From Mumia xiangluensis (GTDB lineage: Bacteria; Actinomycetota; Actinomycetes; Propionibacteriales; Nocardioidaceae), in the NCBI RefSeq assembly GCF_010994095.1, contig NZ_WJYO01000005.1, forward strand, positions 248,001 to 312,000: a DNA stretch of 64,000 nucleotides, in the 5' to 3' direction. Position 1 is the stretch's first letter, and each line of letters begins with the position of its first letter. The position numbers and the translations under genes are program-made. The notes beneath the pieces are model-generated. The model saw nothing but the letters and a program-made list of their open reading frames with translations, had not been told where the DNA came from and did not search any database. Positions 1-64,000 of the stretch are shown one piece after another.

Positions 1-708
1 TGGCTCGGCGGCGAGATCTGGGGCTACTTCGAGGACGACGCGCTGGTGTCGGCCTGCCACGTCGCCGCCAACATGGTGCCGGTGGAGGCGACTGCCGAGG
101 CGGTGGCCGCGTTCGCCGAGCGGGCGAGGCTCACCGGACGCCTGTCCTCGTCGATCGTCGGCCCGCGTGCCGCTGCGGTCGGACTCTGGGAGCGCGTCCA
201 GGAGGCGTGGGGGCCGGCACGCTCGCTCCGCCTGAACCAGCCGTTCCTCCAGACGGCCGACGCGCCTCTCGTGACGCCCGATCCGCGGTTGCGCGCTGTG
301 CTCATCGACGAGGTCGACGTCCTCTATCCCGCAAGCGTCGCGATGTTCGAGGAGGAGGTCGGCGAGAGTCCCGAGCTCCCCGGCCGCAACAGCTATCGCG
401 CACGGGTCACGCAGCTCGTCGCCCGCGGCTGGGCGTACGCGATCATCGAGGACGGCGAGGTCCTGTTCAAGGCCGAGGTCGGCTCGGCGTCGGCGAAGGG
501 ATGCCAGATCCAGGGCGTGTACGTCGCGCCGCAGCACCGCGGCAAGGGCCTCGGCACCGCCGGGATGGCGGCGGTCGTCGAGCGCGTTCGCCGCGAGGTC
601 GCACCGGTCGTCTCCCTGTACGTGAACGACTACAACCATGTGGCTCGGGCCGTCTACGAACGCGTCGGATTCGTCCAGACCGAGACCTTCGCATCGGTCC
701 TGTTTTGA
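1..708 (+). CDS. GNAT-family N-acetyltransferase with an N-terminal DUF4081-like part, 5' end missing
   Basis: The reading frame is open from the first base, so the start lies outside the window; 235 codons plus stop are visible. The C-terminal half is a GNAT acetyltransferase fold. Around residues 175-200 of the visible part is the acetyl-CoA loop, read as QGVYVAPQHRGKGLGTAGM, and the end has the usual YERVGF motif. The N-terminal portion resembles the DUF4081 segment of actinobacterial GNAT proteins commonly found just before proS, which fits the position here. The substrate cannot be told from sequence. The stop at 706-708 is followed 13 bases later by the first secreted-family gene. Confidence 0.85.
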   Translation, partial: WLGGEIWGYFEDDALVSACHVAANMVPVEATAEAVAAFAERARLTGRLSSSIVGPRAAAVGLWERVQEAWGPARSLRLNQPFLQTADAPLVTPDPRLRAVLIDEVDVLYPASVAMFEEEVGESPELPGRNSYRARVTQLVARGWAYAIIEDGEVLFKAEVGSASAKGCQIQGVYVAPQHRGKGLGTAGMAAVVERVRREVAPVVSLYVNDYNHVARAVYERVGFVQTETFASVLF

Positions 709-721
709 TGAGTACAGCCAG

Positions 722-1306
722 ATGAGTACGGTCGCGCTCCGCCGGACGCTGATCGGGCTCGTGACGGCCGCGGCGCTCGGCGCCGGCTTCGTCGTCTCGC
801 CGGCCGATGCCGCCGTACGCCGTCTCGACGACCCTCGCGGCGACGCGCTGGCCGCGCTCGACATCTCCGCGGTGAGCATCCGCAACGCGAGGTCGGTCGT
901 CACGGTGACGCTCCGGGTCCCGCGGCTCGAGCGGCGAAGGGTCGGTGGCATCACGGTCTTCGTCCGGCGGAAGGTCGCGGGCCGACCGGAGTACGCCGCC
1001 TCGAAGGTACGCCGCGGGGACCGCTGGCGGACCACGTGGCAGGAGTTCGGGGCCAGCAGGCTGCCGTGCAGCGGTCTGCGCGTACGCCTGCGCGAGCGGC
1101 GCGTCGTCGTCTCGATCCCGCAACGCTGCCTGGGACACAACCGTTCGGCCGTCCGGATCCAGGCGTCCCTCTTCACCCGCGCGTACCTGCGCGGCAACGT
1201 CCCGGACGAGGTCGTCCTCAACCCGACGCCGGGCCCGACGCTCCCCATCGACGGGGTGCCGTCGGTCCGCGGGACGCGCATGACACCCTGGGTCGCACAC
1301 CGCTGA
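722..1306 (+). CDS. Secreted C-x19-C family protein, copy 1
   Basis: I do not recognise this family. The 194-residue product starts at ATG 722 (MSTVALRR) and has a hydrophobic signal peptide ending near ADA (residues 18-31). The mature part opens with D-rich DDPRGDALAALDIS followed by alternating hydrophobic strands, suggesting a beta-sandwich. It has exactly two cysteines, in LPCSG and PQRCLG, 20 positions apart, and ends with SPWV-like TPWVAHR. Copies at 1750, 2322, 2888 and 3454 share the same plan. Copy 1 is the most diverged and is separated from the others by a DoxX-like gene. A secreted, disulfide-stabilised protein is my inference; no function is assigned. Confidence 0.8.
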   Translation: MSTVALRRTLIGLVTAAALGAGFVVSPADAAVRRLDDPRGDALAALDISAVSIRNARSVVTVTLRVPRLERRRVGGITVFVRRKVAGRPEYAASKVRRGDRWRTTWQEFGASRLPCSGLRVRLRERRVVVSIPQRCLGHNRSAVRIQASLFTRAYLRGNVPDEVVLNPTPGPTLPIDGVPSVRGTRMTPWVAHR

Positions 1307-1319
1307 CGATGGAGGACCC

Positions 1320-1697
1320 ATGGCCCGACCTGCACGTGACGTGACCGCCCTCGCGGTCCTGCTCGGAGCCGCCGGCGTCACCCACTTCGTACGCCCGCGG
1401 CCGTACGAGCGGATCGTCCCGAAGGCGCTGCCCGCCAAGCGCGAGCTCGTGTACGCGAGCGGTGTGGCCGAGCTCGTGTGTGCCGTCGGTCTGGTGCACC
1501 CGAGGACACGGAAGGCGGCGGGATACCTCTCGACCGCGCTGCTCGTCGCGGTCTTCCCGGCGAACATCCAGATGGCCGTCGACGTGACGCGGAGCCGACG
1601 CGCCTCGGCCGCTTTCAAGGCCGGCACGATCGCGCGGCTCCCGATGCAGCTGCCGCTCATCCGTACAGCGTGGAAGGCGACCCGCGAGGTCGGTTAG
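1320..1697 (+). CDS. DoxX-like small membrane protein
   Basis: The 125-residue product has about four short hydrophobic segments (near residues 8-22, 43-58, 66-84 and a weaker last one). The layout GVTHFVRPRPYERIVP followed by a SGVAELVCAVGL helix is typical of DoxX/DoxD-like proteins. Members of this superfamily are integral membrane proteins linked to quinone or redox chemistry, but this subgroup has no firm function. ATG 1320 is preceded by GGAGG at 1311-1315. It lies between copies 1 and 2 of the secreted family in the same direction, 13 bases after copy 1, so it may be co-transcribed with it. Confidence 0.7.
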   Translation: MARPARDVTALAVLLGAAGVTHFVRPRPYERIVPKALPAKRELVYASGVAELVCAVGLVHPRTRKAAGYLSTALLVAVFPANIQMAVDVTRSRRASAAFKAGTIARLPMQLPLIRTAWKATREVG

Positions 1698-1700
1698 GCT
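1695..1700 (+). promoter_or_regulatory. -10 box (TAGGCT) upstream of secreted-family copies 2-5
   Basis: TAGGCT fits the actinobacterial TAnnnT -10 pattern and the same hexamer recurs before proS (3900), ftsK (58393) and pgsA (62625). It lies 49 bases before ATG 1750, which has its own AGGAG. No clear -35 box is visible. Confidence 0.4.
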
Positions 1701-1749
1701 TCGGCCACCCGCCCCGACCCCCGAGGGCGACCCCCGCAGGAGCACCCCC

Positions 1750-2325
1750 ATGATCCGTACCCTCCGGACCGTTGCCATCGGCGCCGCGGCTGCCGCGCTC
1801 GTCGTCGGCATGACGGCATCACCGGCCGCCGCGAAGACCCGCACCTTCACGGACAAGCGCACCGACGCCGTCGCGGCGCTCGACATCACCAAGGTGAAGG
1901 TCAAGAACAAGAAGCACGCCGTGGTCGTCCGCATGACGGTCCCGGACTTCGACAAGTCGAAGCTCGGCAGCGTCATGCTGAGCATCCGCACGAAGTCGAA
2001 GGGCCGACCGACCTTCATGGTCACCAAGGCGCGCATCGAGGGAGCCGGTTGGATGCCGCCGATGTTCCTCGATCCGACCTCGGAGGACATCATCGTCGCG
2101 TGCAAGGGCGACCGCGTCACCTTCGGCGCGAAGTCCGTCACCGTCCGCGTGCCGCAGCGCTGCCTCGGGGCCAACCGCAAGGCCGTCCGGGTCCAGCCGG
2201 TGCTGATGGGCCGCGACCCCGAGCTCGAGATGCTGGAGGAGCTGCCCGAGCCCGGACCGGACGCCCCGCTCGACGCATACCCGACTTTTAGCGCGCGCAT
2301 GTCGCCCTGGGTCGGATACCGGTGA
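1750..2325 (+). CDS. Secreted C-x19-C family protein, copy 2
   Basis: The 191-residue product starts at ATG 1750 with AGGAG upstream. The signal peptide ends near SPAAA (residue 28). The mature chain begins KTRTFTDKRTDAVAALDITKV, the best-conserved block among copies 2-4. The cysteine pair lies in ACKGDRV and PQRCLG with 19 residues between. An acidic, proline-containing stretch (EELPEPGPDAP) precedes the C-terminal motif SPWVGYR. The stop codon overlaps the GTG start of copy 3 in GTGA, indicating translational coupling. Function is unknown; the repeated family points to an extracellular or wall-associated role. Confidence 0.82.
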   Translation: MIRTLRTVAIGAAAAALVVGMTASPAAAKTRTFTDKRTDAVAALDITKVKVKNKKHAVVVRMTVPDFDKSKLGSVMLSIRTKSKGRPTFMVTKARIEGAGWMPPMFLDPTSEDIIVACKGDRVTFGAKSVTVRVPQRCLGANRKAVRVQPVLMGRDPELEMLEELPEPGPDAPLDAYPTFSARMSPWVGYR

Positions 2326-2891
2326 GCCGCGCCCTTCGGGGTCTCGTCGTCGGCGCTGCCGCCGCGGCGCTCGTCGTCGGCGGAGCCGCGTCGCCGGCAT
2401 CGGCCAAGACCCGCAGCTTCGAGGACGCTCGCGGCGACGCCCAGGCTGCCCTCGACATCACCAGGGTGAAGGTCACGAACAAAAAGCGTGCTGTGGTCGT
2501 GAGGGTCACGGTTCCCGGCCTGCAGCGCTCGAAGCTGGGCTTCGTCGGAGTCGCCATCCGGACGAAGGCCAAGGGCCGTCCCGAGTACTCCGCCCTCAAG
2601 ATGCACTGGGACGCCGTCGGATGGATGCCTCTGATGCTGTCCGACGACACTGGCGAGGACGTTCCCTGCAAGGGTGACCGGATCCGGTTCGGCCAGCGCA
2701 CGATCACCGTGCGCGTCCCGCAGCGCTGCCTCGGTGACAACGTGAAGGCCGTACGCGTCGGCGCGGCGATCGCCGCTCGGGACTGGTTGGAGCACGAGGA
2801 GACGGAGCCCGAGCCTGGCCCCGATGCCTGGGGCGATGCCTACCCGAAGATCACCGGCGACGGACTGTCGCCGTGGGTGCGCTACCGATGA
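2322..2891 (+). CDS. Secreted C-x19-C family protein, copy 3
   Basis: The 189-residue product starts with a GTG that overlaps the stop of copy 2. The signal peptide runs through GAAAAALVVGGAASPASA. The mature part begins KTRSFEDARGDAQAALDITRV and carries CKGDRI then PQRCLG, again a C-x19-C pair. The acidic EETEPEPGPD linker and SPWVRYR end closely match copies 2 and 4. The stop overlaps the ATG of copy 4 (ATGA at 2888-2891). Copies 2-4 look like the most recent duplications. I cannot assign a biochemical role. Confidence 0.82.
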   Translation: MSRALRGLVVGAAAAALVVGGAASPASAKTRSFEDARGDAQAALDITRVKVTNKKRAVVVRVTVPGLQRSKLGFVGVAIRTKAKGRPEYSALKMHWDAVGWMPLMLSDDTGEDVPCKGDRIRFGQRTITVRVPQRCLGDNVKAVRVGAAIAARDWLEHEETEPEPGPDAWGDAYPKITGDGLSPWVRYR

Positions 2892-3457
2892 GGCGTGCAG
2901 TGCTGGCGGTCGTGGTCGGCGCTGTCGCCACCGTGCTGGTCGCAGGCGCGTCGGCGTCACCTGCCGCGGCCAAGACCCGTACGTTCAGGGACCAGGCCGG
3001 CGACGCACTGCCGGCCCTCGACGTCACCAAGGTCAAGGTCCGCAACACGAAGCACGCTGTGGTCGTCCGCGCGACGATCCCCGACTTCAGGAGGCGGACC
3101 GCTGACGTGGTCAGCGTCGCCGTCCGTACCCAGGCCCCCGGGCGCCCGCTCTTCGTCGCCCAGAAGGTGCGACACCCCTCAGGGTGGGCGCCCGTCGAGC
3201 TGCTCGCGGGTGGCATGGAGGCGGTCGCCTGCAAGGGCGACCGCGTGCGCTTCGCCGCCCGCTCGGTGACGGTCCGCATCCCGCAGCGCTGTCTGGAGGG
3301 CAACCACAGCTCGGTGCGCATCGGCTTCGGTGTCGGTGGCCCGGGCTCGCAGGGGCTGGGACTGGACGAGCTCGAGAACCCCGGCCCGGATCTTGCCGTC
3401 GACGCCTATCCGAGCCTCGTCGTCGACAAGCTCTCGCCGTGGGTGCGCTACCGATGA
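2888..3457 (+). CDS. Secreted C-x19-C family protein, copy 4
   Basis: The start is ATG 2888 in the ATGA overlap with copy 3, giving 189 residues beginning MRRAVLAVVVGAVATVL. A GTG five codons upstream is in frame but would disrupt the signal peptide. After the signal peptide (ending SPAAA) come KTRTFRDQAGDALPALDVTKV, the CKGDRV and PQRCLE cysteine motifs and the SPWVRYR terminus. The CLG of the other copies is CLE here. The stop overlaps the start of copy 5. It was probably expressed as one polycistronic unit with copies 2, 3 and 5. Confidence 0.8.
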   Translation: MRRAVLAVVVGAVATVLVAGASASPAAAKTRTFRDQAGDALPALDVTKVKVRNTKHAVVVRATIPDFRRRTADVVSVAVRTQAPGRPLFVAQKVRHPSGWAPVELLAGGMEAVACKGDRVRFAARSVTVRIPQRCLEGNHSSVRIGFGVGGPGSQGLGLDELENPGPDLAVDAYPSLVVDKLSPWVRYR

Positions 3458-3879
3458 GGCGCGCGAGGAGTGCTCTCGTGGGAGCAGCCGTCACTGCGCT
3501 CGCCGTGACCGCCGCGGCAGCGCCTGCTGCTGCCGCCTCGCCGGCAGGCCACGTCACCGAGGTCGACGTCACCGACAAGCCGCACTCCGTCGTCGTACGC
3601 CTCTCGGTCCCCGACCTCGACCGGGCCGCGCTGGACCGGGTCGCGGTCGAGCTGAAGCCTCGCGGACGCCAGACGACCTTCACAGTCGGCCGCTTCCGGT
3701 TCGACGGCCGCTGGGGCCGTGTCGTGCTCGTCCAGGACGACCTCGGGGCCGTCGTCCGCTGCCGGGGCGATCGCGTGCGGGTGCGTGCGCACCGCATCGT
3801 GGTGCGCGTCCCGAAGCGGTGCCTGGGCGAGCGGGTACGAGCCGTCCGCGTCCGCGAGGCGCAGGTCGGCTACCGCTGA
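3454..3879 (+). CDS. Secreted C-x19-C family protein, copy 5 (short form)
   Basis: The start is ATG 3454 in an ATGA overlap with copy 4, giving only 141 residues. The signal peptide is rich in alanine (AAAAPAAAA). The first D-rich block is shortened and the acidic linker after the second cysteine is absent, but the core is kept: VTDKPHSVVVRLSVPDL, CRGDRV and PKRCLG with the same C-x19-C spacing. The end, VGYR, resembles that of copy 2. It may define the minimal domain or be decaying; the frame is intact and its base composition is like its neighbours. Confidence 0.75.
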   Translation: MRRARSALVGAAVTALAVTAAAAPAAAASPAGHVTEVDVTDKPHSVVVRLSVPDLDRAALDRVAVELKPRGRQTTFTVGRFRFDGRWGRVVLVQDDLGAVVRCRGDRVRVRAHRIVVRVPKRCLGERVRAVRVREAQVGYR

Positions 3880-3899
3880 GCCGGCCCGTGGCCGGCCGT

Positions 3900-3905
3900 T
3901 AGGCT
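3900..3905 (+). promoter_or_regulatory. -10 box (TAGGCT) for proS
   Basis: TAGGCT lies just after the stop of secreted-family copy 5 and 51 bases before the chosen proS start. It matches the TAnnnT form repeated through the window. Confidence 0.4.
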
Positions 3906-3956
3906 GGGCACCGCACTCTCGTGCAGCAGATCCGTCCCCGAACCAGGAGTACGCCC

Positions 3957-5717
3957 GTGGTCACCCGCATGTCTCGTCTCTTCCTCCGCACGCTTCGCGA
4001 GGACCCGGCGGACGCGGAGGTCCCGTCGCACCGGCTGCTGGTCCGCGCCGGCTACGTCCGCCGCGCCGCCCCCGGCATCTACTCGTGGCTGCCGCTGGGC
4101 CTGCGGGTGCTGCGCAAGATCGAGACGATCGTCCGCGAGGAGATGGACCGGATGGGCGCGCAGGAGGTGTCCTTCCCCGCCCTGCTGCCGAAGGAGCCGT
4201 ACGAGGCGACCGGCCGCTGGGTGGAGTACGGCGACAACCTGTTTCGGCTTCAGGACCGCCGCGGCACCGACATGCTGCTCGGGCCCACGCACGAGGAGAT
4301 GTTCACGCTCCTCGTCAAGGACCTGTACTCGTCCTACAAGGACCTTCCGCTGTCGATCTACCAGATCCAGACGAAGTACCGGGACGAGGCGCGCCCCCGT
4401 GCTGGGCTCCTGCGCGGGCGCGAGTTCGTGATGAAGGACTCCTACTCGTTCGACGTGACCGACGACGGCCTGCGCCGTTCGTACGCCGACCACCGCGAGG
4501 CCTACATCCGGATCTTCGACCGGCTCGGTCTCGACTACGTGATCGTGCAGGCCGTCTCCGGCGCCATGGGCGGGTCCGCGAGCGAGGAGTTCCTCGCGAC
4601 CGCGACCAACGGCGAGGACACCTACGTACGCTCGCCCGGCGGCTACGCGGCCAACGTCGAGGCGGTCACCACCGTCGCGCCGGCCCCGCTGGACGACGCC
4701 GCGATCGCCGCGCTGCCGGCCGCGCACGTCGAGGACACGCCCGACACCCCGACGATCGAGTCGCTGGTCGCGCTGGCCAACGAGCGGTTCCCGCGCGCCG
4801 ATCGCCCGTGGACGGCTGCCGACACCCTCAAGAACGTCGTGGTGTGGGTGCGTCAGCCCGACGGCTCTCGCGAGGTCCTGGTGGTCGGCATCCCTGGCGA
4901 CCGCGAGCTCGACCTCAAGCGGCTCGAGGCGCAGCTGGCACCCGGCGAGATCGACGCATTCGAGGACGCCGACTTCGCGAAGCACCCGGCGCTCGTGCGG
5001 GGCTACATCGGACCGGAGGCGCTGGGGGAGGAGTCGGAGTCCGGTATCCGCTTCCTCACCGACCCGCGGGTCGTCGCCGGCACCGCCTGGCTCACCGGCG
5101 CCAACCAGCCCGGCAAGCACGTGTTCGACCTGGTGTGCGGGCGCGACTTCACCGCTGACGGCACCGTCGAGGCTGCCGAGGTGCGTCCCGGCGACCCGGC
5201 CCCGGACGGCTCCGGGCCGCTGGAGCTCGCCCGCGGCATCGAGATGGGCCACATCTTCCAGCTCGGCCGCAAGTACGCCGAGGCGCTCGGCCTGCAGGTG
5301 CTGGACGAGAACGGCAAGCTCGTCACCGTCACGATGGGCTCGTACGGCGTCGGCGTCTCGCGCGCCGTCGCTGCCATCGTCGAGAACAGCCACGACGAGG
5401 CCGGCATCGTCTGGCCCGCGGAGGTGGCGCCGTACGACGTCCACCTGGTGGCCACCGGCAAGGACGCGGAGATCTTCGACGCTGCGGCGAGCCTGGCCGA
5501 AGAGCTCGAGGCCGCCGGTGTCGAGGTCCTCTACGACGACCGCCCGAAGGTGTCGCCCGGCGTGAAGTTCAAGGACGCCGAGCTGATCGGAGTCCCGACC
5601 ATCGTGGTCGTGGGCCGCGGTCTCGCCGAAGGCGTCGTGGAGGTCAAGGACCGCTTGACCGGTGTGCGCGAGAACGTCCCGCTCGACGACGTCGTGGCGC
5701 AGCTCGCCGCACGCTGA
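3957..5717 (+). CDS. proS: Prolyl-tRNA synthetase, bacterial type with editing insertion
   Basis: This charges tRNA-Pro with proline using ATP in the cytoplasm. The 586-residue product starts [28 protein letters not shown], the standard actinobacterial ProS N-terminus. I chose GTG 3957 because AGGAG at 3944-3948 is well spaced; ATG 3969 is the alternative. Class II motif 2 is visible as [18 protein letters not shown] (residues about 140-160) and motif 3 as [11 protein letters not shown] (about 461-471). Between them lies the insertion domain that edits mischarged alanine, making it the bacterial rather than the archaeal/eukaryal type. The C-terminal anticodon-binding domain ends the protein. 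Length is usual for the family. Confidence 0.97.
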
Positions 5718-5772
5718 CCCGTACGCGCTCCGGCTCGCCCGCGTCCGCGCCCTCGCACCCTCACGGAGCGCG

Positions 5773-6918
5773 TCAGAAGATGACGAGGGGGTTGACCCGG
5801 TCGAGCTGGAGCATGTCCGCGAAGGTGCCGTCCCTGCGCACGGTGCCGGCACGCTCGCGGCCAACGACCTCGAACCCGCACGCCAGCGCCACGTCCAGCG
5901 AGGCCTGGTTGCCCTCGTCGATGCGGACGTACGCCCGCAGCGCGCCGAGTCCGCCGAGGTCGCGCGGCGTGAACGCGTGCTCGACCATGAGCTCGAGCGC
6001 GTCGCGGGCGTAGCCGTGCCCGCGCGCATCGGGGTGCAGCCAGTAGCCGATCTCGACGCCGACGTCCGAGCGGTGGGGGACGCCGACGGCACCGAGCAGC
6101 ACGTCGGTCACGGAGTCCACGAGCGCCCACGCGAACGACGTCCCGTCCGCTGCCGCGTCCAGCGTCGACAGGCGGAAGGTCTCGGCGTCGCTCAGCGCGT
6201 ACGGCGAGGGGAACGAGGGCATCCAGCGCTGGACGGCCCCGTCGTTGCCGCCCTCGACGACGCGGACATCGTCGGTGACGTCCAGCGGGCGGGCCGAGAC
6301 GCGCTCGCCGCGAAGGTTCGGCAGCGACCACCAGAGCGTCTGCGGCTCGCGGGCGCTGTCGCGGTACAGCGTGCCGACCCATCCGTCACGGTAGACGCCC
6401 CGCTCGACCAGCCAGTGGCGTACGGTGCCGCCGAACGTGAATCCGCACCGCCACGCGAGCTTGCGAGACGCCCAGTTGCCCTGGTCGGCCCACCAGATCA
6501 CGGTCTGGAGCCCGAGCGTGTCGAAGCCGTGATCGAGGAGGAGTCGGAGCGCCGCCTCCATCACGCCCTGCCCACGGAACGCGGGGTGGGCGACGAACCC
6601 GACCTCGGCACGGCTCATCCCCGCGTCGCGGAGCGTGACGGTCCCGGCGTAGCGCGGCCGCCCGTCGGGGCCCTGCGCCTGCACGGCGAACGCGTGCTCG
6701 GTGCCGTCCCTCCATCCGTCGGGCACCATCTCGGTGACGAAGCCGGTGCCCATGGCGATGTCGTAGCCGAGCGGGATCGTCGTCCATCGCAGCGTCACGA
6801 TGTCGCGGCACTGCACGACGAGGTCGTCGACGTCGTCCAGGCGGTGGGGACGCAGGCTGACCCGTCCGTCGGTCAGCACCGGCACGTCGTCAGGGAAGCG
6901 GGCGGCCTCGAAGGGCAT
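5773..6918 (-). CDS. Tandem (two-domain) RimJ/RimL-type GNAT acetyltransferase
   Basis: The 381-residue product contains two GNAT domains in a row. The first (about residues 14-175) has the CoA loop FVAHPAFRGQGVMEAAL and then NWASRKLAWRCGF. The second (about 195-375) has YWLHPDARGHGYARDAL and NQASLDVALACGF. Both resemble RimJ/RimL-like N-acetyltransferases that modify protein N-termini or small amines; no substrate is evident. Both domains keep the acetyl-CoA pocket, so neither looks dead. It is convergent with proS and followed on the same strand, four bases upstream, by the ferritin-like gene, with which it may form an operon. Confidence 0.88.
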   Translation of the reverse strand: MPFEAARFPDDVPVLTDGRVSLRPHRLDDVDDLVVQCRDIVTLRWTTIPLGYDIAMGTGFVTEMVPDGWRDGTEHAFAVQAQGPDGRPRYAGTVTLRDAGMSRAEVGFVAHPAFRGQGVMEAALRLLLDHGFDTLGLQTVIWWADQGNWASRKLAWRCGFTFGGTVRHWLVERGVYRDGWVGTLYRDSAREPQTLWWSLPNLRGERVSARPLDVTDDVRVVEGGNDGAVQRWMPSFPSPYALSDAETFRLSTLDAAADGTSFAWALVDSVTDVLLGAVGVPHRSDVGVEIGYWLHPDARGHGYARDALELMVEHAFTPRDLGGLGALRAYVRIDEGNQASLDVALACGFEVVGRERAGTVRRDGTFADMLQLDRVNPLVIF

Positions 6919-6922
6919 GACG

Positions 6923-7369
6923 TCACTCCGTCCCAGGAAGAGCGCTCGGGTCGCCGCCCCACGCCAGCAGGGCGGTTGCGGAGTCGCTCGTCGCGTCGAC
7001 CGCGTACGTGCGCGCCGCGCCGGAGGTCACCCCGACCACGGCCAGCCAGCTGCTGACGAGCCCGGACTCGGTCTCCTGCGCGAGTCGCCGCACGTCGGCG
7101 GTAGTGGCGACCGCGCCCGTGTCGTACGCCGGGGCAGGCTCGACCGGCGTCTGCTCGTCCCGCGTCAGCAGGGCGATCAGGTCGTCGCGCCGCTTGCGGT
7201 GGACCGCGTACGACGACGTCGCCTGGCGCTGGATCGCGGAACCGGGTTCGACCCTGCCGGCCACGAACCCGTACGCGTACACGGCGCCGTGCTCCCCGGC
7301 GAGGGCGTTCTGCAGAGCGTCGGTGGGATCGACCTCGACCGCTGTCGGATCCTCGTCGTGGGTCCTCAT
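6923..7369 (-). CDS. Ferritin-like DUF4439 protein
   Basis: The 148-residue product is mainly helical, with ALAGEHGAVYAYGFVAGRV at residues 22-40, HRKRRDDLIALL near 58-68 and a third helix LAQETESGLVSSWLAVVG. This is the pattern of the actinobacterial DUF4439 family, annotated as ferritin-like. Some Glu and His positions needed for a di-iron site are visible, but binding is not shown. The start ATG 7369 overlaps the stop of the upstream lipoprotein gene (ATGA), so the two are translationally coupled. The role is unknown; the partner suggests an envelope connection. Confidence 0.75.
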   Translation of the reverse strand: MRTHDEDPTAVEVDPTDALQNALAGEHGAVYAYGFVAGRVEPGSAIQRQATSSYAVHRKRRDDLIALLTRDEQTPVEPAPAYDTGAVATTADVRRLAQETESGLVSSWLAVVGVTSGAARTYAVDATSDSATALLAWGGDPSALPGTE

Positions 7370-7908
7370 GCGGCGGCCCTCGTCGTTCGGAGGACGACCG
7401 CGTCCTGGGCGTAGCCGGCGCTCAGCGACGCCAGCAGGCGCGCGACGCCCTGGTCGGTCGCGGCGCCGCAGTCCTCGCGGCGCGCGGCCTGAGCCTCCTG
7501 GCTGCGCGTCGCCAGCGCGCGCACTGCGGCGGCGGGGCGTGCGGGGACGGGCGTGGGGGAGGCCGACGTCGGCGAGGTGCCTGCCGACGGGGGAGTGGCC
7601 GTCGGATCGCCCACCGCACGGTCGAGCTCCGCGAGGCGCTCCTCCGCACGTGCGACCAACGGCGCGAGAGCCGTCGCGAGCGCGGCGTGCGTGGCCGCCG
7701 TCGTGCGTACGGCGTCCAGCAGGTCCGCCTGCTGCTGACGCGCGTCCGCGAGCAGGCCGTGGTCGGGGTGGACCTCCGGATCCGGCGTCGACGGCGTCCG
7801 GTCCAGCCACGAGCAGCCGGAGACGGCGACGAGCGTCAGGAGCCCGCCTCCGACCAGCAGCCGACGACGGTCGACGCCGAGCGGGCGGTGCTGCGGTCCG
7901 GGTCTCAC
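7366..7908 (-). CDS. Lipoprotein of unknown function paired with the ferritin-like gene
   Basis: The 180-residue product has an N-terminal RRRLLVGGGLLTLVAVSGC sequence. The basic start, hydrophobic stretch and VSGC lipobox (Cys about residue 32) mark it as a lipoprotein. The paired arginines could also allow Tat export. The mature part is alanine-rich helix with heptad-like spacing (residues 50-95), a Pro/Ser/Thr linker (TPPSAGTSPTSASPTPVP) and a second helix with one Cys (REDCGAATDQG). It overlaps the DUF4439 gene by four bases. I do not recognise a catalytic motif; a helical scaffold facing outward is the most that can be inferred. Confidence 0.72.
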   Translation of the reverse strand: MRPGPQHRPLGVDRRRLLVGGGLLTLVAVSGCSWLDRTPSTPDPEVHPDHGLLADARQQQADLLDAVRTTAATHAALATALAPLVARAEERLAELDRAVGDPTATPPSAGTSPTSASPTPVPARPAAAVRALATRSQEAQAARREDCGAATDQGVARLLASLSAGYAQDAVVLRTTRAAA

Positions 7909-7977
7909 GGAGCGAACCTATCGGAGGGTCGTACGGCGCCGCGGCTGTGCCGTCGCTGCGCGCTCCGCACCAGCCCC

Positions 7978-7983
7978 TAGAAT
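7978..7983 (+). promoter_or_regulatory. -10 box (TAGAAT) for the rimP-nusA operon
   Basis: TAGAAT sits in the 146-base gap between the divergent lipoprotein gene and rimP, 71 bases before ATG 8055. It is the only good TAnnnT hexamer I see in this gap. Confidence 0.4.
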
Positions 7984-8054
7984 GGGACGTGGTCGATCCA
8001 GCACCACCGCGGCGCAGCACGCCCGCGGCACAACAGAAGACGGAGGCGCGCCCC

Positions 8055-8513
8055 ATGGCTACGACACCGGTCCCCGACAGCCTCCAAGCGTTGTTGGACG
8101 ACATCGTCCGGTCCCACGGAATGGACCTGGACGCCGTCGAGCTCACGAACGGCCGCATCCTCCGTGTCGTGCTCGACGCCGAGGGCGGCCTGAACCTCGA
8201 CGACATCGCCGACGTGACGCGTGCCGTGTCCACCGCGCTGGACAGCGACGACTCGCTCGGCCCCGACCCGTACACGCTCGAGGTGGGCTCGCGCGGCACC
8301 AGCCGCCCGCTGACGCTGCCGCGGCACTGGTCGCGCAATGCCGGCCGGCTCGCGAAGGTGACGCCGGTCGACGGCCAGACCTTCACCGGCCGCATCGTGT
8401 CGGCTGACGATGCGGGGGCGGTGCTGCGCACCGAGACTGGGGAACGAACCGTCACGTACGCGGACGTGAAGAAGGCGAAGATCGAGCCCGAGCTCAATCG
8501 GAAGGACGTCTGA
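8055..8513 (+). CDS. rimP: Ribosome maturation factor RimP
   Basis: RimP assists maturation of the 30S subunit. The 152-residue product starts at ATG 8055 and has the two expected parts: an N-terminal alpha/beta domain with [35 protein letters not shown], and a C-terminal SH3-like barrel with [20 protein letters not shown]. The usual SPGVDRPL motif appears here as SRGTSRPL. It is the first gene of the conserved rimP-nusA-ylxR-infB series, and its stop overlaps the nusA start by one base (TGATG). Confidence 0.95.
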
Positions 8514-9514
8514 TGGACATCGACATGGCTGTGCTCCGCACGCTGGAGCACGAGAAGGACCTGCCGCTGGAGGTCGTCGTGACGGCGATCGAGCAGGCTC
8601 TGCTCGTCGCGTACCACCGGACCCCGGGCGCCCGCAGCAACTCCCGCGTCGAGCTCGACCGCAAGTCCGGGCACGTGGTCGTCTGGGCCCGGGACCGCGT
8701 CGAGAACGAGACGGGCGGCTTCACGCTGACCGAGGAGTTCGACGACACCCCGAGCGACTTCGGCCGGATCGCCGCCACCACGGCGAAGCAGATCATCCTG
8801 CAGCGTCTGCGCGACGCCGAGGACGAGCAGCGCTTCGGCGAGTTCTCGGCGCGCGAGGGCGACATCGTCTCCGGCGTCATCCAGCAGGGACGCGAGCCGG
8901 GCGACGTGCTCGTCGACCTCGGACGCGTCGAGGCCCTGCTGCCGATGGCGGAGCGGGTGCCGGGAGAGTCGTACGTCCACGGCGACCGCATCAAGGCGTT
9001 CGTGACGAGCGTCCGCCGCGGTCCGCGCGGCCTGCAGGTCCAGGTCTCCCGGACCCATCCCAACCTCGTCAAGAAGCTGTTCGCGCTGGAGGTTCCCGAG
9101 ATCGCCGACGGCACCGTCGAGATCTCCGGCATCGCCCGGGAGGCGGGACACCGCACCAAGATCGCGGTCCGCTCGACGCAGCCGGGCGTCAACGCCAAGG
9201 GGGCGTCGATCGGACCGATGGGTCAGCGCGTCCGCAACGTCATGTCGGAGCTGCACGGCGAGAAGATCGACATCGTCGACTACTCCGAGGACCCGGCGGA
9301 CTACATCGCGCACGCATTGTCGCCCGCGCAGGTGACGTCCGTCACGGTCGTCGACGCCGACGCGAAGGCGGCGCGGGTCGTCGTGCCGGACTTCCAGCTG
9401 TCGCTCGCGATCGGCAAGGAGGGCCAGAACGCCCGTCTTGCCGCACGCCTGACCGGATGGCGCATCGACATCCGACCCGACACCGAGGTCGTCGAGGGCG
9501 CGAGCGGCGCCTGA
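8513..9514 (+). CDS. nusA: Transcription termination/antitermination factor NusA
   Basis: NusA binds RNA polymerase and nascent RNA and modulates pausing, termination and antitermination. The 333-residue product has the N-terminal polymerase-binding domain (residues 1-105), an S1 domain starting near [11 protein letters not shown] (about 120-190) and two KH domains, visible at [20 protein letters not shown] and at [23 protein letters not shown]. There is no C-terminal acidic repeat region, which is usual for actinobacteria. It is translationally coupled to rimP. Confidence 0.97.
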
Positions 9515-9561
9515 TCCAGCGCTGCGGGACGGCCCGGACGACAGTCCCAGGGCCGACCCGC

Positions 9562-9567
9562 TAGACT
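9562..9567 (+). promoter_or_regulatory. -10 box (TAGACT), ylxR probably leaderless
   Basis: TAGACT ends eight bases before GTG 9576, the spacing expected if transcription begins at or next to the start codon. No Shine-Dalgarno sequence fits between. Confidence 0.45.
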
Positions 9568-9575
9568 GAACGACG

Positions 9576-9938
9576 GTGAATCACTCGTCTCCGTCCGGTG
9601 GTGCGTCTTCCGACGCAGTCCCGGAGATCCCGGTCCGTGTGCGGCCTGTCCGTACCTGCATCGGGTGTCGAGCTCGAGTCGACAAATCCGATCTGGTTCG
9701 TGTCGTGGCGATCCACGGTGAGGCGATCACAGTCGTCACACCCGATCTCCTCGGCTCGGCGCCGGGACGCGGGGCGCATCTGCACCTCGATCTCGCGTGC
9801 CTCGAACGAGCGAAGCAGCGCAAGGCGTTCGCGCGGGCCCTCCGGGTGGAGGGACCTCTCGACACCGAGCAGGTCGACGCTCTCGTCCGAGAATCAACCA
9901 GCAAGACGCAGCCGGCGCCGCCCACGGGCGGCGCATAG
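9576..9938 (+). CDS. ylxR: YlxR family (DUF448) RNA-binding protein
   Basis: The 120-residue product contains the YlxR signature RTCIGCRARVDKSDLVRVV (residues 27-45) and GRGAHLHLDLACLERAKQRKAF. YlxR/RnpM proteins are small RNA-binding proteins; in Bacillus one is reported to modulate RNase P. It sits between nusA and infB, as in most actinobacteria. GTG 9576 is chosen because of the -10 box just upstream; the N-terminal 20 residues are not conserved, so a later start is possible. Confidence 0.85.
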   Translation: MNHSSPSGGASSDAVPEIPVRVRPVRTCIGCRARVDKSDLVRVVAIHGEAITVVTPDLLGSAPGRGAHLHLDLACLERAKQRKAFARALRVEGPLDTEQVDALVRESTSKTQPAPPTGGA

Positions 9939-10049
9939 ACAGAAGTGGAGCACACGCTCATGAGCACTCGATGAGTTCCGTTCGATGAGCATGCACATCA
10001 ACTAGCGGTTTGCGCCCTTCCGGGCTCGGACCGCCCTTGAAGGAGAGAA

Positions 10050-13028
10050 GTGGCAAAGGTCCGAGTCCATGAGCTCGCTAAAGAGCTCGGAGTCACCAGC
10101 AAGGACGTCCTTTCGGCGTTGAACGACATGGGCGAGTACGTCCGTTCGGCCTCGTCGACCGTCGAGGCGCCGGTCATCCGTCGCCTCGAAGAGAAGTACG
10201 GCGACCAGTTCCGCGCCCAGGGCGCGAAGAAGACATCCAAGAAGGCAGCGGCCGCCAAGTCGGCGCCCGCCGCCAGCTCCGCCGCACCTGCGGCAGAGTC
10301 CACCCCCGCGACCGGTGGAGCCCCGCTCCCCGGCCCGCGCAAGAAGGCAGAGGCGCCTGCCGCACCGGCAGCGCCCGCCGCACCGGCGGCTCCGGTCGAG
10401 CCCGAGGCTCCGGTCGCTCCGGCGGCCGAGGCGCCTGCCGCTCCGGCGGCTCCGGTCGAGCCCGAGGCCCCTGCCGCGGCGGCTGCTCCAGCAGCTCCGA
10501 AGCCCGGCGGTCCTCGTCCGGCACCACGTCCGGCCCCGCGCCCCGAGACTCCGGCCGCACGGTCGGACGCCGCTCGTCCCGGCGCACCGGCAGCTCGTCC
10601 GGGCGCAGGCCGTCCCGGCCCGCGTCCTGGCGGTTCGGGCGGTGCTGGCGGTGGCCGTTCCGGTGGTCCCCGTCCGGGCAACAACCCGTTCTCCTCGACG
10701 CAGGGCATGCAGCGCCCGGGTCGAGACGGCGGCCCGCGTGACAGCGGCCCGCGCGAGGGCGCGCCCCGCGAGGGTGCCCGTGAGGGCGGTGCGCCCCGTC
10801 CGGGCATGCCGCCCCGTCCGCCGGCCTCCCGCGACGGTGCACCCGCACCGCGTCCGGGCATGCCGCGTCCTAACCCGGCGATGATGCCCAAGCAGAGCTC
10901 GATCGGTCCGTCGCGCGGCGGTCCCGGCGGCGGCCGTGGTCGCGGTGGCGCCCCGGCTGGTGCCGGACGCCCCGGCGGCGGTGGCGGCGGCGGAGGCCGT
11001 CCTGGTGCAGGCGGTCCCGGTGGTGGCGGCGGTGGCCCTCGTCCCGGCGGCTTCGCCGGCGGCGGCGGTCGTCCCGGCCCCGGTCGCGCAGGCCGTGGCG
11101 GCACGCAGGGCGCGTTCGGTCGCGCCGGTGGGCCCGTCCGTCGTGGACGCAAGAGCAAGCGCGCGAAGCGTCAGGAATTCGACCAGATGCAGGCGCCGGC
11201 GGTCGGGGGTGTCCGTGTCCGCAAGGGTGACGGGCAGACCATCCGCCTGTCGCGTGGCGCGTCGCTGACCGACTTCGCCGAGAAGATCGGCGCCGACGCG
11301 GCGTCGCTCGTCCAGATCCTGTTCGCCCTCGGCGAGCTGGTGACCGCGACCCAGTCGGTGAACGACGAGATCCTGCAGATCCTCGGCGAGGAGCTGAACT
11401 ACGACGTTCAGGTCGTCTCGCCCGAGGACGAGGACCGTGAGCTGCTCGAGTCGTTCCAGATCGCGTTCGGCAACGACGAAGGCGACGACGAAGACCTCGC
11501 CGCGCGTCCGCCGGTGGTCACCGTCATGGGTCACGTCGACCACGGCAAGACCAAGCTGCTCGACGCCATCCGCTCGGCCAACGTGGTCGACAAGGAGGCC
11601 GGCGGCATCACCCAGCACATCGGTGCCTACCAGGTGGCGACGGACGTGGACGGCGCCGAGCGCCGCATCACCTTCATCGACACGCCGGGTCACGAGGCGT
11701 TCACCGCCATGCGTGCCCGTGGTGCTCAGGCGACGGACATCGCGGTGCTGGTGGTCGCGGCCGACGACGGCGTCATGCCGCAGACGGTCGAGGCCCTCAA
11801 CCACGCGAAGGCCGCCGGCGTGCCGATCGTGGTCGCCGTCAACAAGATCGACAAGCCCGACTCCGACCCGACGAAGGTCCGCGGCCAGCTCACCGAGTAC
11901 GGCCTGGTTCCCGAGGAGTACGGCGGCGACACGATGTTCGTCGACGTCTCCGCGAAGTCGCAGCTGAACATCGACGGCCTGCTCGAGTCCATCGTGCTGA
12001 CCGCCGACGCGTCGCTCGACCTGCGCGCCAACCCGAACCAGTCGGCCGAGGGTATCGCGATCGAGGCCCACCTCGACCGTGGCCGCGGCCCCGTGGCGAC
12101 GGTCCTGGTCCAGCGAGGCACGCTCCGCGTGGGCGACTCGATGGTCGCCGGTCCGGCTCACGGTCGCGTCCGCGCCATGCTCGACGAGCACGGCGACAAC
12201 GTGGAGCAGGCAGACCCGTCGCGTCCCGTCCTGGTGCTCGGCCTCACCGCCGTACCCGGCGCCGGCGACAACTTCATGGTGGTCTCCGACGACCGGATGG
12301 CCCGGCAGATCGCCGAGAAGCGGGAGGCGCGCGAGCGCAACGCCGCTCTCGCGCAGCGTGCCGGCCGCCGTACGCTCGAGGACTTCATGCAGCACATGGA
12401 GAAGGGCGAGACCGACGAGCTGCTCCTCATCCTCAAGGGTGACGGTTCCGGTTCGGTCGAGGCGCTCGAGGACGCACTCAGCAAGATCGACGTCGGCGAG
12501 GACGTCGCGCTGCGGGTCATCGACCGCGGTGTCGGTGCGATCACCGAGACCAACGTGATGCTGGCGGCCGCGTCGAACGCCGTGATCATCGGCTTCAACG
12601 TGCGTCCGCAGGGCAAGGCGACCGAGGTCGCCGACCGCGAGGGTGTCGACATCCGCTACTACTCGGTCATCTACCAGGCGATCGACGAGATCGAGGCGGC
12701 CCTCAAGGGCATGCTCAAGCCGGAGTTCGAGGAGGCCCAGCTCGGCCGTGCGGAGATCCGCGAGATCTTCCGCTCGTCGAAGATCGGCAACATCGCCGGC
12801 TGCATGGTCACCTCGGGCACGATCAAGCGGAACTCCAAGGCGCGGCTGCTCCGCGACGGCGCGGTTGTCGCGGACAACCTCGACATCGCGAGCCTGAAGC
12901 GCGAGCGCGACGACGCCTCCGAGGTCCGCGAGGGCTTCGAGTGCGGCCTCACGCTCAAGGGGTTCAACGACATCAAGATCGGCGACATCGTCGAGACGTT
13001 CGAGATGCGGGAGATTCCGCGGAGCTGA
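10050..13028 (+). CDS. infB: Translation initiation factor IF-2
   Basis: IF-2 is the GTPase that brings initiator tRNA to the 30S subunit and promotes subunit joining. The 992-residue product starts at GTG 10050 with AAGGAG at 10040-10045. Residues 1-55 form an IF2_N domain ([19 protein letters not shown]). Residues about 60-370 are very low in complexity: Ala/Pro/Glu repeats ([11 protein letters not shown]) followed by Gly/Arg/Pro repeats. A second IF2_N domain follows (about 395-450). The G domain starts at GHVDHGKT (about residue 494), with DTPGHEAF and NKIDKPD. Domains 2-4 complete the protein. The long disordered N-terminus is normal for actinobacteria. Confidence 0.97.
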
Positions 13029-13168
13029 GACCGCACGGTCAAGGCTCAAGCCGTACGGTCGTGGTCTGAGGCCGTAGAACGCGGCTGAGTGCTCGGAAAC
13101 AGCATGAGGTGGTGGGGTGTCGTACCAGTCGGTGCGGCACCCCGCCGCTCTTTCGAGAAGGAGTTCTG

Positions 13169-13651
13169 ATGGGAAGCATGCGCGTCAACAAGGTGGCCGA
13201 CCGCGTGAAGGTCGTCGTCGCCGAGATGCTCGACCGCCGGATCAAGGACCCGCGCCTGGGTTTCGTGACGGTGACCGACGTCCGCGTCACGGGTGACACG
13301 CAGCACGCGACCGTCTTCTACACCGTGATGGGCGACGCCGAGGAGCTCGACGCGACCGCGGACGCGCTCGAGAGCGCCAAGGGGCTCATCCGGTCCGAGG
13401 TCGGCAAGCAGCTCGGGATGCGGCACACGCCGTCCCTCGAGTTCGTGCGCGACGCCGTGCCGGAGAACGCACGCCAGATCGAGGACCTGCTGAACCGTGC
13501 TCGCGAGCGCGATGCGCGGGTCGCCGCGAAGGCTGCCGGCGCCGAGTACGCCGGTGGGGCCGACCCGTACAAGTCCAAGGCCGACGACGCCGACGACCTC
13601 GACGAGATGGACGATTCCGACGAGTCCGCTGACGGCGGCTCCCGGGCGTGA
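13169..13651 (+). CDS. rbfA: Ribosome-binding factor A
   Basis: RbfA binds immature 30S particles and assists 16S rRNA processing, notably at low temperature. The 160-residue product begins [21 protein letters not shown] and contains the KH-like core with [17 protein letters not shown] and the C-terminal helix [15 protein letters not shown] highly acidic tail ([15 protein letters not shown]) ends the protein. The start ATG 13169 has GAGAAGGAG at 13155-13163. The 140-base gap after infB holds a weak stem near 13111-13145. The stop overlaps the truB GTG. Confidence 0.95.
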
Positions 13652-14538
13652 GCACGGCCGACGCGCCCACCGGGATCGTCGTCGTCGACAAGCCGGCAGG
13701 CTGGACGTCGCACGACGTGGTCGGGCGGATGCGACGCCTCGCAGGGACCCGCAAGGTCGGGCACGCCGGGACGCTGGACCCGATGGCGACCGGCATCCTC
13801 GTCCTCGGCCTGGGCCGGGCCACGCGCCTGCTCGGGCATGTCGCCGGTCACGACAAGGACTACGAGGCGACGATCCGGCTCGGGGCCACCACGGTGACCG
13901 ACGACGCCGAGGGCGACGTGCTCACCACGAGCGACGCGTCCGGAGTCGACCTGGACGCCGTCCGTACGGCGACGCTCCCGCTGATCGGCGAGATCGACCA
14001 GGTGCCCTCTGCCGTGTCGGCGATCAAGGTCGACGGTCGCCGTGCCTATGCGCGTGTCAGGGACGGCGAGGACGTCACCCTCCCGGCGCGCCGCGTGACG
14101 GTCGAGCGCTTCGACGTCTTCGACCTGAGGTCCGGACCGGACGGCACCGTCGACGTCGACGCCCGTGTCACCTGCTCCAGCGGCACCTACGTCCGGGCGC
14201 TCGCCCGTGACGTCGGCGCCGCGCTCGGCGTGGGAGGCCACCTCGCCGCGCTGCGCCGTACCCGGGTCGGCGGCTTCACCCTCGACGCCGCCCGCACGCT
14301 CGACCAGCTCGCCGAGGAGCTCGCGGTGATCTCCCTCGAGGATGCCGCTCGCGCCGCCTTCCCGTCCGTCGACCTCGACGCGGACGCCGCGAAGATCGTG
14401 CGGCACGGTCGCGCGCTCGCGTCGTACGATCTCGGGGCGCCTGGCCCGGTCGCCCTGTTCGACCCCGACGGGACGTTCCTCGCCCTGTACGACCAGCAGG
14501 GCGCCGACGCGCGGTCGGTGGCCGTGTTCGTAGGCTGA
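13648..14538 (+). CDS. truB: tRNA pseudouridine(55) synthase
   Basis: TruB converts U55 of tRNA to pseudouridine. The 296-residue product has the N-terminal [17 protein letters not shown] and the catalytic motif [14 protein letters not shown], with the nucleophile Asp44. [14 protein letters not shown] and the C-terminal PUA-like region follow. The GTG start overlaps the rbfA stop (GTGA), the usual arrangement in this operon. Confidence 0.96.
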
Positions 14539-14554
14539 CGCGGGCCGCGCCCCC

Positions 14555-14560
14555 TACGCT
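14555..14560 (+). promoter_or_regulatory. -10 box (TACGCT), probably leaderless promoter
   Basis: TACGCT ends seven bases before ATG 14568, with no Shine-Dalgarno between. This spacing matches the other leaderless starts in the window. Confidence 0.4.
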
Positions 14561-14567
14561 GTCAGCC

Positions 14568-15803
14568 ATGGCGACGATCCTGAACCTGGTGCTGTGGTTC
14601 GTCGCGATCTGGTTCATCCTGATCGTGCTCGTCGCCGCGGTGCTCATGATCGTCGACGCCCGACGCAAGCGGCGCGCCGGCGACACCGACGAGGTGAGCT
14701 TCCCTCGGCTGCCCCCGATCTCGGAGAAGCTCGGCGACTCGAGGATCACGCTCTACACCTACGGACGTGACCTCTTCGACGCCATGCTCGCCGAGATTCG
14801 CGGCGCGCAGCACGAGGTCCACCTCGAGTCCTACATCTGGAAGGACGACGAGCTCGGCCAGCGCTTCAAGCGTGAGGTGATCGCCGCCGCCGAGCGCGGA
14901 GTGAAGGTGCACGTCATCTACGACGTCTTCGCGAACCTGGTCGTCAAGAGCTCGTTCAAGCGGTTCCCGAGGTCGGTCCAGGTGATGCGGCACCCGTGGT
15001 TCACGCCGTGGATCTTCCTGCTGCGGATCCGCAAGACCGGCCGTGACCACCGCAAGATCCTGGTGGTCGACCGGAAGGTGGGCTTCGTCGGCGGCTACAA
15101 CATCGGGTCCGACTACGCGACGAAGTGGCGGGACACCCACATGCGGGTCGAGGGGCCGCTGACCTGGGAGCTCAACAATGCGTTCGTCGACTTCTGGAAC
15201 GCCCACCGCAAGGGTGCGCAGCCGGAGCTGGTCGACACCGGCGACATCGAGTGGGAGCCGCGGTTCAAGGCGCACCGCAACGCCCCGATCCACCTGTCGT
15301 TCCCGATCCGCAACATGTACCTCGACGCGATCGACCGGGCGAGCGTACGCGTGTGGATCACCCAGGCCTACTTCATCCCGGACCTCGACATCCTCGCCGC
15401 GCTCCTGCGGGCGGCGGGGCGCGGCGTCGACGTCCGGGTGATCGTGCCGGAGATCTCCAACCACGTGCTCTGCGACTGGTTGTCGCGCGGCTTCTACTCG
15501 CAGCTCCTCCGCGGTGGCGTGAAGATCCTGCTCTTCCAAGGCGCGATGGTGCACGCGAAGACGGCGACGATCGACGGGCGCTGGTCGACGATCGGCACCG
15601 CGAACATCGACCGGCTGAGCCTCACCGGCAACTACGAGGTGAACGCCGAGGTCATCGACGAGGGGGTGGCGGCGATGATGGACCGGATCTTCGAGAACGA
15701 CTGCACCGCGACCCGCGAGCTGACGCTCGAGGAGTGGTCCAGCCGCCGCCACCGGGCCCGCTTCAGCGAGGCCGTGCTCGTCCCGCTCCGCCCCCTCCTG
15801 TAG
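14568..15803 (+). CDS. Phospholipase D-family protein, probable cardiolipin synthase
   Basis: The 411-residue product has one N-terminal membrane segment (residues 5-28) and two phospholipase D HKD motifs: DHRKILVVD (about 159-167; H-x-K-x4-D with G-rich follow-up GGYNIG) and VHAKTATIDGRWSTIGTANID (about 328 onward). The long YIWKDDELGQ and IPDLDILAALL stretches match bacterial cardiolipin synthases, which join two phosphatidylglycerols at the membrane. Bacteria of this group usually use the CDP-alcohol type for cardiolipin, so a related lipid exchange or hydrolysis is possible. It sits alone between truB and the signalling locus, with its own -10 box. Confidence 0.85.
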   Translation: MATILNLVLWFVAIWFILIVLVAAVLMIVDARRKRRAGDTDEVSFPRLPPISEKLGDSRITLYTYGRDLFDAMLAEIRGAQHEVHLESYIWKDDELGQRFKREVIAAAERGVKVHVIYDVFANLVVKSSFKRFPRSVQVMRHPWFTPWIFLLRIRKTGRDHRKILVVDRKVGFVGGYNIGSDYATKWRDTHMRVEGPLTWELNNAFVDFWNAHRKGAQPELVDTGDIEWEPRFKAHRNAPIHLSFPIRNMYLDAIDRASVRVWITQAYFIPDLDILAALLRAAGRGVDVRVIVPEISNHVLCDWLSRGFYSQLLRGGVKILLFQGAMVHAKTATIDGRWSTIGTANIDRLSLTGNYEVNAEVIDEGVAAMMDRIFENDCTATRELTLEEWSSRRHRARFSEAVLVPLRPLL

Positions 15804-15826
15804 GGCCCTGCGGCGCCGATCGGCGG

Positions 15827-15886
15827 GTGAACGGAGGGTGAACGCACCGTGAGAGCGCTCTCACGGTCGACTCACACGGGTCTCAC
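15827..15886. promoter_or_regulatory. Symmetrical six-half-site operator, 11-bp phased
   Basis: GTGA occurs at 15827, 15838 and 15849 (exactly 11 bp apart), and TCAC at 15861, 15872 and 15883 (again 11 bp apart). All six are symmetrical about position 15856.5. The centre, 15846-15867, is a perfect 22-bp palindrome around GTGAGAGCGCTCTCAC. The two left units read GGTGAAC, like the reverse of the PhoP-box repeat GTTCACC known from Streptomyces. One-turn spacing suggests cooperative binding of an OmpR-family dimer. It lies 79-138 bases upstream of ATG 15965, and a shorter version occurs at 19880-19906. Confidence 0.6.
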
Positions 15887-15964
15887 CGTGCCTCGACATC
15901 GTCTGTGGTGTCAGGAAGCACGCAGACCGGCGTCCTCGCCGGCAGAGATCACGAGGGGAACACC

Positions 15965-16408
15965 ATGAGCAGCACGTTCATCCGGACCGGCGTCGCCGCC
16001 CTGGGCGCGACGATCGCCCTGGGAGGTGTCGCATGGGGTGCGTCGTCGATGTCGACGGCGAGCGCCGAGACGCCGGCCGTCACCAAGAGGATCGACGGCA
16101 ACGACGCCCTGGTGCTGGTCGCCGACGACGACGATGACGACGACGGCGCGCGCAAGGCAGACGACACGAACACGCGCAGCAAGGCGAGCCGGTCGAGGGT
16201 CAGCCGGGGCACCCTGCACAGCCGCAACTCCGGCCGCAGCCGCGACCGTACGAACAGCCGCAAGACGAAGGTGAGCCGCGACCGCGATCGCAGCCGCGCG
16301 GACAAGACCAGGGACTGGACCCGCGACGGTGGAGACCGCACGCGTGACCGCTCCGCCAACCGGACCAACGACCGCAGCAAGAACGACACCCGCTGGCGTC
16401 GGGGCTGA
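15965..16408 (+). CDS. Secreted Asp-run/Arg-rich polyampholyte protein
   Basis: I do not recognise a family. The 147-residue product starts at ATG 15965, with AGGGG upstream and a signal peptide through GVAALGATIALGGVAWGAS and cleavage near STASA. A run of seven aspartates follows (residues about 54-60). The remainder is composed almost wholly of Arg, Ser, Asp, Thr, Asn and Lys, with RSRDR-type repeats, no cysteine and hardly any hydrophobic residue. It should be disordered and strongly basic outside the cell. It follows the six-half-site operator and is closed by a strong hairpin at 16415-16448. Its mirror-image partner is the Asp-rich protein at 19499-19846. Confidence 0.7.
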   Translation: MSSTFIRTGVAALGATIALGGVAWGASSMSTASAETPAVTKRIDGNDALVLVADDDDDDDGARKADDTNTRSKASRSRVSRGTLHSRNSGRSRDRTNSRKTKVSRDRDRSRADKTRDWTRDGGDRTRDRSANRTNDRSKNDTRWRRG

Positions 16409-16414
16409 CGAGCA

Positions 16415-16448
16415 GGGGAGCCGGGCGTCCCGCTACGCCCGGCTCCCC
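16415..16448 (+). terminator. Hairpin terminator after the Arg-rich gene
   Basis: Two perfect 13-base arms (16415-16427 and 16436-16448, GGGGAGCCGGGCG and its complement) enclose an 8-base loop. There is no T-run, as is common in high-GC actinobacteria. Confidence 0.65.
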
Positions 16449-16500
16449 GGAGCACCCCGTCACGCCGACCATCCCGTACGACCGTCGAAGTAGGGACACC

Positions 16501-17388
16501 ATGACCGAAAAGCTCGCCTCCTGGGAGCTCGCCCGCGGCGACTCGCTCACCGACGACCTCATCGCCATGCGCCTCCTCGGAGGAGGCAACGCGTACGAGG
16601 CCTACCTCTGCTTCGACGAGGTCCTGCACGCACCCGTGGTCGTCAAGGTGGTCCGTCCGGACCAGGTCGACGACGAGGTGACGCTGCGTGGGCTGGAGCG
16701 CGAGGCGCAGATGCTCGACGAGCTGGCGCACCCCGCCGTGGTGCGCAAGTTCGGCCTCGACCTCGACGGTCCTCGGCCCCACCTGATCCTCGAGAACATC
16801 GACGGGCCGCGACTCTCGAGCCTGGTGCGCAAGCACGGTGCGCTCCCGGTCCAGCAGCTTCTGCCGCTGGGGCTCGAGCTCGCGTCGGCGCTTCACTACC
16901 TCCGCGTCCGCGACGTCGTCCACCTCGACGTCAAGCCGAGCAACGTCATCATGGGATCGCCCGCGAAGCTCATCGATCTCAGCATCGCCCGCCGCACCGA
17001 GGCTGCCCAGGAGCTCACGTACGTCGTCGGCACAGACGAGTTCATGGCACCGGAGCAGGCCGACCCGCAGGGGTACGGCGCGCCCGGGCCCGCCAGCGAC
17101 GTGTGGGGCCTCGGCGCCACGCTCTACCTCGCGACCAGCGGCTACGCGCCGTACGCGATCGGCGAGGAGGACGATCCGCTCGAGGTCCGCTACCCCCAGC
17201 TGGTGAGCCGGCCGCGGCCCATGCCGTACTTCGTGCCCGTCGAGGTTGCCGAGCTGGTCTACCGCTGCATGGCGCCGGCGCCGCAGGACCGCCCGGAGCC
17301 GGCCGAGGTCGCGGGTCTGATCGAGCCGCTCATGGAGGCCATGCCGAAGGCGCGCCTGGCAGGCTTCAAGATCGCCGCCACCGGCTGA
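16501..17388 (+). CDS. Soluble serine/threonine protein kinase
   Basis: The 295-residue product is a Hanks-type kinase domain and little else. Visible are a glycine loop LLGGGNAYEAYL (about 24-35), the ATP lysine in VVVKVV (about 50), the catalytic loop HLDVKPSNV (about 141-149; HLD replaces HRD), the metal-binding DLS (about 160; replaces DFG) and GTDEFMAPEQ. All catalytic charged residues are present, so it is probably active despite the altered motifs. Unlike PknA/PknB there is no membrane segment or PASTA domain. It is convergent with the response regulator gene, only 12 bases apart, which suggests but does not prove a shared signalling role. Confidence 0.88.
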   Translation: MTEKLASWELARGDSLTDDLIAMRLLGGGNAYEAYLCFDEVLHAPVVVKVVRPDQVDDEVTLRGLEREAQMLDELAHPAVVRKFGLDLDGPRPHLILENIDGPRLSSLVRKHGALPVQQLLPLGLELASALHYLRVRDVVHLDVKPSNVIMGSPAKLIDLSIARRTEAAQELTYVVGTDEFMAPEQADPQGYGAPGPASDVWGLGATLYLATSGYAPYAIGEEDDPLEVRYPQLVSRPRPMPYFVPVEVAELVYRCMAPAPQDRPEPAEVAGLIEPLMEAMPKARLAGFKIAATG

Positions 17389-17400
17389 CCGCGGGCCCGC

Positions 17401-18066
17401 TCAGGCGCCGAACCGGTAGCCGACCCCGCGCACCGTGCGGATCAGGTCGGCCCCGAGCTTCTTGCGCAGGTAGCCGACGTAGACGTCGACGACGTTGGAG
17501 CCGGGGTCGAAGTCGTACCCCCAGACCTGCGACAGCAGCTGCTCGCGTGACAGCGCGTGGTCGGGGTTGCGGAGGAACACCTCCGCGAGGGTGAACTCGC
17601 GAGAGGACAGCTCGACCTCGGTGCCGCGGACGCTCGCGACCCGCCGACGCAGGTCCAGGCGTACGCCGGCAACCTCGAGCACGTCGTCGCTGGGCCCGCC
17701 GGCGTGGACGGCCCGCAGCCGCAGTCGGACACGGGCGACCAGCTCGTCGAAGCGGAACGGCTTGCTCATGTAGTCCGCGGCACCACCCTCCAGCGCGGCG
17801 ACGGTGTCGGTCACCGAGTCGCGTGCCGTCAGCACGATCACCGGGAGCGCCGGTCGCTCGGCCGCGAGCCGGTCCAGGATCGAGAAGCCGTCGAGCAGGG
17901 GGAGTCCGATGTCGAGGACGACGAGGTCGAAGTCGCCGGTCAGCGCGTAGTCCTGGCCGGTGATCCCGTCGGCCACGATCGTCACCGTGTAGCCCTCGGC
18001 GCGCAGGCCCTTGGCGACGAAGGACGCGATCCGGTCCTCGTCCTCGATCACCAGGATGCTGCTCAT
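17401..18066 (-). CDS. OmpR/PhoP-family response regulator
   Basis: The 221-residue product has a receiver domain (about 1-118) with the acidic pair EDED near the start, the phosphorylated Asp52 in LVVLDIGLP and the conserved Lys in MSKPF. A winged-helix DNA-binding domain (about 128-221) ends VRGVGYRFG. It binds DNA as a dimer on direct repeats when phosphorylated by its kinase. The start ATG overlaps the stop of the histidine kinase gene (ATGA at 18063-18066). The GTGA/TCAC arrays at 15827-15886 and 19880-19906 are the natural candidates for its targets. Confidence 0.95.
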   Translation of the reverse strand: MSSILVIEDEDRIASFVAKGLRAEGYTVTIVADGITGQDYALTGDFDLVVLDIGLPLLDGFSILDRLAAERPALPVIVLTARDSVTDTVAALEGGAADYMSKPFRFDELVARVRLRLRAVHAGGPSDDVLEVAGVRLDLRRRVASVRGTEVELSSREFTLAEVFLRNPDHALSREQLLSQVWGYDFDPGSNVVDVYVGYLRKKLGADLIRTVRGVGYRFGA

Positions 18067-19457
18067 CGTTCTCCTTCGGGGCTGACGGTGCTGGTTCGGG
18101 TGGCGGGCAGAGTCAGGCGGAACGTCGCTCCCTCGCCCGGTCGGTGCGGGTCGAGCGACACGGTGCCGCCATGGGCGTCGGCGATGGCCGACACGATCGA
18201 CAGGCCCAGCCCGAACCCCTCACCTCGCGGTGCGCTGCCGCGGCGGAAGCGTTCGAAGAGCACCTCACGGTCGGCCGGGCTCACGCCGGGGCCGCTGTCG
18301 CGCACCCACAGCGTGGTGCCCTCGTCGTCCACGGCGCAGCCGACGGCGATCGTGTCGCCGTCGGCCGTGTGGCGCACGGCGTTCTCGGCGAGCTGGAGGA
18401 CGGCCTGCGTCGTACGGCGGGGGTCGAGGTGCACGACCGCGCCCTCCGGGGGTGCGGCGTCGAGGATCCACGCGCGCGGTCCGAGCGCGCGGCACTTGTC
18501 GAGGATCCCGGTGACGAGGGCGACGGCGTCGACGGGCTCGGGCTGGACGAAGTCGGGCCGCCGCGCCTTCGCCAGGACCAGCAGGTCGTCGACGAGGAGG
18601 CTCATCCGGTCGACCTCGTCCAGCAGCAGTGTGCGCGTGGACGCGACCTCGTCGGGGTCTCCGACGTCCAGCAGCTCGAGGTGGCCGCGCAGGACCGTGA
18701 GCGGGGTCCGCAGCTCGTGGCCGGCGTCGTCGAGCAGCTCGCGCTGCGACGCGAACGCCTGGTCGAGGCGCTCCAGCATCTCGTTGAGGGTCTCGGTCAG
18801 GGCCGTGAGGTCGTCGCTGCCGGTGACGGGGATCCGACGGCTGAGCTCGCCGCCGTCGGTGATCCGGGCGGCCGTCGCCTGGAGGGTCCGGACCGGCCGC
18901 AGGAGCCGTCCCGCGATCAGCCATGCGACGAGGGTGATGACCAGCCACGAGCCGAGTGCGACGGCGACGTAGGTGAGGAGCATGCTGCGGATCTCCGCCC
19001 GCTGGGCGGTGACGTTCCAGGCGACGACGAAGGCCGCGTGCTTCTCCTCCGGCCCCAGCACGGGGCGTACGGCGACGACGTGACGACCTGACGTGGTCTC
19101 GACCACCGTGCTGCCCCCCTCGGCGCGGAGCCGGTCGACGGCGCTGACGAAGTCGGGGGAGGAGAACAGCGACGAGTCACGTCGCCCGAGGAAGCGCCGG
19201 TCACCGTTGCTGGAGAACGCGATGATCCGCTCGTGCGCGTTCGGCTGGTTGCGGGTCATGAACGTCGTCAGGAGCCGGTCCGGGTCGGCGAACGGCGCGT
19301 TCGTCGCGGGGTCGACGCCGCGCTCCTGCAGGGTCTGGAACTCGCGCAGCTCCTGGGTGATCTGCTCCCGGACGTGGTCGTCGACGCGGCGCAGCTCGAC
19401 GAAGTACGCGGCGAGGCCGGCGCACAGCAGGGCCACGCCCGTCAGCAGCGCCACCAC
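18063..19457 (-). CDS. Membrane sensor histidine kinase (HAMP, HisKA, HATPase)
   Basis: From GTG 19457 the product has 464 residues: a first membrane helix (1-20), an extracellular sensor region (about 22-157), a second helix (about 160-182) and a HAMP segment. The HisKA box follows, with His247 in DDAGHELRTPLTVLRG, and then the ATPase domain with LAENAVRHT, DSGPGV and GFGLGLSIV. The frame is open further upstream to CTG 19502, whose reading LSTRTAFSVRQRITG would supply the basic N-terminus typical of such kinases and would overlap the upstream stop as CTGA. The real start may therefore be that CTG. It phosphorylates the regulator encoded immediately downstream. Confidence 0.93.
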   Translation of the reverse strand: MVALLTGVALLCAGLAAYFVELRRVDDHVREQITQELREFQTLQERGVDPATNAPFADPDRLLTTFMTRNQPNAHERIIAFSSNGDRRFLGRRDSSLFSSPDFVSAVDRLRAEGGSTVVETTSGRHVVAVRPVLGPEEKHAAFVVAWNVTAQRAEIRSMLLTYVAVALGSWLVITLVAWLIAGRLLRPVRTLQATAARITDGGELSRRIPVTGSDDLTALTETLNEMLERLDQAFASQRELLDDAGHELRTPLTVLRGHLELLDVGDPDEVASTRTLLLDEVDRMSLLVDDLLVLAKARRPDFVQPEPVDAVALVTGILDKCRALGPRAWILDAAPPEGAVVHLDPRRTTQAVLQLAENAVRHTADGDTIAVGCAVDDEGTTLWVRDSGPGVSPADREVLFERFRRGSAPRGEGFGLGLSIVSAIADAHGGTVSLDPHRPGEGATFRLTLPATRTSTVSPEGER

Positions 19458-19498
19458 ACCCGTGATGCGCTGGCGTACGGAGAAGGCGGTCCGGGTGC

Positions 19499-19846
19499 TC
19501 AGTCGTCGTCCCCGTCATCGTCGGCCCCGTCGTCGTCATCGCCGTCGTCGTCGTCGAGGTCCCGTGGCGTCGGCGCCTGCTGCTGGAAGTCGTCGTCGTT
19601 GTCGTCGCCGCGGTCGTCAGCGCCGCCGTCGTCGTCGCGGTCGGTCTTCGGCGGCGCCGTGGGCGAAGGCGTCGGGGTCGGAGGAGGGGTGGTCGTCGTC
19701 GGGGGCGCCGACGGGGCGATGCGCAGCGGCTGGGTCTCGCCCGGCGCGGGCGCCGACGAGCCGAGTCCGGCGAACGCCGCCGTTGCTCCGACGACGGCGA
19801 CGAGGACGCCGAGGAGGGCGAGCGCGATCTTCGTCGAGAGCGTCAT
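19499..19846 (-). CDS. Secreted or membrane-anchored Asp-rich protein
   Basis: I do not recognise a family. The 115-residue product begins MTLSTKIALALLGVLVAVVGA, a signal peptide or anchor. A Pro/Thr-rich linker (residues about 33-66) and a tail of which more than half is aspartate, ending DDDGDDD, follow. Such a tail should bind cations such as calcium or magnesium. It is the first gene of an operon with the histidine kinase and response regulator, just upstream of the kinase. Upstream at 19880-19906 is a shortened copy of the phased operator. A role as extracellular ligand buffer or accessory to the sensor is inference. Confidence 0.7.
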   Translation of the reverse strand: MTLSTKIALALLGVLVAVVGATAAFAGLGSSAPAPGETQPLRIAPSAPPTTTTPPPTPTPSPTAPPKTDRDDDGGADDRGDDNDDDFQQQAPTPRDLDDDDGDDDDGADDDGDDD

Positions 19847-19879
19847 GTCCCCAGCATTCTCCCGCAGGGCCAAGAGAAC

Positions 19880-19906
19880 ATGAAGTCCGGATGAGAGAAC
19901 TCTCAT
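19880..19906. promoter_or_regulatory. Shorter phased operator upstream of the Asp-rich/kinase/regulator operon
   Basis: ATGAA at 19880 and ATGAG at 19891 are 11 bp apart, and CTCAT follows at 19902. The ATGAG-to-CTCAT spacing is identical to the GTGAG-to-CTCAC spacing at 15849-15864. It lies 34-60 bases upstream of ATG 19846, the right place for autoregulation. Confidence 0.5.
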
Positions 19907-19958
19907 GGAGCGGGGGAGCGACCGACGGCGCGGACGTCGTCCGTGGCACAGTTGCCCT

Positions 19959-20915
19959 GTGAACGTGTGGCGAGCGATCGACGGAGCGCAGGTAGGCGCC
20001 CGCAGCGCACCGAGCGTGGCGACCATCGGCGTCTTCGACGGCGTCCACGCCGGGCATCGTCGCGTGCTGGCGCGGGCGAAGAACCTCGCTGCGGAGACCG
20101 GGGCACGCCCGCTCCCCGTCGTGGCGGTCACGTTCGACCCTCACCCGACCGCCGTGTTCGCGCCGGACCGCGCGCCGTTGATGCTGACGACGGTCGAGCA
20201 GCGGATCGACCTGCTGCGCGCCGCCGGGGCCGACGAGGTCCGCGTGCTGGCGTTCTCGGCGGAGATGGCCCGGTGGACCCCCGAGGAGTTCGTCGACCGC
20301 ATCCTCGTCGGCGAGCTCCGCGCGGCAGGCGTCGTCGTCGGCGCGAACTTCACCTACGGCAGCCGGGCTGCGGGCGACGCCAGCACGCTCGTCGCGAGCG
20401 GGTCGGAGCACGGTTTCGTGGCGGAGGGGCTGGGCCTCGACGGCCGCGACGACGTCGTCTACTCGTCGACGTACGTGCGTGGCCTCGTGGCCGAGGGCGA
20501 CGTCGCCGAGGCGGCACACGTCCTCCAGCGCCCGCACAGCATCCGCGGCGTCGTCGTCGAGGGCGACAAGCGCGGTCGCGAGATGGGTTTCCCCACCGCC
20601 AACGTCCTCCCGCCGTACGGCATGGCGGTGCCGGCGGACGGCGTGTACGCAGGCTGGCTGCGGCGGTGCGACGGCGGCGACCCTCTGCCGGCGGCGATCA
20701 GCGTCGGCAGCAACCCGACGTTCGACGGGGTCCAGCGCCGCGTCGAGTCGTACGCGCTCGATCGCGACGACCTCGAGCTGTACGGCGTCGAGGTCGAGGT
20801 CTCGTTCGTGTCCCGCATCCGCGGCCAGGTTCGGTTCGAGGGCATGGAGGCGCTCGTGCAACGCATGCGGCACGACGTCGTCGAGGTCCGCGAGGCCCTC
20901 AGCGCCACGCACTGA
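19959..20915 (+). CDS. ribF: Bifunctional riboflavin kinase/FAD synthetase
   Basis: RibF phosphorylates riboflavin to FMN and adenylates FMN to FAD. The 318-residue product has an N-terminal nucleotidyltransferase domain with TIGVFDGVHAGHRRVL (about 22-37) and VTFDPHPTAVF, and a C-terminal flavokinase domain with GDKRGREMGFPTANV and NPTFDGVQRRVESYAL. GTG 19959 gives a start MNVWRAIDG that matches relatives; a frame extension upstream would run through the operator. It is the expected gene after truB, here separated from it by the signalling block. Confidence 0.95.
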   Translation: MNVWRAIDGAQVGARSAPSVATIGVFDGVHAGHRRVLARAKNLAAETGARPLPVVAVTFDPHPTAVFAPDRAPLMLTTVEQRIDLLRAAGADEVRVLAFSAEMARWTPEEFVDRILVGELRAAGVVVGANFTYGSRAAGDASTLVASGSEHGFVAEGLGLDGRDDVVYSSTYVRGLVAEGDVAEAAHVLQRPHSIRGVVVEGDKRGREMGFPTANVLPPYGMAVPADGVYAGWLRRCDGGDPLPAAISVGSNPTFDGVQRRVESYALDRDDLELYGVEVEVSFVSRIRGQVRFEGMEALVQRMRHDVVEVREALSATH

Positions 20916-20929
20916 GGGCGGGCTCCGGG

Positions 20930-22552
20930 TCAGTGGTGGTGGCGAGGCGTCGGTGACGCTTCGTCGGACGCGTCCGGCGTGTCCGACCCTCGTCCTGCCG
21001 GCACCACGACGAACTGCCCCATCGCGCCGGCGTCCTCGTGCCGCAGCAGGTGGCAGTGGAACATGTACGGCGTGTCCGCCGCCTCGTCGGTGCCGGCCGG
21101 GAGGTCGAAGCGCAGCGCGACGCGGACCTGCTTTCCCGGGCGAACGCTGACGGTGTCCTTCCAGCCGCGCTGGTCGGGCGACGGCTCCTCTCCGTCGACG
21201 TCGAGCACCTGGAACTGCACGTCGTGCACGTGGAAGTTGTGCGGGCTGCCGTCTCGGGCCGACAGCTCCCAGATCTCGGTCGTTCCCGCCTCGACCTGGG
21301 CGTCGATGCGGCTCATGTCCATCTCGAGCCCGTTGATCGCCTGCGAGCTCACCGCGAACGCGCGGGTCCGTACGGCGTCGTCGGGATCGACGTCAGGCGC
21401 GGGTGCGAGTCGACGGGGGAGCGGTGCTGAGGGGGTGAGCCGGTCGGCGGCGCGCAGCTCGAGGACGTCGAGGTGGTCGTCGTCGCCGGCGAGCCGGTTC
21501 GAGTCCGCGACCCGCTCAGGCAGCGGCGCGCTGCGCAGGACGGTGCGTTCGCCCGGCTCCATGGTCACGACGATCTCGGCGCGCTCGCCGGGCGTGAGGA
21601 CGATCTCCTCGAGCTGGGACGGCTGCTCGACGAGACCGCCATCGGTGCCGACGAGGGCGAAGGAGCGCCGGTCGGAGAACGTGAACGTGAACGTCCGCGC
21701 GCTGGAAGCGTTGAGCAGGCGGTAGCGGGTGCGTTCGGCCGTCACCTCGTCGTACGGCCCGGGTGTGCCGTTGACGAGGATCGTGTCCCCGAGCAGCCCG
21801 ACGGGGCTGAGGAACGACCCGTTCTCGTCGAGACGTCCGTCGTCCTCGAGCTGGACGTCCTGCACGATCAGCGGGACGTCGTCGACGCCGTAGGTGTGGG
21901 GGAGCGCGGGTCCGTCGTCTGTCGAGGTGGTGCCGGGCGACCCGGCGTCGTCGAGGACGAACATCCCCGCCAGCCCGCGTCGTACGTGTGCAGCGGTCTC
22001 GCCGTGCGGGTGCGGGTGGTACCAGAGGGTGGCCGCGGGCTGGTCGATCGTCCAGTGCGGCTTCCACGTCGTGCCCGGTGCGATGGCCTGGTGGGGGCCA
22101 CCGTCCATCGCCGGCGGCAGGTGCATGCCGTGCCAGTGCACGGTGCTGGTCTCACCGACGTCGTTGGTGACCTCGACGCGGACCTTCTCGCCCCGGGTCG
22201 CCCGGAGCGTGGGACCCAGGAAGTCGCCGTCGAACCCCCACGTCGGGGTCGGGCGCGGCGCCCCGAAGTCGGACTCGCCCTCCTGCATGCGCAGGGCGAA
22301 CACGCGGGTGCCGTCGGCCTCGACCCGCGACTCCGCGAGCGGGGGCACGGCCAGCGGACGGTCGAAGTCCACCGTGCCCACCGTGTCGACCTTGGCGTTC
22401 AGGAGCGAGACCGCGATGAACACGGCGAATCCTCCGACCGCGAGCACCGCGAGGGACACGACGCCGCCGAGGACGATCAGCACGCCACGGCGCCGACGAC
22501 GGCGCGGCGGCGGGGCGTACGGGGCGTACGGGCTGGGTTCGGATGGCGTCAC
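20930..22552 (-). CDS. Multicopper oxidase with N-terminal membrane anchor
   Basis: The 540-residue product is a three-domain multicopper oxidase that would oxidise a substrate such as Cu(I), a metal or a phenol and reduce oxygen to water outside the membrane. A cytoplasmic Pro/Arg-rich start (APPPRRRRRRG) precedes one helix (about 22-46). Copper motifs are HWHGMHLP and WYHPHPHGE in domain 1, and HNFHVHDVQF and MFHCHLLRHEDAGAM in domain 3; all trinuclear and type 1 ligands are present, including the axial Met. The C-terminus ends in HHH. GTG 22552 is chosen because the basic start and anchor follow directly. It is convergent with ribF. Confidence 0.92.
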   Translation of the reverse strand: MTPSEPSPYAPYAPPPRRRRRRGVLIVLGGVVSLAVLAVGGFAVFIAVSLLNAKVDTVGTVDFDRPLAVPPLAESRVEADGTRVFALRMQEGESDFGAPRPTPTWGFDGDFLGPTLRATRGEKVRVEVTNDVGETSTVHWHGMHLPPAMDGGPHQAIAPGTTWKPHWTIDQPAATLWYHPHPHGETAAHVRRGLAGMFVLDDAGSPGTTSTDDGPALPHTYGVDDVPLIVQDVQLEDDGRLDENGSFLSPVGLLGDTILVNGTPGPYDEVTAERTRYRLLNASSARTFTFTFSDRRSFALVGTDGGLVEQPSQLEEIVLTPGERAEIVVTMEPGERTVLRSAPLPERVADSNRLAGDDDHLDVLELRAADRLTPSAPLPRRLAPAPDVDPDDAVRTRAFAVSSQAINGLEMDMSRIDAQVEAGTTEIWELSARDGSPHNFHVHDVQFQVLDVDGEEPSPDQRGWKDTVSVRPGKQVRVALRFDLPAGTDEAADTPYMFHCHLLRHEDAGAMGQFVVVPAGRGSDTPDASDEASPTPRHHH

Positions 22553-22604
22553 GCGAACCAGCCTTGCCGGGGAGCACGACCGATTCCAAGGGTGACGCGG
22601 TGAA

Positions 22605-22633
22605 GTCAGGGATGGTTCCGGGCAGACCCTGAC
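22605..22633. terminator. Weak hairpin between the acidic gene and the oxidase gene
   Basis: GTCAGGG (22605-22611) and CCCTGAC (22627-22633) can pair around a 15-base loop. It lies downstream of the acidic gene and upstream of the oxidase on the same strand, so it could be a terminator or part of an operator. Confidence 0.3.
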
Positions 22634-22650
22634 AGGGATCTGCGGGGGCC

Positions 22651-22872
22651 TCAGTCGCGGTCGAAGTCGTCGTCCAGGGCGACCTCCCACGCCTGGTCGA
22701 TCTGGTCGGCCTCGGCCGCCTCGGCGAACGGATCCACCTCGTCGACGTCGATCCGCGGCGTAGGATCGAGGTCCGGATCAGGCGTGAGGCGCTCGTCGGC
22801 CGGGTCGTCGTCGAGCGGGGCCTCGGTGTCGTACGCCTCGGTCTCGAAGGGATCGGTCTCGAACGTGGACAT
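22651..22872 (-). CDS. Small, very acidic protein of unknown function
   Basis: The 73-residue product starts at ATG 22872, preceded by an excellent GGAGGTGAG. About 40 percent of residues are Asp or Glu, with a few Pro and Thr and only one Arg until the last residues. Motifs repeat loosely as DPFETEAYDTEAP and DPFAEAAEADQ. No signal peptide, cysteine or known domain is visible. It is divergent from rpsO and precedes the oxidase by 98 bases. The strong ribosome binding site and intact frame support a real gene; the role is unknown. Confidence 0.6.
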   Translation of the reverse strand: MSTFETDPFETEAYDTEAPLDDDPADERLTPDPDLDPTPRIDVDEVDPFAEAAEADQIDQAWEVALDDDFDRD

Positions 22873-22973
22873 GTGGCTCACCTCCGTGATCGCCTTCCTT
22901 CGATGGTGACCTCGGGGACCGGGCAGCGCAAGAGCGCCGGGGTGACCGATTAGGGATGGCTTCACGCCGCTGA

Positions 22974-22979
22974 TATCCT
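22974..22979 (+). promoter_or_regulatory. -10 box (TATCCT) for rpsO
   Basis: TATCCT is the best TAnnnT match in the gap between the acidic gene and rpsO. It is 86 bases before GTG 23066. Confidence 0.45.
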
Positions 22980-23065
22980 GGTCGCTGCCGTCAGAACGGC
23001 CACGGATCCAGAGTGCCCGGGTGAACATGCCCCGGCGCGCCGTGCAACGACCAGAAGGAGACCGC

Positions 23066-23362
23066 GTGAGCGCGACCAAGACCTACACCCCGGCCGAGAT
23101 CAAGGATGTCGACCGCAAGGACATCATCGCCGAGTTCGCCACGACCGAGGGCGACACCGGTTCTCCGGAGGTCCAGGTGGCCCTCCTCACGGCGCGCATC
23201 GCGCACCTGACGGAGCACCTCAAGACGCACAAGCACGACCACCACAGCCGGCGCGGCCTGCTCCTGATGGTCGGTCAGCGTCGTCGCCTCCTGAACTACC
23301 TCCAGAAGAACGACATCACCCGCTACCGCAGCCTCATCGAGCGCCTCGGTCTGCGCCGATGA
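23066..23362 (+). CDS. rpsO: Small-subunit ribosomal protein S15
   Basis: S15 binds the central domain of 16S rRNA early in 30S assembly. The 98-residue product contains the full S15 sequence, including [30 protein letters not shown] and [27 protein letters not shown] 23066 with AGAAGGAG at 23053-23060 gives an N-terminus about nine residues longer than the usual 89-residue protein; no nearer start has a comparable ribosome binding site. Confidence 0.97.
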
Positions 23363-23368
23363 GCTGAG

Positions 23369-23407
23369 CGACGAGCGGCCCCTCCGCCACGGACGGGCCG
23401 CTCGTCG
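23369..23407 (+). terminator. rpsO terminator hairpin
   Basis: Perfect 13-base arms (23369-23381 CGACGAGCGGCCC; 23395-23407 its complement) surround a 13-base loop, starting six bases after the rpsO stop. It separates rpsO from pnp. Confidence 0.7.
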
Positions 23408-23690
23408 CATGCACGGGGCGTCCAGGCTCGGGCAGACTGGGCAGGGACACCCCCGACTGACAACTTCACATCGCACCACCAGCAGACGGAGCAGCGCACG
23501 GGGCGACGCTCGGTCCTCGGTAGTGGTCCTCGGATGGCCCGCACGCAACCGCGTGCCGCAGCACTTCGCGGACCTCGATCGAAGACCGGCGCCCACCGGG
23601 GCCGATGGCGCACCCAGACGGTGTGCACACCCGCTCGCGTGACTGCTCCGCGAGACGCACGCGCCGGACGCGCGTGAGAAAGGGATACCC
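23408..23690 (+). other. Long untranslated leader upstream of pnp
   Basis: These 283 bases between the rpsO hairpin and ATG 23691 contain no convincing gene. An AGAAAGGG sits near the pnp start. In other bacteria pnp leaders are cut by RNase III and mediate autoregulation; I see no long perfect stem here that proves the same. Confidence 0.4.
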
Positions 23691-25934
23691 ATGACGGGAC
23701 CCGAGATCCACTCCACGACTGCCGTGATCGACAACGGTCGCTTCGGCAAGCGGGAGATCCGCTTCGAGACCGGTGTGCTGGCCCGCCAGGCCGCCGGCTC
23801 CGTGACCGCCTTCCTCGACGACGACACGATGCTGCTGTCGGCGACGACGGCCGGCAAGCACCCCAAGGACCACTTCGACTTCTTCCCGCTGACGGTCGAC
23901 GTCGAGGAGCGCATGTACGCCGCGGGACGCATCCCCGGCTCGTTCTTCCGCCGCGAGGGCCGCCCGAGCGAGGACGCGATCCTCACCTGCCGCCTGATCG
24001 ACCGCCCGCTGCGCCCGACCTTCAAGAAGGGCCTGCGCAACGAGGTCCAGGTCGTCATCACGGTGATGGCGCTCAACCCCGACGTCGCCTACGACGTCCT
24101 CGCGATCAACGCCGCCTCGGCGTCGACGCAGATCTCGGGGCTGCCGTTCTCCGGTCCGATCGGTGGCGTCCGCGTGGCGCTCATCGACGGCCAGTGGGTG
24201 GCCTTCCCGAAGCACTCCGAGCTTGAGAACGCGGTGTTCGACATGGTCGTCGCCGGCCGGATCGCAGGCGACGACGTCGCGATCATGATGGTCGAGGCCG
24301 AGTCGACCGAGGTGACCTGGGACCTCGTCCGCGGCGGCGCCACCGCGCCGACCGAAGAGGTCGTGGCCGAGGGCCTCGAGGCTGCGAAGCCGTTCATCCG
24401 CACCCTGTGCGAGGCGCAGGCCGCGCTCGCCGCGTCGGCTGCCAAGCCGGTGCAGGAGTTCCCGGTCTTCCTGGACTACGAGGACGACGTGTACGCCGCG
24501 GTCGAGGCCGCTGCTGCCGAGGACATCCGTGCGGCGCTGACCATCGCGGGCAAGGCGGAGCGCGAGGACAAGCTCGACGCGATCAAGGCCGACGTGCTCG
24601 ACAAGCTCGGCGAGGAGTTCGCGGGCCGCGAGAAGGAGATCGGCGCGGCTGTCCGCTCGGTCACCAAGCAGCTCGTCCGCCAGCGCGTCCTGACCGACAA
24701 GATCCGCATCGACGGCCGCGGCCTCGCCGACATCCGTACGCTCCACGCCGAGGTCAGCGCCATCCCGCGCGTCCACGGCTCGGCGCTGTTCGAGCGCGGC
24801 GAGACCCAGATCCTGGGTGTCACGACGCTCAACATGCTGACGATGGAGCAGAAGCTCGACACGCTGTCGCCGGAGCGCAGCCGTCGCTACCTGCACAACT
24901 ACAACTTCCCGCCGTACTCGACCGGTGAGACCGGCCGCGTCGGCTCGCCGAAGCGTCGCGAGATCGGCCACGGCGCGCTCGCGGGCCGCGCGCTCATGCC
25001 GGTGCTGCCGACGCGCGAGGAGTTCCCGTACGCGATCCGCCAGGTCTCCGAGGCGCTGAGCTCGAACGGCTCCACCTCGATGGGCTCGGTCTGCGCGTCG
25101 ACGATGTCGCTGCTCAACGCCGGCGTGCCGCTGCGCGCACCGGTCGCGGGCATCGCGATGGGCCTGATCTCGGGTGAGGTCGACGGCTCGACCGAGTACG
25201 TGACGCTGACCGACATCCTCGGCGCCGAGGATGCCTTCGGCGACATGGACTTCAAGGTCGCCGGCACGCGCGAGTTCGTCACCGCGCTGCAGCTCGACAC
25301 CAAGCTCGACGGCATCCCGGCGTCGGTCCTCGGAGGCGCGCTGACCCAGGCGCGCGACGCCCGGTTCGCGATCCTCGACGTGATGAACGAGGCCATCGCC
25401 GAGCCCGACGAGATGTCGCTCTACGCGCCGCGGATCATCACGATCCGGATCCCGGTCGACAAGATCGGCGAGGTCATCGGCCCCAAGGGCAAGGTCATCA
25501 ACCAGATCCAGGACGACACGGGCGCGCAGATCACGCTCGAGGACGACGGGACCGTCTACGTCGGCGCGGAGTCGGGCGAGGCTGCCGAGGCAGCACGTGC
25601 GGCGATCAACGCGATCGCCAACCCGACGATGCCCGAGGTCGGCGAGCGCTACCTCGGCACGGTCGTCAAGACGACGAACTTCGGTGCGTTCGTCTCGCTG
25701 ATGCCCGGCAAGGACGGCCTGCTGCACATCAGCAAGCTCCGCGACCTCAACGACGGCAAGCGCGTCGAGAACGTCGAGGACGTCGTCAAGGTCGGCCAGA
25801 AGGTCATGGTCGCGATCGCCGAGATCGACGACCGCGGCAAGCTGTCGCTGATCCCCGCCGTCGAGGAGTCCGCCTCCTCCGACGAGGCACCCGCCGAGGG
25901 TGCCGACGAGGCCAAGGCCGACAGCGCTTCGTGA
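23691..25934 (+). CDS. pnp: Polynucleotide phosphorylase
   Basis: PNPase degrades RNA 3' to 5' with phosphate and is part of the degradosome. The 747-residue product contains two RNase PH domains, with [25 protein letters not shown] in the first and [17 protein letters not shown] in the second. A linking helical domain separates them. A KH domain ([17 protein letters not shown], about 590-610) and an S1 domain ([20 protein letters not shown], about 650 onward) follow. An acidic Ala/Glu tail ends it. Its stop overlaps the start of the M16 peptidase gene (GTGA). Confidence 0.97.
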
Positions 25935-27259
25935 CCGTCCCGCTCGACCCGGCGCAGCCCCCGGGCACCACACGCACCCTCCTCACCGACGGAGGTCTGG
26001 TTCGACGCACCGTCCTCGAGGGCGGGCTGCGTGTGGTGACCGAGGCGATGCCGGGCGTGCGGACGGCAACGATCGGCATCTGGGTGGGGGTCGGATCTCG
26101 CGACGAGACCCCCACCCTGTCCGGTGCCTCGCACTTCCTCGAGCACCTGCTGTTCAAGGGGACGCCGAAGCGCTCGGCGCTCGAGATCTCGGCCGCGCTC
26201 GACGCGGTCGGTGGTGAGATGAACGCCTTCACGGGCAAGGAGTACACGTGCTACCACGCACGAGTGCTCGACGACGACCTGCCGCTGGCGGTCGACGTCC
26301 TCGCCGACATGGTCACCGACTCGGTGATCACCGCGGACGATGTCGAGGCCGAGCGTGACGTCATCCTCGAAGAGATCGCGATGAACGAGGACGATCCCGA
26401 CGACGTCGTCCACAGTCTCGCGACGTCGCTCGCCTGGGGAGACACCCCGCTCGGTCGCCCGGTCGCCGGCGACCCCCTCACGATCCGTGGCCTGTCGCGA
26501 GCCCAGATCCTCCGCTACTACCGCCGTCGGTACGTGCCGTCGTCGATCGTCGTGTCCGTCGCCGGCAACGTCGACCACGATCGAGTCGTCGCCCAGGTCG
26601 CCACGGCGTTCGAGTCGGCGCTCACGGCCGCGGGCGACGCCAGCCCCGCGGCGGCCCGCAAGGCCGGTGGGCGCAGCATGCGCTTCCGCCGTGCGCGGGG
26701 GCTCGTCACCCGCCCGACCGAGCAGGCGAACGTCGTCGCCGCGCTCCCCGGCATCGCCCGCAGCGACGAGCGGCGTCACACGCTCGGTGTGCTCAACGCC
26801 GTTCTCGGCGGCGGCATGTCGTCGCGCCTCTTCCAGGAGATCCGCGAGAAGCGCGGCCTCGCGTACTCCGTCTACTCGTTCGGCGCGAACTACGCGGACG
26901 CCGGGATGCTCGGCGTCTACGCGGGCTGCGCGCCCGGCAAGCTCGGCGACGTCCTCAAGGTCGTCGGCGACGAGCTCGGTGCCTTCGCCGACCACGGCCC
27001 GACCGAGGACGAGCTCGAGCGCGGCAAGGGCCAGCTCAAGGGCAGCGTCGTCCTCGGACTCGAGGACCCGGCGTCACGGATGTCCCGGATCGCCAAGGCC
27101 GACCTCCTCAACGGAGAGATCGCCGGTCTCGACGAGATGCTCGCTCGCATCGACGCCGTCACGCTCGACGACGCCCGTGAGGTTGCCCAGATGTTCGCCG
27201 GCAAGCCCGCGCTCGCGGTTGTCGGCCCGTTCGAGTCGCTCGACTCCATCGACGCCTGA
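25931..27259 (+). CDS. M16-family zinc metallopeptidase
   Basis: The 442-residue product is a pitrilysin-type peptidase related to mitochondrial processing peptidase. The inverted zinc motif H68-F-L-E71-H72 is seen in [11 protein letters not shown], and the third zinc ligand is in the downstream [18 protein letters not shown]. The C-terminal half holds the second M16 domain. This gene directly follows pnp in nearly all actinobacteria (often called pepR). It is coupled to pnp by GTGA overlap. The substrate is unknown. Confidence 0.93.
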
Positions 27260-27261
27260 CG

Positions 27262-27948
27262 TCACCGCGGCGTGACTGCGGCGACGACCCGCCCGTCGGC
27301 GAGCTCGGTCCGGCTGTCGACGAGGTCCAGCGTGTCGAGGTCGTGAGTGACGAGCACGGTCGCGACCTGCTGCTCGTGCGTCAGCCGTGCCAGGAGTCGT
27401 ACGACCTCGCGGCTGCGGGCGGAGTCGAGCGCCGAGGTGGGCTCGTCGACGAGCAGCAGAGCGGGATCGTTGACGAGGGCGCGGGCGATCGCGACGCGCT
27501 GACGCTGTCCTCCTGACAGCTGGTGCGGTCGCCGTGCGGTCTCGCGCTCGAGCCCGACGGCTGCGAGCAGGTCGCGGCACCTCTCGTCGGTCACCTGCCG
27601 GCGGTTGCCCGCGACACGCGCCGCCAGCTGCAGCTGCTCCAGCGCGGTCAGGGAGCCGAGGAGGTTCGCCTGCTGGAAGACGAACCCGATCCGGTTACGC
27701 CGCACCTCTGCGTCCTCCCGGCGCGAGCGCCCCGTCAGCTCGTCGCCGTCCAGACGCACCACGCCGCTGTCAGGGCGCTGCAGGAGCCCGGCGACGGCGA
27801 GCAGGCTCGACTTCCCGGATCCCGACGCCCCGGTGACGGCACGGACCTCTCCTGCCCGGACCGCGAGCGACACCCGGTCGAGCGCGACGAGCGTCCGGTC
27901 CCCGTCGGGGTAGGTCAGCGTGACGTCGTCGAGGATGAGCCTGGTCAT
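27262..27948 (-). CDS. ABC transporter ATP-binding protein (LolD/MacB type)
   Basis: The 228-residue product has Walker A GASGSGKSS (about 40-48), the signature LSGGQRQR (144-151) and Walker B LLLVDEPT (164-171), followed by the switch histidine in VTHDLD. Its Q-loop FQQANLLGSLTALEQ matches the LolD/MacB/DevA group that powers FtsX-type permeases, which act as mechanotransducers rather than ordinary importers. It is coupled to the permease gene by ATGA overlap at 27945-27948 and converges with the M16 peptidase gene. Confidence 0.93.
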   Translation of the reverse strand: MTRLILDDVTLTYPDGDRTLVALDRVSLAVRAGEVRAVTGASGSGKSSLLAVAGLLQRPDSGVVRLDGDELTGRSRREDAEVRRNRIGFVFQQANLLGSLTALEQLQLAARVAGNRRQVTDERCRDLLAAVGLERETARRPHQLSGGQRQRVAIARALVNDPALLLVDEPTSALDSARSREVVRLLARLTHEQQVATVLVTHDLDTLDLVDSRTELADGRVVAAVTPR

Positions 27949-28976
27949 CGGGAACCTCCGAGGGCGGTGAGGGGATCGACGTTGACGACGCGACGCAGGG
28001 CGGCTGCGGCACCGGCCAGCCCGAGCACGACGAGCAGGAGCAGCGGGCCGAGCGTGGTCGAGGCGTCGACGACGAAGGGGACCTTCGACGACACCGCGAG
28101 CCCGGCCGCGGCGCCGACGAGCGCGCCGGTCCCGGCGCCGACCACGAGGACGATCGCGGCCTGGGCGAGCGCGTCGCGGAGCAGGTAGGTGGTCCGGGCA
28201 CCGATCGCCTTGAGCACGGCGAGGTCGGCGGTGCGCTGGATCGTCCACACCGTGAAGAACGCGCCGACCACGAGGGCGCTCACAGCGAGAAGGAGTCCGC
28301 GGATCAGCGTGAGCGACCCGTTCTCGGCGGCGTACGAGCCGACCGCGGCGCGCGCGTCGGTGCGGGTGAGGATCTCGAGCCCGTCCGGTGCTTCAGCAGG
28401 GTCGAAGGTGTCGTCCGTCGCGAGGGCGACGGCTGTCGCGTCCTTCCCGCCGCTGCCGGGGAGCGACTGCCAGACGTCGAGGGGAACCCAGACGGCAGGC
28501 AGGTGGTTGAGCAGGTCGCCGTCGACGGTTGCAGCGACCCGCAGCGTCGATCCGCCGATCGGGACGGACTCGCCGACCTCGAGGCCCAGAGACCGGTCGG
28601 CGACGAGCGTCTCCGGTGCGAGGGTGTGGGGAGCGAGGGCGCTCCCGGGCTCTGCGCCGAGCACGGCGACGGCGTCCTCGTCGATCCGATCGGTGGTCAC
28701 CCCCCACGCGTCGGCCTCGAGCACGCCAGGTGTGCGGGCGAGGTCGTCGACGTCGCGGGTGGTCACGGTGCTGGTGGCGAACCCGTCCTGACCTGGCGCG
28801 GCGGACAGGGCGACCCGGTATGAGGGGAGGCGGTCGAGCGCTCCCACGCTCTGGGCGGCGAGCCCGGCGGTCAGCCCGGACAGGATCACGACGAGCAGGC
28901 TGAGCAGCGCGATCACGGCTGCCATCAGCGTGAAGCGTCCACGGGCGCTGCGCAGCTCGCGGAGGGCGAGGAACAC
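27945..28976 (-). CDS. FtsX/MacB-type ABC permease
   Basis: The 343-residue product has one N-terminal membrane helix (about 17-40), a large extracellular domain (about 45-235) and three C-terminal helices (about 240-262, 280-310 and 315-335). This is the FtsX/MacB topology. Helix 2 is followed by the typical QRTADLAVLKAIGARTTYLLRD. GTG 28976 is preferred because AAGGAG lies six bases upstream. With its ATPase and the divergent NarL-type sensor pair it looks like an envelope-stress or antimicrobial-peptide export module; that role is inferred. Confidence 0.9.
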   Translation of the reverse strand: MFLALRELRSARGRFTLMAAVIALLSLLVVILSGLTAGLAAQSVGALDRLPSYRVALSAAPGQDGFATSTVTTRDVDDLARTPGVLEADAWGVTTDRIDEDAVAVLGAEPGSALAPHTLAPETLVADRSLGLEVGESVPIGGSTLRVAATVDGDLLNHLPAVWVPLDVWQSLPGSGGKDATAVALATDDTFDPAEAPDGLEILTRTDARAAVGSYAAENGSLTLIRGLLLAVSALVVGAFFTVWTIQRTADLAVLKAIGARTTYLLRDALAQAAIVLVVGAGTGALVGAAAGLAVSSKVPFVVDASTTLGPLLLLVVLGLAGAAAALRRVVNVDPLTALGGSR

Positions 28977-29078
28977 GGTCACTCCTTCGATCGGGGGTGC
29001 TTCCAGCCTGTCTTCGGCTCGGGCGCCGGACATCGCCCGTGGGCAGGGTCGTGGGTGGTCCCTGAGGACGGCCGCCGA

Positions 29079-29096
29079 ATCCATCGAACGATGGAT
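29079..29096. promoter_or_regulatory. Palindrome between the ABC operon and the NarL-type two-component operon
   Basis: ATCCATCG and CGATGGAT flank a central AA. This 18-bp inverted repeat lies in the divergent gap, 102 bases from the permease start and 54 bases from ATG 29151. It is a plausible binding site for the LuxR-type regulator encoded next door. Confidence 0.45.
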
Positions 29097-29150
29097 CGGC
29101 CCGCCATCACGGGAGATCGGGCGCGGTGACGGGCTACCGTGGCCGTGACG

Positions 29151-30395
29151 ATGACCGACGTGGACGCCGCCGTCCGGCGAGACGGCTCCGACGAGACAGC
29201 CGTGCTGCGCACCATGCAGCTCGGTCAGCACGCGTTGTTCGTCGCGCTCCTCGCGATCGGCGCGGTCCGTGCGGGTGACGTGGTGTCCGTCGGCGGGGCT
29301 GTGCTGCTCGGGGGCTGGTACGCGAGCGGGTTCGCGGCGGTGCGCCGACGGCCCGACTCGTGGCGTGCCCGGGTGTGGCTCGGCGGCCTCGTCCTCGGGT
29401 GGTTGCTCCTGGTCCTCTGGTCGGCGGAGTTCGCCTGGGTCGCCTTCGCGATCTTCTTCATCTGCGTCCATGTCCTTCCCGTGGTCCCGGCGGTCGCGGT
29501 GGTCGTCGTGATGACGGGCGCTGTCGTTGCGACCCAGCTGGCGCAGGACGACGGCAACGTCGTCGCGCGCGTGCTCGGACCGTGCATCGGGGCGGCGGTC
29601 GCGGTCGGGATGGGTCTGCTGTACGAGAGGCTCGTCGCGCAGGACGCGCGGCGTCGCGCGCTCGTCGCTGCCCTCGTCGGTGCGCGCGACGACCTGATCG
29701 CCGCCCAGGACGCCCTCGTCGCCGCGCAGCGGGAGGCGGGAGCGGAGGCCGAGCGGGCGAGGCTCGCGCGCGACATCCACGACACCCTCGCCCAGGGCTT
29801 CTCGTCGATCGTCCTGCTGTCCCGAGCCGGCCTGACCGGGGCGGAGGATCCGCGCGCGGTGCTCGGCCGCATCGAGCGCACCGCGGCCGACAACCTCGAC
29901 GAGGCGCGCCGGGTCGTCCACGCGCTCGCGCCCCTCGACCTCGACGGAGGTGTGCCGCTCACGGGCGCGTTGGCGCGGCTCATCGACCGCGTCACCGACC
30001 CGGGTGCGCCTGTCACCGGGCTGACGGTCGACGGGACCCCGCGGCCCACGCCGACGGCGTACGACGTTGCGCTGCTGCGCCTCGCACAGGGCGCGCTGGC
30101 GAACGCGCGCCAGCACGCGCAGGCGTCGAGGGTGCAGGTGACGCTGACCTATGCCGACGACGCCGTCCGACTGGACGTCGTGGACGACGGGGTGGGATTC
30201 GATCGAGAGCTGGTCTCGGCGGGGCGGGCGCGGTCCGGGTACGGGCTGCGCGCGATGCAGGAGCGCCTTGAGGAGCTCGGTGGAGCGGTCGAGGTCGAGA
30301 CCGCGCCGGGGCGGGGGACGGCTGTCGCAGCGACGCTCCCGCTGGTGGCGCCGGCGGCCGACACCCTCGGGCCGGCTGGTCAGGAGCAGACATGA
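29151..30395 (+). CDS. NarL-type membrane sensor histidine kinase
   Basis: The 414-residue product has four or five membrane helices (about 24-125 and 143-160), then a HisKA_3 dimerisation region with the phosphorylated His210 in RLARDIHDTLAQGF, and a C-terminal ATPase domain with DDGVGFD and GYGLRAMQERLEELGG. This is the LiaS/DesK/NarX class, often sensing envelope stress. ATG 29151 is ten bases after a TACCGT hexamer (29135-29140), suggesting a leaderless message; GTG 29139 is an alternative. It overlaps the regulator gene (ATGA) and is divergent from the ABC exporter. Confidence 0.9.
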   Translation: MTDVDAAVRRDGSDETAVLRTMQLGQHALFVALLAIGAVRAGDVVSVGGAVLLGGWYASGFAAVRRRPDSWRARVWLGGLVLGWLLLVLWSAEFAWVAFAIFFICVHVLPVVPAVAVVVVMTGAVVATQLAQDDGNVVARVLGPCIGAAVAVGMGLLYERLVAQDARRRALVAALVGARDDLIAAQDALVAAQREAGAEAERARLARDIHDTLAQGFSSIVLLSRAGLTGAEDPRAVLGRIERTAADNLDEARRVVHALAPLDLDGGVPLTGALARLIDRVTDPGAPVTGLTVDGTPRPTPTAYDVALLRLAQGALANARQHAQASRVQVTLTYADDAVRLDVVDDGVGFDRELVSAGRARSGYGLRAMQERLEELGGAVEVETAPGRGTAVAATLPLVAPAADTLGPAGQEQT

Positions 30396-31018
30396 CCCCC
30401 GTGGACGCCGTGCTCGTGGACGACCATCCGGTGGTCCGCGCGGGGCTTCGGGCGCTGCTGGGCGCGAGCGGCGCGGTGCGGGTGGTCGGGGAGGCGTCGT
30501 CCGGGGAGGAGGCGCTCGAGGTCGTCGCGCGCACGGGGCCGCAGGTCGTGCTGATGGACCTGCGGCTCGGCGCCGGCATGGACGGGGTCGCGACGACGTC
30601 CGCGCTGCGACGTCGTGCGGATCCGCCGTACGTGCTCGTCCTGACCACCTACGACACCGACGCGGACATCCTCAGGGCGGTCGAGTCCGGTGCGGCCGGC
30701 TACCTCCTGAAGGACACACCACCCGACCAGCTCGTCCAGGCGGTGGTCCAGGCCGCTGCCGGGGAGACCGTGCTGGCACCGGTCGTCCAGCAGCGGCTGG
30801 TGGACCGCCTCAAGAACCCGACGGTCGAGCTGTCGGCCCGTGAGCTCGAGGTGCTGGCGAAGGTCGCGGACGGGCTGTCGAACCGCGAGGTCGCGCGAGC
30901 GCTGTTCATCAGCGAGGCCACGGTGAAGTCGCACCTCGTCCACGTGTTCGGCAAGCTCGGCGTCGACAGCCGGACGGCGGCAGTTGCGGCGGCGCGCGAG
31001 GCCGGCCTGCTGCCCTGA
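30392..31018 (+). CDS. NarL/LuxR-family response regulator
   Basis: The 208-residue product has a receiver domain with the phosphorylated Asp56 in VVLMDLRLG and the Lys in LLKDTPPDQL. The LuxR-type helix-turn-helix follows from LSARELEVLAKVADGLSNREVARALFISEATVKSHL (about 145-180). Its start overlaps the kinase stop. It probably controls the divergent ABC exporter, perhaps through the palindrome at 29079-29096. Confidence 0.94.
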   Translation: MTPVDAVLVDDHPVVRAGLRALLGASGAVRVVGEASSGEEALEVVARTGPQVVLMDLRLGAGMDGVATTSALRRRADPPYVLVLTTYDTDADILRAVESGAAGYLLKDTPPDQLVQAVVQAAAGETVLAPVVQQRLVDRLKNPTVELSARELEVLAKVADGLSNREVARALFISEATVKSHLVHVFGKLGVDSRTAAVAAAREAGLLP

Positions 31019-31019
31019 G

Positions 31020-31433
31020 CTACCAGTGGCGAAGGCGCGCCGGCGAGACCTTGACCGGTGCGGAGTAGGACTCCGCGAACGACTCGGGCGTGAAGCCGAG
31101 ACCGGAGATCTGCTGGGCGTACTTCTGCACGTACGCGTCCCACACCGCCGACGGCATCGTGTCCTCGACCGTCCCTGTGCCGTTGATGACGACGACGGCG
31201 CCACCCGTACGGTCGCTGTTGAGGTTGAGCGCGACGTGCGGGTTCGCGGCGAGATGGTCGATCTTGGCCGCCTCCGGCTGGCTTCGGATCCAGACCTGCC
31301 CGTCGGCCCACACGCACCACACGGGTGTGGGCGTGGGCTCACCGGAGGCGTTCACCGTGGTCAACCAGATCACGTCGTCGCCGTTGAGCCGGTCGACCAC
31401 GGCTGAAGGGATCGTCGTCGGGTCGAGCGTCAT
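31020..31433 (-). CDS. PPOX-class split-barrel protein, probably F420- or flavin-dependent
   Basis: The 137-residue product has the pyridoxamine-phosphate-oxidase-like barrel sequence VIWLTTVNASGEPTPTPVWCVWADGQVWIRSQPEAAKIDHLAANPHVAL. It best resembles the TIGR03667 group (Rv3369-like), small actinobacterial proteins thought to bind F420. No substrate is known. It converges with the LuxR-type regulator gene, with one base between the two stop codons. Confidence 0.85.
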   Translation of the reverse strand: MTLDPTTIPSAVVDRLNGDDVIWLTTVNASGEPTPTPVWCVWADGQVWIRSQPEAAKIDHLAANPHVALNLNSDRTGGAVVVINGTGTVEDTMPSAVWDAYVQKYAQQISGLGFTPESFAESYSAPVKVSPARLRHW

Positions 31434-31606
31434 GGTTCCCCCTGGTCTCGCCGGCCGGCGCCGGCGTCTCGTCTCGACCGTAGCGCGCGAGTCTGGCCCC
31501 GGTCCTCAACAAATTGAACGACCACGGGCGTACGGACGTGGTGACCGGCACCCGCGCACGGGGGCGTGCGGGTGCGGTCACCGCCCGGGCACGGTTCGAT
31601 GAGGGC

Positions 31607-34315
31607 ATGCAGCAGATCACCGACGAGCCCCCCGTCTGGGCGACGCCCGTCGACGAGGTGCTCGCGCGCCTGGACACCTCTCGCGACGGACTGACCGGCG
31701 AGCAGGCACGCCAACGGCTCGCCGAGGTCGGCCCCAACCGGCTTCCGCCGCCCGAGCCGACCCCGTGGTGGAAGCGGGTGCTGGCTCAGTTCCAGGACAC
31801 GCTGATCTACATCTTGCTGGCCTCCGCGGCGGCGATGGCCGTTCTCGGCGACTGGCTGGACTTCACGGTGATCCTCGCGGTGGCGGTCATCAACGCCGTG
31901 ATCGGCCTGATCCAGGAGGGTCGTGCGGAGAAGGCGCTCGCGGGGATCCGTTCCATGCTCAGCGTGCAGGCCGACGTCCGCCGTGACGGCGGCTGGGAGC
32001 GGCTGGACGCCGACGAGCTCGTCCCCGGCGACGTCGTACGCCTGCGCGGCGGTGACAAGGTGCCGGCGGACCTGCGCCTGGTCGCGGCGTCCAACCTGCA
32101 GGCCGAGGAGTCGGCCCTGACGGGGGAGTCGGTGCCGTCGAGCAAGGACGCGGAGGTCGTCGCGTCGGAGGCGGGCGTCGGCGACCGATCGGACATGGTC
32201 TTCTCCGGCACGCTCATCACGCAGGGCAGCGCCCGGGGCGTGGTCACGGCGACCGGTCAGGGCACCGAGGTCGGGAAGATCCAGACCCTCGTCGACGAGG
32301 TCGAGCCGCTCGAGACGCCGTTGAGCCGCCAGCTCGACGCCTTCGGCAAGGCGCTCGCGCTCCTGATCGCCGTGCTGGCGGTCGTGATGGTCGTGGTCGG
32401 GCGCGTCGTCCACGACTTCGAGGGCGCCGAGCTGGTCGCGGCGACGATCGGGTTCGCGGTCGCCGCGGTGCCCGAGGGTCTGCCGGCGCTGGTGACGATC
32501 ATCTTGGCGCTCGGCGTCCAGCAGATGGCGCGCGAGCGAGCCATCACCCGGAAGCTGCCCGCGGTCGAGGCACTGGGCTCGGTGACGACGATCTGCTCGG
32601 ACAAGACCGGCACTCTCACCAAGAACGAGATGACGGCACGCACCGTGGTGACGCGGGCGGCGTCGTACGAGGTGACCGGCATCGGCTACGCCCCCGAGGG
32701 GGAGGTCCGGCGCGAGGACCGGGCCCTGACGGTCGCCGACCGCGACGACCTGGCCGCGCTCGTGACCGTGATGGCGCGCTGCAACGACGCGGTCGTACGG
32801 CGCGGCGAGGACGATCAGTGGGTGCTCGTCGGCGTCCCGACCGACGGCGCCCTGCGGACGCTCGGCCTCAAGGGTGGGTTCGACGCGCAGGGGTGGGACC
32901 GGCTCGACGTGCTGCCGTTCGACTCGCAGACGAAGTACATGGCGACTCTCGACAGCGATCCCGACGGTGTGGTGATGCTGCTCGTGAAGGGCGCGCCCGA
33001 CCGTGTCCTCGACCGCTGCGCACGGCAGCGCTCGGCCGACGGCGGCACCGAAGCCCTCGACCGCCCCTGGTGGGAGCAGCACATCGACGCCCTCGGCGCC
33101 CAGGGCCTGAGGGTGCTGGCCGCAGCCGTCGGACCGCCGCCGGCTGAGGACCGGGTGACGGACGCCGACGTGAGCGAGGGGCTGGAGATCGTCGGGCTCG
33201 TCGGCATCGTGGACCCGCCGCGCCCGGAGGCTGTCGACGCCATCGCGCAGTGCCGCCGCGCAGGGATCCGCGTCAAGATGATCACCGGCGACCACGCCGG
33301 CACCGCGCTCGCGATCGGCAAGGAGATGGGCATCGTCCGCGGCGATGGCATCGGGGTCCTCACCGGGGCCGAGCTCGAGGAGATGAGCACCGAGCAGCTC
33401 CGTGCGGTCGTCCGCGACGTCGACGTCTACGCGAGGACCAGCCCGGAGCACAAGATCCGCATCGTCTCGGCGCTCCAGCACCACCGGGAGGTGGTCGCGA
33501 TGACCGGGGACGGTGTGAACGACGCGCCGGCGCTCACGCAGGCCGACGTCGGCGTCGCCATGGGGATCAAGGGCACGGAGGCGACCAAGGAGGCGGCCGA
33601 CGTCGTGCTCGCGGACGACAACTTCGCGACGATCGAGCGAGCGGTCGAGGAGGGCCGGCGGATCTACGACAACGTCCGCAAGTCGGTGCTCTTCCTGCTC
33701 CCCACCAACGGCGCGCAGGCGCTCGTGATGCTGGTCGCCGTGGTGTTCGGGATGACACTGCCCCTGGAGCCCGTGCAGGTGCTCTGGATCAACATGGTCA
33801 CCGCCATCACTCTCTCCCTCGCCCTCGCGTACGAGCAGGCGGAGCCGGGGATCATGGACCGCGCGCCGCGCGACCCGAGGTCGTCGGTCGTCGATCTCGC
33901 GTACGGGTGGCGGATCATCGTCGTCTCCGTCCTCATCGGTGGTGCGACCCTGCTGGTGTTCACCACGACGTACGACTCGGGCCTGAGCCTCGAGGAGGCG
34001 CGCACCGCGACCGTGACGATGCTCGCGCTCGGCCAGCTCGCGTACCTGTTCAACAGCCGCTACCTCGACCGCTCGAGCCTCACTCTCGCGGTGCTCCGTG
34101 GCAACAAGGTCGTCTGGATCGCGTCGGCGGCGATGGTGCTGTCGCAGATCGGGTTCGTCTACCTGCCCTTCATGAACACGTGGTTCGGCTCGGCGCCCGT
34201 CGGGCTGGACATCTGGGGATACACCGCGGCACTCGCGGTCGCGGTCTTCCTGCTGGTCGAGGTGGGCAAGGCGGTGGACCGGCGGCGTGGGACGCATGGT
34301 GAGATCAGGGCATGA
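31607..34315 (+). CDS. P2-type cation-transporting ATPase
   Basis: The 902-residue product is a P-type pump. It has an N-terminal cation-ATPase domain, a TGES motif ([12 protein letters not shown]), the ion-site motif VPEGLPAL in helix 4, the phosphorylated Asp about 332 in [11 protein letters not shown] and the hinge [12 protein letters not shown]. Six C-terminal membrane helices follow, making ten in all. PEGL and the later NGAQALVML and [15 protein letters not shown] place it with the SERCA/PMR1/Na+-type P2 pumps, moving calcium or another cation. ATG 31607 is chosen because the homologous part starts there. Its stop overlaps the kynureninase start (ATGA). Confidence 0.93.
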
Positions 34316-35529
34316 CTCCGACGTACGACGACGCCGTCGCGCTGGACCGCGCAGATCCGCTCGCCCCCTTCCGGTCCGAGTTCCTCATGACGGACGACCC
34401 GGTCGCGTATCTCGACGGCAACTCGCTCGGACGGCCGCCGTTGCGCACCCTCGAGCGGGTCGAGCAGACCCTGCGCCACGCCTGGGGGGAGCGGCTGATC
34501 CGCAGCTGGGAGGAGGGGTGGCTCGACCTGCCGGAGCAGGTCGGTGACCGACTCGCCACGGCGTGCCTCGGTGCTGCCGCGGGGCAGACCGTCGTCGCGG
34601 AGTCGACGTCGGTGAACATCTTCAAGCTGCTGCACGCCGGCTGCAGCCTGCGCCCGGACCGGGACGAGATCGTCGCGACCGACAGCGACTTCCCGACCGA
34701 TCGCTACCTCGTGGACTCCGTCGCTGCTGCGCGCGGGCTGACGGTGCGCTGGGTGAGGCCCGACCTCGTCGAGGGCGTCACCGAGGCCGCGCTGCGCGAG
34801 GTCCTGTCGGAGCGTACGGCGCTGGTGCTGCTGAGCCACGTCGACTACCGCTCGGGCGCGATGCTCGACGTCGGAGCGGTCACGGCGCTCGTCCACGAGT
34901 TCGACGCGCTCGCCGCCTGGGACCTGTGCCACTCCGCAGGCGTCGTCCCGCTGGCGCTCGACGCCGACGACGTGGACCTCGCCGTCGGCTGCACGTACAA
35001 GTACCTCAACGCCGGCCCTGGCGCCCCCGCGTTCCTGTACGTCGCCGAGCGGCACCTCGGGTCCGTACGGCAGCCGATCACCGGATGGTGGAGCAGCGCG
35101 GACCGGTTCGCGATGGGCCCGACGTACGAGCCAGACCCGTCGATCCGAGCGATGCTGTCGGGGACCGCGTACGTTCCGGGCATCGTCGCCGTGGACGCGT
35201 CCGTGTCGCTGGTGGCGGAGGCCGGCATCGAGGCGATCCGCGCGAAGGCGGTTGCTCTGACCGACCTGTGCGTCGAGCTGGTCGACGCCTGGCTCGCGCC
35301 GTACGGGTTCGTCGTCGCGTCCCCGCGCGACTCGGCACGCCGTGGCGGCCACGTCACGATCCAGGGCCCGCGAGCACGGGAGGTCGCCGACGCGATGTAC
35401 GAGGCGCAGGTGATCCCCGACTTCCGCAACCCCGACATGATCCGGCTCGGGTTGTCGCCGCTCACCACCTCGTACGCCGAGCTGTGGCGGGCCCTCGACG
35501 TCACGCGGCGGATCGTCGACGCGATCTGA
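34312..35529 (+). CDS. kynU: Kynureninase
   Basis: Kynureninase splits kynurenine to anthranilate and alanine using pyridoxal phosphate. The 405-residue product shows the family start DPLAPFRSEFLM, the YLDGNSLGRPP block, VDYRSGAMLDV, the cofactor aspartate region AWDLCHSAG and the PLP lysine about residue 230 in CTYKYLNAGPGAPAF. Length is usual. It is oddly coupled to the cation ATPase; no tryptophan dioxygenase or formamidase gene is nearby, so it may use kynurenine taken up or made elsewhere. Confidence 0.93.
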   Translation: MTPTYDDAVALDRADPLAPFRSEFLMTDDPVAYLDGNSLGRPPLRTLERVEQTLRHAWGERLIRSWEEGWLDLPEQVGDRLATACLGAAAGQTVVAESTSVNIFKLLHAGCSLRPDRDEIVATDSDFPTDRYLVDSVAAARGLTVRWVRPDLVEGVTEAALREVLSERTALVLLSHVDYRSGAMLDVGAVTALVHEFDALAAWDLCHSAGVVPLALDADDVDLAVGCTYKYLNAGPGAPAFLYVAERHLGSVRQPITGWWSSADRFAMGPTYEPDPSIRAMLSGTAYVPGIVAVDASVSLVAEAGIEAIRAKAVALTDLCVELVDAWLAPYGFVVASPRDSARRGGHVTIQGPRAREVADAMYEAQVIPDFRNPDMIRLGLSPLTTSYAELWRALDVTRRIVDAI

Positions 35530-35546
35530 CCGTGACCTCGATGGCG

Positions 35547-35552
35547 TAGGCT
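35547..35552 (+). promoter_or_regulatory. -10 box (TAGGCT) upstream of the orphan gene
   Basis: TAGGCT lies 62 bases before ATG 35615, just after the kynU stop. Confidence 0.3.
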
Positions 35553-35614
35553 CGAGTCACCGGCTCGACGTGCCCCCCGCAGCGCGCCGCCGGTCGACGG
35601 AGAGCTGGTGTCCG

Positions 35615-35929
35615 ATGAGCGACCACCCCGACCCTGCCCCCACGACGACGGGGCGCACGCGACGTCCCACCCGTGATCTCAGCACGATGGGGCAGAGCGA
35701 CGTGCGGCCCGAGCGCCCGCGCATCATCGCCTGGTGCCCGGGGGCGGGCACGCCCAGTGCCCCGATCCTCGCCGCGCTGCGGGCCGAGGGGTTCGACGTC
35801 TGGATCGGCTCGCGACGAGAGCCGGCCGGCAACTTCGAGGTCTCGTTCCTGGCCGCGGACGCGGAGCGGGTGCGCGCGATCATCGCCGCCGTCGACCCCG
35901 CAGCGACGCCGTTGACGGTCGGCCGCTGA
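35615..35929 (+). CDS. Small hypothetical protein
   Basis: I do not recognise it. The 104-residue product begins MSDHPDPAPTTTGRTRR, a polar, probably disordered first 45 residues. A compact alpha/beta part RIIAWCPGAGTPSAPILAALRAEGFDVWIGSRREP and then FEVSFLAADAERVRAIIAAVDP follow, resembling a small Rossmann-like or ACT-like fold. There is a single Cys and no signal peptide. GGAGAGC precedes the start. It stands alone between kynU and cspA. Confidence 0.6.
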   Translation: MSDHPDPAPTTTGRTRRPTRDLSTMGQSDVRPERPRIIAWCPGAGTPSAPILAALRAEGFDVWIGSRREPAGNFEVSFLAADAERVRAIIAAVDPAATPLTVGR

Positions 35930-35987
35930 GTCACCGTGGCGGCGGGTGACCCGCTGCACGGCCCCGTCGCGACGCCCACCGAGCAGA

Positions 35988-36025
35988 CGAGAGCCCCCGC
36001 CTCCCGGAGGAGACGAGGGCTCTCG
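35988..36025 (-). terminator. Second hairpin downstream of cspA
   Basis: Nine-base arms CGAGAGCCC (35988-35996) and GGGCTCTCG (36017-36025) pair; the loop contains a further short stem. It can end transcription of cspA, and possibly of the convergent orphan gene. Confidence 0.55.
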
Positions 36026-36030
36026 CGGAT

Positions 36031-36047
36031 GCGTCCGTGACGGACGC
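36031..36047 (-). terminator. cspA terminator hairpin
   Basis: GCGTCCG (36031-36037) and CGGACGC (36041-36047) form a tight stem with a 3-base loop immediately after the cspA stop. Confidence 0.55.
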
Positions 36048-36052
36048 GGATG

Positions 36053-36256
36053 TCAGAGCGGCCGGATGTTGGCGGCCTGCAGGCCCTTGGGGCCCTGCTC
36101 GACGTCGAACTCGACCTTCTGGTTCTCCTCGAGCGAACGGAAGCCGGTGGCCGCGATCGCGCTGAAGTGCGCGAACACGTCCTCGCCGCCGCCGTCGGGT
36201 GCGATGAAGCCGAATCCCTTGTCGGCGTTGAACCACTTCACGGTGCCAGTAGCCAT
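36053..36256 (-). CDS. cspA: Cold-shock family RNA chaperone
   Basis: The 67-residue product is a single cold-shock domain: [21 protein letters not shown] with RNP1 KGFGFI and RNP2 VFAHF. It binds single-stranded RNA and melts structure. Upstream (36257 to about 36400 on the minus strand) is a stem-forming leader with two TCGCGA copies, in keeping with the structured leaders of cold-shock mRNAs. Two hairpins follow the gene. Confidence 0.97.
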
Positions 36257-36459
36257 GTCTGTCTCCCTCAGGTTGTGCGCACGCGACTTTCGCGAGCGAC
36301 TGGTGTCGCGAGCACATCAACCTGGGAAAGCACCAGGACGCTCGAAAACGAGCTGCCTGATCGATTCTGCGGCTTGAGGCCGTGCAACTGATTCGACCGT
36401 ACCACCCGCCGCCCGCCCGCACGCGTCGCCGATCCGGGTGTCGGAGAGCTGCGAGGTGC

Positions 36460-37500
36460 CTAGCCGCGGGCGCTGGCCGCCGGGTGCAGACGGACCAGAC
36501 GAGCGGTGCTGCTCTCGTCCAGCTCGGCCAGGGCGTCGCGGGACTTGATGAAGTCCGAGAACGACTTGTACCCGAGCGACTTCTCGTTGAACGACGGGTC
36601 CATCCGCTTGATCTGGCTCTTGACCGCCGAGCTGTGCAGCCACTCGGCGTCGTCCTTCTCGTGGCCCAGCCGCAGTGCGCGCTCGAGCAGGCGGGTGGCG
36701 ACGTCCTGCGGGTCCTCGGGCTCGGGCTCGGGGGGCTCGTGCCCGGGCTCGGCGAAGACGGGGATCGTGGCCTTGGCGCGGCGGGTCGACTGCTTCGCCG
36801 GGGCGGGAGCGTCGTCGGGGTCGGCGGTGGCGTCGTCGTCCGGCACCGGCTCGGCGGCCTTCGCCGCGCGCTTCCGGGTGGTCTTCGCAGGCTTGTCCGC
36901 GGCCTTCTCCGCCAGCGGCGGTGGCGGCTCGACGCCGGGGAGCGCGTCGTAGGTGACCATCTCGTCGCACGCCGCAGCCAGGCTCTTGCTCGTCGATCCG
37001 GCGACGCCGACGCCGACGACGTACCGTCCGAGCCGCTTGCAGCGCTGCGCCAACGCGATGTAGTCGGAGTCGCCGGCGACGATCACCACGTGGGTCAGGT
37101 CCGGGAGGCGGAACATGTCCTCGACCGCGTCCACGGCCAGGCGGATGTCGGCGCCGTTCTTGCCGTACGCCGCCGCGGGGAACAGCTGGACGAGGTCGAC
37201 GGCCCGGCTGACGAGCTGCCCGCGGTAGTCGGCGTTGACCGGCGCCGACCAGTCGGCGTACGCGCGGGTGAGCACGAGGGTGCCGAACGAGGAGGCGAAG
37301 TCGATGACGGCGCCGACGTCGACGGTGGCTCGCGCGACCTTGTCGGCGTACTCGGGGTCGGCGGCGCGGTCGGCCGTCTCGAACGCGCGAGACTTGTCGC
37401 GCTGGAACGAGTGTCGGCCGTTCACCTGGTCGTACCGCGAGATCACGATGTTGTCGAAGTCGATGTAGACGGCGACGCGGGTGTCACCTGGCTCTGCCAT
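36460..37500 (-). CDS. NYN-domain protein with C-terminal LOTUS/OST-HTH domain
   Basis: The 346-residue product has an N-terminal NYN (PIN-like) nuclease domain (about 1-190). Its conserved acidic sites are DFDN (14-17) and [10 protein letters not shown], the usual metal ligands. A charged, Ala/Pro-rich linker (about 205-270) leads to a LOTUS/OST-HTH RNA-binding domain (about 272-335) with [46 protein letters not shown]. Proteins of this type are inferred to cleave or bind structured RNA. The start is ATG 37500, divergent from dapB. It sits upstream of cspA on the same strand, so an RNA-related pairing is possible. Confidence 0.87.
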
Positions 37501-37582
37501 GCATGCTCTTTCCGATCGGGGAGGTGTGCGCTCCTGCCAGTCTGCCGGACCGGGCGCGAGCGTGGGTGGGATGATCGGGCGC

Positions 37583-38335
37583 ATGAGCGAGTTGAAGGTC
37601 GGCGTGCTGGGTGCCCGGGGGCGCATGGGTTCGGAGTCGGTGCGGGCGATCGAGGCCGCCGAAGGGTTGTCCCTGGTGGCCGCGCTCGACGCGGACGACG
37701 CGCTCGAGGGGCTGGTCGACGCGGGCGCGGAGGTCGTCGTCGACTTCACCAACCCCGCTGCCGTGATGGACAACCTGCGCTTCTGCGTCACGCACGGGAT
37801 CCACGCCGTCGTCGGGACGTCGGGGTTCGACGACGCCCGGATCGACGAGGTCCGCACGATCGCGGCGGAGTCACCCGAGGTCGGGGTGCTGATCGTCCCC
37901 AACTTCTCGATCGGGGCGGTGCTGATGATGCGGTTCGCGCAGATCGCTGCGCCGTACTTCGAGTCCGTCGAGATCGTCGAGCTCCACCACCCGGGCAAGG
38001 TCGACGCGCCGTCCGGCACGGCGACCCGTACGGCGGAGCTGATCGCCGAGGCGCGGCGGGAGGCGGGCACGGGGCCGAGCCCCGACGCCACCACGTCGGA
38101 CCCGCTGGGCGCGCGCGGCGCGGTGTTGGATGGCGTCCACGTCCACGCCGTACGGTCGCGGGGTCTCGTCGCGCACCAGGAGGTGCTGTTCGGCGACGTC
38201 GGCGAGACGCTCACCATCCGGCACGACTCGGTGCACCGGGAGTCGTTCATGCCGGGTGTCGTCGCCGGGGTGCGCGGTGTCGGCAGCCGCCCGGGCGTGA
38301 CGGTCGGCCTCGACGCCGTGCTCGGCCTCGCGTAG
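37583..38335 (+). CDS. dapB: 4-hydroxy-tetrahydrodipicolinate reductase
   Basis: DapB makes tetrahydrodipicolinate in the lysine/diaminopimelate pathway. The 250-residue product begins [18 protein letters not shown] with the nucleotide-binding GxxGxxG. It continues with [13 protein letters not shown] and the substrate motif [18 protein letters not shown] 37583 fits the conserved start; ATG 37571 (MIGR) is a possible alternative. dapA is 5 kb further on, split from it here by azlCD and thyA-folA. Confidence 0.95.
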
Positions 38336-38382
38336 CAGCGCCGTACGCCTGCCCGCGCCCGCGCCGTACGCGCCGCCCGTCC

Positions 38383-38452
38383 CTGACACCGCCCGCCCCT
38401 GACGCCCCGGCGGTCCCTGACGCCCCGGCGGTCCCTGACGCCCCGGCGGTGA
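38383..38452 (+). repeat. 18-bp tandem repeat, three copies
   Basis: CTGACGCCCCGGCGGTCC occurs from 38399, 38417 and 38435, each 18 bp apart, with a degenerate copy before them at 38383. The last copy runs into the 82-bp repeat. Confidence 0.8.
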
Positions 38453-38682
38453 GTGTGGTCCCAGGCGGCGGTGCTCGGGTGGGACCAGGCTCACCGCGTG
38501 CGGGGTGGTGCGGGTGGTTCGAGTGCGGAGGTGAGTGTGGTCCCAGGCGGCGGTGCCTGGGTGGGATCAGGCTCACCGCGTGCGGGGTGGTGCGGGTGGT
38601 TCGAGTGCGGAGGTGAGTGTGGTCCCAGGCGGCGGTGCTCGGGTGGGACCAGGCTCACCGCGTGCGGGGTGGTGCGGGTGGG
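38449..38682. repeat. 82-bp hairpin-forming tandem repeat, about 2.8 copies
   Basis: Nearly identical units start at 38449, 38531 and 38613 (82-bp period); the third is cut short near 38682. Each holds an inverted repeat: GTGAG and TGGTCCCA on the left, TGGGACCA and CTCAC on the right. Copy 2 has TGGGATCA instead, which still pairs as RNA. The repeat lies in the convergent 379-bp gap between dapB and azlD. I see no gene in this gap; open frames through it are repetitive. Confidence 0.85.
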
Positions 38683-38714
38683 TGCGGCGCGCAGGGTGGT
38701 GCAGGGCGTGCGCG

Positions 38715-39014
38715 TCAGAGGAGGCGGACCAGGGCTGCGGCGAGCGCTGCGGCCCCCACCACCACGAGGAACGGCGCACGTGCGACCAGCAGCACGACGG
38801 CCACCCCGACTCCGACCACGCGGGCGTCGACGGCGAGCGCCTGGCCCGTCGCGAACACCTGTACGGCGACCAGCGCGCCCAGCAGGCCGACCGGGATCAG
38901 AGCGGCGATCCGCACGGTCAGCGGGTGCTCGAGCACCCGGTCGGGAACCGACAACCCGGCCAGCTTCAGCCCGTAGCAGGCGATCGAGGCACCGATCACG
39001 CCCCACCAGATCAC
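38715..39014 (-). CDS. azlD: AzlD-family branched-chain amino acid exporter subunit
   Basis: The 99-residue product is almost wholly hydrophobic, with four helices (about 3-20, 32-52, 63-80 and 82-98). It matches AzlD, the small partner of AzlC in export of branched-chain amino acids and analogues. The stop codons of azlC and the azlD ATG overlap (ATGA at 39011-39014). Confidence 0.85.
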   Translation of the reverse strand: MIWWGVIGASIACYGLKLAGLSVPDRVLEHPLTVRIAALIPVGLLGALVAVQVFATGQALAVDARVVGVGVAVVLLVARAPFLVVVGAAALAAALVRLL

Positions 39015-39814
39015 GACTCGGTCTCCTTGTCGCCTGCACCGCTCGGGTCGGGCGGGTCGTCAGGGTGGTGTCCGTGCCCGTGGTGGTGCGGCTCGGCAGG
39101 GTGCTCGAGCGAGTCGGTGATCTCCGCCTCCGACTCTCGTCGCGTCAGCCAGAGCCCGACCACGACCGCGACCGCACCACCGATGATGATCGGCGCACCC
39201 GCCGGGGTGAGCGGGACGGCGCCGATCGCGACCAGCGCACCGATCGCCGCGACGACGCGCTGCGGCCAGGCCGTCAGCCGGGGCCACAGCAGTGCGAGGA
39301 AAGCGGCGCCGACGGCGGCGTCCAGTCCGTACGTCCGGGGGTCGCCGAGGGCGTTGCCGGCGAGCGCGCCGACGAACGTCATGAGGTTCCAGAGGACGAA
39401 GATCGACGTGCCGGTCACGTAGAAGCCGATGCGGGCGTGCCGGTCGGACTCCCGCGCCACCCCCATCGCGGTCGACTCGTCGATGACCAGGTGGGCCGCG
39501 AGGAGGCGACGCCATCCGTGCACGCGCAGGCGGGGCGCCATGCCGAGCCCGTAGAACATGTTGCGGCTGCCCAGCAGGAACGCGGTCACACCGCCGGTCA
39601 GCGGGTTGCCGCCGGACGCGACGACGCCCGCGAACGCGAACTGCGACGCCCCGCTGAACATCAGCAGGGACAGCACGCAGGTCTGCGCCACCGTCAGCCC
39701 GGACGCCGTCCCGATCGCGCCGAACGAGATGCCGTACGCGCCAGTGGCGAGGCCGACCCCCAGCGAGTCGACCACGATGCTGCGATCGGTCGGCTCGGTC
39801 ACCTCAGGCGACAT
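39011..39814 (-). CDS. azlC: AzlC-family branched-chain amino acid exporter subunit
   Basis: The 267-residue product has about seven membrane helices beginning with DSLGVGLATGAYGISFGAIG, the motif LMFSGASQFAFAGVV and GSRNMFYGLGMAPRL. These are typical of AzlC (LIV-E family), which with AzlD exports leucine, isoleucine and valine. The C-terminal cytoplasmic tail is unusually rich in His (HHHGHGHH), suggesting possible metal binding. It overlaps the DUF2461 gene by a few bases. Confidence 0.9.
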   Translation of the reverse strand: MSPEVTEPTDRSIVVDSLGVGLATGAYGISFGAIGTASGLTVAQTCVLSLLMFSGASQFAFAGVVASGGNPLTGGVTAFLLGSRNMFYGLGMAPRLRVHGWRRLLAAHLVIDESTAMGVARESDRHARIGFYVTGTSIFVLWNLMTFVGALAGNALGDPRTYGLDAAVGAAFLALLWPRLTAWPQRVVAAIGALVAIGAVPLTPAGAPIIIGGAVAVVVGLWLTRRESEAEITDSLEHPAEPHHHGHGHHPDDPPDPSGAGDKETES

Positions 39815-40460
39815 GCTTGGCGTGCCAGTCGAGGAGCGGGGTCAGCGCACGCCAGTCGGCGGCGACACGCGTCGCGAGCGTGGGCGTGCTCATCCAGTCC
39901 GGAGTGCCGTACCACCGCATGAGGGTGAGCGTGTTGTGACGGAGAAGGTCGATCCGCGGGTGGTCCGCGGACCAGCCCCGTGGCTGCGTCTTGACGGTGT
40001 CGCCGCCGACCTCGAAGCCGCCGCGCTCGGCGCCGTCCAGGATCCGCTGGAGCGCCGCGCCCTTCCGTGCGTCGTCGACCGCCTGGCGGAACCGGTGCTT
40101 GCGCTCGGGGCTCGCCTCGTACCAGCCGGCTCCGACACGGATGCCGGACGCGTCGATCTGGACGTAGTAGCCGGTCGACGGCGCAGTGCCGACGAACGCG
40201 CCCTGGTGGGTCTTGTACGGCGTCTTGTCGGCGGCGAACCGGACGTCACGGTACGGACGGAACACCTTCGCGGCGCCGAACTCGTCTGCGAGCGCGTCGG
40301 TGAGCGCCAGCATCGGGCGGCGTACGAGGGCCTCGTAGTCGTCCTTGTGCGCCGTCCAGTACGACTTGGAGTTGTCGTCCTCGAGGTCCTCGTAGAAGTC
40401 GGCCGCGGCCACCGTGAAGCCGATCGGCCCGTGGCCCGGGCTGGGATGAGCCTCAGCCAT
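39804..40460 (-). CDS. DUF2461 family protein
   Basis: The 218-residue product matches the DUF2461 family: FTVAAADFYEDLEDDNSKSYWTAHKDDYEALVRRPM near the start, FRPYRDVRFAADKTPYKTHQGAFVG about 65-90 and the end LRHNTLTLMRWYGTPDWM. Function is unknown. ATG 40460 is chosen; GTG 40466 would add two residues. It overlaps the downstream azlC by 11 bases and the upstream GNAT by eight, so these form one operon. Confidence 0.85.
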   Translation of the reverse strand: MAEAHPSPGHGPIGFTVAAADFYEDLEDDNSKSYWTAHKDDYEALVRRPMLALTDALADEFGAAKVFRPYRDVRFAADKTPYKTHQGAFVGTAPSTGYYVQIDASGIRVGAGWYEASPERKHRFRQAVDDARKGAALQRILDGAERGGFEVGGDTVKTQPRGWSADHPRIDLLRHNTLTLMRWYGTPDWMSTPTLATRVAADWRALTPLLDWHAKHVA

Positions 40461-41007
40461 CGTCACCCACCAGCGTCGTGTGCAGCCGCACCTGCTTCAG
40501 CCGCACGGAGCCGTCGCCGACGGGGTCGACCTCGCGGTGAGCGCCATCCGCCTCCCAGCCCGTGCTGGCGACGAAGGCCCGCAGAGCGTCGTCGCGGGCG
40601 TCGAGCCACATGGTGGCCCGCGTGAACCGGTCGGCCCGAAGGGTGTCGGCGGCGGCCTGCAGCAGCCGCGAGCCGTGCCCCGTACGGCGGTGCTGCGGCG
40701 CCACGGTCAGCTCGCTGATCTCGCCGTCGACGATCGGGTCGGCGTCGTCGTCGGGGGAGGGGGAGGTGACCGCGAAGCCCCGGACCGTGCTGTGCTCCAG
40801 CGCCACCAGCACGCGGTTGCGGGCGTCGCCGGGCTTGTCGAGCGACGCGACCCACTTCGCGGCGAAGAGCTCGGGAACGATCTGCGCGAGGATCTCGGGC
40901 GGGAGGACGTCGGCGTAGCGGGCTCGCCAGGCGGCGGCCTGGAGGTCGGCGATGGCGTCGGCGTCGGCGCTCCACGCGACCCGGACGCTGGTGTCGGCAG
41001 TGGTCAC
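40453..41007 (-). CDS. GNAT-family N-acetyltransferase
   Basis: The 184-residue product is a single GNAT domain. It contains LQAAAWRARYADVLPPE at residues about 22-40, the strand ISELTVAPQHRRTGHGSRLLQAA with the CoA loop RRTGHG, and a C-terminal end LRAFVASTGWEADGAHREV. It resembles ribosomal-protein or small-molecule acetyltransferases; no substrate is assigned. GTG 41007 is the start. It is divergent from thyA. Confidence 0.88.
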   Translation of the reverse strand: MTTADTSVRVAWSADADAIADLQAAAWRARYADVLPPEILAQIVPELFAAKWVASLDKPGDARNRVLVALEHSTVRGFAVTSPSPDDDADPIVDGEISELTVAPQHRRTGHGSRLLQAAADTLRADRFTRATMWLDARDDALRAFVASTGWEADGAHREVDPVGDGSVRLKQVRLHTTLVGDDG

Positions 41008-41034
41008 GTCCTCGATTCTGTCAGGTGGGTGTCG

Positions 41035-41040
41035 TAGCGT
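41035..41040 (+). promoter_or_regulatory. -10 box (TAGCGT), thyA probably leaderless
   Basis: TAGCGT ends six bases before GTG 41047 with no Shine-Dalgarno between. Confidence 0.45.
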
Positions 41041-41046
41041 TGCCAC

Positions 41047-41859
41047 GTGCGCGCCTACCTCGACCTCGTCCAGCGGATCCTCGACGACGGCGTCCGCAAG
41101 GACGACCGCACCGGCACCGGCACGCTGAGCGTGTTCGGCCACCAGATGCGGTTCGACCTGCGCGAGGGCTTCCCGCTTGTCACCACCAAGAAGGTCCACG
41201 TGCGCTCCGTCGTGGCGGAGCTCCTCTGGTTCATCGCCGGCAGCACCAACACCGCCTACCTCAAGGAGCACGGCGTCTCGATCTGGGACGAGTGGGCCGA
41301 CGAGCAGGGCGAGCTGGGGCCGATCTACGGCTACCAGTGGCGCTCGTGGCCGACTCCCGACGGTCGGCACGTCGACCAGCTCCAGGGCGTCGTCGACGCG
41401 ATCATCGGCGACCCCGACTCCCGGCGCCACATCGTGAGCGCCTGGAACGTCTCCGACATCCCAGACATGGCGCTCGCGCCGTGCCACACGATGTTCCAGT
41501 TCTACGTCGCCCCTGGGGTCGACGGCGGGCCCGGGCGCCTGTCGTGCCAGCTCTACCAGCGCTCTGGAGACGTCTTCCTGGGGGTGCCGTTCAACATCGC
41601 CTCGTACGCCCTGCTGACGCACATGGTCGCCCAGGTGACGGGCCTCGAGGTCGGCGACTTCGTGCACACCCTCGGTGACGCCCACCTCTACACGAACCAC
41701 CTCGACCAGGCCCGCGAGCAGCTCGCTCGTACGCCGCGGCCACTCCCGCAGCTCGAGCTCGACCCGGGGGTGACCTCGATCGACGGCTTCACGCTCGACT
41801 CGGTCAAGATCACCGGGTACGACCCGCATCCCGCGATCAAGGCACCGATCGCGATCTGA
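41047..41859 (+). CDS. thyA: Thymidylate synthase (folate-dependent, ThyA)
   Basis: ThyA makes dTMP from dUMP with methylene-tetrahydrofolate. The 270-residue product starts [31 protein letters not shown] and has the catalytic Cys146 in [12 protein letters not shown], the phosphate-binding Arg in [20 protein letters not shown] and the terminal KAPIAI. It is not ThyX. The stop overlaps the start of folA, so the two folate enzymes are made together. The dapB-dapA neighbourhood often carries thyX in actinobacteria; here thyA takes that place. Confidence 0.97.
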
Positions 41860-42398
41860 TGCCCGACGACCTCGAGCCCGGCCGTGGTGCCCCCCGCACG
41901 ACCGGCGGCCACCGCGCACGCATCACCCTCGTGGCCGCAGTCGGCTCCAACGGCGTGATCGGCCGCGACGGCGACCTCCCGTGGCCGCCCACGGGTGATC
42001 TCGCGCAGTTCAAGGCCCTGACGACGGGTCACGTCCTCGTCATGGGACGCACGACGTACGACTCGATCGGGCGGCCGCTGCCGCACCGCATCTCGGTCGT
42101 GGTGACCCGGCGGACGGGCTGGCAGGGACCTGACGAGGTCGTGGTCAGTCACGACGTCGACGGTGCGCTCGACCTCGCGTCGGAGCTCGATCCCGAGGTC
42201 TTCGTGATCGGCGGTGCGCAGATCTACGCCCAGACGCTGACGCGTGCCGACCGGCTCGTGCTGACCCACGTGGACCTTGCGCCCGAGGGGGACGTGTGGT
42301 TCCCCGAGGTCGACTGGAGCCAGTGGCGCGAGGTCGATGCCGTGCCCTACGACGGCTACCGCATCGCGACGTACGACCGCATCCGTTCCCGCGACTGA
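41859..42398 (+). CDS. folA: Dihydrofolate reductase
   Basis: DHFR recycles the dihydrofolate produced by ThyA. The 179-residue product has an N-terminal extension of about 20 polar residues and then ITLVAAVGSNGVIGRDGDLPWPPTGDLAQFKALT, the active-site acid in DLAQFKALT, VLVMGRTTYDSIG and VFVIGGAQIY. It overlaps thyA by one base and is closed by the hairpin at 42496-42535. Confidence 0.96.
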   Translation: MPDDLEPGRGAPRTTGGHRARITLVAAVGSNGVIGRDGDLPWPPTGDLAQFKALTTGHVLVMGRTTYDSIGRPLPHRISVVVTRRTGWQGPDEVVVSHDVDGALDLASELDPEVFVIGGAQIYAQTLTRADRLVLTHVDLAPEGDVWFPEVDWSQWREVDAVPYDGYRIATYDRIRSRD

Positions 42399-42421
42399 GC
42401 GGTGTGAAGGCCGGGATCGCG

Positions 42422-42439
42422 ATGTGATCCAGATCACAT
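42422..42439. promoter_or_regulatory. CRP/GlxR-type binding site
   Basis: TGTGATCCAGATCACA at 42423-42438 fits the CRP/GlxR consensus TGTGA-N6-TCACA exactly and extends to an 18-bp palindrome (ATGTGATC, CA, GATCACAT). It lies 24 bases after the folA stop and upstream of a 15-bp hairpin. Confidence 0.65.
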
Positions 42440-42535
42440 GAGACATTCGTGTGAGGGGTGTAACACCCGGCGGACGACGAACGATGTAACCCGTGTCCCG
42501 GTCCTGTCCGGGCCCCCGAACGGACAGGACCGGGA
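42440..42535 (+). ncRNA. Possible small RNA between the CRP-type site and a strong hairpin
   Basis: Between the CRP/GlxR-type palindrome and the hairpin at 42496-42535 is a short segment without a gene, containing GGGTGTAACACCC at 42456-42468. Activator site, short segment and terminator make up the layout of a small RNA gene. No -10 box is certain and the hairpin may simply end folA, so this is a tentative call. Confidence 0.2.
42496..42535 (+). terminator. Strong hairpin upstream of dapA, likely thyA-folA terminator
   Basis: Perfect 15-base arms (TCCCGGTCCTGTCCG at 42496-42510, complement at 42521-42535) flank a 10-base loop, followed by TCTTCC. Confidence 0.7.
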
Positions 42536-42605
42536 TCTTCCATGTCCGGCTCCGGGCGCTGCGCCACCCGTGTGTGGCGGCCGAACCCCCGCGGCACGCA
42601 AGCGG

Positions 42606-42611
42606 TAGCGT
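42606..42611 (+). promoter_or_regulatory. -10 box (TAGCGT), dapA probably leaderless
   Basis: TAGCGT ends seven bases before ATG 42619 without a Shine-Dalgarno sequence. Confidence 0.45.
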
Positions 42612-42618
42612 GGACTCC

Positions 42619-43536
42619 ATGACCTCACCGCTCGCAACACCGGCGGCGCCGTTCGGCCGGGTGCTGACCGCCATGGTGACGCCCTTCACGACCGACGGCG
42701 ACCTCGATCTCGACGCCGCGGCGAAGCTGGCGACCCACCTTGTCGACGAAGGCTCCGACGGCATCGTCGTCAGCGGTACGACGGGCGAGTCACCGACCAC
42801 CAACCCCGACGAGGACGGGCGGCTCCTCGCCGCGGTGCTCGAGGCCGTCGGTGGACGCGCCTCGGTGGTGGCGGGCGTCGGCAACAACGACACGCAGGCC
42901 TCCGCACGTCTGGCGCGGCAGGCTGCGGCCGAGGGCGCGCACGGGATGCTCCTGGTCTCGCCGTACTACAACAAGCCCCCGCAGGCGGGCCTCGTCCGCC
43001 ACTTCACGACCGTCGCCGACGCGGGCGGTGGCGTGCCGGTCATGCTGTACGACATCCCTGGCCGAGCAGTGGTCCGGATCGCCCCCGAGACGTACGAGAC
43101 GATCGCCCAGCACGAGGCGGTCGTCGCCGTGAAGGACGCCGTCGGCGACCTCGCCTCCGGCTCACGCCTCATGCGGGAGACCGGTCTGGCGTGGTACTCG
43201 GGCGACGACCCGCTCAACCTCGCCTGGCTCGCGTACGGCGCCGCCGGCGTCGTCTCGGTCGTCAGCCACGTCGCGGCCGCGCAGTACGCGTCGATGGTGC
43301 AGGCCGTCGACGAGGGCCGCATCCGCGACGCCCGGGCGATCAACGACGAGCTCCTCGACGTCGTCGGCGCGATCATGTCGCCGACCTCGCAAGGAGCCAT
43401 CATGGCGAAGGCAGCGATGCAGCTGCTCGGCATCATCGACAACCGAACCACGCGATCCCCGTACGTGGACGCGACCGACGAGCAGGTGGCCGGACTGGCA
43501 CGCGTGCTGCGTGACGCCGCCCTGCTGAAGGACTGA
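42619..43536 (+). CDS. dapA: 4-hydroxy-tetrahydrodipicolinate synthase
   Basis: DapA condenses pyruvate and aspartate semialdehyde in lysine/diaminopimelate synthesis. The 305-residue product starts MTSPLATPAAPFGRVLTAMVTPF and has SGTTGESPTT, the catalytic tyrosine in SPYYNKPPQAGL and the Schiff-base Lys172 in VAVKDAVGD. The stop is four bases before rnj. Confidence 0.96.
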   Translation: MTSPLATPAAPFGRVLTAMVTPFTTDGDLDLDAAAKLATHLVDEGSDGIVVSGTTGESPTTNPDEDGRLLAAVLEAVGGRASVVAGVGNNDTQASARLARQAAAEGAHGMLLVSPYYNKPPQAGLVRHFTTVADAGGGVPVMLYDIPGRAVVRIAPETYETIAQHEAVVAVKDAVGDLASGSRLMRETGLAWYSGDDPLNLAWLAYGAAGVVSVVSHVAAAQYASMVQAVDEGRIRDARAINDELLDVVGAIMSPTSQGAIMAKAAMQLLGIIDNRTTRSPYVDATDEQVAGLARVLRDAALLKD

Positions 43537-43539
43537 TAC

Positions 43540-45231
43540 ATGAGCCATCCGCACCCCGAGCTCGGCGCACCCCCGGAGCTTCCCACCGACGGACTCCGCG
43601 TCATCGCCCTCGGCGGCCTCGGCGAGATCGGTCGCAACATGACCGTCTTCGAGCACGCCGGCAAGCTCCTCATCGTGGACTGCGGTGTCCTCTTCCCCGA
43701 GGACCACCAGCCCGGTGTCGACCTGATCCTCCCCGACTTCGCGCCGATCCGGGACCGGCTCGACGACATCGTCGCGATCGTGCTGACGCACGGTCACGAG
43801 GATCACATCGGCGGCGTCCCGTACCTCCTCCGCGAGCGTGGCAACATCCCGCTCGTCGGGTCCAAGCTGACGCTCGCGCTGGTCGACTCCAAGCTGCGCG
43901 AGCACCGGCTGAAGGACGTCCCCAAGTACGTCGTCGCCGAGGACGAGACCCTCGCGCTCGCGCCGTTCGACCTCGAGTTCGTGGCGGTCAACCACTCGAT
44001 CCCCGATGCGCTCGCCGTGGCGATCCGCACCGAGGCCGGCCTGGTGATCCACACCGGCGACTTCAAGATGGACCAGCTGCCCCTCGACGGCCGGATCACC
44101 GACCTGCGAGCGTTCGCGCGGCTCGGCGAGGAGGGTGTGGACCTGTTCCTCACCGACTCGACCAACGCCGACGTCCCGGGCTTCACGACCACCGAGCGGG
44201 AGATCGCGCCGGTGCTGGACCGCGTGTTCGCGCAGAGCCAGAAGCGGATCATCACCGCCTGCTTCGCCTCGCACATGCACCGTGTGCAGCAGATCATCGA
44301 CGCGGCGGTGAAGCACGGTCGCAAGGTCGCCTACATCGGGCGCTCGATGGTCCGCAACATGCAGATCGCCCGCGAGCTCGGCTACCTGCACGTGCCGGAC
44401 GGTGTGGTTGTCGACGGCCGCAAGATCTCCGAGTACCGTCCCGAGGAGCTCGTGCTCGTCTCGACCGGGTCTCAGGGCGAGCCGATGGCCGCGCTGTCGC
44501 GGATCGCCGCGAACTCGCACGACTCCGTCCGCATCGAGCCCGGCGACACCGTCGTGCTGGCGAGCTCGCTGATCCCGGGCAACGAGAACGCCGTCTACCG
44601 CGTGATCGACGGACTGACGCGCCTCGGCGCCAACGTCGTCCACAAGGGCAACGCGCTCGTGCACGTGTCCGGTCACGCGTCTGCCGGCGAGCTGCTGTAC
44701 TGCTACAACATCGTGAAGCCGAGCAACGTCATGCCCGTGCACGGCGAGACCCGGCACCTGCACGCCAACGCCAAGCTCGCCCGCGCCACGGGCGTCGAGG
44801 CTGATCGCGTCGTCATCGCCGAGGACGGGTTCGTCGTGGACCTGGTCGACGGTCGCGCGCGTGTCACCGGCAAGGTCGACTGCGGCTACGTGTACGTCGA
44901 CGGCTCGTCGGTCGGCGACATCACGGAGTCGGAGCTCAAGGACCGCCGGATCCTCGGCGACGAGGGCTTCATCTCGGTCATCGTCGTCATCGACTCGCAG
45001 ACCGGCAAGCTGGTCAGCGGGCCCGAGATCCAGGCCCGCGGCTTCGCCGAGGACGACTCGGTGTTCGGTGAGATCAAGCCGCAGATCGAGCAGGCGCTCG
45101 CGAACGCGGTCGGCGACGGCACGTACGACACGCACCAGCTGCAGCAGGTCATCCGCCGTACGGTCGGTCGCTGGGTATCCGGCGCGCACCGCCGGCGCCC
45201 GATGATCGTGCCCGTCGTCCTGGAGGCGTAG
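43540..45231 (+). CDS. rnj: Ribonuclease J
   Basis: RNase J is an endo- and 5'-3' exoribonuclease of the metallo-beta-lactamase/beta-CASP group. The 563-residue product has the zinc motif HGHEDH (84-89) in LTHGHEDHIGG, HTGDFKMD and the beta-CASP motif HVSGHASAGELL. The C-terminal domain follows, ending HRRRPMIVPVVLEA. It follows dapA directly, the common actinobacterial order. A perfect hairpin lies nine bases after its stop. Confidence 0.97.
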   Translation: MSHPHPELGAPPELPTDGLRVIALGGLGEIGRNMTVFEHAGKLLIVDCGVLFPEDHQPGVDLILPDFAPIRDRLDDIVAIVLTHGHEDHIGGVPYLLRERGNIPLVGSKLTLALVDSKLREHRLKDVPKYVVAEDETLALAPFDLEFVAVNHSIPDALAVAIRTEAGLVIHTGDFKMDQLPLDGRITDLRAFARLGEEGVDLFLTDSTNADVPGFTTTEREIAPVLDRVFAQSQKRIITACFASHMHRVQQIIDAAVKHGRKVAYIGRSMVRNMQIARELGYLHVPDGVVVDGRKISEYRPEELVLVSTGSQGEPMAALSRIAANSHDSVRIEPGDTVVLASSLIPGNENAVYRVIDGLTRLGANVVHKGNALVHVSGHASAGELLYCYNIVKPSNVMPVHGETRHLHANAKLARATGVEADRVVIAEDGFVVDLVDGRARVTGKVDCGYVYVDGSSVGDITESELKDRRILGDEGFISVIVVIDSQTGKLVSGPEIQARGFAEDDSVFGEIKPQIEQALANAVGDGTYDTHQLQQVIRRTVGRWVSGAHRRRPMIVPVVLEA

Positions 45232-45240
45232 CCGCTCCGG

Positions 45241-45270
45241 TGGTCGAGCAGGGCGAGCCCTGCTCGACCA
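45241..45270. repeat. REP-like perfect hairpin after rnj
   Basis: TGGTCGAGCAGGGC (45241-45254) and its exact complement (45257-45270) are separated only by GA. It probably terminates rnj. GGTCGAG-type sequences like this recur at 50384-50412 and 61611-61638. Confidence 0.65.
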
Positions 45271-45358
45271 GCCGGGCCTCACCCGGGCCTCACACGGGGC
45301 TCGGGCGGCGTGTGCGTGAACAGTTACGGTCACGCCACGCCCAGGGCAGTCAACGGGT

Positions 45359-45378
45359 AACACCGCGTTCCTAACGTC
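45359..45378 (+). promoter_or_regulatory. Nitrate-promoter element with -10 (TAACGT), narK
   Basis: AACACCGCGTTCCTAACGTC matches the nirB promoter element at 50495-50514 in 17 of 20 positions. TAACGT (45372-45377) is a likely -10 box, 47 bases before narK, which has AAGGAG. The AACACC part may be bound by GlnR or the NnaR-like regulator. Confidence 0.5.
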
Positions 45379-45424
45379 GACTCCACGATCCCGGCACCAG
45401 GCCGGGGCTCTCCAAGGAGTCGTC

Positions 45425-46795
45425 ATGGCGCTCTCGACTGCCGGCGAACAGCCGGGCACCACGACAACCACCGCCGCGCAGCGTCGCCGGACCGGACGAT
45501 GGATCGACCAGTGGGACCCGGAGGACACGGAGTTCTGGGAGCAGGAGGGGCGCCCGGTCGCCCGCCGCAACCTGATCGTCTCGATCTTCGTCGAGCACCT
45601 CGGATTCACCGTCTGGATGCTGTGGAGCATCGTGGCGGTCAACCTGAACAATGCCGGCTTCTCGCTGTCAGACTCCCAGCTGCTGTGGCTGGTGGCGGTG
45701 CCCAGCCTGGTCGGCGCGACGATGCGCCTCCCGTACACGTTCGCGGTCGGGCTCTTCGGAGGCCGCAACTGGACGATCGTGTCGGCCCTCCTGCTGCTCG
45801 TCCCGTGCTTCGGGCTCATGTGGGCCGTCCAGCACCCGGACATCCCGTTCTGGGCGCTGCTGACCGTGGCGGCGACCGCGGGCCTCGGCGGCGGCAACTT
45901 CGCGTCGTCGATGACGAACATCTCGTACTTCTACCCGGAACGCGAGAAGGGCTGGGCGCTGGGCCTCAACGCCGCCGGCGGGAACATCGGCGTGGCCGTC
46001 GTTCAGGCGCCGTTCGTCGTGACCGCGGTGATCACGGCCGGAGGATCCCTCGTCCTGTGGCGCGCCGGCTTCATGTGGGTGCCGCTGATCCTGCTGGCCG
46101 CGTACCTCGCGTGGAGGCTGATGGACAATCTCGGTACGGCGCAGGCGGACTTCTCGACGTCGGCGGCAGCCGCGAAGCGTCCGCACACCTGGGTGATGTC
46201 GTTCCTCTACATCGGCACGTTCGGCTCCTTCATGGGGTACGCCGCCGCGTTCCCGCTGCTCATCAAGATGGAGTTCGCCGGCGTGAACCCGGCGTCGTAC
46301 GCCTTCCTCGGGGCGCTCGTCGGCTCCCTGGCCCGCCCGTTCGGCGGTAGGTGGGCCGACAGGGTCGGTGGTGCGCGGGTCACGGCGGCGTGCTTCGTCG
46401 TGATGGGGCTGGGCGTCGGTCTGGCGGTCCTCGCGCTCCGTGCCGAGTGGTTCGCCGGCTTCCTCGGCTCGTTCCTGCTGCTCTTCGTCGCGACCGGCAT
46501 CAGCAACGGCTCCACGTACCGGATGATCCCGTCGATCTTCCGCGAGACCGCCGGTGAGGGCGAGGAGGAGCTGCTGCGCTCCAAGCGTGAGGCTGCGGCG
46601 GCGATCGGGATCATCGCGGCGGTCGGCGCGTTCGGTGGCTTCTGCGTCCCGCGGATCTACGCGACGGCGGCCGAGCGCTCCGGCTCGATCGAGCCGGCGA
46701 TGCTGGTCTACATCGGGGTGTACGCCGTGATGCTCGCGGTCACGTGGTTCTTCTACCTTCGCCCGAGCGCACCGATGGCGAAGGCGCGAGTGTGA
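45425..46795 (+). CDS. narK: Nitrate/nitrite transporter, NarK/NasA-type MFS
   Basis: The 456-residue product has twelve predicted membrane helices after a polar N-terminus of about 45 residues. It carries the nitrate-signature segments GLGGGNFASSMTNISYFYP and GWALGLNAAGGNIGVAVVQ, and a second GGARVTAACFVVMGLG region. It moves nitrate in or exchanges nitrate for nitrite. As first gene of an operon with NasA it most likely feeds assimilation. Its stop overlaps the nasA GTG. Confidence 0.94.
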   Translation: MALSTAGEQPGTTTTTAAQRRRTGRWIDQWDPEDTEFWEQEGRPVARRNLIVSIFVEHLGFTVWMLWSIVAVNLNNAGFSLSDSQLLWLVAVPSLVGATMRLPYTFAVGLFGGRNWTIVSALLLLVPCFGLMWAVQHPDIPFWALLTVAATAGLGGGNFASSMTNISYFYPEREKGWALGLNAAGGNIGVAVVQAPFVVTAVITAGGSLVLWRAGFMWVPLILLAAYLAWRLMDNLGTAQADFSTSAAAAKRPHTWVMSFLYIGTFGSFMGYAAAFPLLIKMEFAGVNPASYAFLGALVGSLARPFGGRWADRVGGARVTAACFVVMGLGVGLAVLALRAEWFAGFLGSFLLLFVATGISNGSTYRMIPSIFRETAGEGEEELLRSKREAAAAIGIIAAVGAFGGFCVPRIYATAAERSGSIEPAMLVYIGVYAVMLAVTWFFYLRPSAPMAKARV

Positions 46796-48927
46796 CCGAC
46801 ACGCACTGCCCGTACTGCGCCCTGCAGTGCGCGATGCGGCTGGCTCCCGGGGCAGACGGCGACCTCGCCGCCTCGCCCCGGGAGTTCCCGACGAACCGGG
46901 GCGGCATGTGCCAGAAGGGCTGGACGAGTGCCGACCTGCTGCGTACGGCCGACCGGATCACAGCGCCGCTGCGACGCGATCCCGACGGGCGTTTCGTCGA
47001 GGTCTCGTGGGACGACGCGCTCGACGAGATCGCCGCCCGCGTGAGCAAACTCCAGGACGCCCACGGTCGAGACACGGTCGCCGTCTTCGGCGGGGGCGGG
47101 CTGACCAACGAGAAGGCGTACCTGCTCGGCAAGTTCGCCCGGACCGTCCTGCGCACCCGCTTCATCGACTACAACGGACGGTTCTGCATGTCGTCCGCGG
47201 CAGCGGCGGGCAACCGGGCGTTCGGGATCGACCGCGGGATGCCGTTCCCGCTGACCGACCTCGGGGGAGCCGACGCCGTGCTCCTGCTCGGCAGCAACCT
47301 CGCCGACACGATGCCGCCGGCGGTGCAGCACCTCGGCGGCGTACGCGAGAGGGGTGGGCTCGTGGTCGTCGACCCGCGGCGCAGCGCGACGGCGCGGCTG
47401 TGCGACGACGGCGCGGGGGAGCACCTCCCACTGGTGCCGGGCACCGACCTCACGCTGCTGCTCGGGCTCACGCACATCGTGCTCGCCGAGGGTCTGGCCG
47501 ACGCCGACTTCCTCGTTGAGCGCACGAACGGCCTCGACGACGTACGCCGCAGCGTCGCAGCCTGGTGGCCGGAGCGGGTCGCGTCCGTGACGGGCATCGA
47601 CGAGGGTCGTCTCCGCCGGATCGCGCGGCAGCTCGCGGCAGCATCCCCGTCGCGCGGCGGCGCCGGCGCGTACGTCCTCACCGGACGCGGGGCCGAGCAG
47701 CACGTCGACGGTACGGACACGGTGACCGCCGCCATCAACCTCGCGCTGTGCCTGGGCCTGCCGGGCCGGGTGGGCAGCGGGTACGGCTGCATCACCGGCC
47801 AGGGCAACGGTCAGGGTGGTCGGGAGCACGGACAGAAGTCGGACCAGCTGCCGGGCTACCGGATGATCGACGACCCGTCGGCGCGCGAGCACGTCGCCGC
47901 CGTGTGGGGCGTGGAGCCGGACTCCCTCCCCGGCAAGGGCGTGCCTGCCGTGGACCTGCTCATGCGCCTCGGTACCGACGACGGCCCGAGGGCATTGTTC
48001 GTCCACGGCTCGAACCTCGTCGTGAGCGCGCCCGACGCGCGGACCGTCACCGAGCGGCTCGCGTCCCTCGACCTGCTGGTCGTCTGCGACTTCGTACCCT
48101 CGGAGACCGCGCTCCTCGCCGACTTCATCCTCCCCACGACGCAGTGGGCCGAGGAGGAGGGCACGATGACGAGCCTCGAGGGCCGTGTGATCCGCCGGCG
48201 CGCCGCGGTGACGCCGCCTGCCGGGGTCCGCAGCGAGCTGGACATCCTTGCCGGCCTCGGCGCGCGACTCGGTGCGGCCGTCGCCTTGCCGACGGACCCG
48301 CGCGAGGTCTTCGACGAGCTGCGACGCGCCTCTGCCGGCGGGAGGGCCGACTACGCCGGCATCTCGTACGCCCGCCTCGACGCGGGCGAGGCGCTGTACT
48401 GGCCGTGCCCCACGGAGGAGCACGCAGGGACGCCGCGGCTGTTCGCAGAGGGGTTCGCCCACGGTGACGGCCGCGCCCGCATGGTCGCGGTCAGCCCGCG
48501 CGGCCGCGACGACGACCTGACCCGTGAGTCGCCGATCTTCCTGGTCACCGGACGCGTGCTCCAGCACTACCAGTCCGGTGCCCAGACCCGGCGCGTCCGT
48601 CGCCTCAACGACGCGGCGCCCGCGGCGTACGTCGAGCTCCACCCGCAGCTCGCCGCCCGCCTCGGCATCGAGGGCGTCGAGGAGGTCCGGGTGACGTCGA
48701 GCCGCGGATCGATGGTCGCGCAGGCGCGGATCAGCGCCGACATCCGACCGGACACGGTCTTCGCGCCGTTCCACTTCGCCGGGCTCGCCCGGATCAACAG
48801 CGTCACCAACGCCGCCACCGACCCGATCTCGGGGATGCCCGAGTTCAAGGTCTGCGCGGTGGCGGTCGAGGCAGTCGGACCGACAGGGCCGTCGGTGCAC
48901 CCCGAGCTCGAGGAGGTCGCACGATGA
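46792..48927 (+). CDS. nasA: Assimilatory nitrate reductase, molybdopterin catalytic subunit
   Basis: This reduces nitrate to nitrite in the cytoplasm using a molybdenum bis-MGD cofactor and a 4Fe-4S cluster. GTG 46792 (GTGA overlap with narK) gives 711 residues. The cluster cysteines are C6, C9, C13 and C40 in HCPYCALQC and GGMCQKGW. The likely Mo ligand is in YNGRFCMSSAAAAG, and GQGNGQGGREHGQKSDQLPGYR is the typical assimilatory signature. There is no twin-arginine signal and no C-terminal 2Fe-2S domain, so electrons must come from a separate partner, probably the next gene. Confidence 0.95.
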   Translation: MTDTHCPYCALQCAMRLAPGADGDLAASPREFPTNRGGMCQKGWTSADLLRTADRITAPLRRDPDGRFVEVSWDDALDEIAARVSKLQDAHGRDTVAVFGGGGLTNEKAYLLGKFARTVLRTRFIDYNGRFCMSSAAAAGNRAFGIDRGMPFPLTDLGGADAVLLLGSNLADTMPPAVQHLGGVRERGGLVVVDPRRSATARLCDDGAGEHLPLVPGTDLTLLLGLTHIVLAEGLADADFLVERTNGLDDVRRSVAAWWPERVASVTGIDEGRLRRIARQLAAASPSRGGAGAYVLTGRGAEQHVDGTDTVTAAINLALCLGLPGRVGSGYGCITGQGNGQGGREHGQKSDQLPGYRMIDDPSAREHVAAVWGVEPDSLPGKGVPAVDLLMRLGTDDGPRALFVHGSNLVVSAPDARTVTERLASLDLLVVCDFVPSETALLADFILPTTQWAEEEGTMTSLEGRVIRRRAAVTPPAGVRSELDILAGLGARLGAAVALPTDPREVFDELRRASAGGRADYAGISYARLDAGEALYWPCPTEEHAGTPRLFAEGFAHGDGRARMVAVSPRGRDDDLTRESPIFLVTGRVLQHYQSGAQTRRVRRLNDAAPAAYVELHPQLAARLGIEGVEEVRVTSSRGSMVAQARISADIRPDTVFAPFHFAGLARINSVTNAATDPISGMPEFKVCAVAVEAVGPTGPSVHPELEEVAR

Positions 48928-50474
48928 CACGTCAGCCACGCAGGACCCGCGTCGTGGTGGTCGGAGCCGGCATGGTCGGCATCCGGTTCGCCGAAGAGGT
49001 GGCCCGCGCCGATCGCGAGGGCCGGTTCGAGGTGCTGGTGCTGGGGGAGGAGGCGTACGAGCCGTACAACCGGATCCTCCTCACCGAGCTTGTCGCCGGG
49101 CGCGCCGACCTCGCGAGCCTCGCGCTGGCTCGTCCGGACGGAGTCACGGTCCGGCTCGCCGCGCGGGTCCAGGAGATCGACCGCGAGGCCCGTACCGTCC
49201 AGGTCGACGGTGAGGCGATCCCGTACGACCACCTGGTGCTGGCGACCGGGGCGCAGGCGCGGGTGCTTCGCGTCCCCGGCCTCGACGGCGACCCCGGTGA
49301 CCCGCTCCCCGGCGGCGTGTTCGTGCTGCGCTCGGTCGACGACGCGCGGGGGATCACCGCCGCGGCGCTCAACGCGAAGCGGGCGGTCGTCGTCGGGGGC
49401 GGGCCGCTCGGCGTCGAGGCGGCCTGCGGGATGCGGCTGAGGGGTGTCGCTGTCGACGTGATCTCGTTCGCGGGCCACCTCCTCGACCGCGACCTCGACC
49501 CCGAGCCTGGCCGGCTCCTCGCGGCGGCCGTCGGCGACCTCGGCGTCACCTTCCACGGCAACGCGGCACTCGCAGGGGTCACCCACAGCGACGGGCACGT
49601 CGACGGTGTCGGCCTCGACGACGGTCGTACGCTCGCCGCCGACCTGGTCGTCCTCGCCGCCGGCGCGGTGCCGGAGACCGCGCTCGCGGCTGCGGCCGGC
49701 CTGGAGGTGGCGCACGGCATCGTCGTCGGCGACGACCTCGCCACCACCGTCGATCCCGCGGTCTTCGCGATCGGCGACTGCGCCCAGACGCCGTCCGGGG
49801 TCTCCGGGCTGGTCGCGCCGGGGTGGGAGCAGGCCCGAGCGCTGGCGCAGCGGCTCGTCCACGGCGAGATCGGCGAACCCGTCCCGGTTGTGCTCGCTGG
49901 CGCGGCCATGCGCCTGAAGGCGGCAGGCGTGAGCCTGGTCTCGATGGGGCGCAAGGCGTCGAACGCCGACGGGGCACGGGTCCTGACGATGAGCGACCCG
50001 TACGCCCGCCGCTACGTCGAGGTCGTCCTCGACGGCGACGAGCTGGTCGGGATGACCTGCCTCGGGGCCGCCGAGCTGTCCTCGACGCTCAGCGTCCAGT
50101 TCGGGCGGCCCGGCGTCGTACCCCTTGACCCGCTCCAGCTCCTCGCGCCGAGCGCCGGCCAGGCCGACGCGGCGGCGGGCTCTCCGACCACGATGCCGGG
50201 CAGCACGACGGTGTGCCGCTGCAACGGCGTGACCAAGCGCGATCTCGTCAAGGCGTGGGAGGGCGGCGCGTGCTCGGTCGACGCGCTCGCGACCACCACC
50301 CGCGCCACCACGGGCTGCGGTGGGTGCACGTCCCTCGTCCGCGGCATCTGCGACTGGCTGCAGACGTCGGACCCCGATGACGGGGTTTCGACTCGCTCCG
50401 CTCGCTCAACCAGCGGGGACGGTGTCTCACAGGTCGAGGTGCTCGACCGTGAGCCGGTTGTGAAGGGTGCGTAA
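48924..50474 (+). CDS. nasB: FAD-dependent nitrate reductase electron-transfer subunit with BFD-like domain
   Basis: The 516-residue product has an FAD-binding motif VVVVGAGMVGIRFAEEV, an NAD(P)H domain with AVVVGGGPLGVEAACGMRL (about 153-172), a second FAD segment FAIGDCAQTPS and a C-terminal BFD-like 2Fe-2S domain with CRCNGVTKRD and TGCGGCTSLVRG. This resembles the NasB/NirB N-terminal flavoprotein that passes electrons from NAD(P)H to NasA. The last 45 residues (DPDDGVSTRSARSTSG...) are encoded by a REP-like sequence and look like a non-conserved tail. ATGA overlaps nasA. Confidence 0.87.
   Translation: MTRQPRRTRVVVVGAGMVGIRFAEEVARADREGRFEVLVLGEEAYEPYNRILLTELVAGRADLASLALARPDGVTVRLAARVQEIDREARTVQVDGEAIPYDHLVLATGAQARVLRVPGLDGDPGDPLPGGVFVLRSVDDARGITAAALNAKRAVVVGGGPLGVEAACGMRLRGVAVDVISFAGHLLDRDLDPEPGRLLAAAVGDLGVTFHGNAALAGVTHSDGHVDGVGLDDGRTLAADLVVLAAGAVPETALAAAAGLEVAHGIVVGDDLATTVDPAVFAIGDCAQTPSGVSGLVAPGWEQARALAQRLVHGEIGEPVPVVLAGAAMRLKAAGVSLVSMGRKASNADGARVLTMSDPYARRYVEVVLDGDELVGMTCLGAAELSSTLSVQFGRPGVVPLDPLQLLAPSAGQADAAAGSPTTMPGSTTVCRCNGVTKRDLVKAWEGGACSVDALATTTRATTGCGGCTSLVRGICDWLQTSDPDDGVSTRSARSTSGDGVSQVEVLDREPVVKGA
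50384..50412. repeat. REP-like element inside the 3' end of the nasB-like gene
   Basis: The 29 bases starting GGTTTCGACTCGCTCC are of the GGTTTCGA...CTCAACC type common in related genomes. Read through in frame, they code for a Ser/Arg-rich segment. Confidence 0.5.
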
Positions 50475-50494
50475 CCCCATGAACCAGGACCCGA

Positions 50495-50514
50495 AACACC
50501 CTCTTCCTAACGTC
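50495..50514 (+). promoter_or_regulatory. Nitrate-promoter element with -10 (TAACGT), nirB
   Basis: AACACCCTCTTCCTAACGTC matches the narK element in 17 of 20 positions. TAACGT (50508-50513) ends seven bases before ATG 50521, the leaderless spacing. Confidence 0.55.
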
Positions 50515-50520
50515 TCGGAC

Positions 50521-53106
50521 ATGGATACCGAGACTGCTCGCAAGAGGCTCGTCGTGATCGGCGCCGGCATGGTCGCGCACCGGCTCGTGGAGGCCCTCGT
50601 CGAGCGCGGCGCGACCGACGAGTGGACCATCGACGTCTTCGGCGAGGAGTCGCGTCCTCCGTACGACCGGGTGGCGCTCACCTCGTTCTTCTCCGACCGC
50701 GACCCCGACGACCTCGTCCTCGGTGACGGCTCGCTGTGGACGGTCGACGGGGTGCGTCTTCACCGCGGTGTCCAGGCGACGGGGATCGATCGTGAGGCGC
50801 GGACCGTCAGCGCCCGCGGGCGGACCTATCCGTACGACGCGCTCGTGCTCGCCACGGGGTCGTACGCGATGGTGCCGCCGATCGACGGCAAGGACACGCC
50901 CGGCTGCTTCGTCTACCGGACCGTCGACGACGTGGCCGAGCTGAGGGCGTACGTCAACGAGCTCGCTGCCCGGCTCGACCGGCCTGTCCGCGGCGCGGTC
51001 GTGGGCGGCGGGCTGCTCGGGCTCGAGGCCGCAGGCGCGCTGCAGGCCCTCGGCGCCGAGTCCACGGTGATCGAGTTCGCGCCGTGGCTGATGCCGATGC
51101 AGGTCGACGAGGCCGGCGGGCGCACGCTGCGCCGGATCATCGAGCAGCTCGGCGTGCAGGTGCGTACGGCGACCGCCACCGCGAAGGTCCGTCCCAACCG
51201 GCGCGGGACCGTCGGATCGATGGAGTTCGCTGACGGTGGCGGCAGCATCGACGTGGACGTCGTCGTGTTCGCGACCGGCGTGCGTCCCCGCGACGAGCTC
51301 GCCCGCGAGATCGGCCTGAGCATCGGCGAGCGCGGGGGCGTGGCCTGCGACGACGCGTGCATCACCGACGACCCGTCCATCTACGCGATCGGCGAGGTCG
51401 CGCACATCGCCGGCCGCACCTGGGGGCTCGTCGGACCGGGCTACACGATGGCCGAGGTCGTCGCGGACCGGCTCCTCGGCGGCGACGCCACGTTCACCAG
51501 CGGTGACCTCTCGACCAAGCTCAAGCTGCTCGGGGTCGACGTCGCGAGCTTCGGCGACGCGTTCGCCGGCACCGAGGGGAGCCTCGAGGTCGTGTACGCC
51601 GACCCGGTCGGTGGCGTCTACAAGAAGCTGGTGATGTCCGACGACGCCAAGACGCTGCTCGGCGGCATCCTCGTCGGCGACGCGGAGGCGTACGCATCCC
51701 TGCGGCCGATGGTCGGCAGCGAGCTCGGATCCGACCCGACCGCATGGCTCGTCCCGGACGGTGTGACACCGATCGGGGGCGTGTCCCTTCCCGACGAGGC
51801 GTCGGTGTGCTCCTGCAACAACGTCACCGCTGGGGCGATCCGGTGCGCGGTGCGCGGCGAGGGAACCGCCGAGCCCTGCCACGACCTGGGCTCGGTCAAG
51901 GGCTGCACGAAGGCCGGTACGAGCTGCGGCTCGTGCCTCCCGCTCGTCAAGAAGCTGCTCGACGAAGAGCTCACCGCGGCGGGCATCGAGACCTCGAACG
52001 CGCTGTGCGAGCACTTCGCGACCAGCCGCGCGCAGCTGTTCGACATCGTGCGCGTCACCGGCATCCGGACGTTCTCCGAGCTGGTCGCGACGCACGGGAC
52101 CGGACGCGGCTGCGACATCTGCCGGCCCGTGGTGGCGTCGATCCTCGCGTCGCTCGAGACCGGGCACGTGCTCGACGGCGAGGCTGCGGCGCTCCAGGAC
52201 ACCAACGACCACGTCATGGCCAACATGCAGAAGGACGGCACCTACTCCGTCGTTCCCCGCATCCCTGGCGGCGAGGTCACGCCCGAGGGGCTGATCGCGA
52301 TCGGGCAGGTCGCGGCCGACTTCGGGCTGTACACGAAGATCACCGGCGGGCAGCGGATCGACCTGTTCGGCGCCCGCATCGACCAGCTGCCCGCCATCTG
52401 GAAGCAGCTGATCGACGCCGGCTTCGAGTCCGGGCACGCGTACGGCAAGTCGCTGCGGACCGTGAAGTCGTGCGTCGGCTCGACGTGGTGCCGCTACGGC
52501 GTGCAGGACTCGGTGGGCCTCGCGATCGCGCTGGAGCTGCGCTACCGCGGGCTGCGGTCGCCGCACAAGATCAAGCTGGGCGTCTCCGGGTGTGCTCGCG
52601 AGTGCGCCGAGGCCCGGGGCAAGGACGTTGGCGTGATCGCCACCGACAAGGGCTGGAACGTCTATGTCGGGGGCAACGGCGGCTTCACCCCGCGGCACGC
52701 CCAGCTGTTCGCCGAGGACCTCACCACCGAGGAGCTGGTCGCGGTGATCGACCGCTTCCTGCTCTACTACGTCCGCACCGCCGACAGGCTTCAAAGGACC
52801 GCGGCCTGGCTCGAGACGATCGAGGGCGGGATCGATCACGTACGATCTGTGGTGATCGACGACAGTCTCGGCATCGTGGCCGACCTCGATGCAGCGATGG
52901 CGGTGCACGTCGACAAGTACGAGGACGAGTGGGCAGCGACGCTCGCAGACCCTGACAAGCTGAAGAAGTTCACGAGCTTCGTCAACAGTCCTGACACCCC
53001 CGACCCGGACCTGGTCTACGTCGACGAACGCGGTCAGCGCCGACCCGCCACCCCGCAGGAGCGGGCGACGTTGATCGCCGGGACGACGCTGGAGGTCCGA
53101 TCGTGA
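50521..53106 (+). CDS. nirB: Assimilatory nitrite reductase [NAD(P)H] large subunit
   Basis: NirB reduces nitrite to ammonium with six electrons, using sirohaem. ATG 50521 gives 861 residues; it is preferred over GTG 50467 or ATG 50479 because of the leaderless -10 box. In order come the FAD domain (LVVIGAGMVAHRLVEAL), the NAD domain (GAVVGGGLLGLEAAGAL), a BFD 2Fe-2S domain (CSCNNVTAGAIRC, GTSCGSCLPLV), a second CDIC motif and the sulfite/nitrite reductase domain. Sirohaem/4Fe-4S cysteines are C651-x5-C657 (CVGSTWC) and C691-x3-C695 (GCARECAEA). It works with NirD. Confidence 0.95.
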   Translation: MDTETARKRLVVIGAGMVAHRLVEALVERGATDEWTIDVFGEESRPPYDRVALTSFFSDRDPDDLVLGDGSLWTVDGVRLHRGVQATGIDREARTVSARGRTYPYDALVLATGSYAMVPPIDGKDTPGCFVYRTVDDVAELRAYVNELAARLDRPVRGAVVGGGLLGLEAAGALQALGAESTVIEFAPWLMPMQVDEAGGRTLRRIIEQLGVQVRTATATAKVRPNRRGTVGSMEFADGGGSIDVDVVVFATGVRPRDELAREIGLSIGERGGVACDDACITDDPSIYAIGEVAHIAGRTWGLVGPGYTMAEVVADRLLGGDATFTSGDLSTKLKLLGVDVASFGDAFAGTEGSLEVVYADPVGGVYKKLVMSDDAKTLLGGILVGDAEAYASLRPMVGSELGSDPTAWLVPDGVTPIGGVSLPDEASVCSCNNVTAGAIRCAVRGEGTAEPCHDLGSVKGCTKAGTSCGSCLPLVKKLLDEELTAAGIETSNALCEHFATSRAQLFDIVRVTGIRTFSELVATHGTGRGCDICRPVVASILASLETGHVLDGEAAALQDTNDHVMANMQKDGTYSVVPRIPGGEVTPEGLIAIGQVAADFGLYTKITGGQRIDLFGARIDQLPAIWKQLIDAGFESGHAYGKSLRTVKSCVGSTWCRYGVQDSVGLAIALELRYRGLRSPHKIKLGVSGCARECAEARGKDVGVIATDKGWNVYVGGNGGFTPRHAQLFAEDLTTEELVAVIDRFLLYYVRTADRLQRTAAWLETIEGGIDHVRSVVIDDSLGIVADLDAAMAVHVDKYEDEWAATLADPDKLKKFTSFVNSPDTPDPDLVYVDERGQRRPATPQERATLIAGTTLEVRS

Positions 53107-53513
53107 TCCCCTCGCAAGAGCTCGAATGGGTGCGCGTCTGCGCGCTCGACGCCCTGACTCCCGACCGTGGGGCCGCCGCTCTGGTGCACGGCCGCCAGGT
53201 CGCGCTGTTCCGGCTCTCCGGTGACGAGGGCGTGCACGCCCTCGGGCACCGCGACCCGTACTCCGGCGCCAACGTGATCGCGCGCGGCCTGGTCGGCAGC
53301 GTCGGTGACGTGGCTGTCGTGGCGTCGCCCCTGCACAAGCAGCGCTTCCGCTTCGACGACGGGAGCGCGGTCGAGGATCCGGGCGTCCGCGTCGGCGTGT
53401 GGGGGACCCGCGTGGTCGACGGCTTCGTCGAGGTCACGACCGTTCCCGTCGTCGAGCCGGAGCCGCCGGTCCAGGCGCCCGCCTCGCTGGTCGAGGCCGT
53501 GGCGGCGCCGTGA
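53103..53513 (+). CDS. nirD: Nitrite reductase small subunit
   Basis: The 136-residue product is a Rieske-like fold, beginning EWVRVCALDALTPDRGAAALV and continuing HGRQVALFRL, GVHALGHRDPYSGANVI and ASPLHKQRFRFDDG. The cysteine/histidine cluster ligands of true Rieske proteins are absent, as in other NirD proteins. It assembles with NirB. GTG 53103 overlaps nirB and its stop overlaps the next gene. Confidence 0.92.
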   Translation: MIPSQELEWVRVCALDALTPDRGAAALVHGRQVALFRLSGDEGVHALGHRDPYSGANVIARGLVGSVGDVAVVASPLHKQRFRFDDGSAVEDPGVRVGVWGTRVVDGFVEVTTVPVVEPEPPVQAPASLVEAVAAP

Positions 53514-54634
53514 CCCCGCTCGGCCCGGTGCTCGCCGGGACCGCGATCCTCGTGACGGCCCAGCGCCGCGCCGACGACCTGGCGCTCGCGCTGGGCCGGC
53601 GCGGTGCGGTGGTGTCCGTGGCGTCCGCGCTGGGCGTGGAGTCGCACATCGACGAGGAGACGCTGCTCGCGCACACCCGTCGGCTCGTCGCGGAGTCCGC
53701 CGACGTCGTCGTCGTGACGACCGGCATCGGCTTCCGTTCGTGGCTGGACACCGCTGAGGCAGCAGGGCTCGGCGAGGCGCTGGTGGAAGCGCTGACCCGG
53801 ACGCGCCTGGTCGCTCGCGGTCCCAAGGCGCGAGGTGCCCTTCAGGCTGCGGGGCTCGTGCCGGACTGGGTGGCGGAGTCCGAGACGTCCGCCGAGATCG
53901 CCGACTTCCTGTGCACCGACGGCGTCGAGGGCTTGCGGATCGTGGTCCAGCACCACGGCGCCGGCGACGACGGGCTCGAGGACAAGCTGCGCGCCGCCGG
54001 TGGACATCCGGTGGGTCTTGTCGTCTATCGGTGGGGGCCGCCGCCCGATCCCGAAGCGGTCCGCGCCTCGGTGCGCGATGCCGCGGCGGGGGCGTACGAC
54101 GCGGTGGTCTTCACGTCCGCTCCCGGCTCGGCGGCGTGGCTGAACACCGCCCGTGACGAGGGCGTGCTCGCCGAGATCGTCGAGCTCACCGAGGCCGGCC
54201 TCCTCACCGTCGCCGCCGTCGGCCCGGTGACCGCGGAGCCGCTGCGGAACGCGGGGATCCTGCCGCTGGTCCCGGACCGCGGACGCCTCGGCTCACTGGT
54301 CCGCACGCTGATCATGGAGCTCGGCGACGACCACGAGGCCGTACGCACGCCCGCGGGAGCGTTGCGCGTGAGGGCCAGTGCCGTCACCCTCGACCACGAG
54401 GTGGTGGCGGTGTCGCCGAGCGGGCTCGCCGTGCTGCGTGCCCTGACCGCCGTACCCGGAGCGGTCGTGTCGCGCGAGGCGTTGCTGCGCGTGCTTCCCG
54501 GGTGCTCGACCGACCCGCACACCGCGGAGGTCGCAGTCGCGCGGCTGCGTGACTCGTTCCGAGGACGGGCGGTCGTCGAGACCGTCGTCAAGCGTGGGTA
54601 CCGCATCAACCTCGACCACGGGAGCCCGGCATGA
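53510..54634 (+). CDS. nnaR: NnaR-like nitrate regulator: HemD-like domain plus winged helix
   Basis: The 374-residue product joins a uroporphyrinogen-III-synthase-like domain (about 1-255; GTAILVTAQRRADDLALALG, FTSAPGSAAWLNTA, VAAVGPVTAEPLRNAGI) to an OmpR-like winged-helix domain (about 275-370; SREALLRVLPGCSTDPHTAEVAVARLRDSFRG, VVKRGYRINL). This is the layout of NnaR, described in mycobacteria and Streptomyces as an activator of nitrate/nitrite genes acting with GlnR. It probably binds the narK and nirB promoters. GTG 53510 overlaps nirD; no separate enzymatic hemD is in the window. Confidence 0.85.
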   Translation: MTPLGPVLAGTAILVTAQRRADDLALALGRRGAVVSVASALGVESHIDEETLLAHTRRLVAESADVVVVTTGIGFRSWLDTAEAAGLGEALVEALTRTRLVARGPKARGALQAAGLVPDWVAESETSAEIADFLCTDGVEGLRIVVQHHGAGDDGLEDKLRAAGGHPVGLVVYRWGPPPDPEAVRASVRDAAAGAYDAVVFTSAPGSAAWLNTARDEGVLAEIVELTEAGLLTVAAVGPVTAEPLRNAGILPLVPDRGRLGSLVRTLIMELGDDHEAVRTPAGALRVRASAVTLDHEVVAVSPSGLAVLRALTAVPGAVVSREALLRVLPGCSTDPHTAEVAVARLRDSFRGRAVVETVVKRGYRINLDHGSPA

Positions 54635-55335
54635 CGACGTTGGTGGCGTGCAGCCACGGCACCCGCGACGCGGCCGGCCAGGCGGCGATCGCACGACTCG
54701 TCGACGCGGTGACCCGTGCCCTTCCGGGGCTCGCCGTCGCACCGACGTACGTGGACGTGCAGCAGCCGCAGGTCGCGGAGGTGGTGGGGGAGACCGGGGG
54801 ACCGACCGTCGTCGTGCCGCTGCTGCTGTCGTCCGGGTACCACGTCCACGTCGACATCGCGTCCGCGGTCGCGGGGCGCGACGAGGTGGTGGCGGCGCCT
54901 GCGCTCGGCCCGGACCCGGTGCTGGCCGGGCTGCTCGTCAAGCGGCTCCGCCAGGTGGGGCTGCGGTCGACGGACAAGGTCGTGCTCGCCGCCGCCGGGT
55001 CGTCGGACCCGCAGGCGCGCCGTGATACCGAGCGGGCGGCGGCACTGCTCGCGACGGCGCTCGGCCGTCCGGTCGCGCTCGGGCACGTCGGTGGACCTCA
55101 GCGTCACGTTGCTGAGGTCGTCGAACAGCTCGGCCGAGACCGTACCTCCGGGCGCACCGTGGTCTCCCCGTACCTGCTCGCGCCCGGTTGGTTCCGCGAC
55201 CGCCTCGACGGAGTCGGAGCGGACCTCGTGAGCGCGCCGCTGCTGGATGGGGGTGAGCCCGACGCGAGGCTCACAGGACTCGTCGTGCGCCGATTCCTCG
55301 ACGCCCGCGGCAGGGCGTACGCGCAGGCGGCGTAG
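54631..55335 (+). CDS. sirB: Sirohydrochlorin chelatase (SirB/CbiX type)
   Basis: It puts iron into sirohydrochlorin to give sirohaem, the cofactor needed by NirB. The 234-residue product starts TTLVACSHGTRDAAGQAA with the active-site histidine of the SHGT motif, then PLLLSSGYHVHVDI with the second metal-binding His region, and AAAGSSDPQARRDTE. It is short and single-domain in form, as in SirB/CbiX. ATGA overlap joins it to the regulator. The methyltransferase (SUMT) and dehydrogenase steps must be encoded elsewhere. Confidence 0.9.
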   Translation: MTTLVACSHGTRDAAGQAAIARLVDAVTRALPGLAVAPTYVDVQQPQVAEVVGETGGPTVVVPLLLSSGYHVHVDIASAVAGRDEVVAAPALGPDPVLAGLLVKRLRQVGLRSTDKVVLAAAGSSDPQARRDTERAAALLATALGRPVALGHVGGPQRHVAEVVEQLGRDRTSGRTVVSPYLLAPGWFRDRLDGVGADLVSAPLLDGGEPDARLTGLVVRRFLDARGRAYAQAA

Positions 55336-55441
55336 CGATGAGTGCGGTCCATAGGTGTCACCAGCTGGCAGCCATGGACCGCGTTGACCGCTCCGTGTGG
55401 TTTGACGCGGCGGTTCCGTCGTGCGGCGAACCGCGCTGACC

Positions 55442-55450
55442 CCTAACGTC
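55442..55450 (+). promoter_or_regulatory. -10 element CCTAACGTC for the permease-arcA operon
   Basis: CCTAACGTC is identical to the last nine bases of the narK and nirB elements. The preceding bases differ. Confidence 0.4.
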
Positions 55451-55480
55451 ACCCCTGAAGGCGCGACCAGGGGAGTTCGG

Positions 55481-56932
55481 ATGAGTACGACCGAGGCTGC
55501 GACACCCTCGACGATCAACAAGCTGACCCTTCCGACACTCACCGCGATGGTGGTCGGCGGCATGGTGGGCGCGGGAGTGTTCTCGCTCCCGGCGCGCTTC
55601 GGGGTCGCGACCGGCATCCTCGGGTCGCTGATCGCCTGGGCGATCGCCGGCACCGGCATGCTCATGCTCGCGTTCGTGTTCCAGAACCTCGCCAACCGCA
55701 AGCCCGACCTGGACTCGGGCGTCTTCATCTACGCCAAGGCGGGATTCGGCGACTACGCGGGCTTCAACTCGGCGATCGGGTTCTGGGCGAGCGCCGTCGC
55801 GGGCAACACGTTCTACTGGGTCTTCATCACCGCCACCCTCGGCGCGTTCTTCGAGGGCTTCGGCGACGGCGACACGGTGCTGGCGGTGGCCCTCGGCACG
55901 GCGGGTGTGTGGTTCTTCCACACGCTGATCTCCCGAGGGGTCCGCGACGCGGCGGTCATCAACCGGATCGTCACCGTCTTCAAGATCCTCCCGATCATCG
56001 TGTTCATCATCGTGCTGTTCCTGAACTTCGACGCCGACGTGTTCGCCGACAACTGGACCGCCTACGGGTACGGCGACCTCGGCAACCTCGACGAGCAGGT
56101 TCGCAACACGATGATCATCACCACCTTCGTGTTCATCGGCATCGAGGGCGCGAGCGTGTACTCGCGCTACGCCAAGAAGCGCTCCGACGTCGGGCGCGCG
56201 ACCGTGCTCGGGTTCCTCAGCGTGCTGTCGCTGTTCGCGCTCGTCACGCTCTCGAGCTACTCGGTGGTGCCGCAGCCGGAGCTCGCCGACACCCGGCAGC
56301 CGTCGATGGTCGGCGTCTTCGAGTCGGTCGTGGGGGACTGGGGCGAGATCTTCATCAGCGTCGCCGTCATCGTGTCCGTCCTCGGCGCCTACCTGGCGTG
56401 GACCCTGATGGCGGCCGAGGTCATGTTCATCCCGGCCCGCAACGACGACTTCCCCCGCTTCCTCGGCCAGGAGAACTCCAAGGGCACCCCGATCACCGCG
56501 CTCGTCGTGACCTCGCTCGGCGTCCAGGCCCTGCTCGCACTCACCCTCGTCATCGAGGACGCGCTCAACTTCATGCTCGACCTGAGCACCAGCCTCGCGC
56601 TGCTGCCGTACTTCCTCGCCGCCGCGTACGCCCTCAAGCTCGGCCTCACGGGGGAGTCGTACGAGGGCGAGTCGTCGCGGGTCCGGCGCAAGGAGACGAT
56701 CATCGCCGGCGTCGCGACGGCGTACACGCTCTTCCTCTTCGACGCCGCCGGACTGGAGTTCCTCATCCTGTCGGCGCTGATCCTCGCGCCCGCCACGGTT
56801 CTCTACGTGAAGGCGCGCACCGAGAACGGCCGTCGTCTCTTCACCCCGACCGAGGTCGCGCTGTTCGTCGTCATCGTCGTCGCGGCGGTCGGCGGCGCCA
56901 TCGCGCTGTGGACCGGCCGCATCACCCTCTGA
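55481..56932 (+). CDS. arcD: APC-family amino acid permease, arginine/ornithine (ArcD-like)
   Basis: The 483-residue product has about twelve helices, starting NKLTLPTLTAMVVGGMVGAGVFSLPARFG. It has the helix-6 motif TTFVFIGIEGASVYSRYAKKRSDVG and LAWTLMAAEVMFIPARNDDFPRFL, as in basic amino acid/polyamine antiporters (ArcD type). Next to arginine deiminase it should import arginine in exchange for ornithine or citrulline. ATG 55481 has AGGGGAG at 55469-55475. Confidence 0.87.
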   Translation: MSTTEAATPSTINKLTLPTLTAMVVGGMVGAGVFSLPARFGVATGILGSLIAWAIAGTGMLMLAFVFQNLANRKPDLDSGVFIYAKAGFGDYAGFNSAIGFWASAVAGNTFYWVFITATLGAFFEGFGDGDTVLAVALGTAGVWFFHTLISRGVRDAAVINRIVTVFKILPIIVFIIVLFLNFDADVFADNWTAYGYGDLGNLDEQVRNTMIITTFVFIGIEGASVYSRYAKKRSDVGRATVLGFLSVLSLFALVTLSSYSVVPQPELADTRQPSMVGVFESVVGDWGEIFISVAVIVSVLGAYLAWTLMAAEVMFIPARNDDFPRFLGQENSKGTPITALVVTSLGVQALLALTLVIEDALNFMLDLSTSLALLPYFLAAAYALKLGLTGESYEGESSRVRRKETIIAGVATAYTLFLFDAAGLEFLILSALILAPATVLYVKARTENGRRLFTPTEVALFVVIVVAAVGGAIALWTGRITL

Positions 56933-56955
56933 CCTCCAAGAAAGGCTGCTGAGCA

Positions 56956-58209
56956 ATGAGCGACAACGTCTCCGCCTCGTACGGCGTCCACTCCGAGGTC
57001 GGACGGCTGCGCAAGGTCCTCGTCTGCCGGCCCGGGCTGGCGCACCGCCGACTGACCCCGACCAACGCCGACGACCTCCTGTTCGACGACGTGATGTGGG
57101 TGGAGAACGCGCAGCGCGACCACGCGGACTTCGTCAACAAGCTCACCAACCGCGGCGTCGAGGTGGTCGAGCTGCACGACCTGCTCGCGCAGACCGTCGC
57201 CATCCCCGAGGCACGCGAGTGGCTCCTCGACCGCAAGATCGTGCCGAACGAGGTCGGCCTCGGGCTCCTCGACGGCACTCGCGAGTATCTCGAGTCGCTC
57301 GACCCGGCGCCGCTGGCGGAGCTGCTGATCGGCGGGATGGCGACCGTCGACCTCCCGGAGGACTTCCGCACCCCGTACGTCGCGATGGCGAGGGAGTCGA
57401 CCGGCGTCCAGGAGTACCTGATGCCGCCGCTGCCGAACACGCTCTACACGCGCGACACGACCTGCTGGCTGTACGGGGGAGTGACGCTGAACCCGCTCTA
57501 CTGGCCGGCCCGGCACGACGAGACCCTGCTGATGAAGGCGATCTACTCGTACCACCCGGACTTCGTCGGCTCGACCGTGTGGTGGGGCGACCCCGAGCAG
57601 GACTGGGGGCAGGCGACGTTCGAGGGCGGCGACATCATGCCGGTCGGCGACGGTGTCGTCCTCATGGGCATGAGCGAGCGCACGTCGCGACAGGCGATCA
57701 CCCAGGTGGCGCAGGCGCTGTTCGCGCAGGGTGCCGCCGAACGCGTCGTCGTCGCGGGCATGCCGAAGCTGCGGGCTGCGATGCACCTCGACACGGTGTT
57801 CACGTTCGCCGACCGCGACATCGTGACGCTGTACCCGCGGATCATGGACGGCGTCCACACGTTCTCGCTCTACCCGAGCGACCAGGCTCCGGGTGTCGAG
57901 GTCGTCGACGAGGGGGAGGGGCGGTTCGTCGAGGTCGTCGCCGAGTCGCTGGGGCTGCCGGAGCTGCGGGTGATCGAGACCGGTGGCGACGTCTACGCGT
58001 CGGAGCGCCAGCAGTGGGACTCCGGCAACAACGCCGTCGCGCTCGAGCCGGGCGTCGTGTTCACCTACGACCGCAACACCGAGACGAACGCCCTCCTGCG
58101 CAAGGCGGGGGTCGAGGTGATCACGATCGTCGGTGCCGAGCTGGGTCGTGGCCGCGGCGGCGGGCACTGCATGACGTGCCCGATCGTCCGGGAACCCGTG
58201 GACTTCTGA
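56956..58209 (+). CDS. arcA: Arginine deiminase
   Basis: ADI hydrolyses arginine to citrulline and ammonia. The 417-residue product has [11 protein letters not shown], the general-base segment [13 protein letters not shown], and the nucleophile Cys405 in [18 protein letters not shown]. All match the family and the length is normal. It lies 23 bases after the permease. No ornithine carbamoyltransferase or carbamate kinase gene follows, so the ATP-forming part of the pathway is missing here. Confidence 0.95.
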
Positions 58210-58224
58210 CGCTCCTCGCCGCGT

Positions 58225-58277
58225 GGCGGTGCCTCAGCGTCCACCGGCGCGCGTGCGGTGGACGCTGAGGCACCGCC
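58225..58277. terminator. Perfect 22-bp hairpin after arcA
   Basis: Arms at 58225-58246 and 58256-58277 are exact complements around a 9-base loop (GCGCGCGTG). The right arm contains GGACGCTGAGGCACC, which is repeated twice more downstream. It is a likely terminator of arcD-arcA. Confidence 0.6.
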
Positions 58278-58336
58278 GGGCGGAGGTGCTGGACGCTGAG
58301 GCACCGCCGGGCGGAGGTGCTGGACGCTGAGGCACC
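58259..58336. repeat. 31-bp tandem repeat, about 2.5 copies
   Basis: Copies start at 58259, 58290 and 58321 (31-bp period, TGGACGCTGAGGCACCGCC...). Copy 1 is also the right arm of the hairpin, so each copy could compete for pairing with the left arm. Confidence 0.8.
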
Positions 58337-58392
58337 GGCGAACTGGGCCGAGCGCCCGGCGTGGGCTACCGAGGATCGGCGCGGCACGCCCT

Positions 58393-58398
58393 TAGGCT
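58393..58398 (+). promoter_or_regulatory. -10 box (TAGGCT), ftsK probably leaderless
   Basis: TAGGCT ends seven bases before ATG 58406 without a Shine-Dalgarno sequence. Confidence 0.5.
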
Positions 58399-58405
58399 CG
58401 CCATC

Positions 58406-60940
58406 ATGGCGAGCCGTACGTCTTCCCCACCGCGAGGGTCGTCTAAGAAGAACTCGCGGTCGTCCGGCGGCCAGGACCGACGTCCGCAGCAGCAGCGCGG
58501 CCGCGGCTCGACGAAACGTCGACCGCCCGCACCGCCGCCGAGGACCGGCCCTGGCCCGTTCACCCGTGCCTTCACGGCGCTCGGCCGCGGGATCGCCGCG
58601 ATCTGGATGGGCATCGCCCGCATGCTGGGCGCGATCGTCCGCAGCATCGGGACGGCCGCGCGCGACCTCGACCCGGAGCACCGCCGCGACGGCATCGGTC
58701 TCGCACTCATCGGTCTCGGCGTGGTCGTCGTCGGTGCTGTCTGGTTCCAGGTCGACAGCCCCGTCACCCACGCGGTCGCCGAGGCAGTCTCCAACAGCGT
58801 CGGGCTCCTCGCCTGGACCGTGCCGCTCGCCCTGTTCGTCGCGGGCGCTCGCACGATGCGCAACCCCGAGGCCAACGGGCCGCTCGGCCGCCAGGTCATC
58901 GGGTGGGCCGCGCTGGCCGGGGGCGTCCTCGGCATCGTCTCCATCGCCAACGGCATCCCGAAGCCGTCCGACGCCGGCGGCGAAGGCATCCGAGACGCCG
59001 GCGGCGCGATCGGGTTCGGCGTCTCCAAGCTGCTCGACGACCTCCTGCGCACCCCGTACGTCACGGTGCCGCTGCTCGTCCTGCTCGCGTTCTTCGGGCT
59101 GCTCGTGATCACGGGCACCCCGGTCTACCGCATCCCGGACCGCATCCGCGGCGCGCGCGACCTGATCATCGGCACCCGGAACCACGAGCCGCTCGACGAC
59201 CAGGCACCCGAGGAGCCAGCCACCCGCAAGCGTGGCCCGCGCGGCGGCACCGGCAGCGACGTCCCGTACGACAACCCGCTCGTGGTCGGGCCCGACGAGG
59301 AGCCCACCGTCGATACCGGGGCGCGCAAGGGCAAGCTCAAGAAGGCCGCGCCCGACGAGGACACCGTCGGCGTCGACGTGCCCGCGGCCGACGCGGCGCG
59401 CGCCGACGAGCCCGTCGAGCTGCCTCCGATGACGCCTCTGCCGGCCCGTGCCGAGCAGCTCGCGCTGTCGGGCGACATCGTCTACACGCTGCCGGCCGAC
59501 AAGATGCTCCGCGAAGGCACTCCGCACAAGGCGCGCACCGCGGCGTCGGACGCGGTCGTCGCCCGGCTCACGACGGTGCTCGAGGAGTTCGGCGTCGACG
59601 CCGAGGTCACGGGTTACACCCGCGGCCCGACGGTCACCCGGTACGAGATCGAGCTCGGCCAGGGCGTCAAGGTCGAGAAGATCACCGCCCTCGCCAAGAA
59701 CATCTCGTACGCCGTCGCCTCCAACGAGGTCCGGATCCTGTCGCCGATCCCCGGCAAGTCGGCGATCGGCATCGAGATCCCCAACACCGACAAGGAGACC
59801 GTCTCGCTGGGCGACGTCCTGCGGTCCAACCGGGCCCGCAGCGACCACCACCCGATGGTCGTCGGGCTCGGCAAGGACGTCGAGGGCGGGTTCGTGGTCG
59901 CCAACATGGCGAAGATGCCCCACCTGCTGGTCGCCGGTGCGACCGGCTCGGGCAAGTCGAGCTTCATCAACTCGATGATCTCGTCGGTGCTGATGCGAGC
60001 GACGCCCGACGAGGTCCGGATGATCCTCGTCGACCCGAAGCGCGTCGAGCTCACCGCGTACGAGGGCATCCCGCACCTCATCACCCAGATCATCACGAAC
60101 CCCAAGAAGGCCGCCGAGGCGCTCCAGTGGGTCGTGCGCGAGATGGACCTCCGCTACGACGACCTGGCCAACTTCGGGTTCCGGCACATCGACGACTTCA
60201 ACAAGGCGGTCCAGGCCGGGACGGTGAAGGTGCCGCCGGGCAGCGAACGCGTCCTTGCCCCGTACCCGTACCTCCTCGTCGTCGTCGACGAGCTCGCCGA
60301 CCTCATGATGGTGGCGCCGCGCGACGTCGAGGACTCGATCGTCCGCATCACCCAGCTCGCGCGTGCCGCCGGGATCCACCTGGTGCTCGCGACCCAGCGC
60401 CCCAGCGTCGACGTCGTCACCGGCCTGATCAAGGCCAACGTGCCCAGCCGACTGGCGTTCGCGACGTCGTCGCTCGCCGACAGCCGCGTGATCCTCGACC
60501 AGCCGGGCGCCGAGAAGCTGGTCGGCGGCGGTGACGGCCTGTTCCTCCCGATGGGGGCGAACAAGGCGCTGCGCATGCAGGGCGCCTGGATCACCGAGAA
60601 GGAGATCCACGAGGTCGTCCAGCACTGCAAGGAACAGCTGCAGCCGGTCTACCGCGAGGACGTCACCGCGCCGCAGGCCACCAAGCGTGAGATCGACGAC
60701 GACATCGGCGACGACCTCGAGCTCGTCCTGCAGGCCGTCGAGCTCGTCGTCAACACCCAGTTCGGCTCGACGTCGATGCTCCAGCGCAAGCTGCGCGTCG
60801 GCTTCGCGAAGGCCGGGCGGCTCATGGACATCCTCGAGTCCCGCGGTGTCGTGGGACCGAGCGAGGGCTCGAAGGCGCGCGACGTGCTGATCAAGCCCGA
60901 CGACCTGGACGAGGTACTGGAGACCCTGCGAGGGGAGTGA
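58406..60940 (+). CDS. ftsK: DNA translocase FtsK
   Basis: FtsK pumps chromosomal DNA at the division septum. The 844-residue product has a basic N-terminus, four membrane helices (about 95-250) and a linker. The motor domain carries Walker A GATGSGKSSF (about 511-520) and Walker B VVVDELADLM (about 622-631). A C-terminal gamma winged helix (LRVGFAKAGRLMDILESRGVVGPSEGSKARDVLI) completes it. ATG 58406 is chosen by the leaderless -10 box; GTG 58361 would include the upstream region. Confidence 0.95.
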   Translation: MASRTSSPPRGSSKKNSRSSGGQDRRPQQQRGRGSTKRRPPAPPPRTGPGPFTRAFTALGRGIAAIWMGIARMLGAIVRSIGTAARDLDPEHRRDGIGLALIGLGVVVVGAVWFQVDSPVTHAVAEAVSNSVGLLAWTVPLALFVAGARTMRNPEANGPLGRQVIGWAALAGGVLGIVSIANGIPKPSDAGGEGIRDAGGAIGFGVSKLLDDLLRTPYVTVPLLVLLAFFGLLVITGTPVYRIPDRIRGARDLIIGTRNHEPLDDQAPEEPATRKRGPRGGTGSDVPYDNPLVVGPDEEPTVDTGARKGKLKKAAPDEDTVGVDVPAADAARADEPVELPPMTPLPARAEQLALSGDIVYTLPADKMLREGTPHKARTAASDAVVARLTTVLEEFGVDAEVTGYTRGPTVTRYEIELGQGVKVEKITALAKNISYAVASNEVRILSPIPGKSAIGIEIPNTDKETVSLGDVLRSNRARSDHHPMVVGLGKDVEGGFVVANMAKMPHLLVAGATGSGKSSFINSMISSVLMRATPDEVRMILVDPKRVELTAYEGIPHLITQIITNPKKAAEALQWVVREMDLRYDDLANFGFRHIDDFNKAVQAGTVKVPPGSERVLAPYPYLLVVVDELADLMMVAPRDVEDSIVRITQLARAAGIHLVLATQRPSVDVVTGLIKANVPSRLAFATSSLADSRVILDQPGAEKLVGGGDGLFLPMGANKALRMQGAWITEKEIHEVVQHCKEQLQPVYREDVTAPQATKREIDDDIGDDLELVLQAVELVVNTQFGSTSMLQRKLRVGFAKAGRLMDILESRGVVGPSEGSKARDVLIKPDDLDEVLETLRGE

Positions 60941-60941
60941 C

Positions 60942-62615
60942 ATGACGGATCGGCTGGACACGGATCGAAGCGCCGCGGATCGACCAGACGCGCCCGGTGC
61001 GGCGACGCTGCGTGACGAGGTCCTCGAAGTACGCCGCAGCGCGGGGGCGCTGGCGCTGGTCGCCGCGGGCGCGGGCGCTCTGGCGGTCCTGTACGCCGTG
61101 CGCGCCCTCGACGGTTCAGCCGTCCTGTGGCCCGTCGTGCTCGTCCTCCTCGTGCTGGCAGCGCTCGCCGGGCGTGGCTGGTGGGACGGACGCAGCCCCC
61201 TGCTCGTCGCCGACAACCTCGGTGTCCGGTTCCGCCACGGGCGCGACTGGCGAGGCCTGCCCTGGGAGGCGGTCGACCACGTCCTCGTCGACGAACCGAG
61301 CGGGATCCTCCGCGACGGCGCGCTCGAGGTGGTCGCCACGGACGGCACGGCGTACGTCGTACCGCTCGGCCTGGCGGTCCGGGCGAGCCATGAGGACCTG
61401 GCGCAGACCTTCGCCGCCCTGTCGGGCGACGACCGAGTGGTCGTCCGGCGGCAGCCGGAGGGCGACGCCACAGTGACGCCGGCCGAGCCATCCGCCGAGC
61501 CGTCCGAGCCCTCCCCGCCCTCCGCGCCGCTCGAGGCCTCCTCCGCGCCGCCCGCGCCGACCTCCGCTCCGCCCGCGCCGACCTCCGCGCCGCTCGAGGC
61601 CTCCTCCCCGCTGGTCGAGGCGCGAAGCGATCGAGACCCGACCTCACCCGACAGCAGCGGTGTCCCCGTCTCCGCCCCAGCCCGCATCGACCTCGGTCTG
61701 GTCCAGAGCGCCGGCACCTCGGCGCTCGCGCCCGGGTTCAAGGTCGTGACCGCCCTGCGCGCCAGCCGCGGCCGACCCGAGCTCGTGATCGACCGGCCGA
61801 TCGAGGTCACGCCCGCGCCGACGACGAAGGCGGCGCCTGCCGAGCCGGACGAGGAGCCCGTCGACGCTTCCCCGGAGACCGCGGCCGACCCCGCGACGCT
61901 GGGAGCGATGCTCCGCCAGTCCCGCGAACGCGTCGGCGTCACGATCGACGACCTGGCAGCGCGTACCCGGATCCGTCCCCACGTCATCGAGGCTCTGGAG
62001 GACGACGACACGAGTGCGTGCGGAGGCGACTTCTACGCGCGCGGTCATCTGCGGGCGATCGCACGCGTCGTCGGAGCCGATCCCGACCCCTGGATCAGCG
62101 CGTACGACGCGTCGTACGCTCAGGCACCGATCCCGGCTCGCGCCGTGTTCGAGGCCGAGCGCTCCACCGGTGCACGCACGATCCGCGTCGCCCACGGCGG
62201 CCGCAGCTGGGTGGCGCTGACCGTCGTCGTCCTGGTCCTGGCGATCATCTGGGGGATCGGGCAGGTGGTGGTGGGGGGCGAGGACGGTACGGCGCCGGCG
62301 ACCGTGCCGACGGAGGCTGCGCCAGCGCCGGCCGACCCGTCCGCGCTCGCGGGCCTCGGCGCTCCCACGACGAACCACCTCGTGGTCCGCGGCAAGGAGA
62401 AGAAGCCGACGAAGGTCACCGTCACCGACTCGCGCGGAACCACGATCTGGTCGGGCGACCTGGCGAAGGGCGAGTTCCGGCGCGTCAGCGTCGTCGGCCC
62501 CGCAACAGTGACCGCCGGGCGCGGAGATGCCGCCACCGTCGCCGTGAACGGGGACAAAGCACGCCGTCTCGGCGACGACTCAGGGAAGGCCCGCACCACA
62601 GTCGGTGATTCTTGA
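60942..62615 (+). CDS. RodZ-like membrane protein with an extra N-terminal two-helix domain
   Basis: The 557-residue product has two membrane helices (about 32-75) and a PH-like domain (VADNLGVRFRHGRDW... VVATDGTAYVVPLGL). A Pro/Ala/Ser linker with near-identical repeats (APLEASS, APPAPTS; about 185-230) comes next. Then come a Cro-like helix-turn-helix (ATLGAMLRQSRERVGVTIDDLAARTRIRPHVIEALE, about 318-355), a third membrane helix (about 425-445) and a small extracellular domain. The second half is RodZ-like, and RodZ links MreB to the wall machinery. The start is one base after the ftsK stop, so the two are coupled. The REP-like sequence at 61611-61638 lies in the linker. Confidence 0.7.
   Translation: MTDRLDTDRSAADRPDAPGAATLRDEVLEVRRSAGALALVAAGAGALAVLYAVRALDGSAVLWPVVLVLLVLAALAGRGWWDGRSPLLVADNLGVRFRHGRDWRGLPWEAVDHVLVDEPSGILRDGALEVVATDGTAYVVPLGLAVRASHEDLAQTFAALSGDDRVVVRRQPEGDATVTPAEPSAEPSEPSPPSAPLEASSAPPAPTSAPPAPTSAPLEASSPLVEARSDRDPTSPDSSGVPVSAPARIDLGLVQSAGTSALAPGFKVVTALRASRGRPELVIDRPIEVTPAPTTKAAPAEPDEEPVDASPETAADPATLGAMLRQSRERVGVTIDDLAARTRIRPHVIEALEDDDTSACGGDFYARGHLRAIARVVGADPDPWISAYDASYAQAPIPARAVFEAERSTGARTIRVAHGGRSWVALTVVVLVLAIIWGIGQVVVGGEDGTAPATVPTEAAPAPADPSALAGLGAPTTNHLVVRGKEKKPTKVTVTDSRGTTIWSGDLAKGEFRRVSVVGPATVTAGRGDAATVAVNGDKARRLGDDSGKARTTVGDS
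61522..61610 (+). repeat. In-frame repeat in the linker of the RodZ-like gene
   Basis: GCCGCTCGAGGCCTCCTCC occurs at the start and end of this stretch, and the block coding APPAPTS is duplicated between them. It looks like recent slippage. Confidence 0.6.
61611..61638. repeat. REP-like element inside the RodZ-like gene
   Basis: The 28 bases CTGGTCGAGGCGCGAAGCGA... resemble the GGTCGAG type at 45241 and, inverted, 50384. Translated, they give LVEARSDRD in a disordered linker. Confidence 0.45.
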
Positions 62616-62624
62616 GGGTGGCGA

Positions 62625-62630
62625 TAGGCT
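62625..62630 (+). promoter_or_regulatory. -10 box (TAGGCT) for pgsA
   Basis: TAGGCT lies 65 bases before ATG 62696 and just after the RodZ-like stop. Confidence 0.4.
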
Positions 62631-62695
62631 GGACGACGGTCCGCGGAGAGGGGCACCGCCCGACCAGATCCCCTTGACCGGCCCGAGGAGACACG

Positions 62696-63370
62696 ATGAA
62701 CGCAGGTCACCCGAACACCGGCCAGGCCAGTGGCGCTACGACGCCCGCGAGCGGCGAGGCTCCCAGCAACTACAACATCGCCAACGCACTGACCGTCCTC
62801 CGGATCGCGTTCGTCCCCCTGTTCGGCTGGCTCCTGCTCATCGACGGCGGCGGCGACACGACCCTGCGCCTGGCGGCGTGGGCCGTCTTCGTGGTCGCGA
62901 TGGCGACCGACCGCATCGACGGCAACCTCGCTCGCAGTCGGGGCCTGATCACCGACTTCGGCAAGATCGCCGACCCGATCGCCGACAAGGCGCTCACGGG
63001 CATGGCGTTCGTCGGGCTCTCGATCATCGGTGCCCTCCCGTGGTGGGTGACGATCGTGGTGCTGGTCCGCGAGTGGGGCATCACGGTCATGCGGTTCGCG
63101 GTGATCCGCTACGGCGTCATGCCGGCGTCTCGCGGTGGCAAGCTCAAGACGGTGCTGCAGGCCGTCGCGCTCGGTGCGTACATCTTCCCGATCGAGGCGC
63201 TGCTGCCCGACTGGATGATGTGGATCGCCTACCTCTCGATGGGCGCCGCGGTGCTCGTCACGGTCGTGACCGGCTTCGACTACGTCGCCCAGGCGGTCCG
63301 GATGGTCCGCGAGGCCAAGAGTTCGACACCTGCCACCGATGCAGGCGCCGGGCAGCACCCGTTGAGCTGA
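62696..63370 (+). CDS. pgsA: CDP-diacylglycerol-glycerol-3-phosphate 3-phosphatidyltransferase
   Basis: It makes phosphatidylglycerol phosphate in the membrane. The 224-residue product has about six helices and the CDP-alcohol motif D-x2-D-G-x2-A-R-x8-G-x3-D-x3-D, read from D72 to D97 as DRIDGNLAR then GKIADPIAD. The N-terminal 24 residues are polar and variable. The spacer before cinA is three bases, and this pgsA-cinA-clgR order is standard in actinobacteria. Confidence 0.93.
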   Translation: MNAGHPNTGQASGATTPASGEAPSNYNIANALTVLRIAFVPLFGWLLLIDGGGDTTLRLAAWAVFVVAMATDRIDGNLARSRGLITDFGKIADPIADKALTGMAFVGLSIIGALPWWVTIVVLVREWGITVMRFAVIRYGVMPASRGGKLKTVLQAVALGAYIFPIEALLPDWMMWIAYLSMGAAVLVTVVTGFDYVAQAVRMVREAKSSTPATDAGAGQHPLS

Positions 63371-63373
63371 CCG

Positions 63374-63853
63374 GTGACCGGTTCCGCGGATCCGAGCCGC
63401 ATCGTCGCTGCTCTGCGTGACCGGGGGGAGTCGGTCGCCGTGGCGGAGTCGCTGACCGGTGGCGCGGTGTGTGCCCGGCTCGTGGACGTTCCGGGCGCGT
63501 CAGACGTCGTCCGTGGTGGTGTCGTCGCGTACGCGACCGAGCTGAAGGCGACCCTTCTCGGGGTCGACGAGCTGCTGCTCGCAGCCCACGGTGCGGTGGA
63601 CCCCGATGTCGCTGCGGCGATGGCTGTGGGCGTACGCACCCGGCTGGGCGCGGCGTACGGGCTCGCGACCACCGGCGTCGCCGGACCAGGGCCGGCCGAG
63701 GGCAAGCCGGCGGGCACCGTGTACGTCGCCGTCGCCGATTCAGAGGGCGCCGAGTCGCGGCTGCTGACCCTCGACGGAGACCGGGCCTCGATCCGTGCCA
63801 GTACTGTTGACGGAGTCCTGGAGCTGCTCGCCGAGCGCCTCCGGACGCGGTGA
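63374..63853 (+). CDS. cinA: CinA C-terminal-domain protein (nicotinamide-nucleotide amidohydrolase family)
   Basis: The 159-residue product is only the C-terminal domain of CinA/PncC: SVAVAESLTGGAVCARLVDVPGASDVVRGGVVAYATELKATLLGV, and TTGVAGPGPAEGKPAGTVYVAV. PncC-type proteins hydrolyse nicotinamide mononucleotide. The N-terminal MoaB-like domain of full CinA is absent, as usual in this position. GTG 63374 is the start. Confidence 0.9.
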   Translation: MTGSADPSRIVAALRDRGESVAVAESLTGGAVCARLVDVPGASDVVRGGVVAYATELKATLLGVDELLLAAHGAVDPDVAAAMAVGVRTRLGAAYGLATTGVAGPGPAEGKPAGTVYVAVADSEGAESRLLTLDGDRASIRASTVDGVLELLAERLRTR

Positions 63854-63913
63854 TCGTTGCTGCGCTCTGACCGCATTCCGGCGGTCCGTTGCCGTTCTGG
63901 CTCCTGGTGCGCC

Positions 63914-63919
63914 TAGAGT
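63914..63919 (+). promoter_or_regulatory. -10 box (TAGAGT) for clgR
   Basis: TAGAGT lies 58 bases before ATG 63978 in the gap after cinA. Confidence 0.4.
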
Positions 63920-63977
63920 GGTGGGAAGAACGCGGCTCGACGAGGAGTTGTACTACATCCGAGAGCGGAGGTGTGAG

Positions 63978-64000
63978 ATGACGGTGCTTCGACGTCTGAT
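63978..64000 (+). CDS. clgR: ClgR-type helix-turn-helix regulator, 3' part outside the window
   Basis: Only ATG and seven codons are seen (MTVLRRL), preceded by GGAGGTG at 63967-63973. This start and the position after pgsA-cinA match ClgR, the activator of clp protease and stress genes in actinobacteria. The call rests mainly on position. Confidence 0.65.

Follow-up and report, generated by a model that had tools for sequence, protein, structure and literature searches.

The array of six GTGA/TCAC half-sites in front of a gene for a small Arg-rich secreted protein in Mumia xiangluensis is, with a probability that we put at about 0.7, a composite site in which two operators adjoin, each for a different OmpR/PhoB-family regulator. 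The core palindrome and the two half-sites on its right would form the promoter-operator of the local two-component system, and the pair of half-sites on the left would be a PHO box for a PhoP/RegX3-type phosphate regulator. Both regulators would share an RTGA-type half-site and an 11-bp pitch, and the array looks symmetrical most likely because a phosphate-type switch abuts one side of the local operator.

Geometry and conservation of the array

The window (the whole 64-kb stretch of DNA that was analysed) carries GTGA at 15827, 15838 and 15849 and TCAC at 15861, 15872 and 15883, all exact, in 11-bp steps, with 15856.5 as the centre of symmetry and a perfect 22-bp palindrome over 15846-15867; here the first-pass annotation was exact. 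The palindrome is the only one of such length in the window, where 0.096 would be expected. The pattern GTGAN7GTGAN7GTGA matches exactly at the array only, once per strand, against a mean of 0.025 in 40 simulated 64-kb sequences, and the expectation for a full six-site array is about 2e-11 per window, so that the phasing is indeed improbable by chance, as had been proposed. When up to two mismatches are allowed, the three-GTGA pattern is not rare (10 in the window, 5.87 expected), and therefore the significance belongs to the exact array. Beyond the 22-bp palindrome the spacers are asymmetrical, and the half-sites are of two types, GTGAAC on the left and GTGAG in the core and on the right.

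Across the 4.62-Mb genome (98.6% complete), the core sequence TGAGAGNNCTCTCA is matched exactly twice, in both cases flanking the locus, and the reversed-pattern control gave no match. At up to two mismatches there were 42 places compared with 53 for the control; there is no enrichment, and so the regulon is small. Among 341 family genomes, the six-site (three-plus-three) form was found only in the window and in the relative G064, and a three-plus-two form with the strict core in five. A longer near-perfect palindrome with five half-sites lies near position 2910 of L221, from another genus (G440). The features of the locus are collected in the table.

Table. Predicted regulatory elements and genes of the locus (positions in the window)
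Feature	Position	Strand	Remarks
Left pair GTGAACGGAGG-GTGAACGCACC, probable PHO box	15827..15848	-	minus strand: GTTCACCCTCC and GTTCACCCGCC; directed away from the Arg-rich gene
Core inverted repeat GTGAGAGCGCTCTCAC of the local regulator's predicted operator	15849..15864	+	within the palindrome 15846-15867
Two in-phase TCAC half-sites, +11 and +22 bp	15872..15886 (15872-15875, 15883-15886)	+	TCA at these offsets in aligned relatives
Predicted -10 element CATCGT	15897..15902	+	10 bp past the last TCAC
Arg-rich, Asp-containing small secreted protein, 147 aa	15965..16408	+	first gene past the array
Ser/Thr protein-kinase-like gene	16501..17388	+	Pkinase PF00069, 118.5 bits (cut-off 31.7)
OmpR/PhoB-family response regulator	17401..18066	-	Response_reg, Trans_reg_C; proposed binder of the core and right half
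Sensor histidine kinase	18063..19457	-	HAMP, HisKA, HATPase_c
Small Asp-rich protein, N-terminal hydrophobic segment	19499..19846	-	first gene of the kinase-regulator operon
Predicted -10 AATGCT of the second operator	19853..19858	-	A and T at the conserved offset
Second operator ATGAAGTCCGGATGAGAGAACTCTCAT	19880..19906	-	core ATGAGAGTTCTCTCAT at 19906-19891 and one in-phase TCAT at 19883-19880

The strict core is found in 41 of 80 regulator loci. We aligned the sites of these 80 loci and of 16 family-genome stretches, selected by the strict core and oriented toward the presumed gene, and removed repeats, short-flanked sites and the loci L127 and L130, where the regulator is missing from the stretch. 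Of the 77 sites left, 41 lie upstream of the regulator and 36 on its other side; without those of the window and of its closest relative (L129), 73 remain. Upstream is defined by position only: four of the 41 (L096 and three of L118) stand at a distance above 2.3 kb and possibly belong to other genes, and L107 has its site between the kinase-like gene and the operon. Because the 73 sites are kin by descent and were picked by a strict core, the counts describe core-bearing sites.

In these 73 sites, TCA stands at +11 in 61 and at +22 in 36, the latter mostly on the far side (29 of 34) and seldom before the kinase operon (7 of 39). ANNNT is present at one fixed offset in 59, the next best offset reaching 7. 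The consensus of the conserved sites is RTGAGAG-NN-CTCTCAY-N7-TCAY-N7-TCAY-N10-CANNNT. On the left of the core, however, an in-register TGA was found in only four sites at -11 and two at -22, which is background (other left offsets gave 0 to 6). In relatives, the core and the right side are conserved, and the left pair is missing from nearly all related sites. In G064 the core is identical at 16 of 16 bp and the -10 element at only four of six, the two key columns being A and T in either genome. We regard 15849-15902 (core palindrome, two right-hand TCAC and CATCGT) as a predicted conserved activator-type promoter, with half-sites in the putative -35 position, as in a class II activator.

The shorter form of the array, which had been noticed before the kinase operon, was confirmed as the second operator, upstream of the Asp-rich gene that heads the kinase-regulator operon; it contains a TTCAT half-site. 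The transcript of the Asp-rich gene would apparently be leaderless, with 6 nt from the -10 to the ATG. A different palindrome was seen in two Streptomyces loci (L093 near 2223 and L125 near 2169), where the sequence before the kinase operon is ATGAAGA-N-TCTTCAT-like, not ATGAGAG; this is a possible case of an operator sequence shifting together with its regulator. The strict core is absent from seven Streptomyces loci, and ahead of the kinase the five besides L093 and L125 yielded no palindrome or none that the filter accepted.

The left pair and the phosphate genes

Exact copies of GTGAACN5GTGAAC occur three times in the genome: in the array, some 90 bp ahead of pstS, and in the interval that separates phoU from a phoR-like gene. 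With at most one mismatch, 21 places were found in the genome and none with the control. PstS (TIGR00975) and PhoU (TIGR02135) of this genome score above the curated cut-offs; the phoR-like gene has HisKA and HATPase_c domains and is followed by an OmpR-type regulator gene, which we call PhoP/RegX3-type from the gene order. The exact pattern was also found in 50 of 61 family genomes, with three control hits in all. In a subset of 50 copies inspected in relatives (L170-L219), 35 adjoin a match to PstS (17, three of them weak at 27-29% identity) or PhoU (18), and all 35 show GTTCAC on the strand of the gene; the other 15 have no adjoining PstS or PhoU match.

The PHO box of Streptomyces consists of 11-nt units with GTTCACC (PMC4415409, PMC6988585), and the minus strand of the left pair, GTTCACCCTCC-GTTCACCCGCC, likewise has two 11-nt direct repeat units with GTTCACC. 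Streptomyces PhoP is also described as overlapping sites of AfsR and GlnR (PMC6988585). Unlike the Streptomyces box as there described, the left pair abuts the operator of another two-component system and its GTTCAC strand points away from the downstream gene; on the far side no ANNNT was found at the usual offset where a -10 would stand. The left pair is probably a PHO box overlaid on the operator of the local regulator.

Could the six half-sites instead be one symmetrical operator of the local regulator alone, with the left pair as an extra arm and three dimers or a larger assembly spread over all six? We consider this doubtful, and we leave it some credit because the probable PHO box points away, because GTTCAC is still compatible with the half-site model of the local regulator (6.4 bits, in the lowest 22% of its own units), because the 11-bp register is exact across the junction, and because AgrR operators are reported to carry the direct repeat on one or both sides, with one distal repeat aiding binding (PMC7380067). 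It also agrees with the TTCAT of the second site and with the four of 341 family genomes or drafts that, besides the window, reach at least five half-sites, three of them without GTGAAC pairs (G004, G074, G440). The left pair is moreover kept in G064 at 20 of 22 bp, compared with 16 of 24 for the left flank and 55 of 63 where the preceding gene ends, although this makes the left block only slightly better conserved than that gene end. Against a single operator stands the background level of left half-sites in the 73 other sites, where the right ones are conserved. The left pair is, in addition, GTTCAC twice, a form that occurs in one of 107 right-side units of the local operator and that is the exact PHO box of this genome; and it is absent from the orthologous Arg-rich promoters of Mumia quercus and G057, as from nearly all related sites. 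The first-pass annotation had suggested a single symmetrical operator, with three dimers or two trimers of the same protein on the six half-sites, an idea that is weakened by this one-sided conservation and by the PHO-box match.

The composite reading has a difficulty of its own, in that selection or a shared binder would be needed to keep the register exact across the junction. In a stronger version of it, the local and the PhoP/RegX3-type regulators, sharing half-site code and pitch, would co-assemble on the six sites in a locked register, and contacts between these unlike regulators would let the promoter integrate phosphate starvation with its own signal; this version seems to us improbable. 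The symmetry of the array is most probably the meeting of two operators.

The local regulator and its predicted targets

The response regulator had been proposed as the binder of the array, and it is still the best candidate. In 100 family genomes, motif and regulator occur together in 39 and are both lacking in 46, with two genomes having the motif only and 13 the regulator only (Fisher p 4e-14, kinship not corrected); presence of the regulator was defined as E <= 5e-80, and four genomes with weaker matches (1e-51 to 1e-62) were scored as lacking it. The 13 genomes with the regulator and without the strict motif are evidence against a simple picture. One of the two motif-only genomes, G065, is represented by a draft of about 220 contigs with 82% completeness. 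In the other, G049, the regulator, the histidine kinase and the Arg-rich gene were not found genome-wide at the thresholds used; at its locus (L127, 941-2240) no single open frame spans the kinase-like gene and the adjoining site is degenerate, while two sites, one ahead of the Asp-rich gene and one ahead of the calcium-repeat gene described below, are intact despite the absence of the regulator. These intact sites also speak against the simple picture, and we read them as a sign of recent loss.

The top NCBIfam model of the regulator is TIGR01387, for heavy-metal response regulators, with 196.3 bits, below the curated cut-off of 279.2; the protein is therefore taken to work like CopR/CusR/AgrR-type regulators without being filed as one. 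Its best match in the species collection is in Mumia quercus (86% identity). At 20930-22690, about 1 kb past the second operator, lies a gene for a CueO-like multicopper oxidase that scores under the curated cut-off. Copper regulation, which this neighbour and the likeness to copper regulators might suggest, was considered and rejected: no core at up to two mismatches was found by 20930-22690, and metal genes are not among the presumed targets.

In architecture the array comes closest to the AgrR box of Cupriavidus metallidurans, bound by a regulator of the CopR/CzcR type, where a 16-bp inverted repeat (ATKACANNNNTGTMAT) and in-phase direct repeats both contribute to activation and the regulator is subject to autoregulation (PMC7380067). 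The predicted operator described here likewise has a 16-bp inverted repeat (6-4-6), an in-phase direct repeat and class II spacing, the spacing to the -10 being read from the sequence. Compared with the AgrR box as described there, it has other bases, as many as two repeats on the right, spaced by 11 bp, and an invariable N10 before the -10; its presumed targets are genes for small low-complexity secreted proteins and kinase-like genes, and no metal-resistance targets were found at the 36 far-side (S-type) sites. CopR of Corynebacterium glutamicum is, like the local protein, an actinobacterial OmpR-type regulator with an 11-bp pitch; it controls its own and a neighbouring operon through a TGAAG direct repeat (TGAAGATTTnnTGAAGATTT), and differs, as described, in having no inverted repeat, copper-gene targets and another half-site extension (PMC3140484). 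MacR of Streptomyces, considered for a similar palindrome, was set aside, a review table giving it as NarL-type. A search for such an actinobacterial operator in one literature library listed nothing on it. Because the conserved motif tracks the close relatives of the regulator and the design matches the AgrR box, this regulator very likely activates the array promoter and is its main binder.

The array precedes the Arg-rich secreted gene, as had been annotated. The protein gave no match in Pfam or NCBIfam, and homologues of its gene stand after operators in relatives. The genome of the window has one paralogue (E <= 1e-5; 52% identity; C6:78570-78959, in L005/L225), preceded by the full operator-promoter layout with a one-mismatch core at C6:79057-79070. 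The full layout was found likewise at a second homologue in G064, whose match contains one TGA, and at both tandem copies in G057. The kinase-like gene may be co-transcribed with the Arg-rich gene, and it stays a neighbour in many Nocardioidaceae loci. The gap between the two genes holds a hairpin at 16405-16475 (-39.3 kcal/mol, z -3.9, none of 200 shuffles equally stable, no T run), a possible terminator or attenuator. On one strand the locus reads phospholipase-D-like gene, site, Arg-rich gene and Ser/Thr-kinase-like gene, and on the opposite strand regulator, histidine kinase, Asp-rich gene and site; this order is wholly or partly retained in many Nocardioidaceae loci.

Five one-mismatch cores (L003-L007) occur in the genome: that of L005 has the full layout just described, that of L004 the half-sites without the -10, and the other three have neither in full. 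In L004 (C3:389382-390070) the one-mismatch core and both right half-sites stand before the gene of a secreted protein with RTX-type calcium-binding repeats. The site is kept in G064 and G049 and absent in G021 and G038, and its -10 is off the usual offset; this gene is a possible further target. A PHO-like left arm at the same gene was not counted, because the pair shows two mismatches and its GTGAAC runs into what seems to be the stop codon of the preceding gene. The 36 far-side sites precede 32 genes for small, apparently secreted proteins and four for APH-like phosphotransferases (one of them Pfam-checked). The 32 proteins have, as judged by eye, an N-terminal hydrophobic segment and a tail that is Asp-rich, Arg/Ser-rich or Pro/Ser/Thr-rich; across families they differ clearly in their low-complexity repeats, which are NTAPT-, SPLSV-, DDSDGR- or TRDPQ-like (e.g. 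L049, L069, L074, L115, L124). Such a regulon of low-complexity secreted proteins and kinase-like enzymes is unusual.

Proposed mechanism, remaining alternatives and meaning

From these data we infer how binding, activation and any effect of phosphate might proceed. The activated local regulator would bind the 16-bp inverted repeat, spread over the two TCAC boxes that replace the -35, and recruit RNA polymerase to the -10 element 10 bp on. The promoter would then express the Arg-rich secreted protein, perhaps together with the downstream kinase gene, and the same regulator would activate its own operon from the second site and the Arg-rich paralogue elsewhere in the genome. Since the PHO box lies upstream and points away, bound PhoP would more likely modulate this promoter, by competition at the left arm of the palindrome or by help, than drive one of its own.

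Two further explanations of the palindrome seem to us highly implausible. The core TGAGAGCGCTCTCA has what we take to be a resemblance to the boxes of LacI-family sugar regulators, for example of the CebR type; most matches in one family of the phylum sample (f3) are CG-centred, and TGGGAGCGCTCCCA is present elsewhere in the genome. However the second site is AA-centred, the centres in relatives are many, and the sites of relatives are always beside two-component genes, with in-phase half-sites and the fixed -10. As for a terminator or a chance palindrome after the phospholipase-D-like gene, it begins 42 bp past the end of that gene (15803), but the same element stands before the kinase operon and beside other genes in relatives, and chance is excluded by the exact-core genome search and the palindrome statistics of the window.

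The analysis gives a precise operator-promoter code for a two-component system of several actinobacterial families and one thermoleophilial draft genome, and links it to a peculiar regulon made up of low-complexity secreted proteins and protein-kinase-like enzymes. The composite site would offer a test case of how two paralogous regulators meet in a single register, and would illustrate that perfect-looking symmetry can arise from two adjoining operators.
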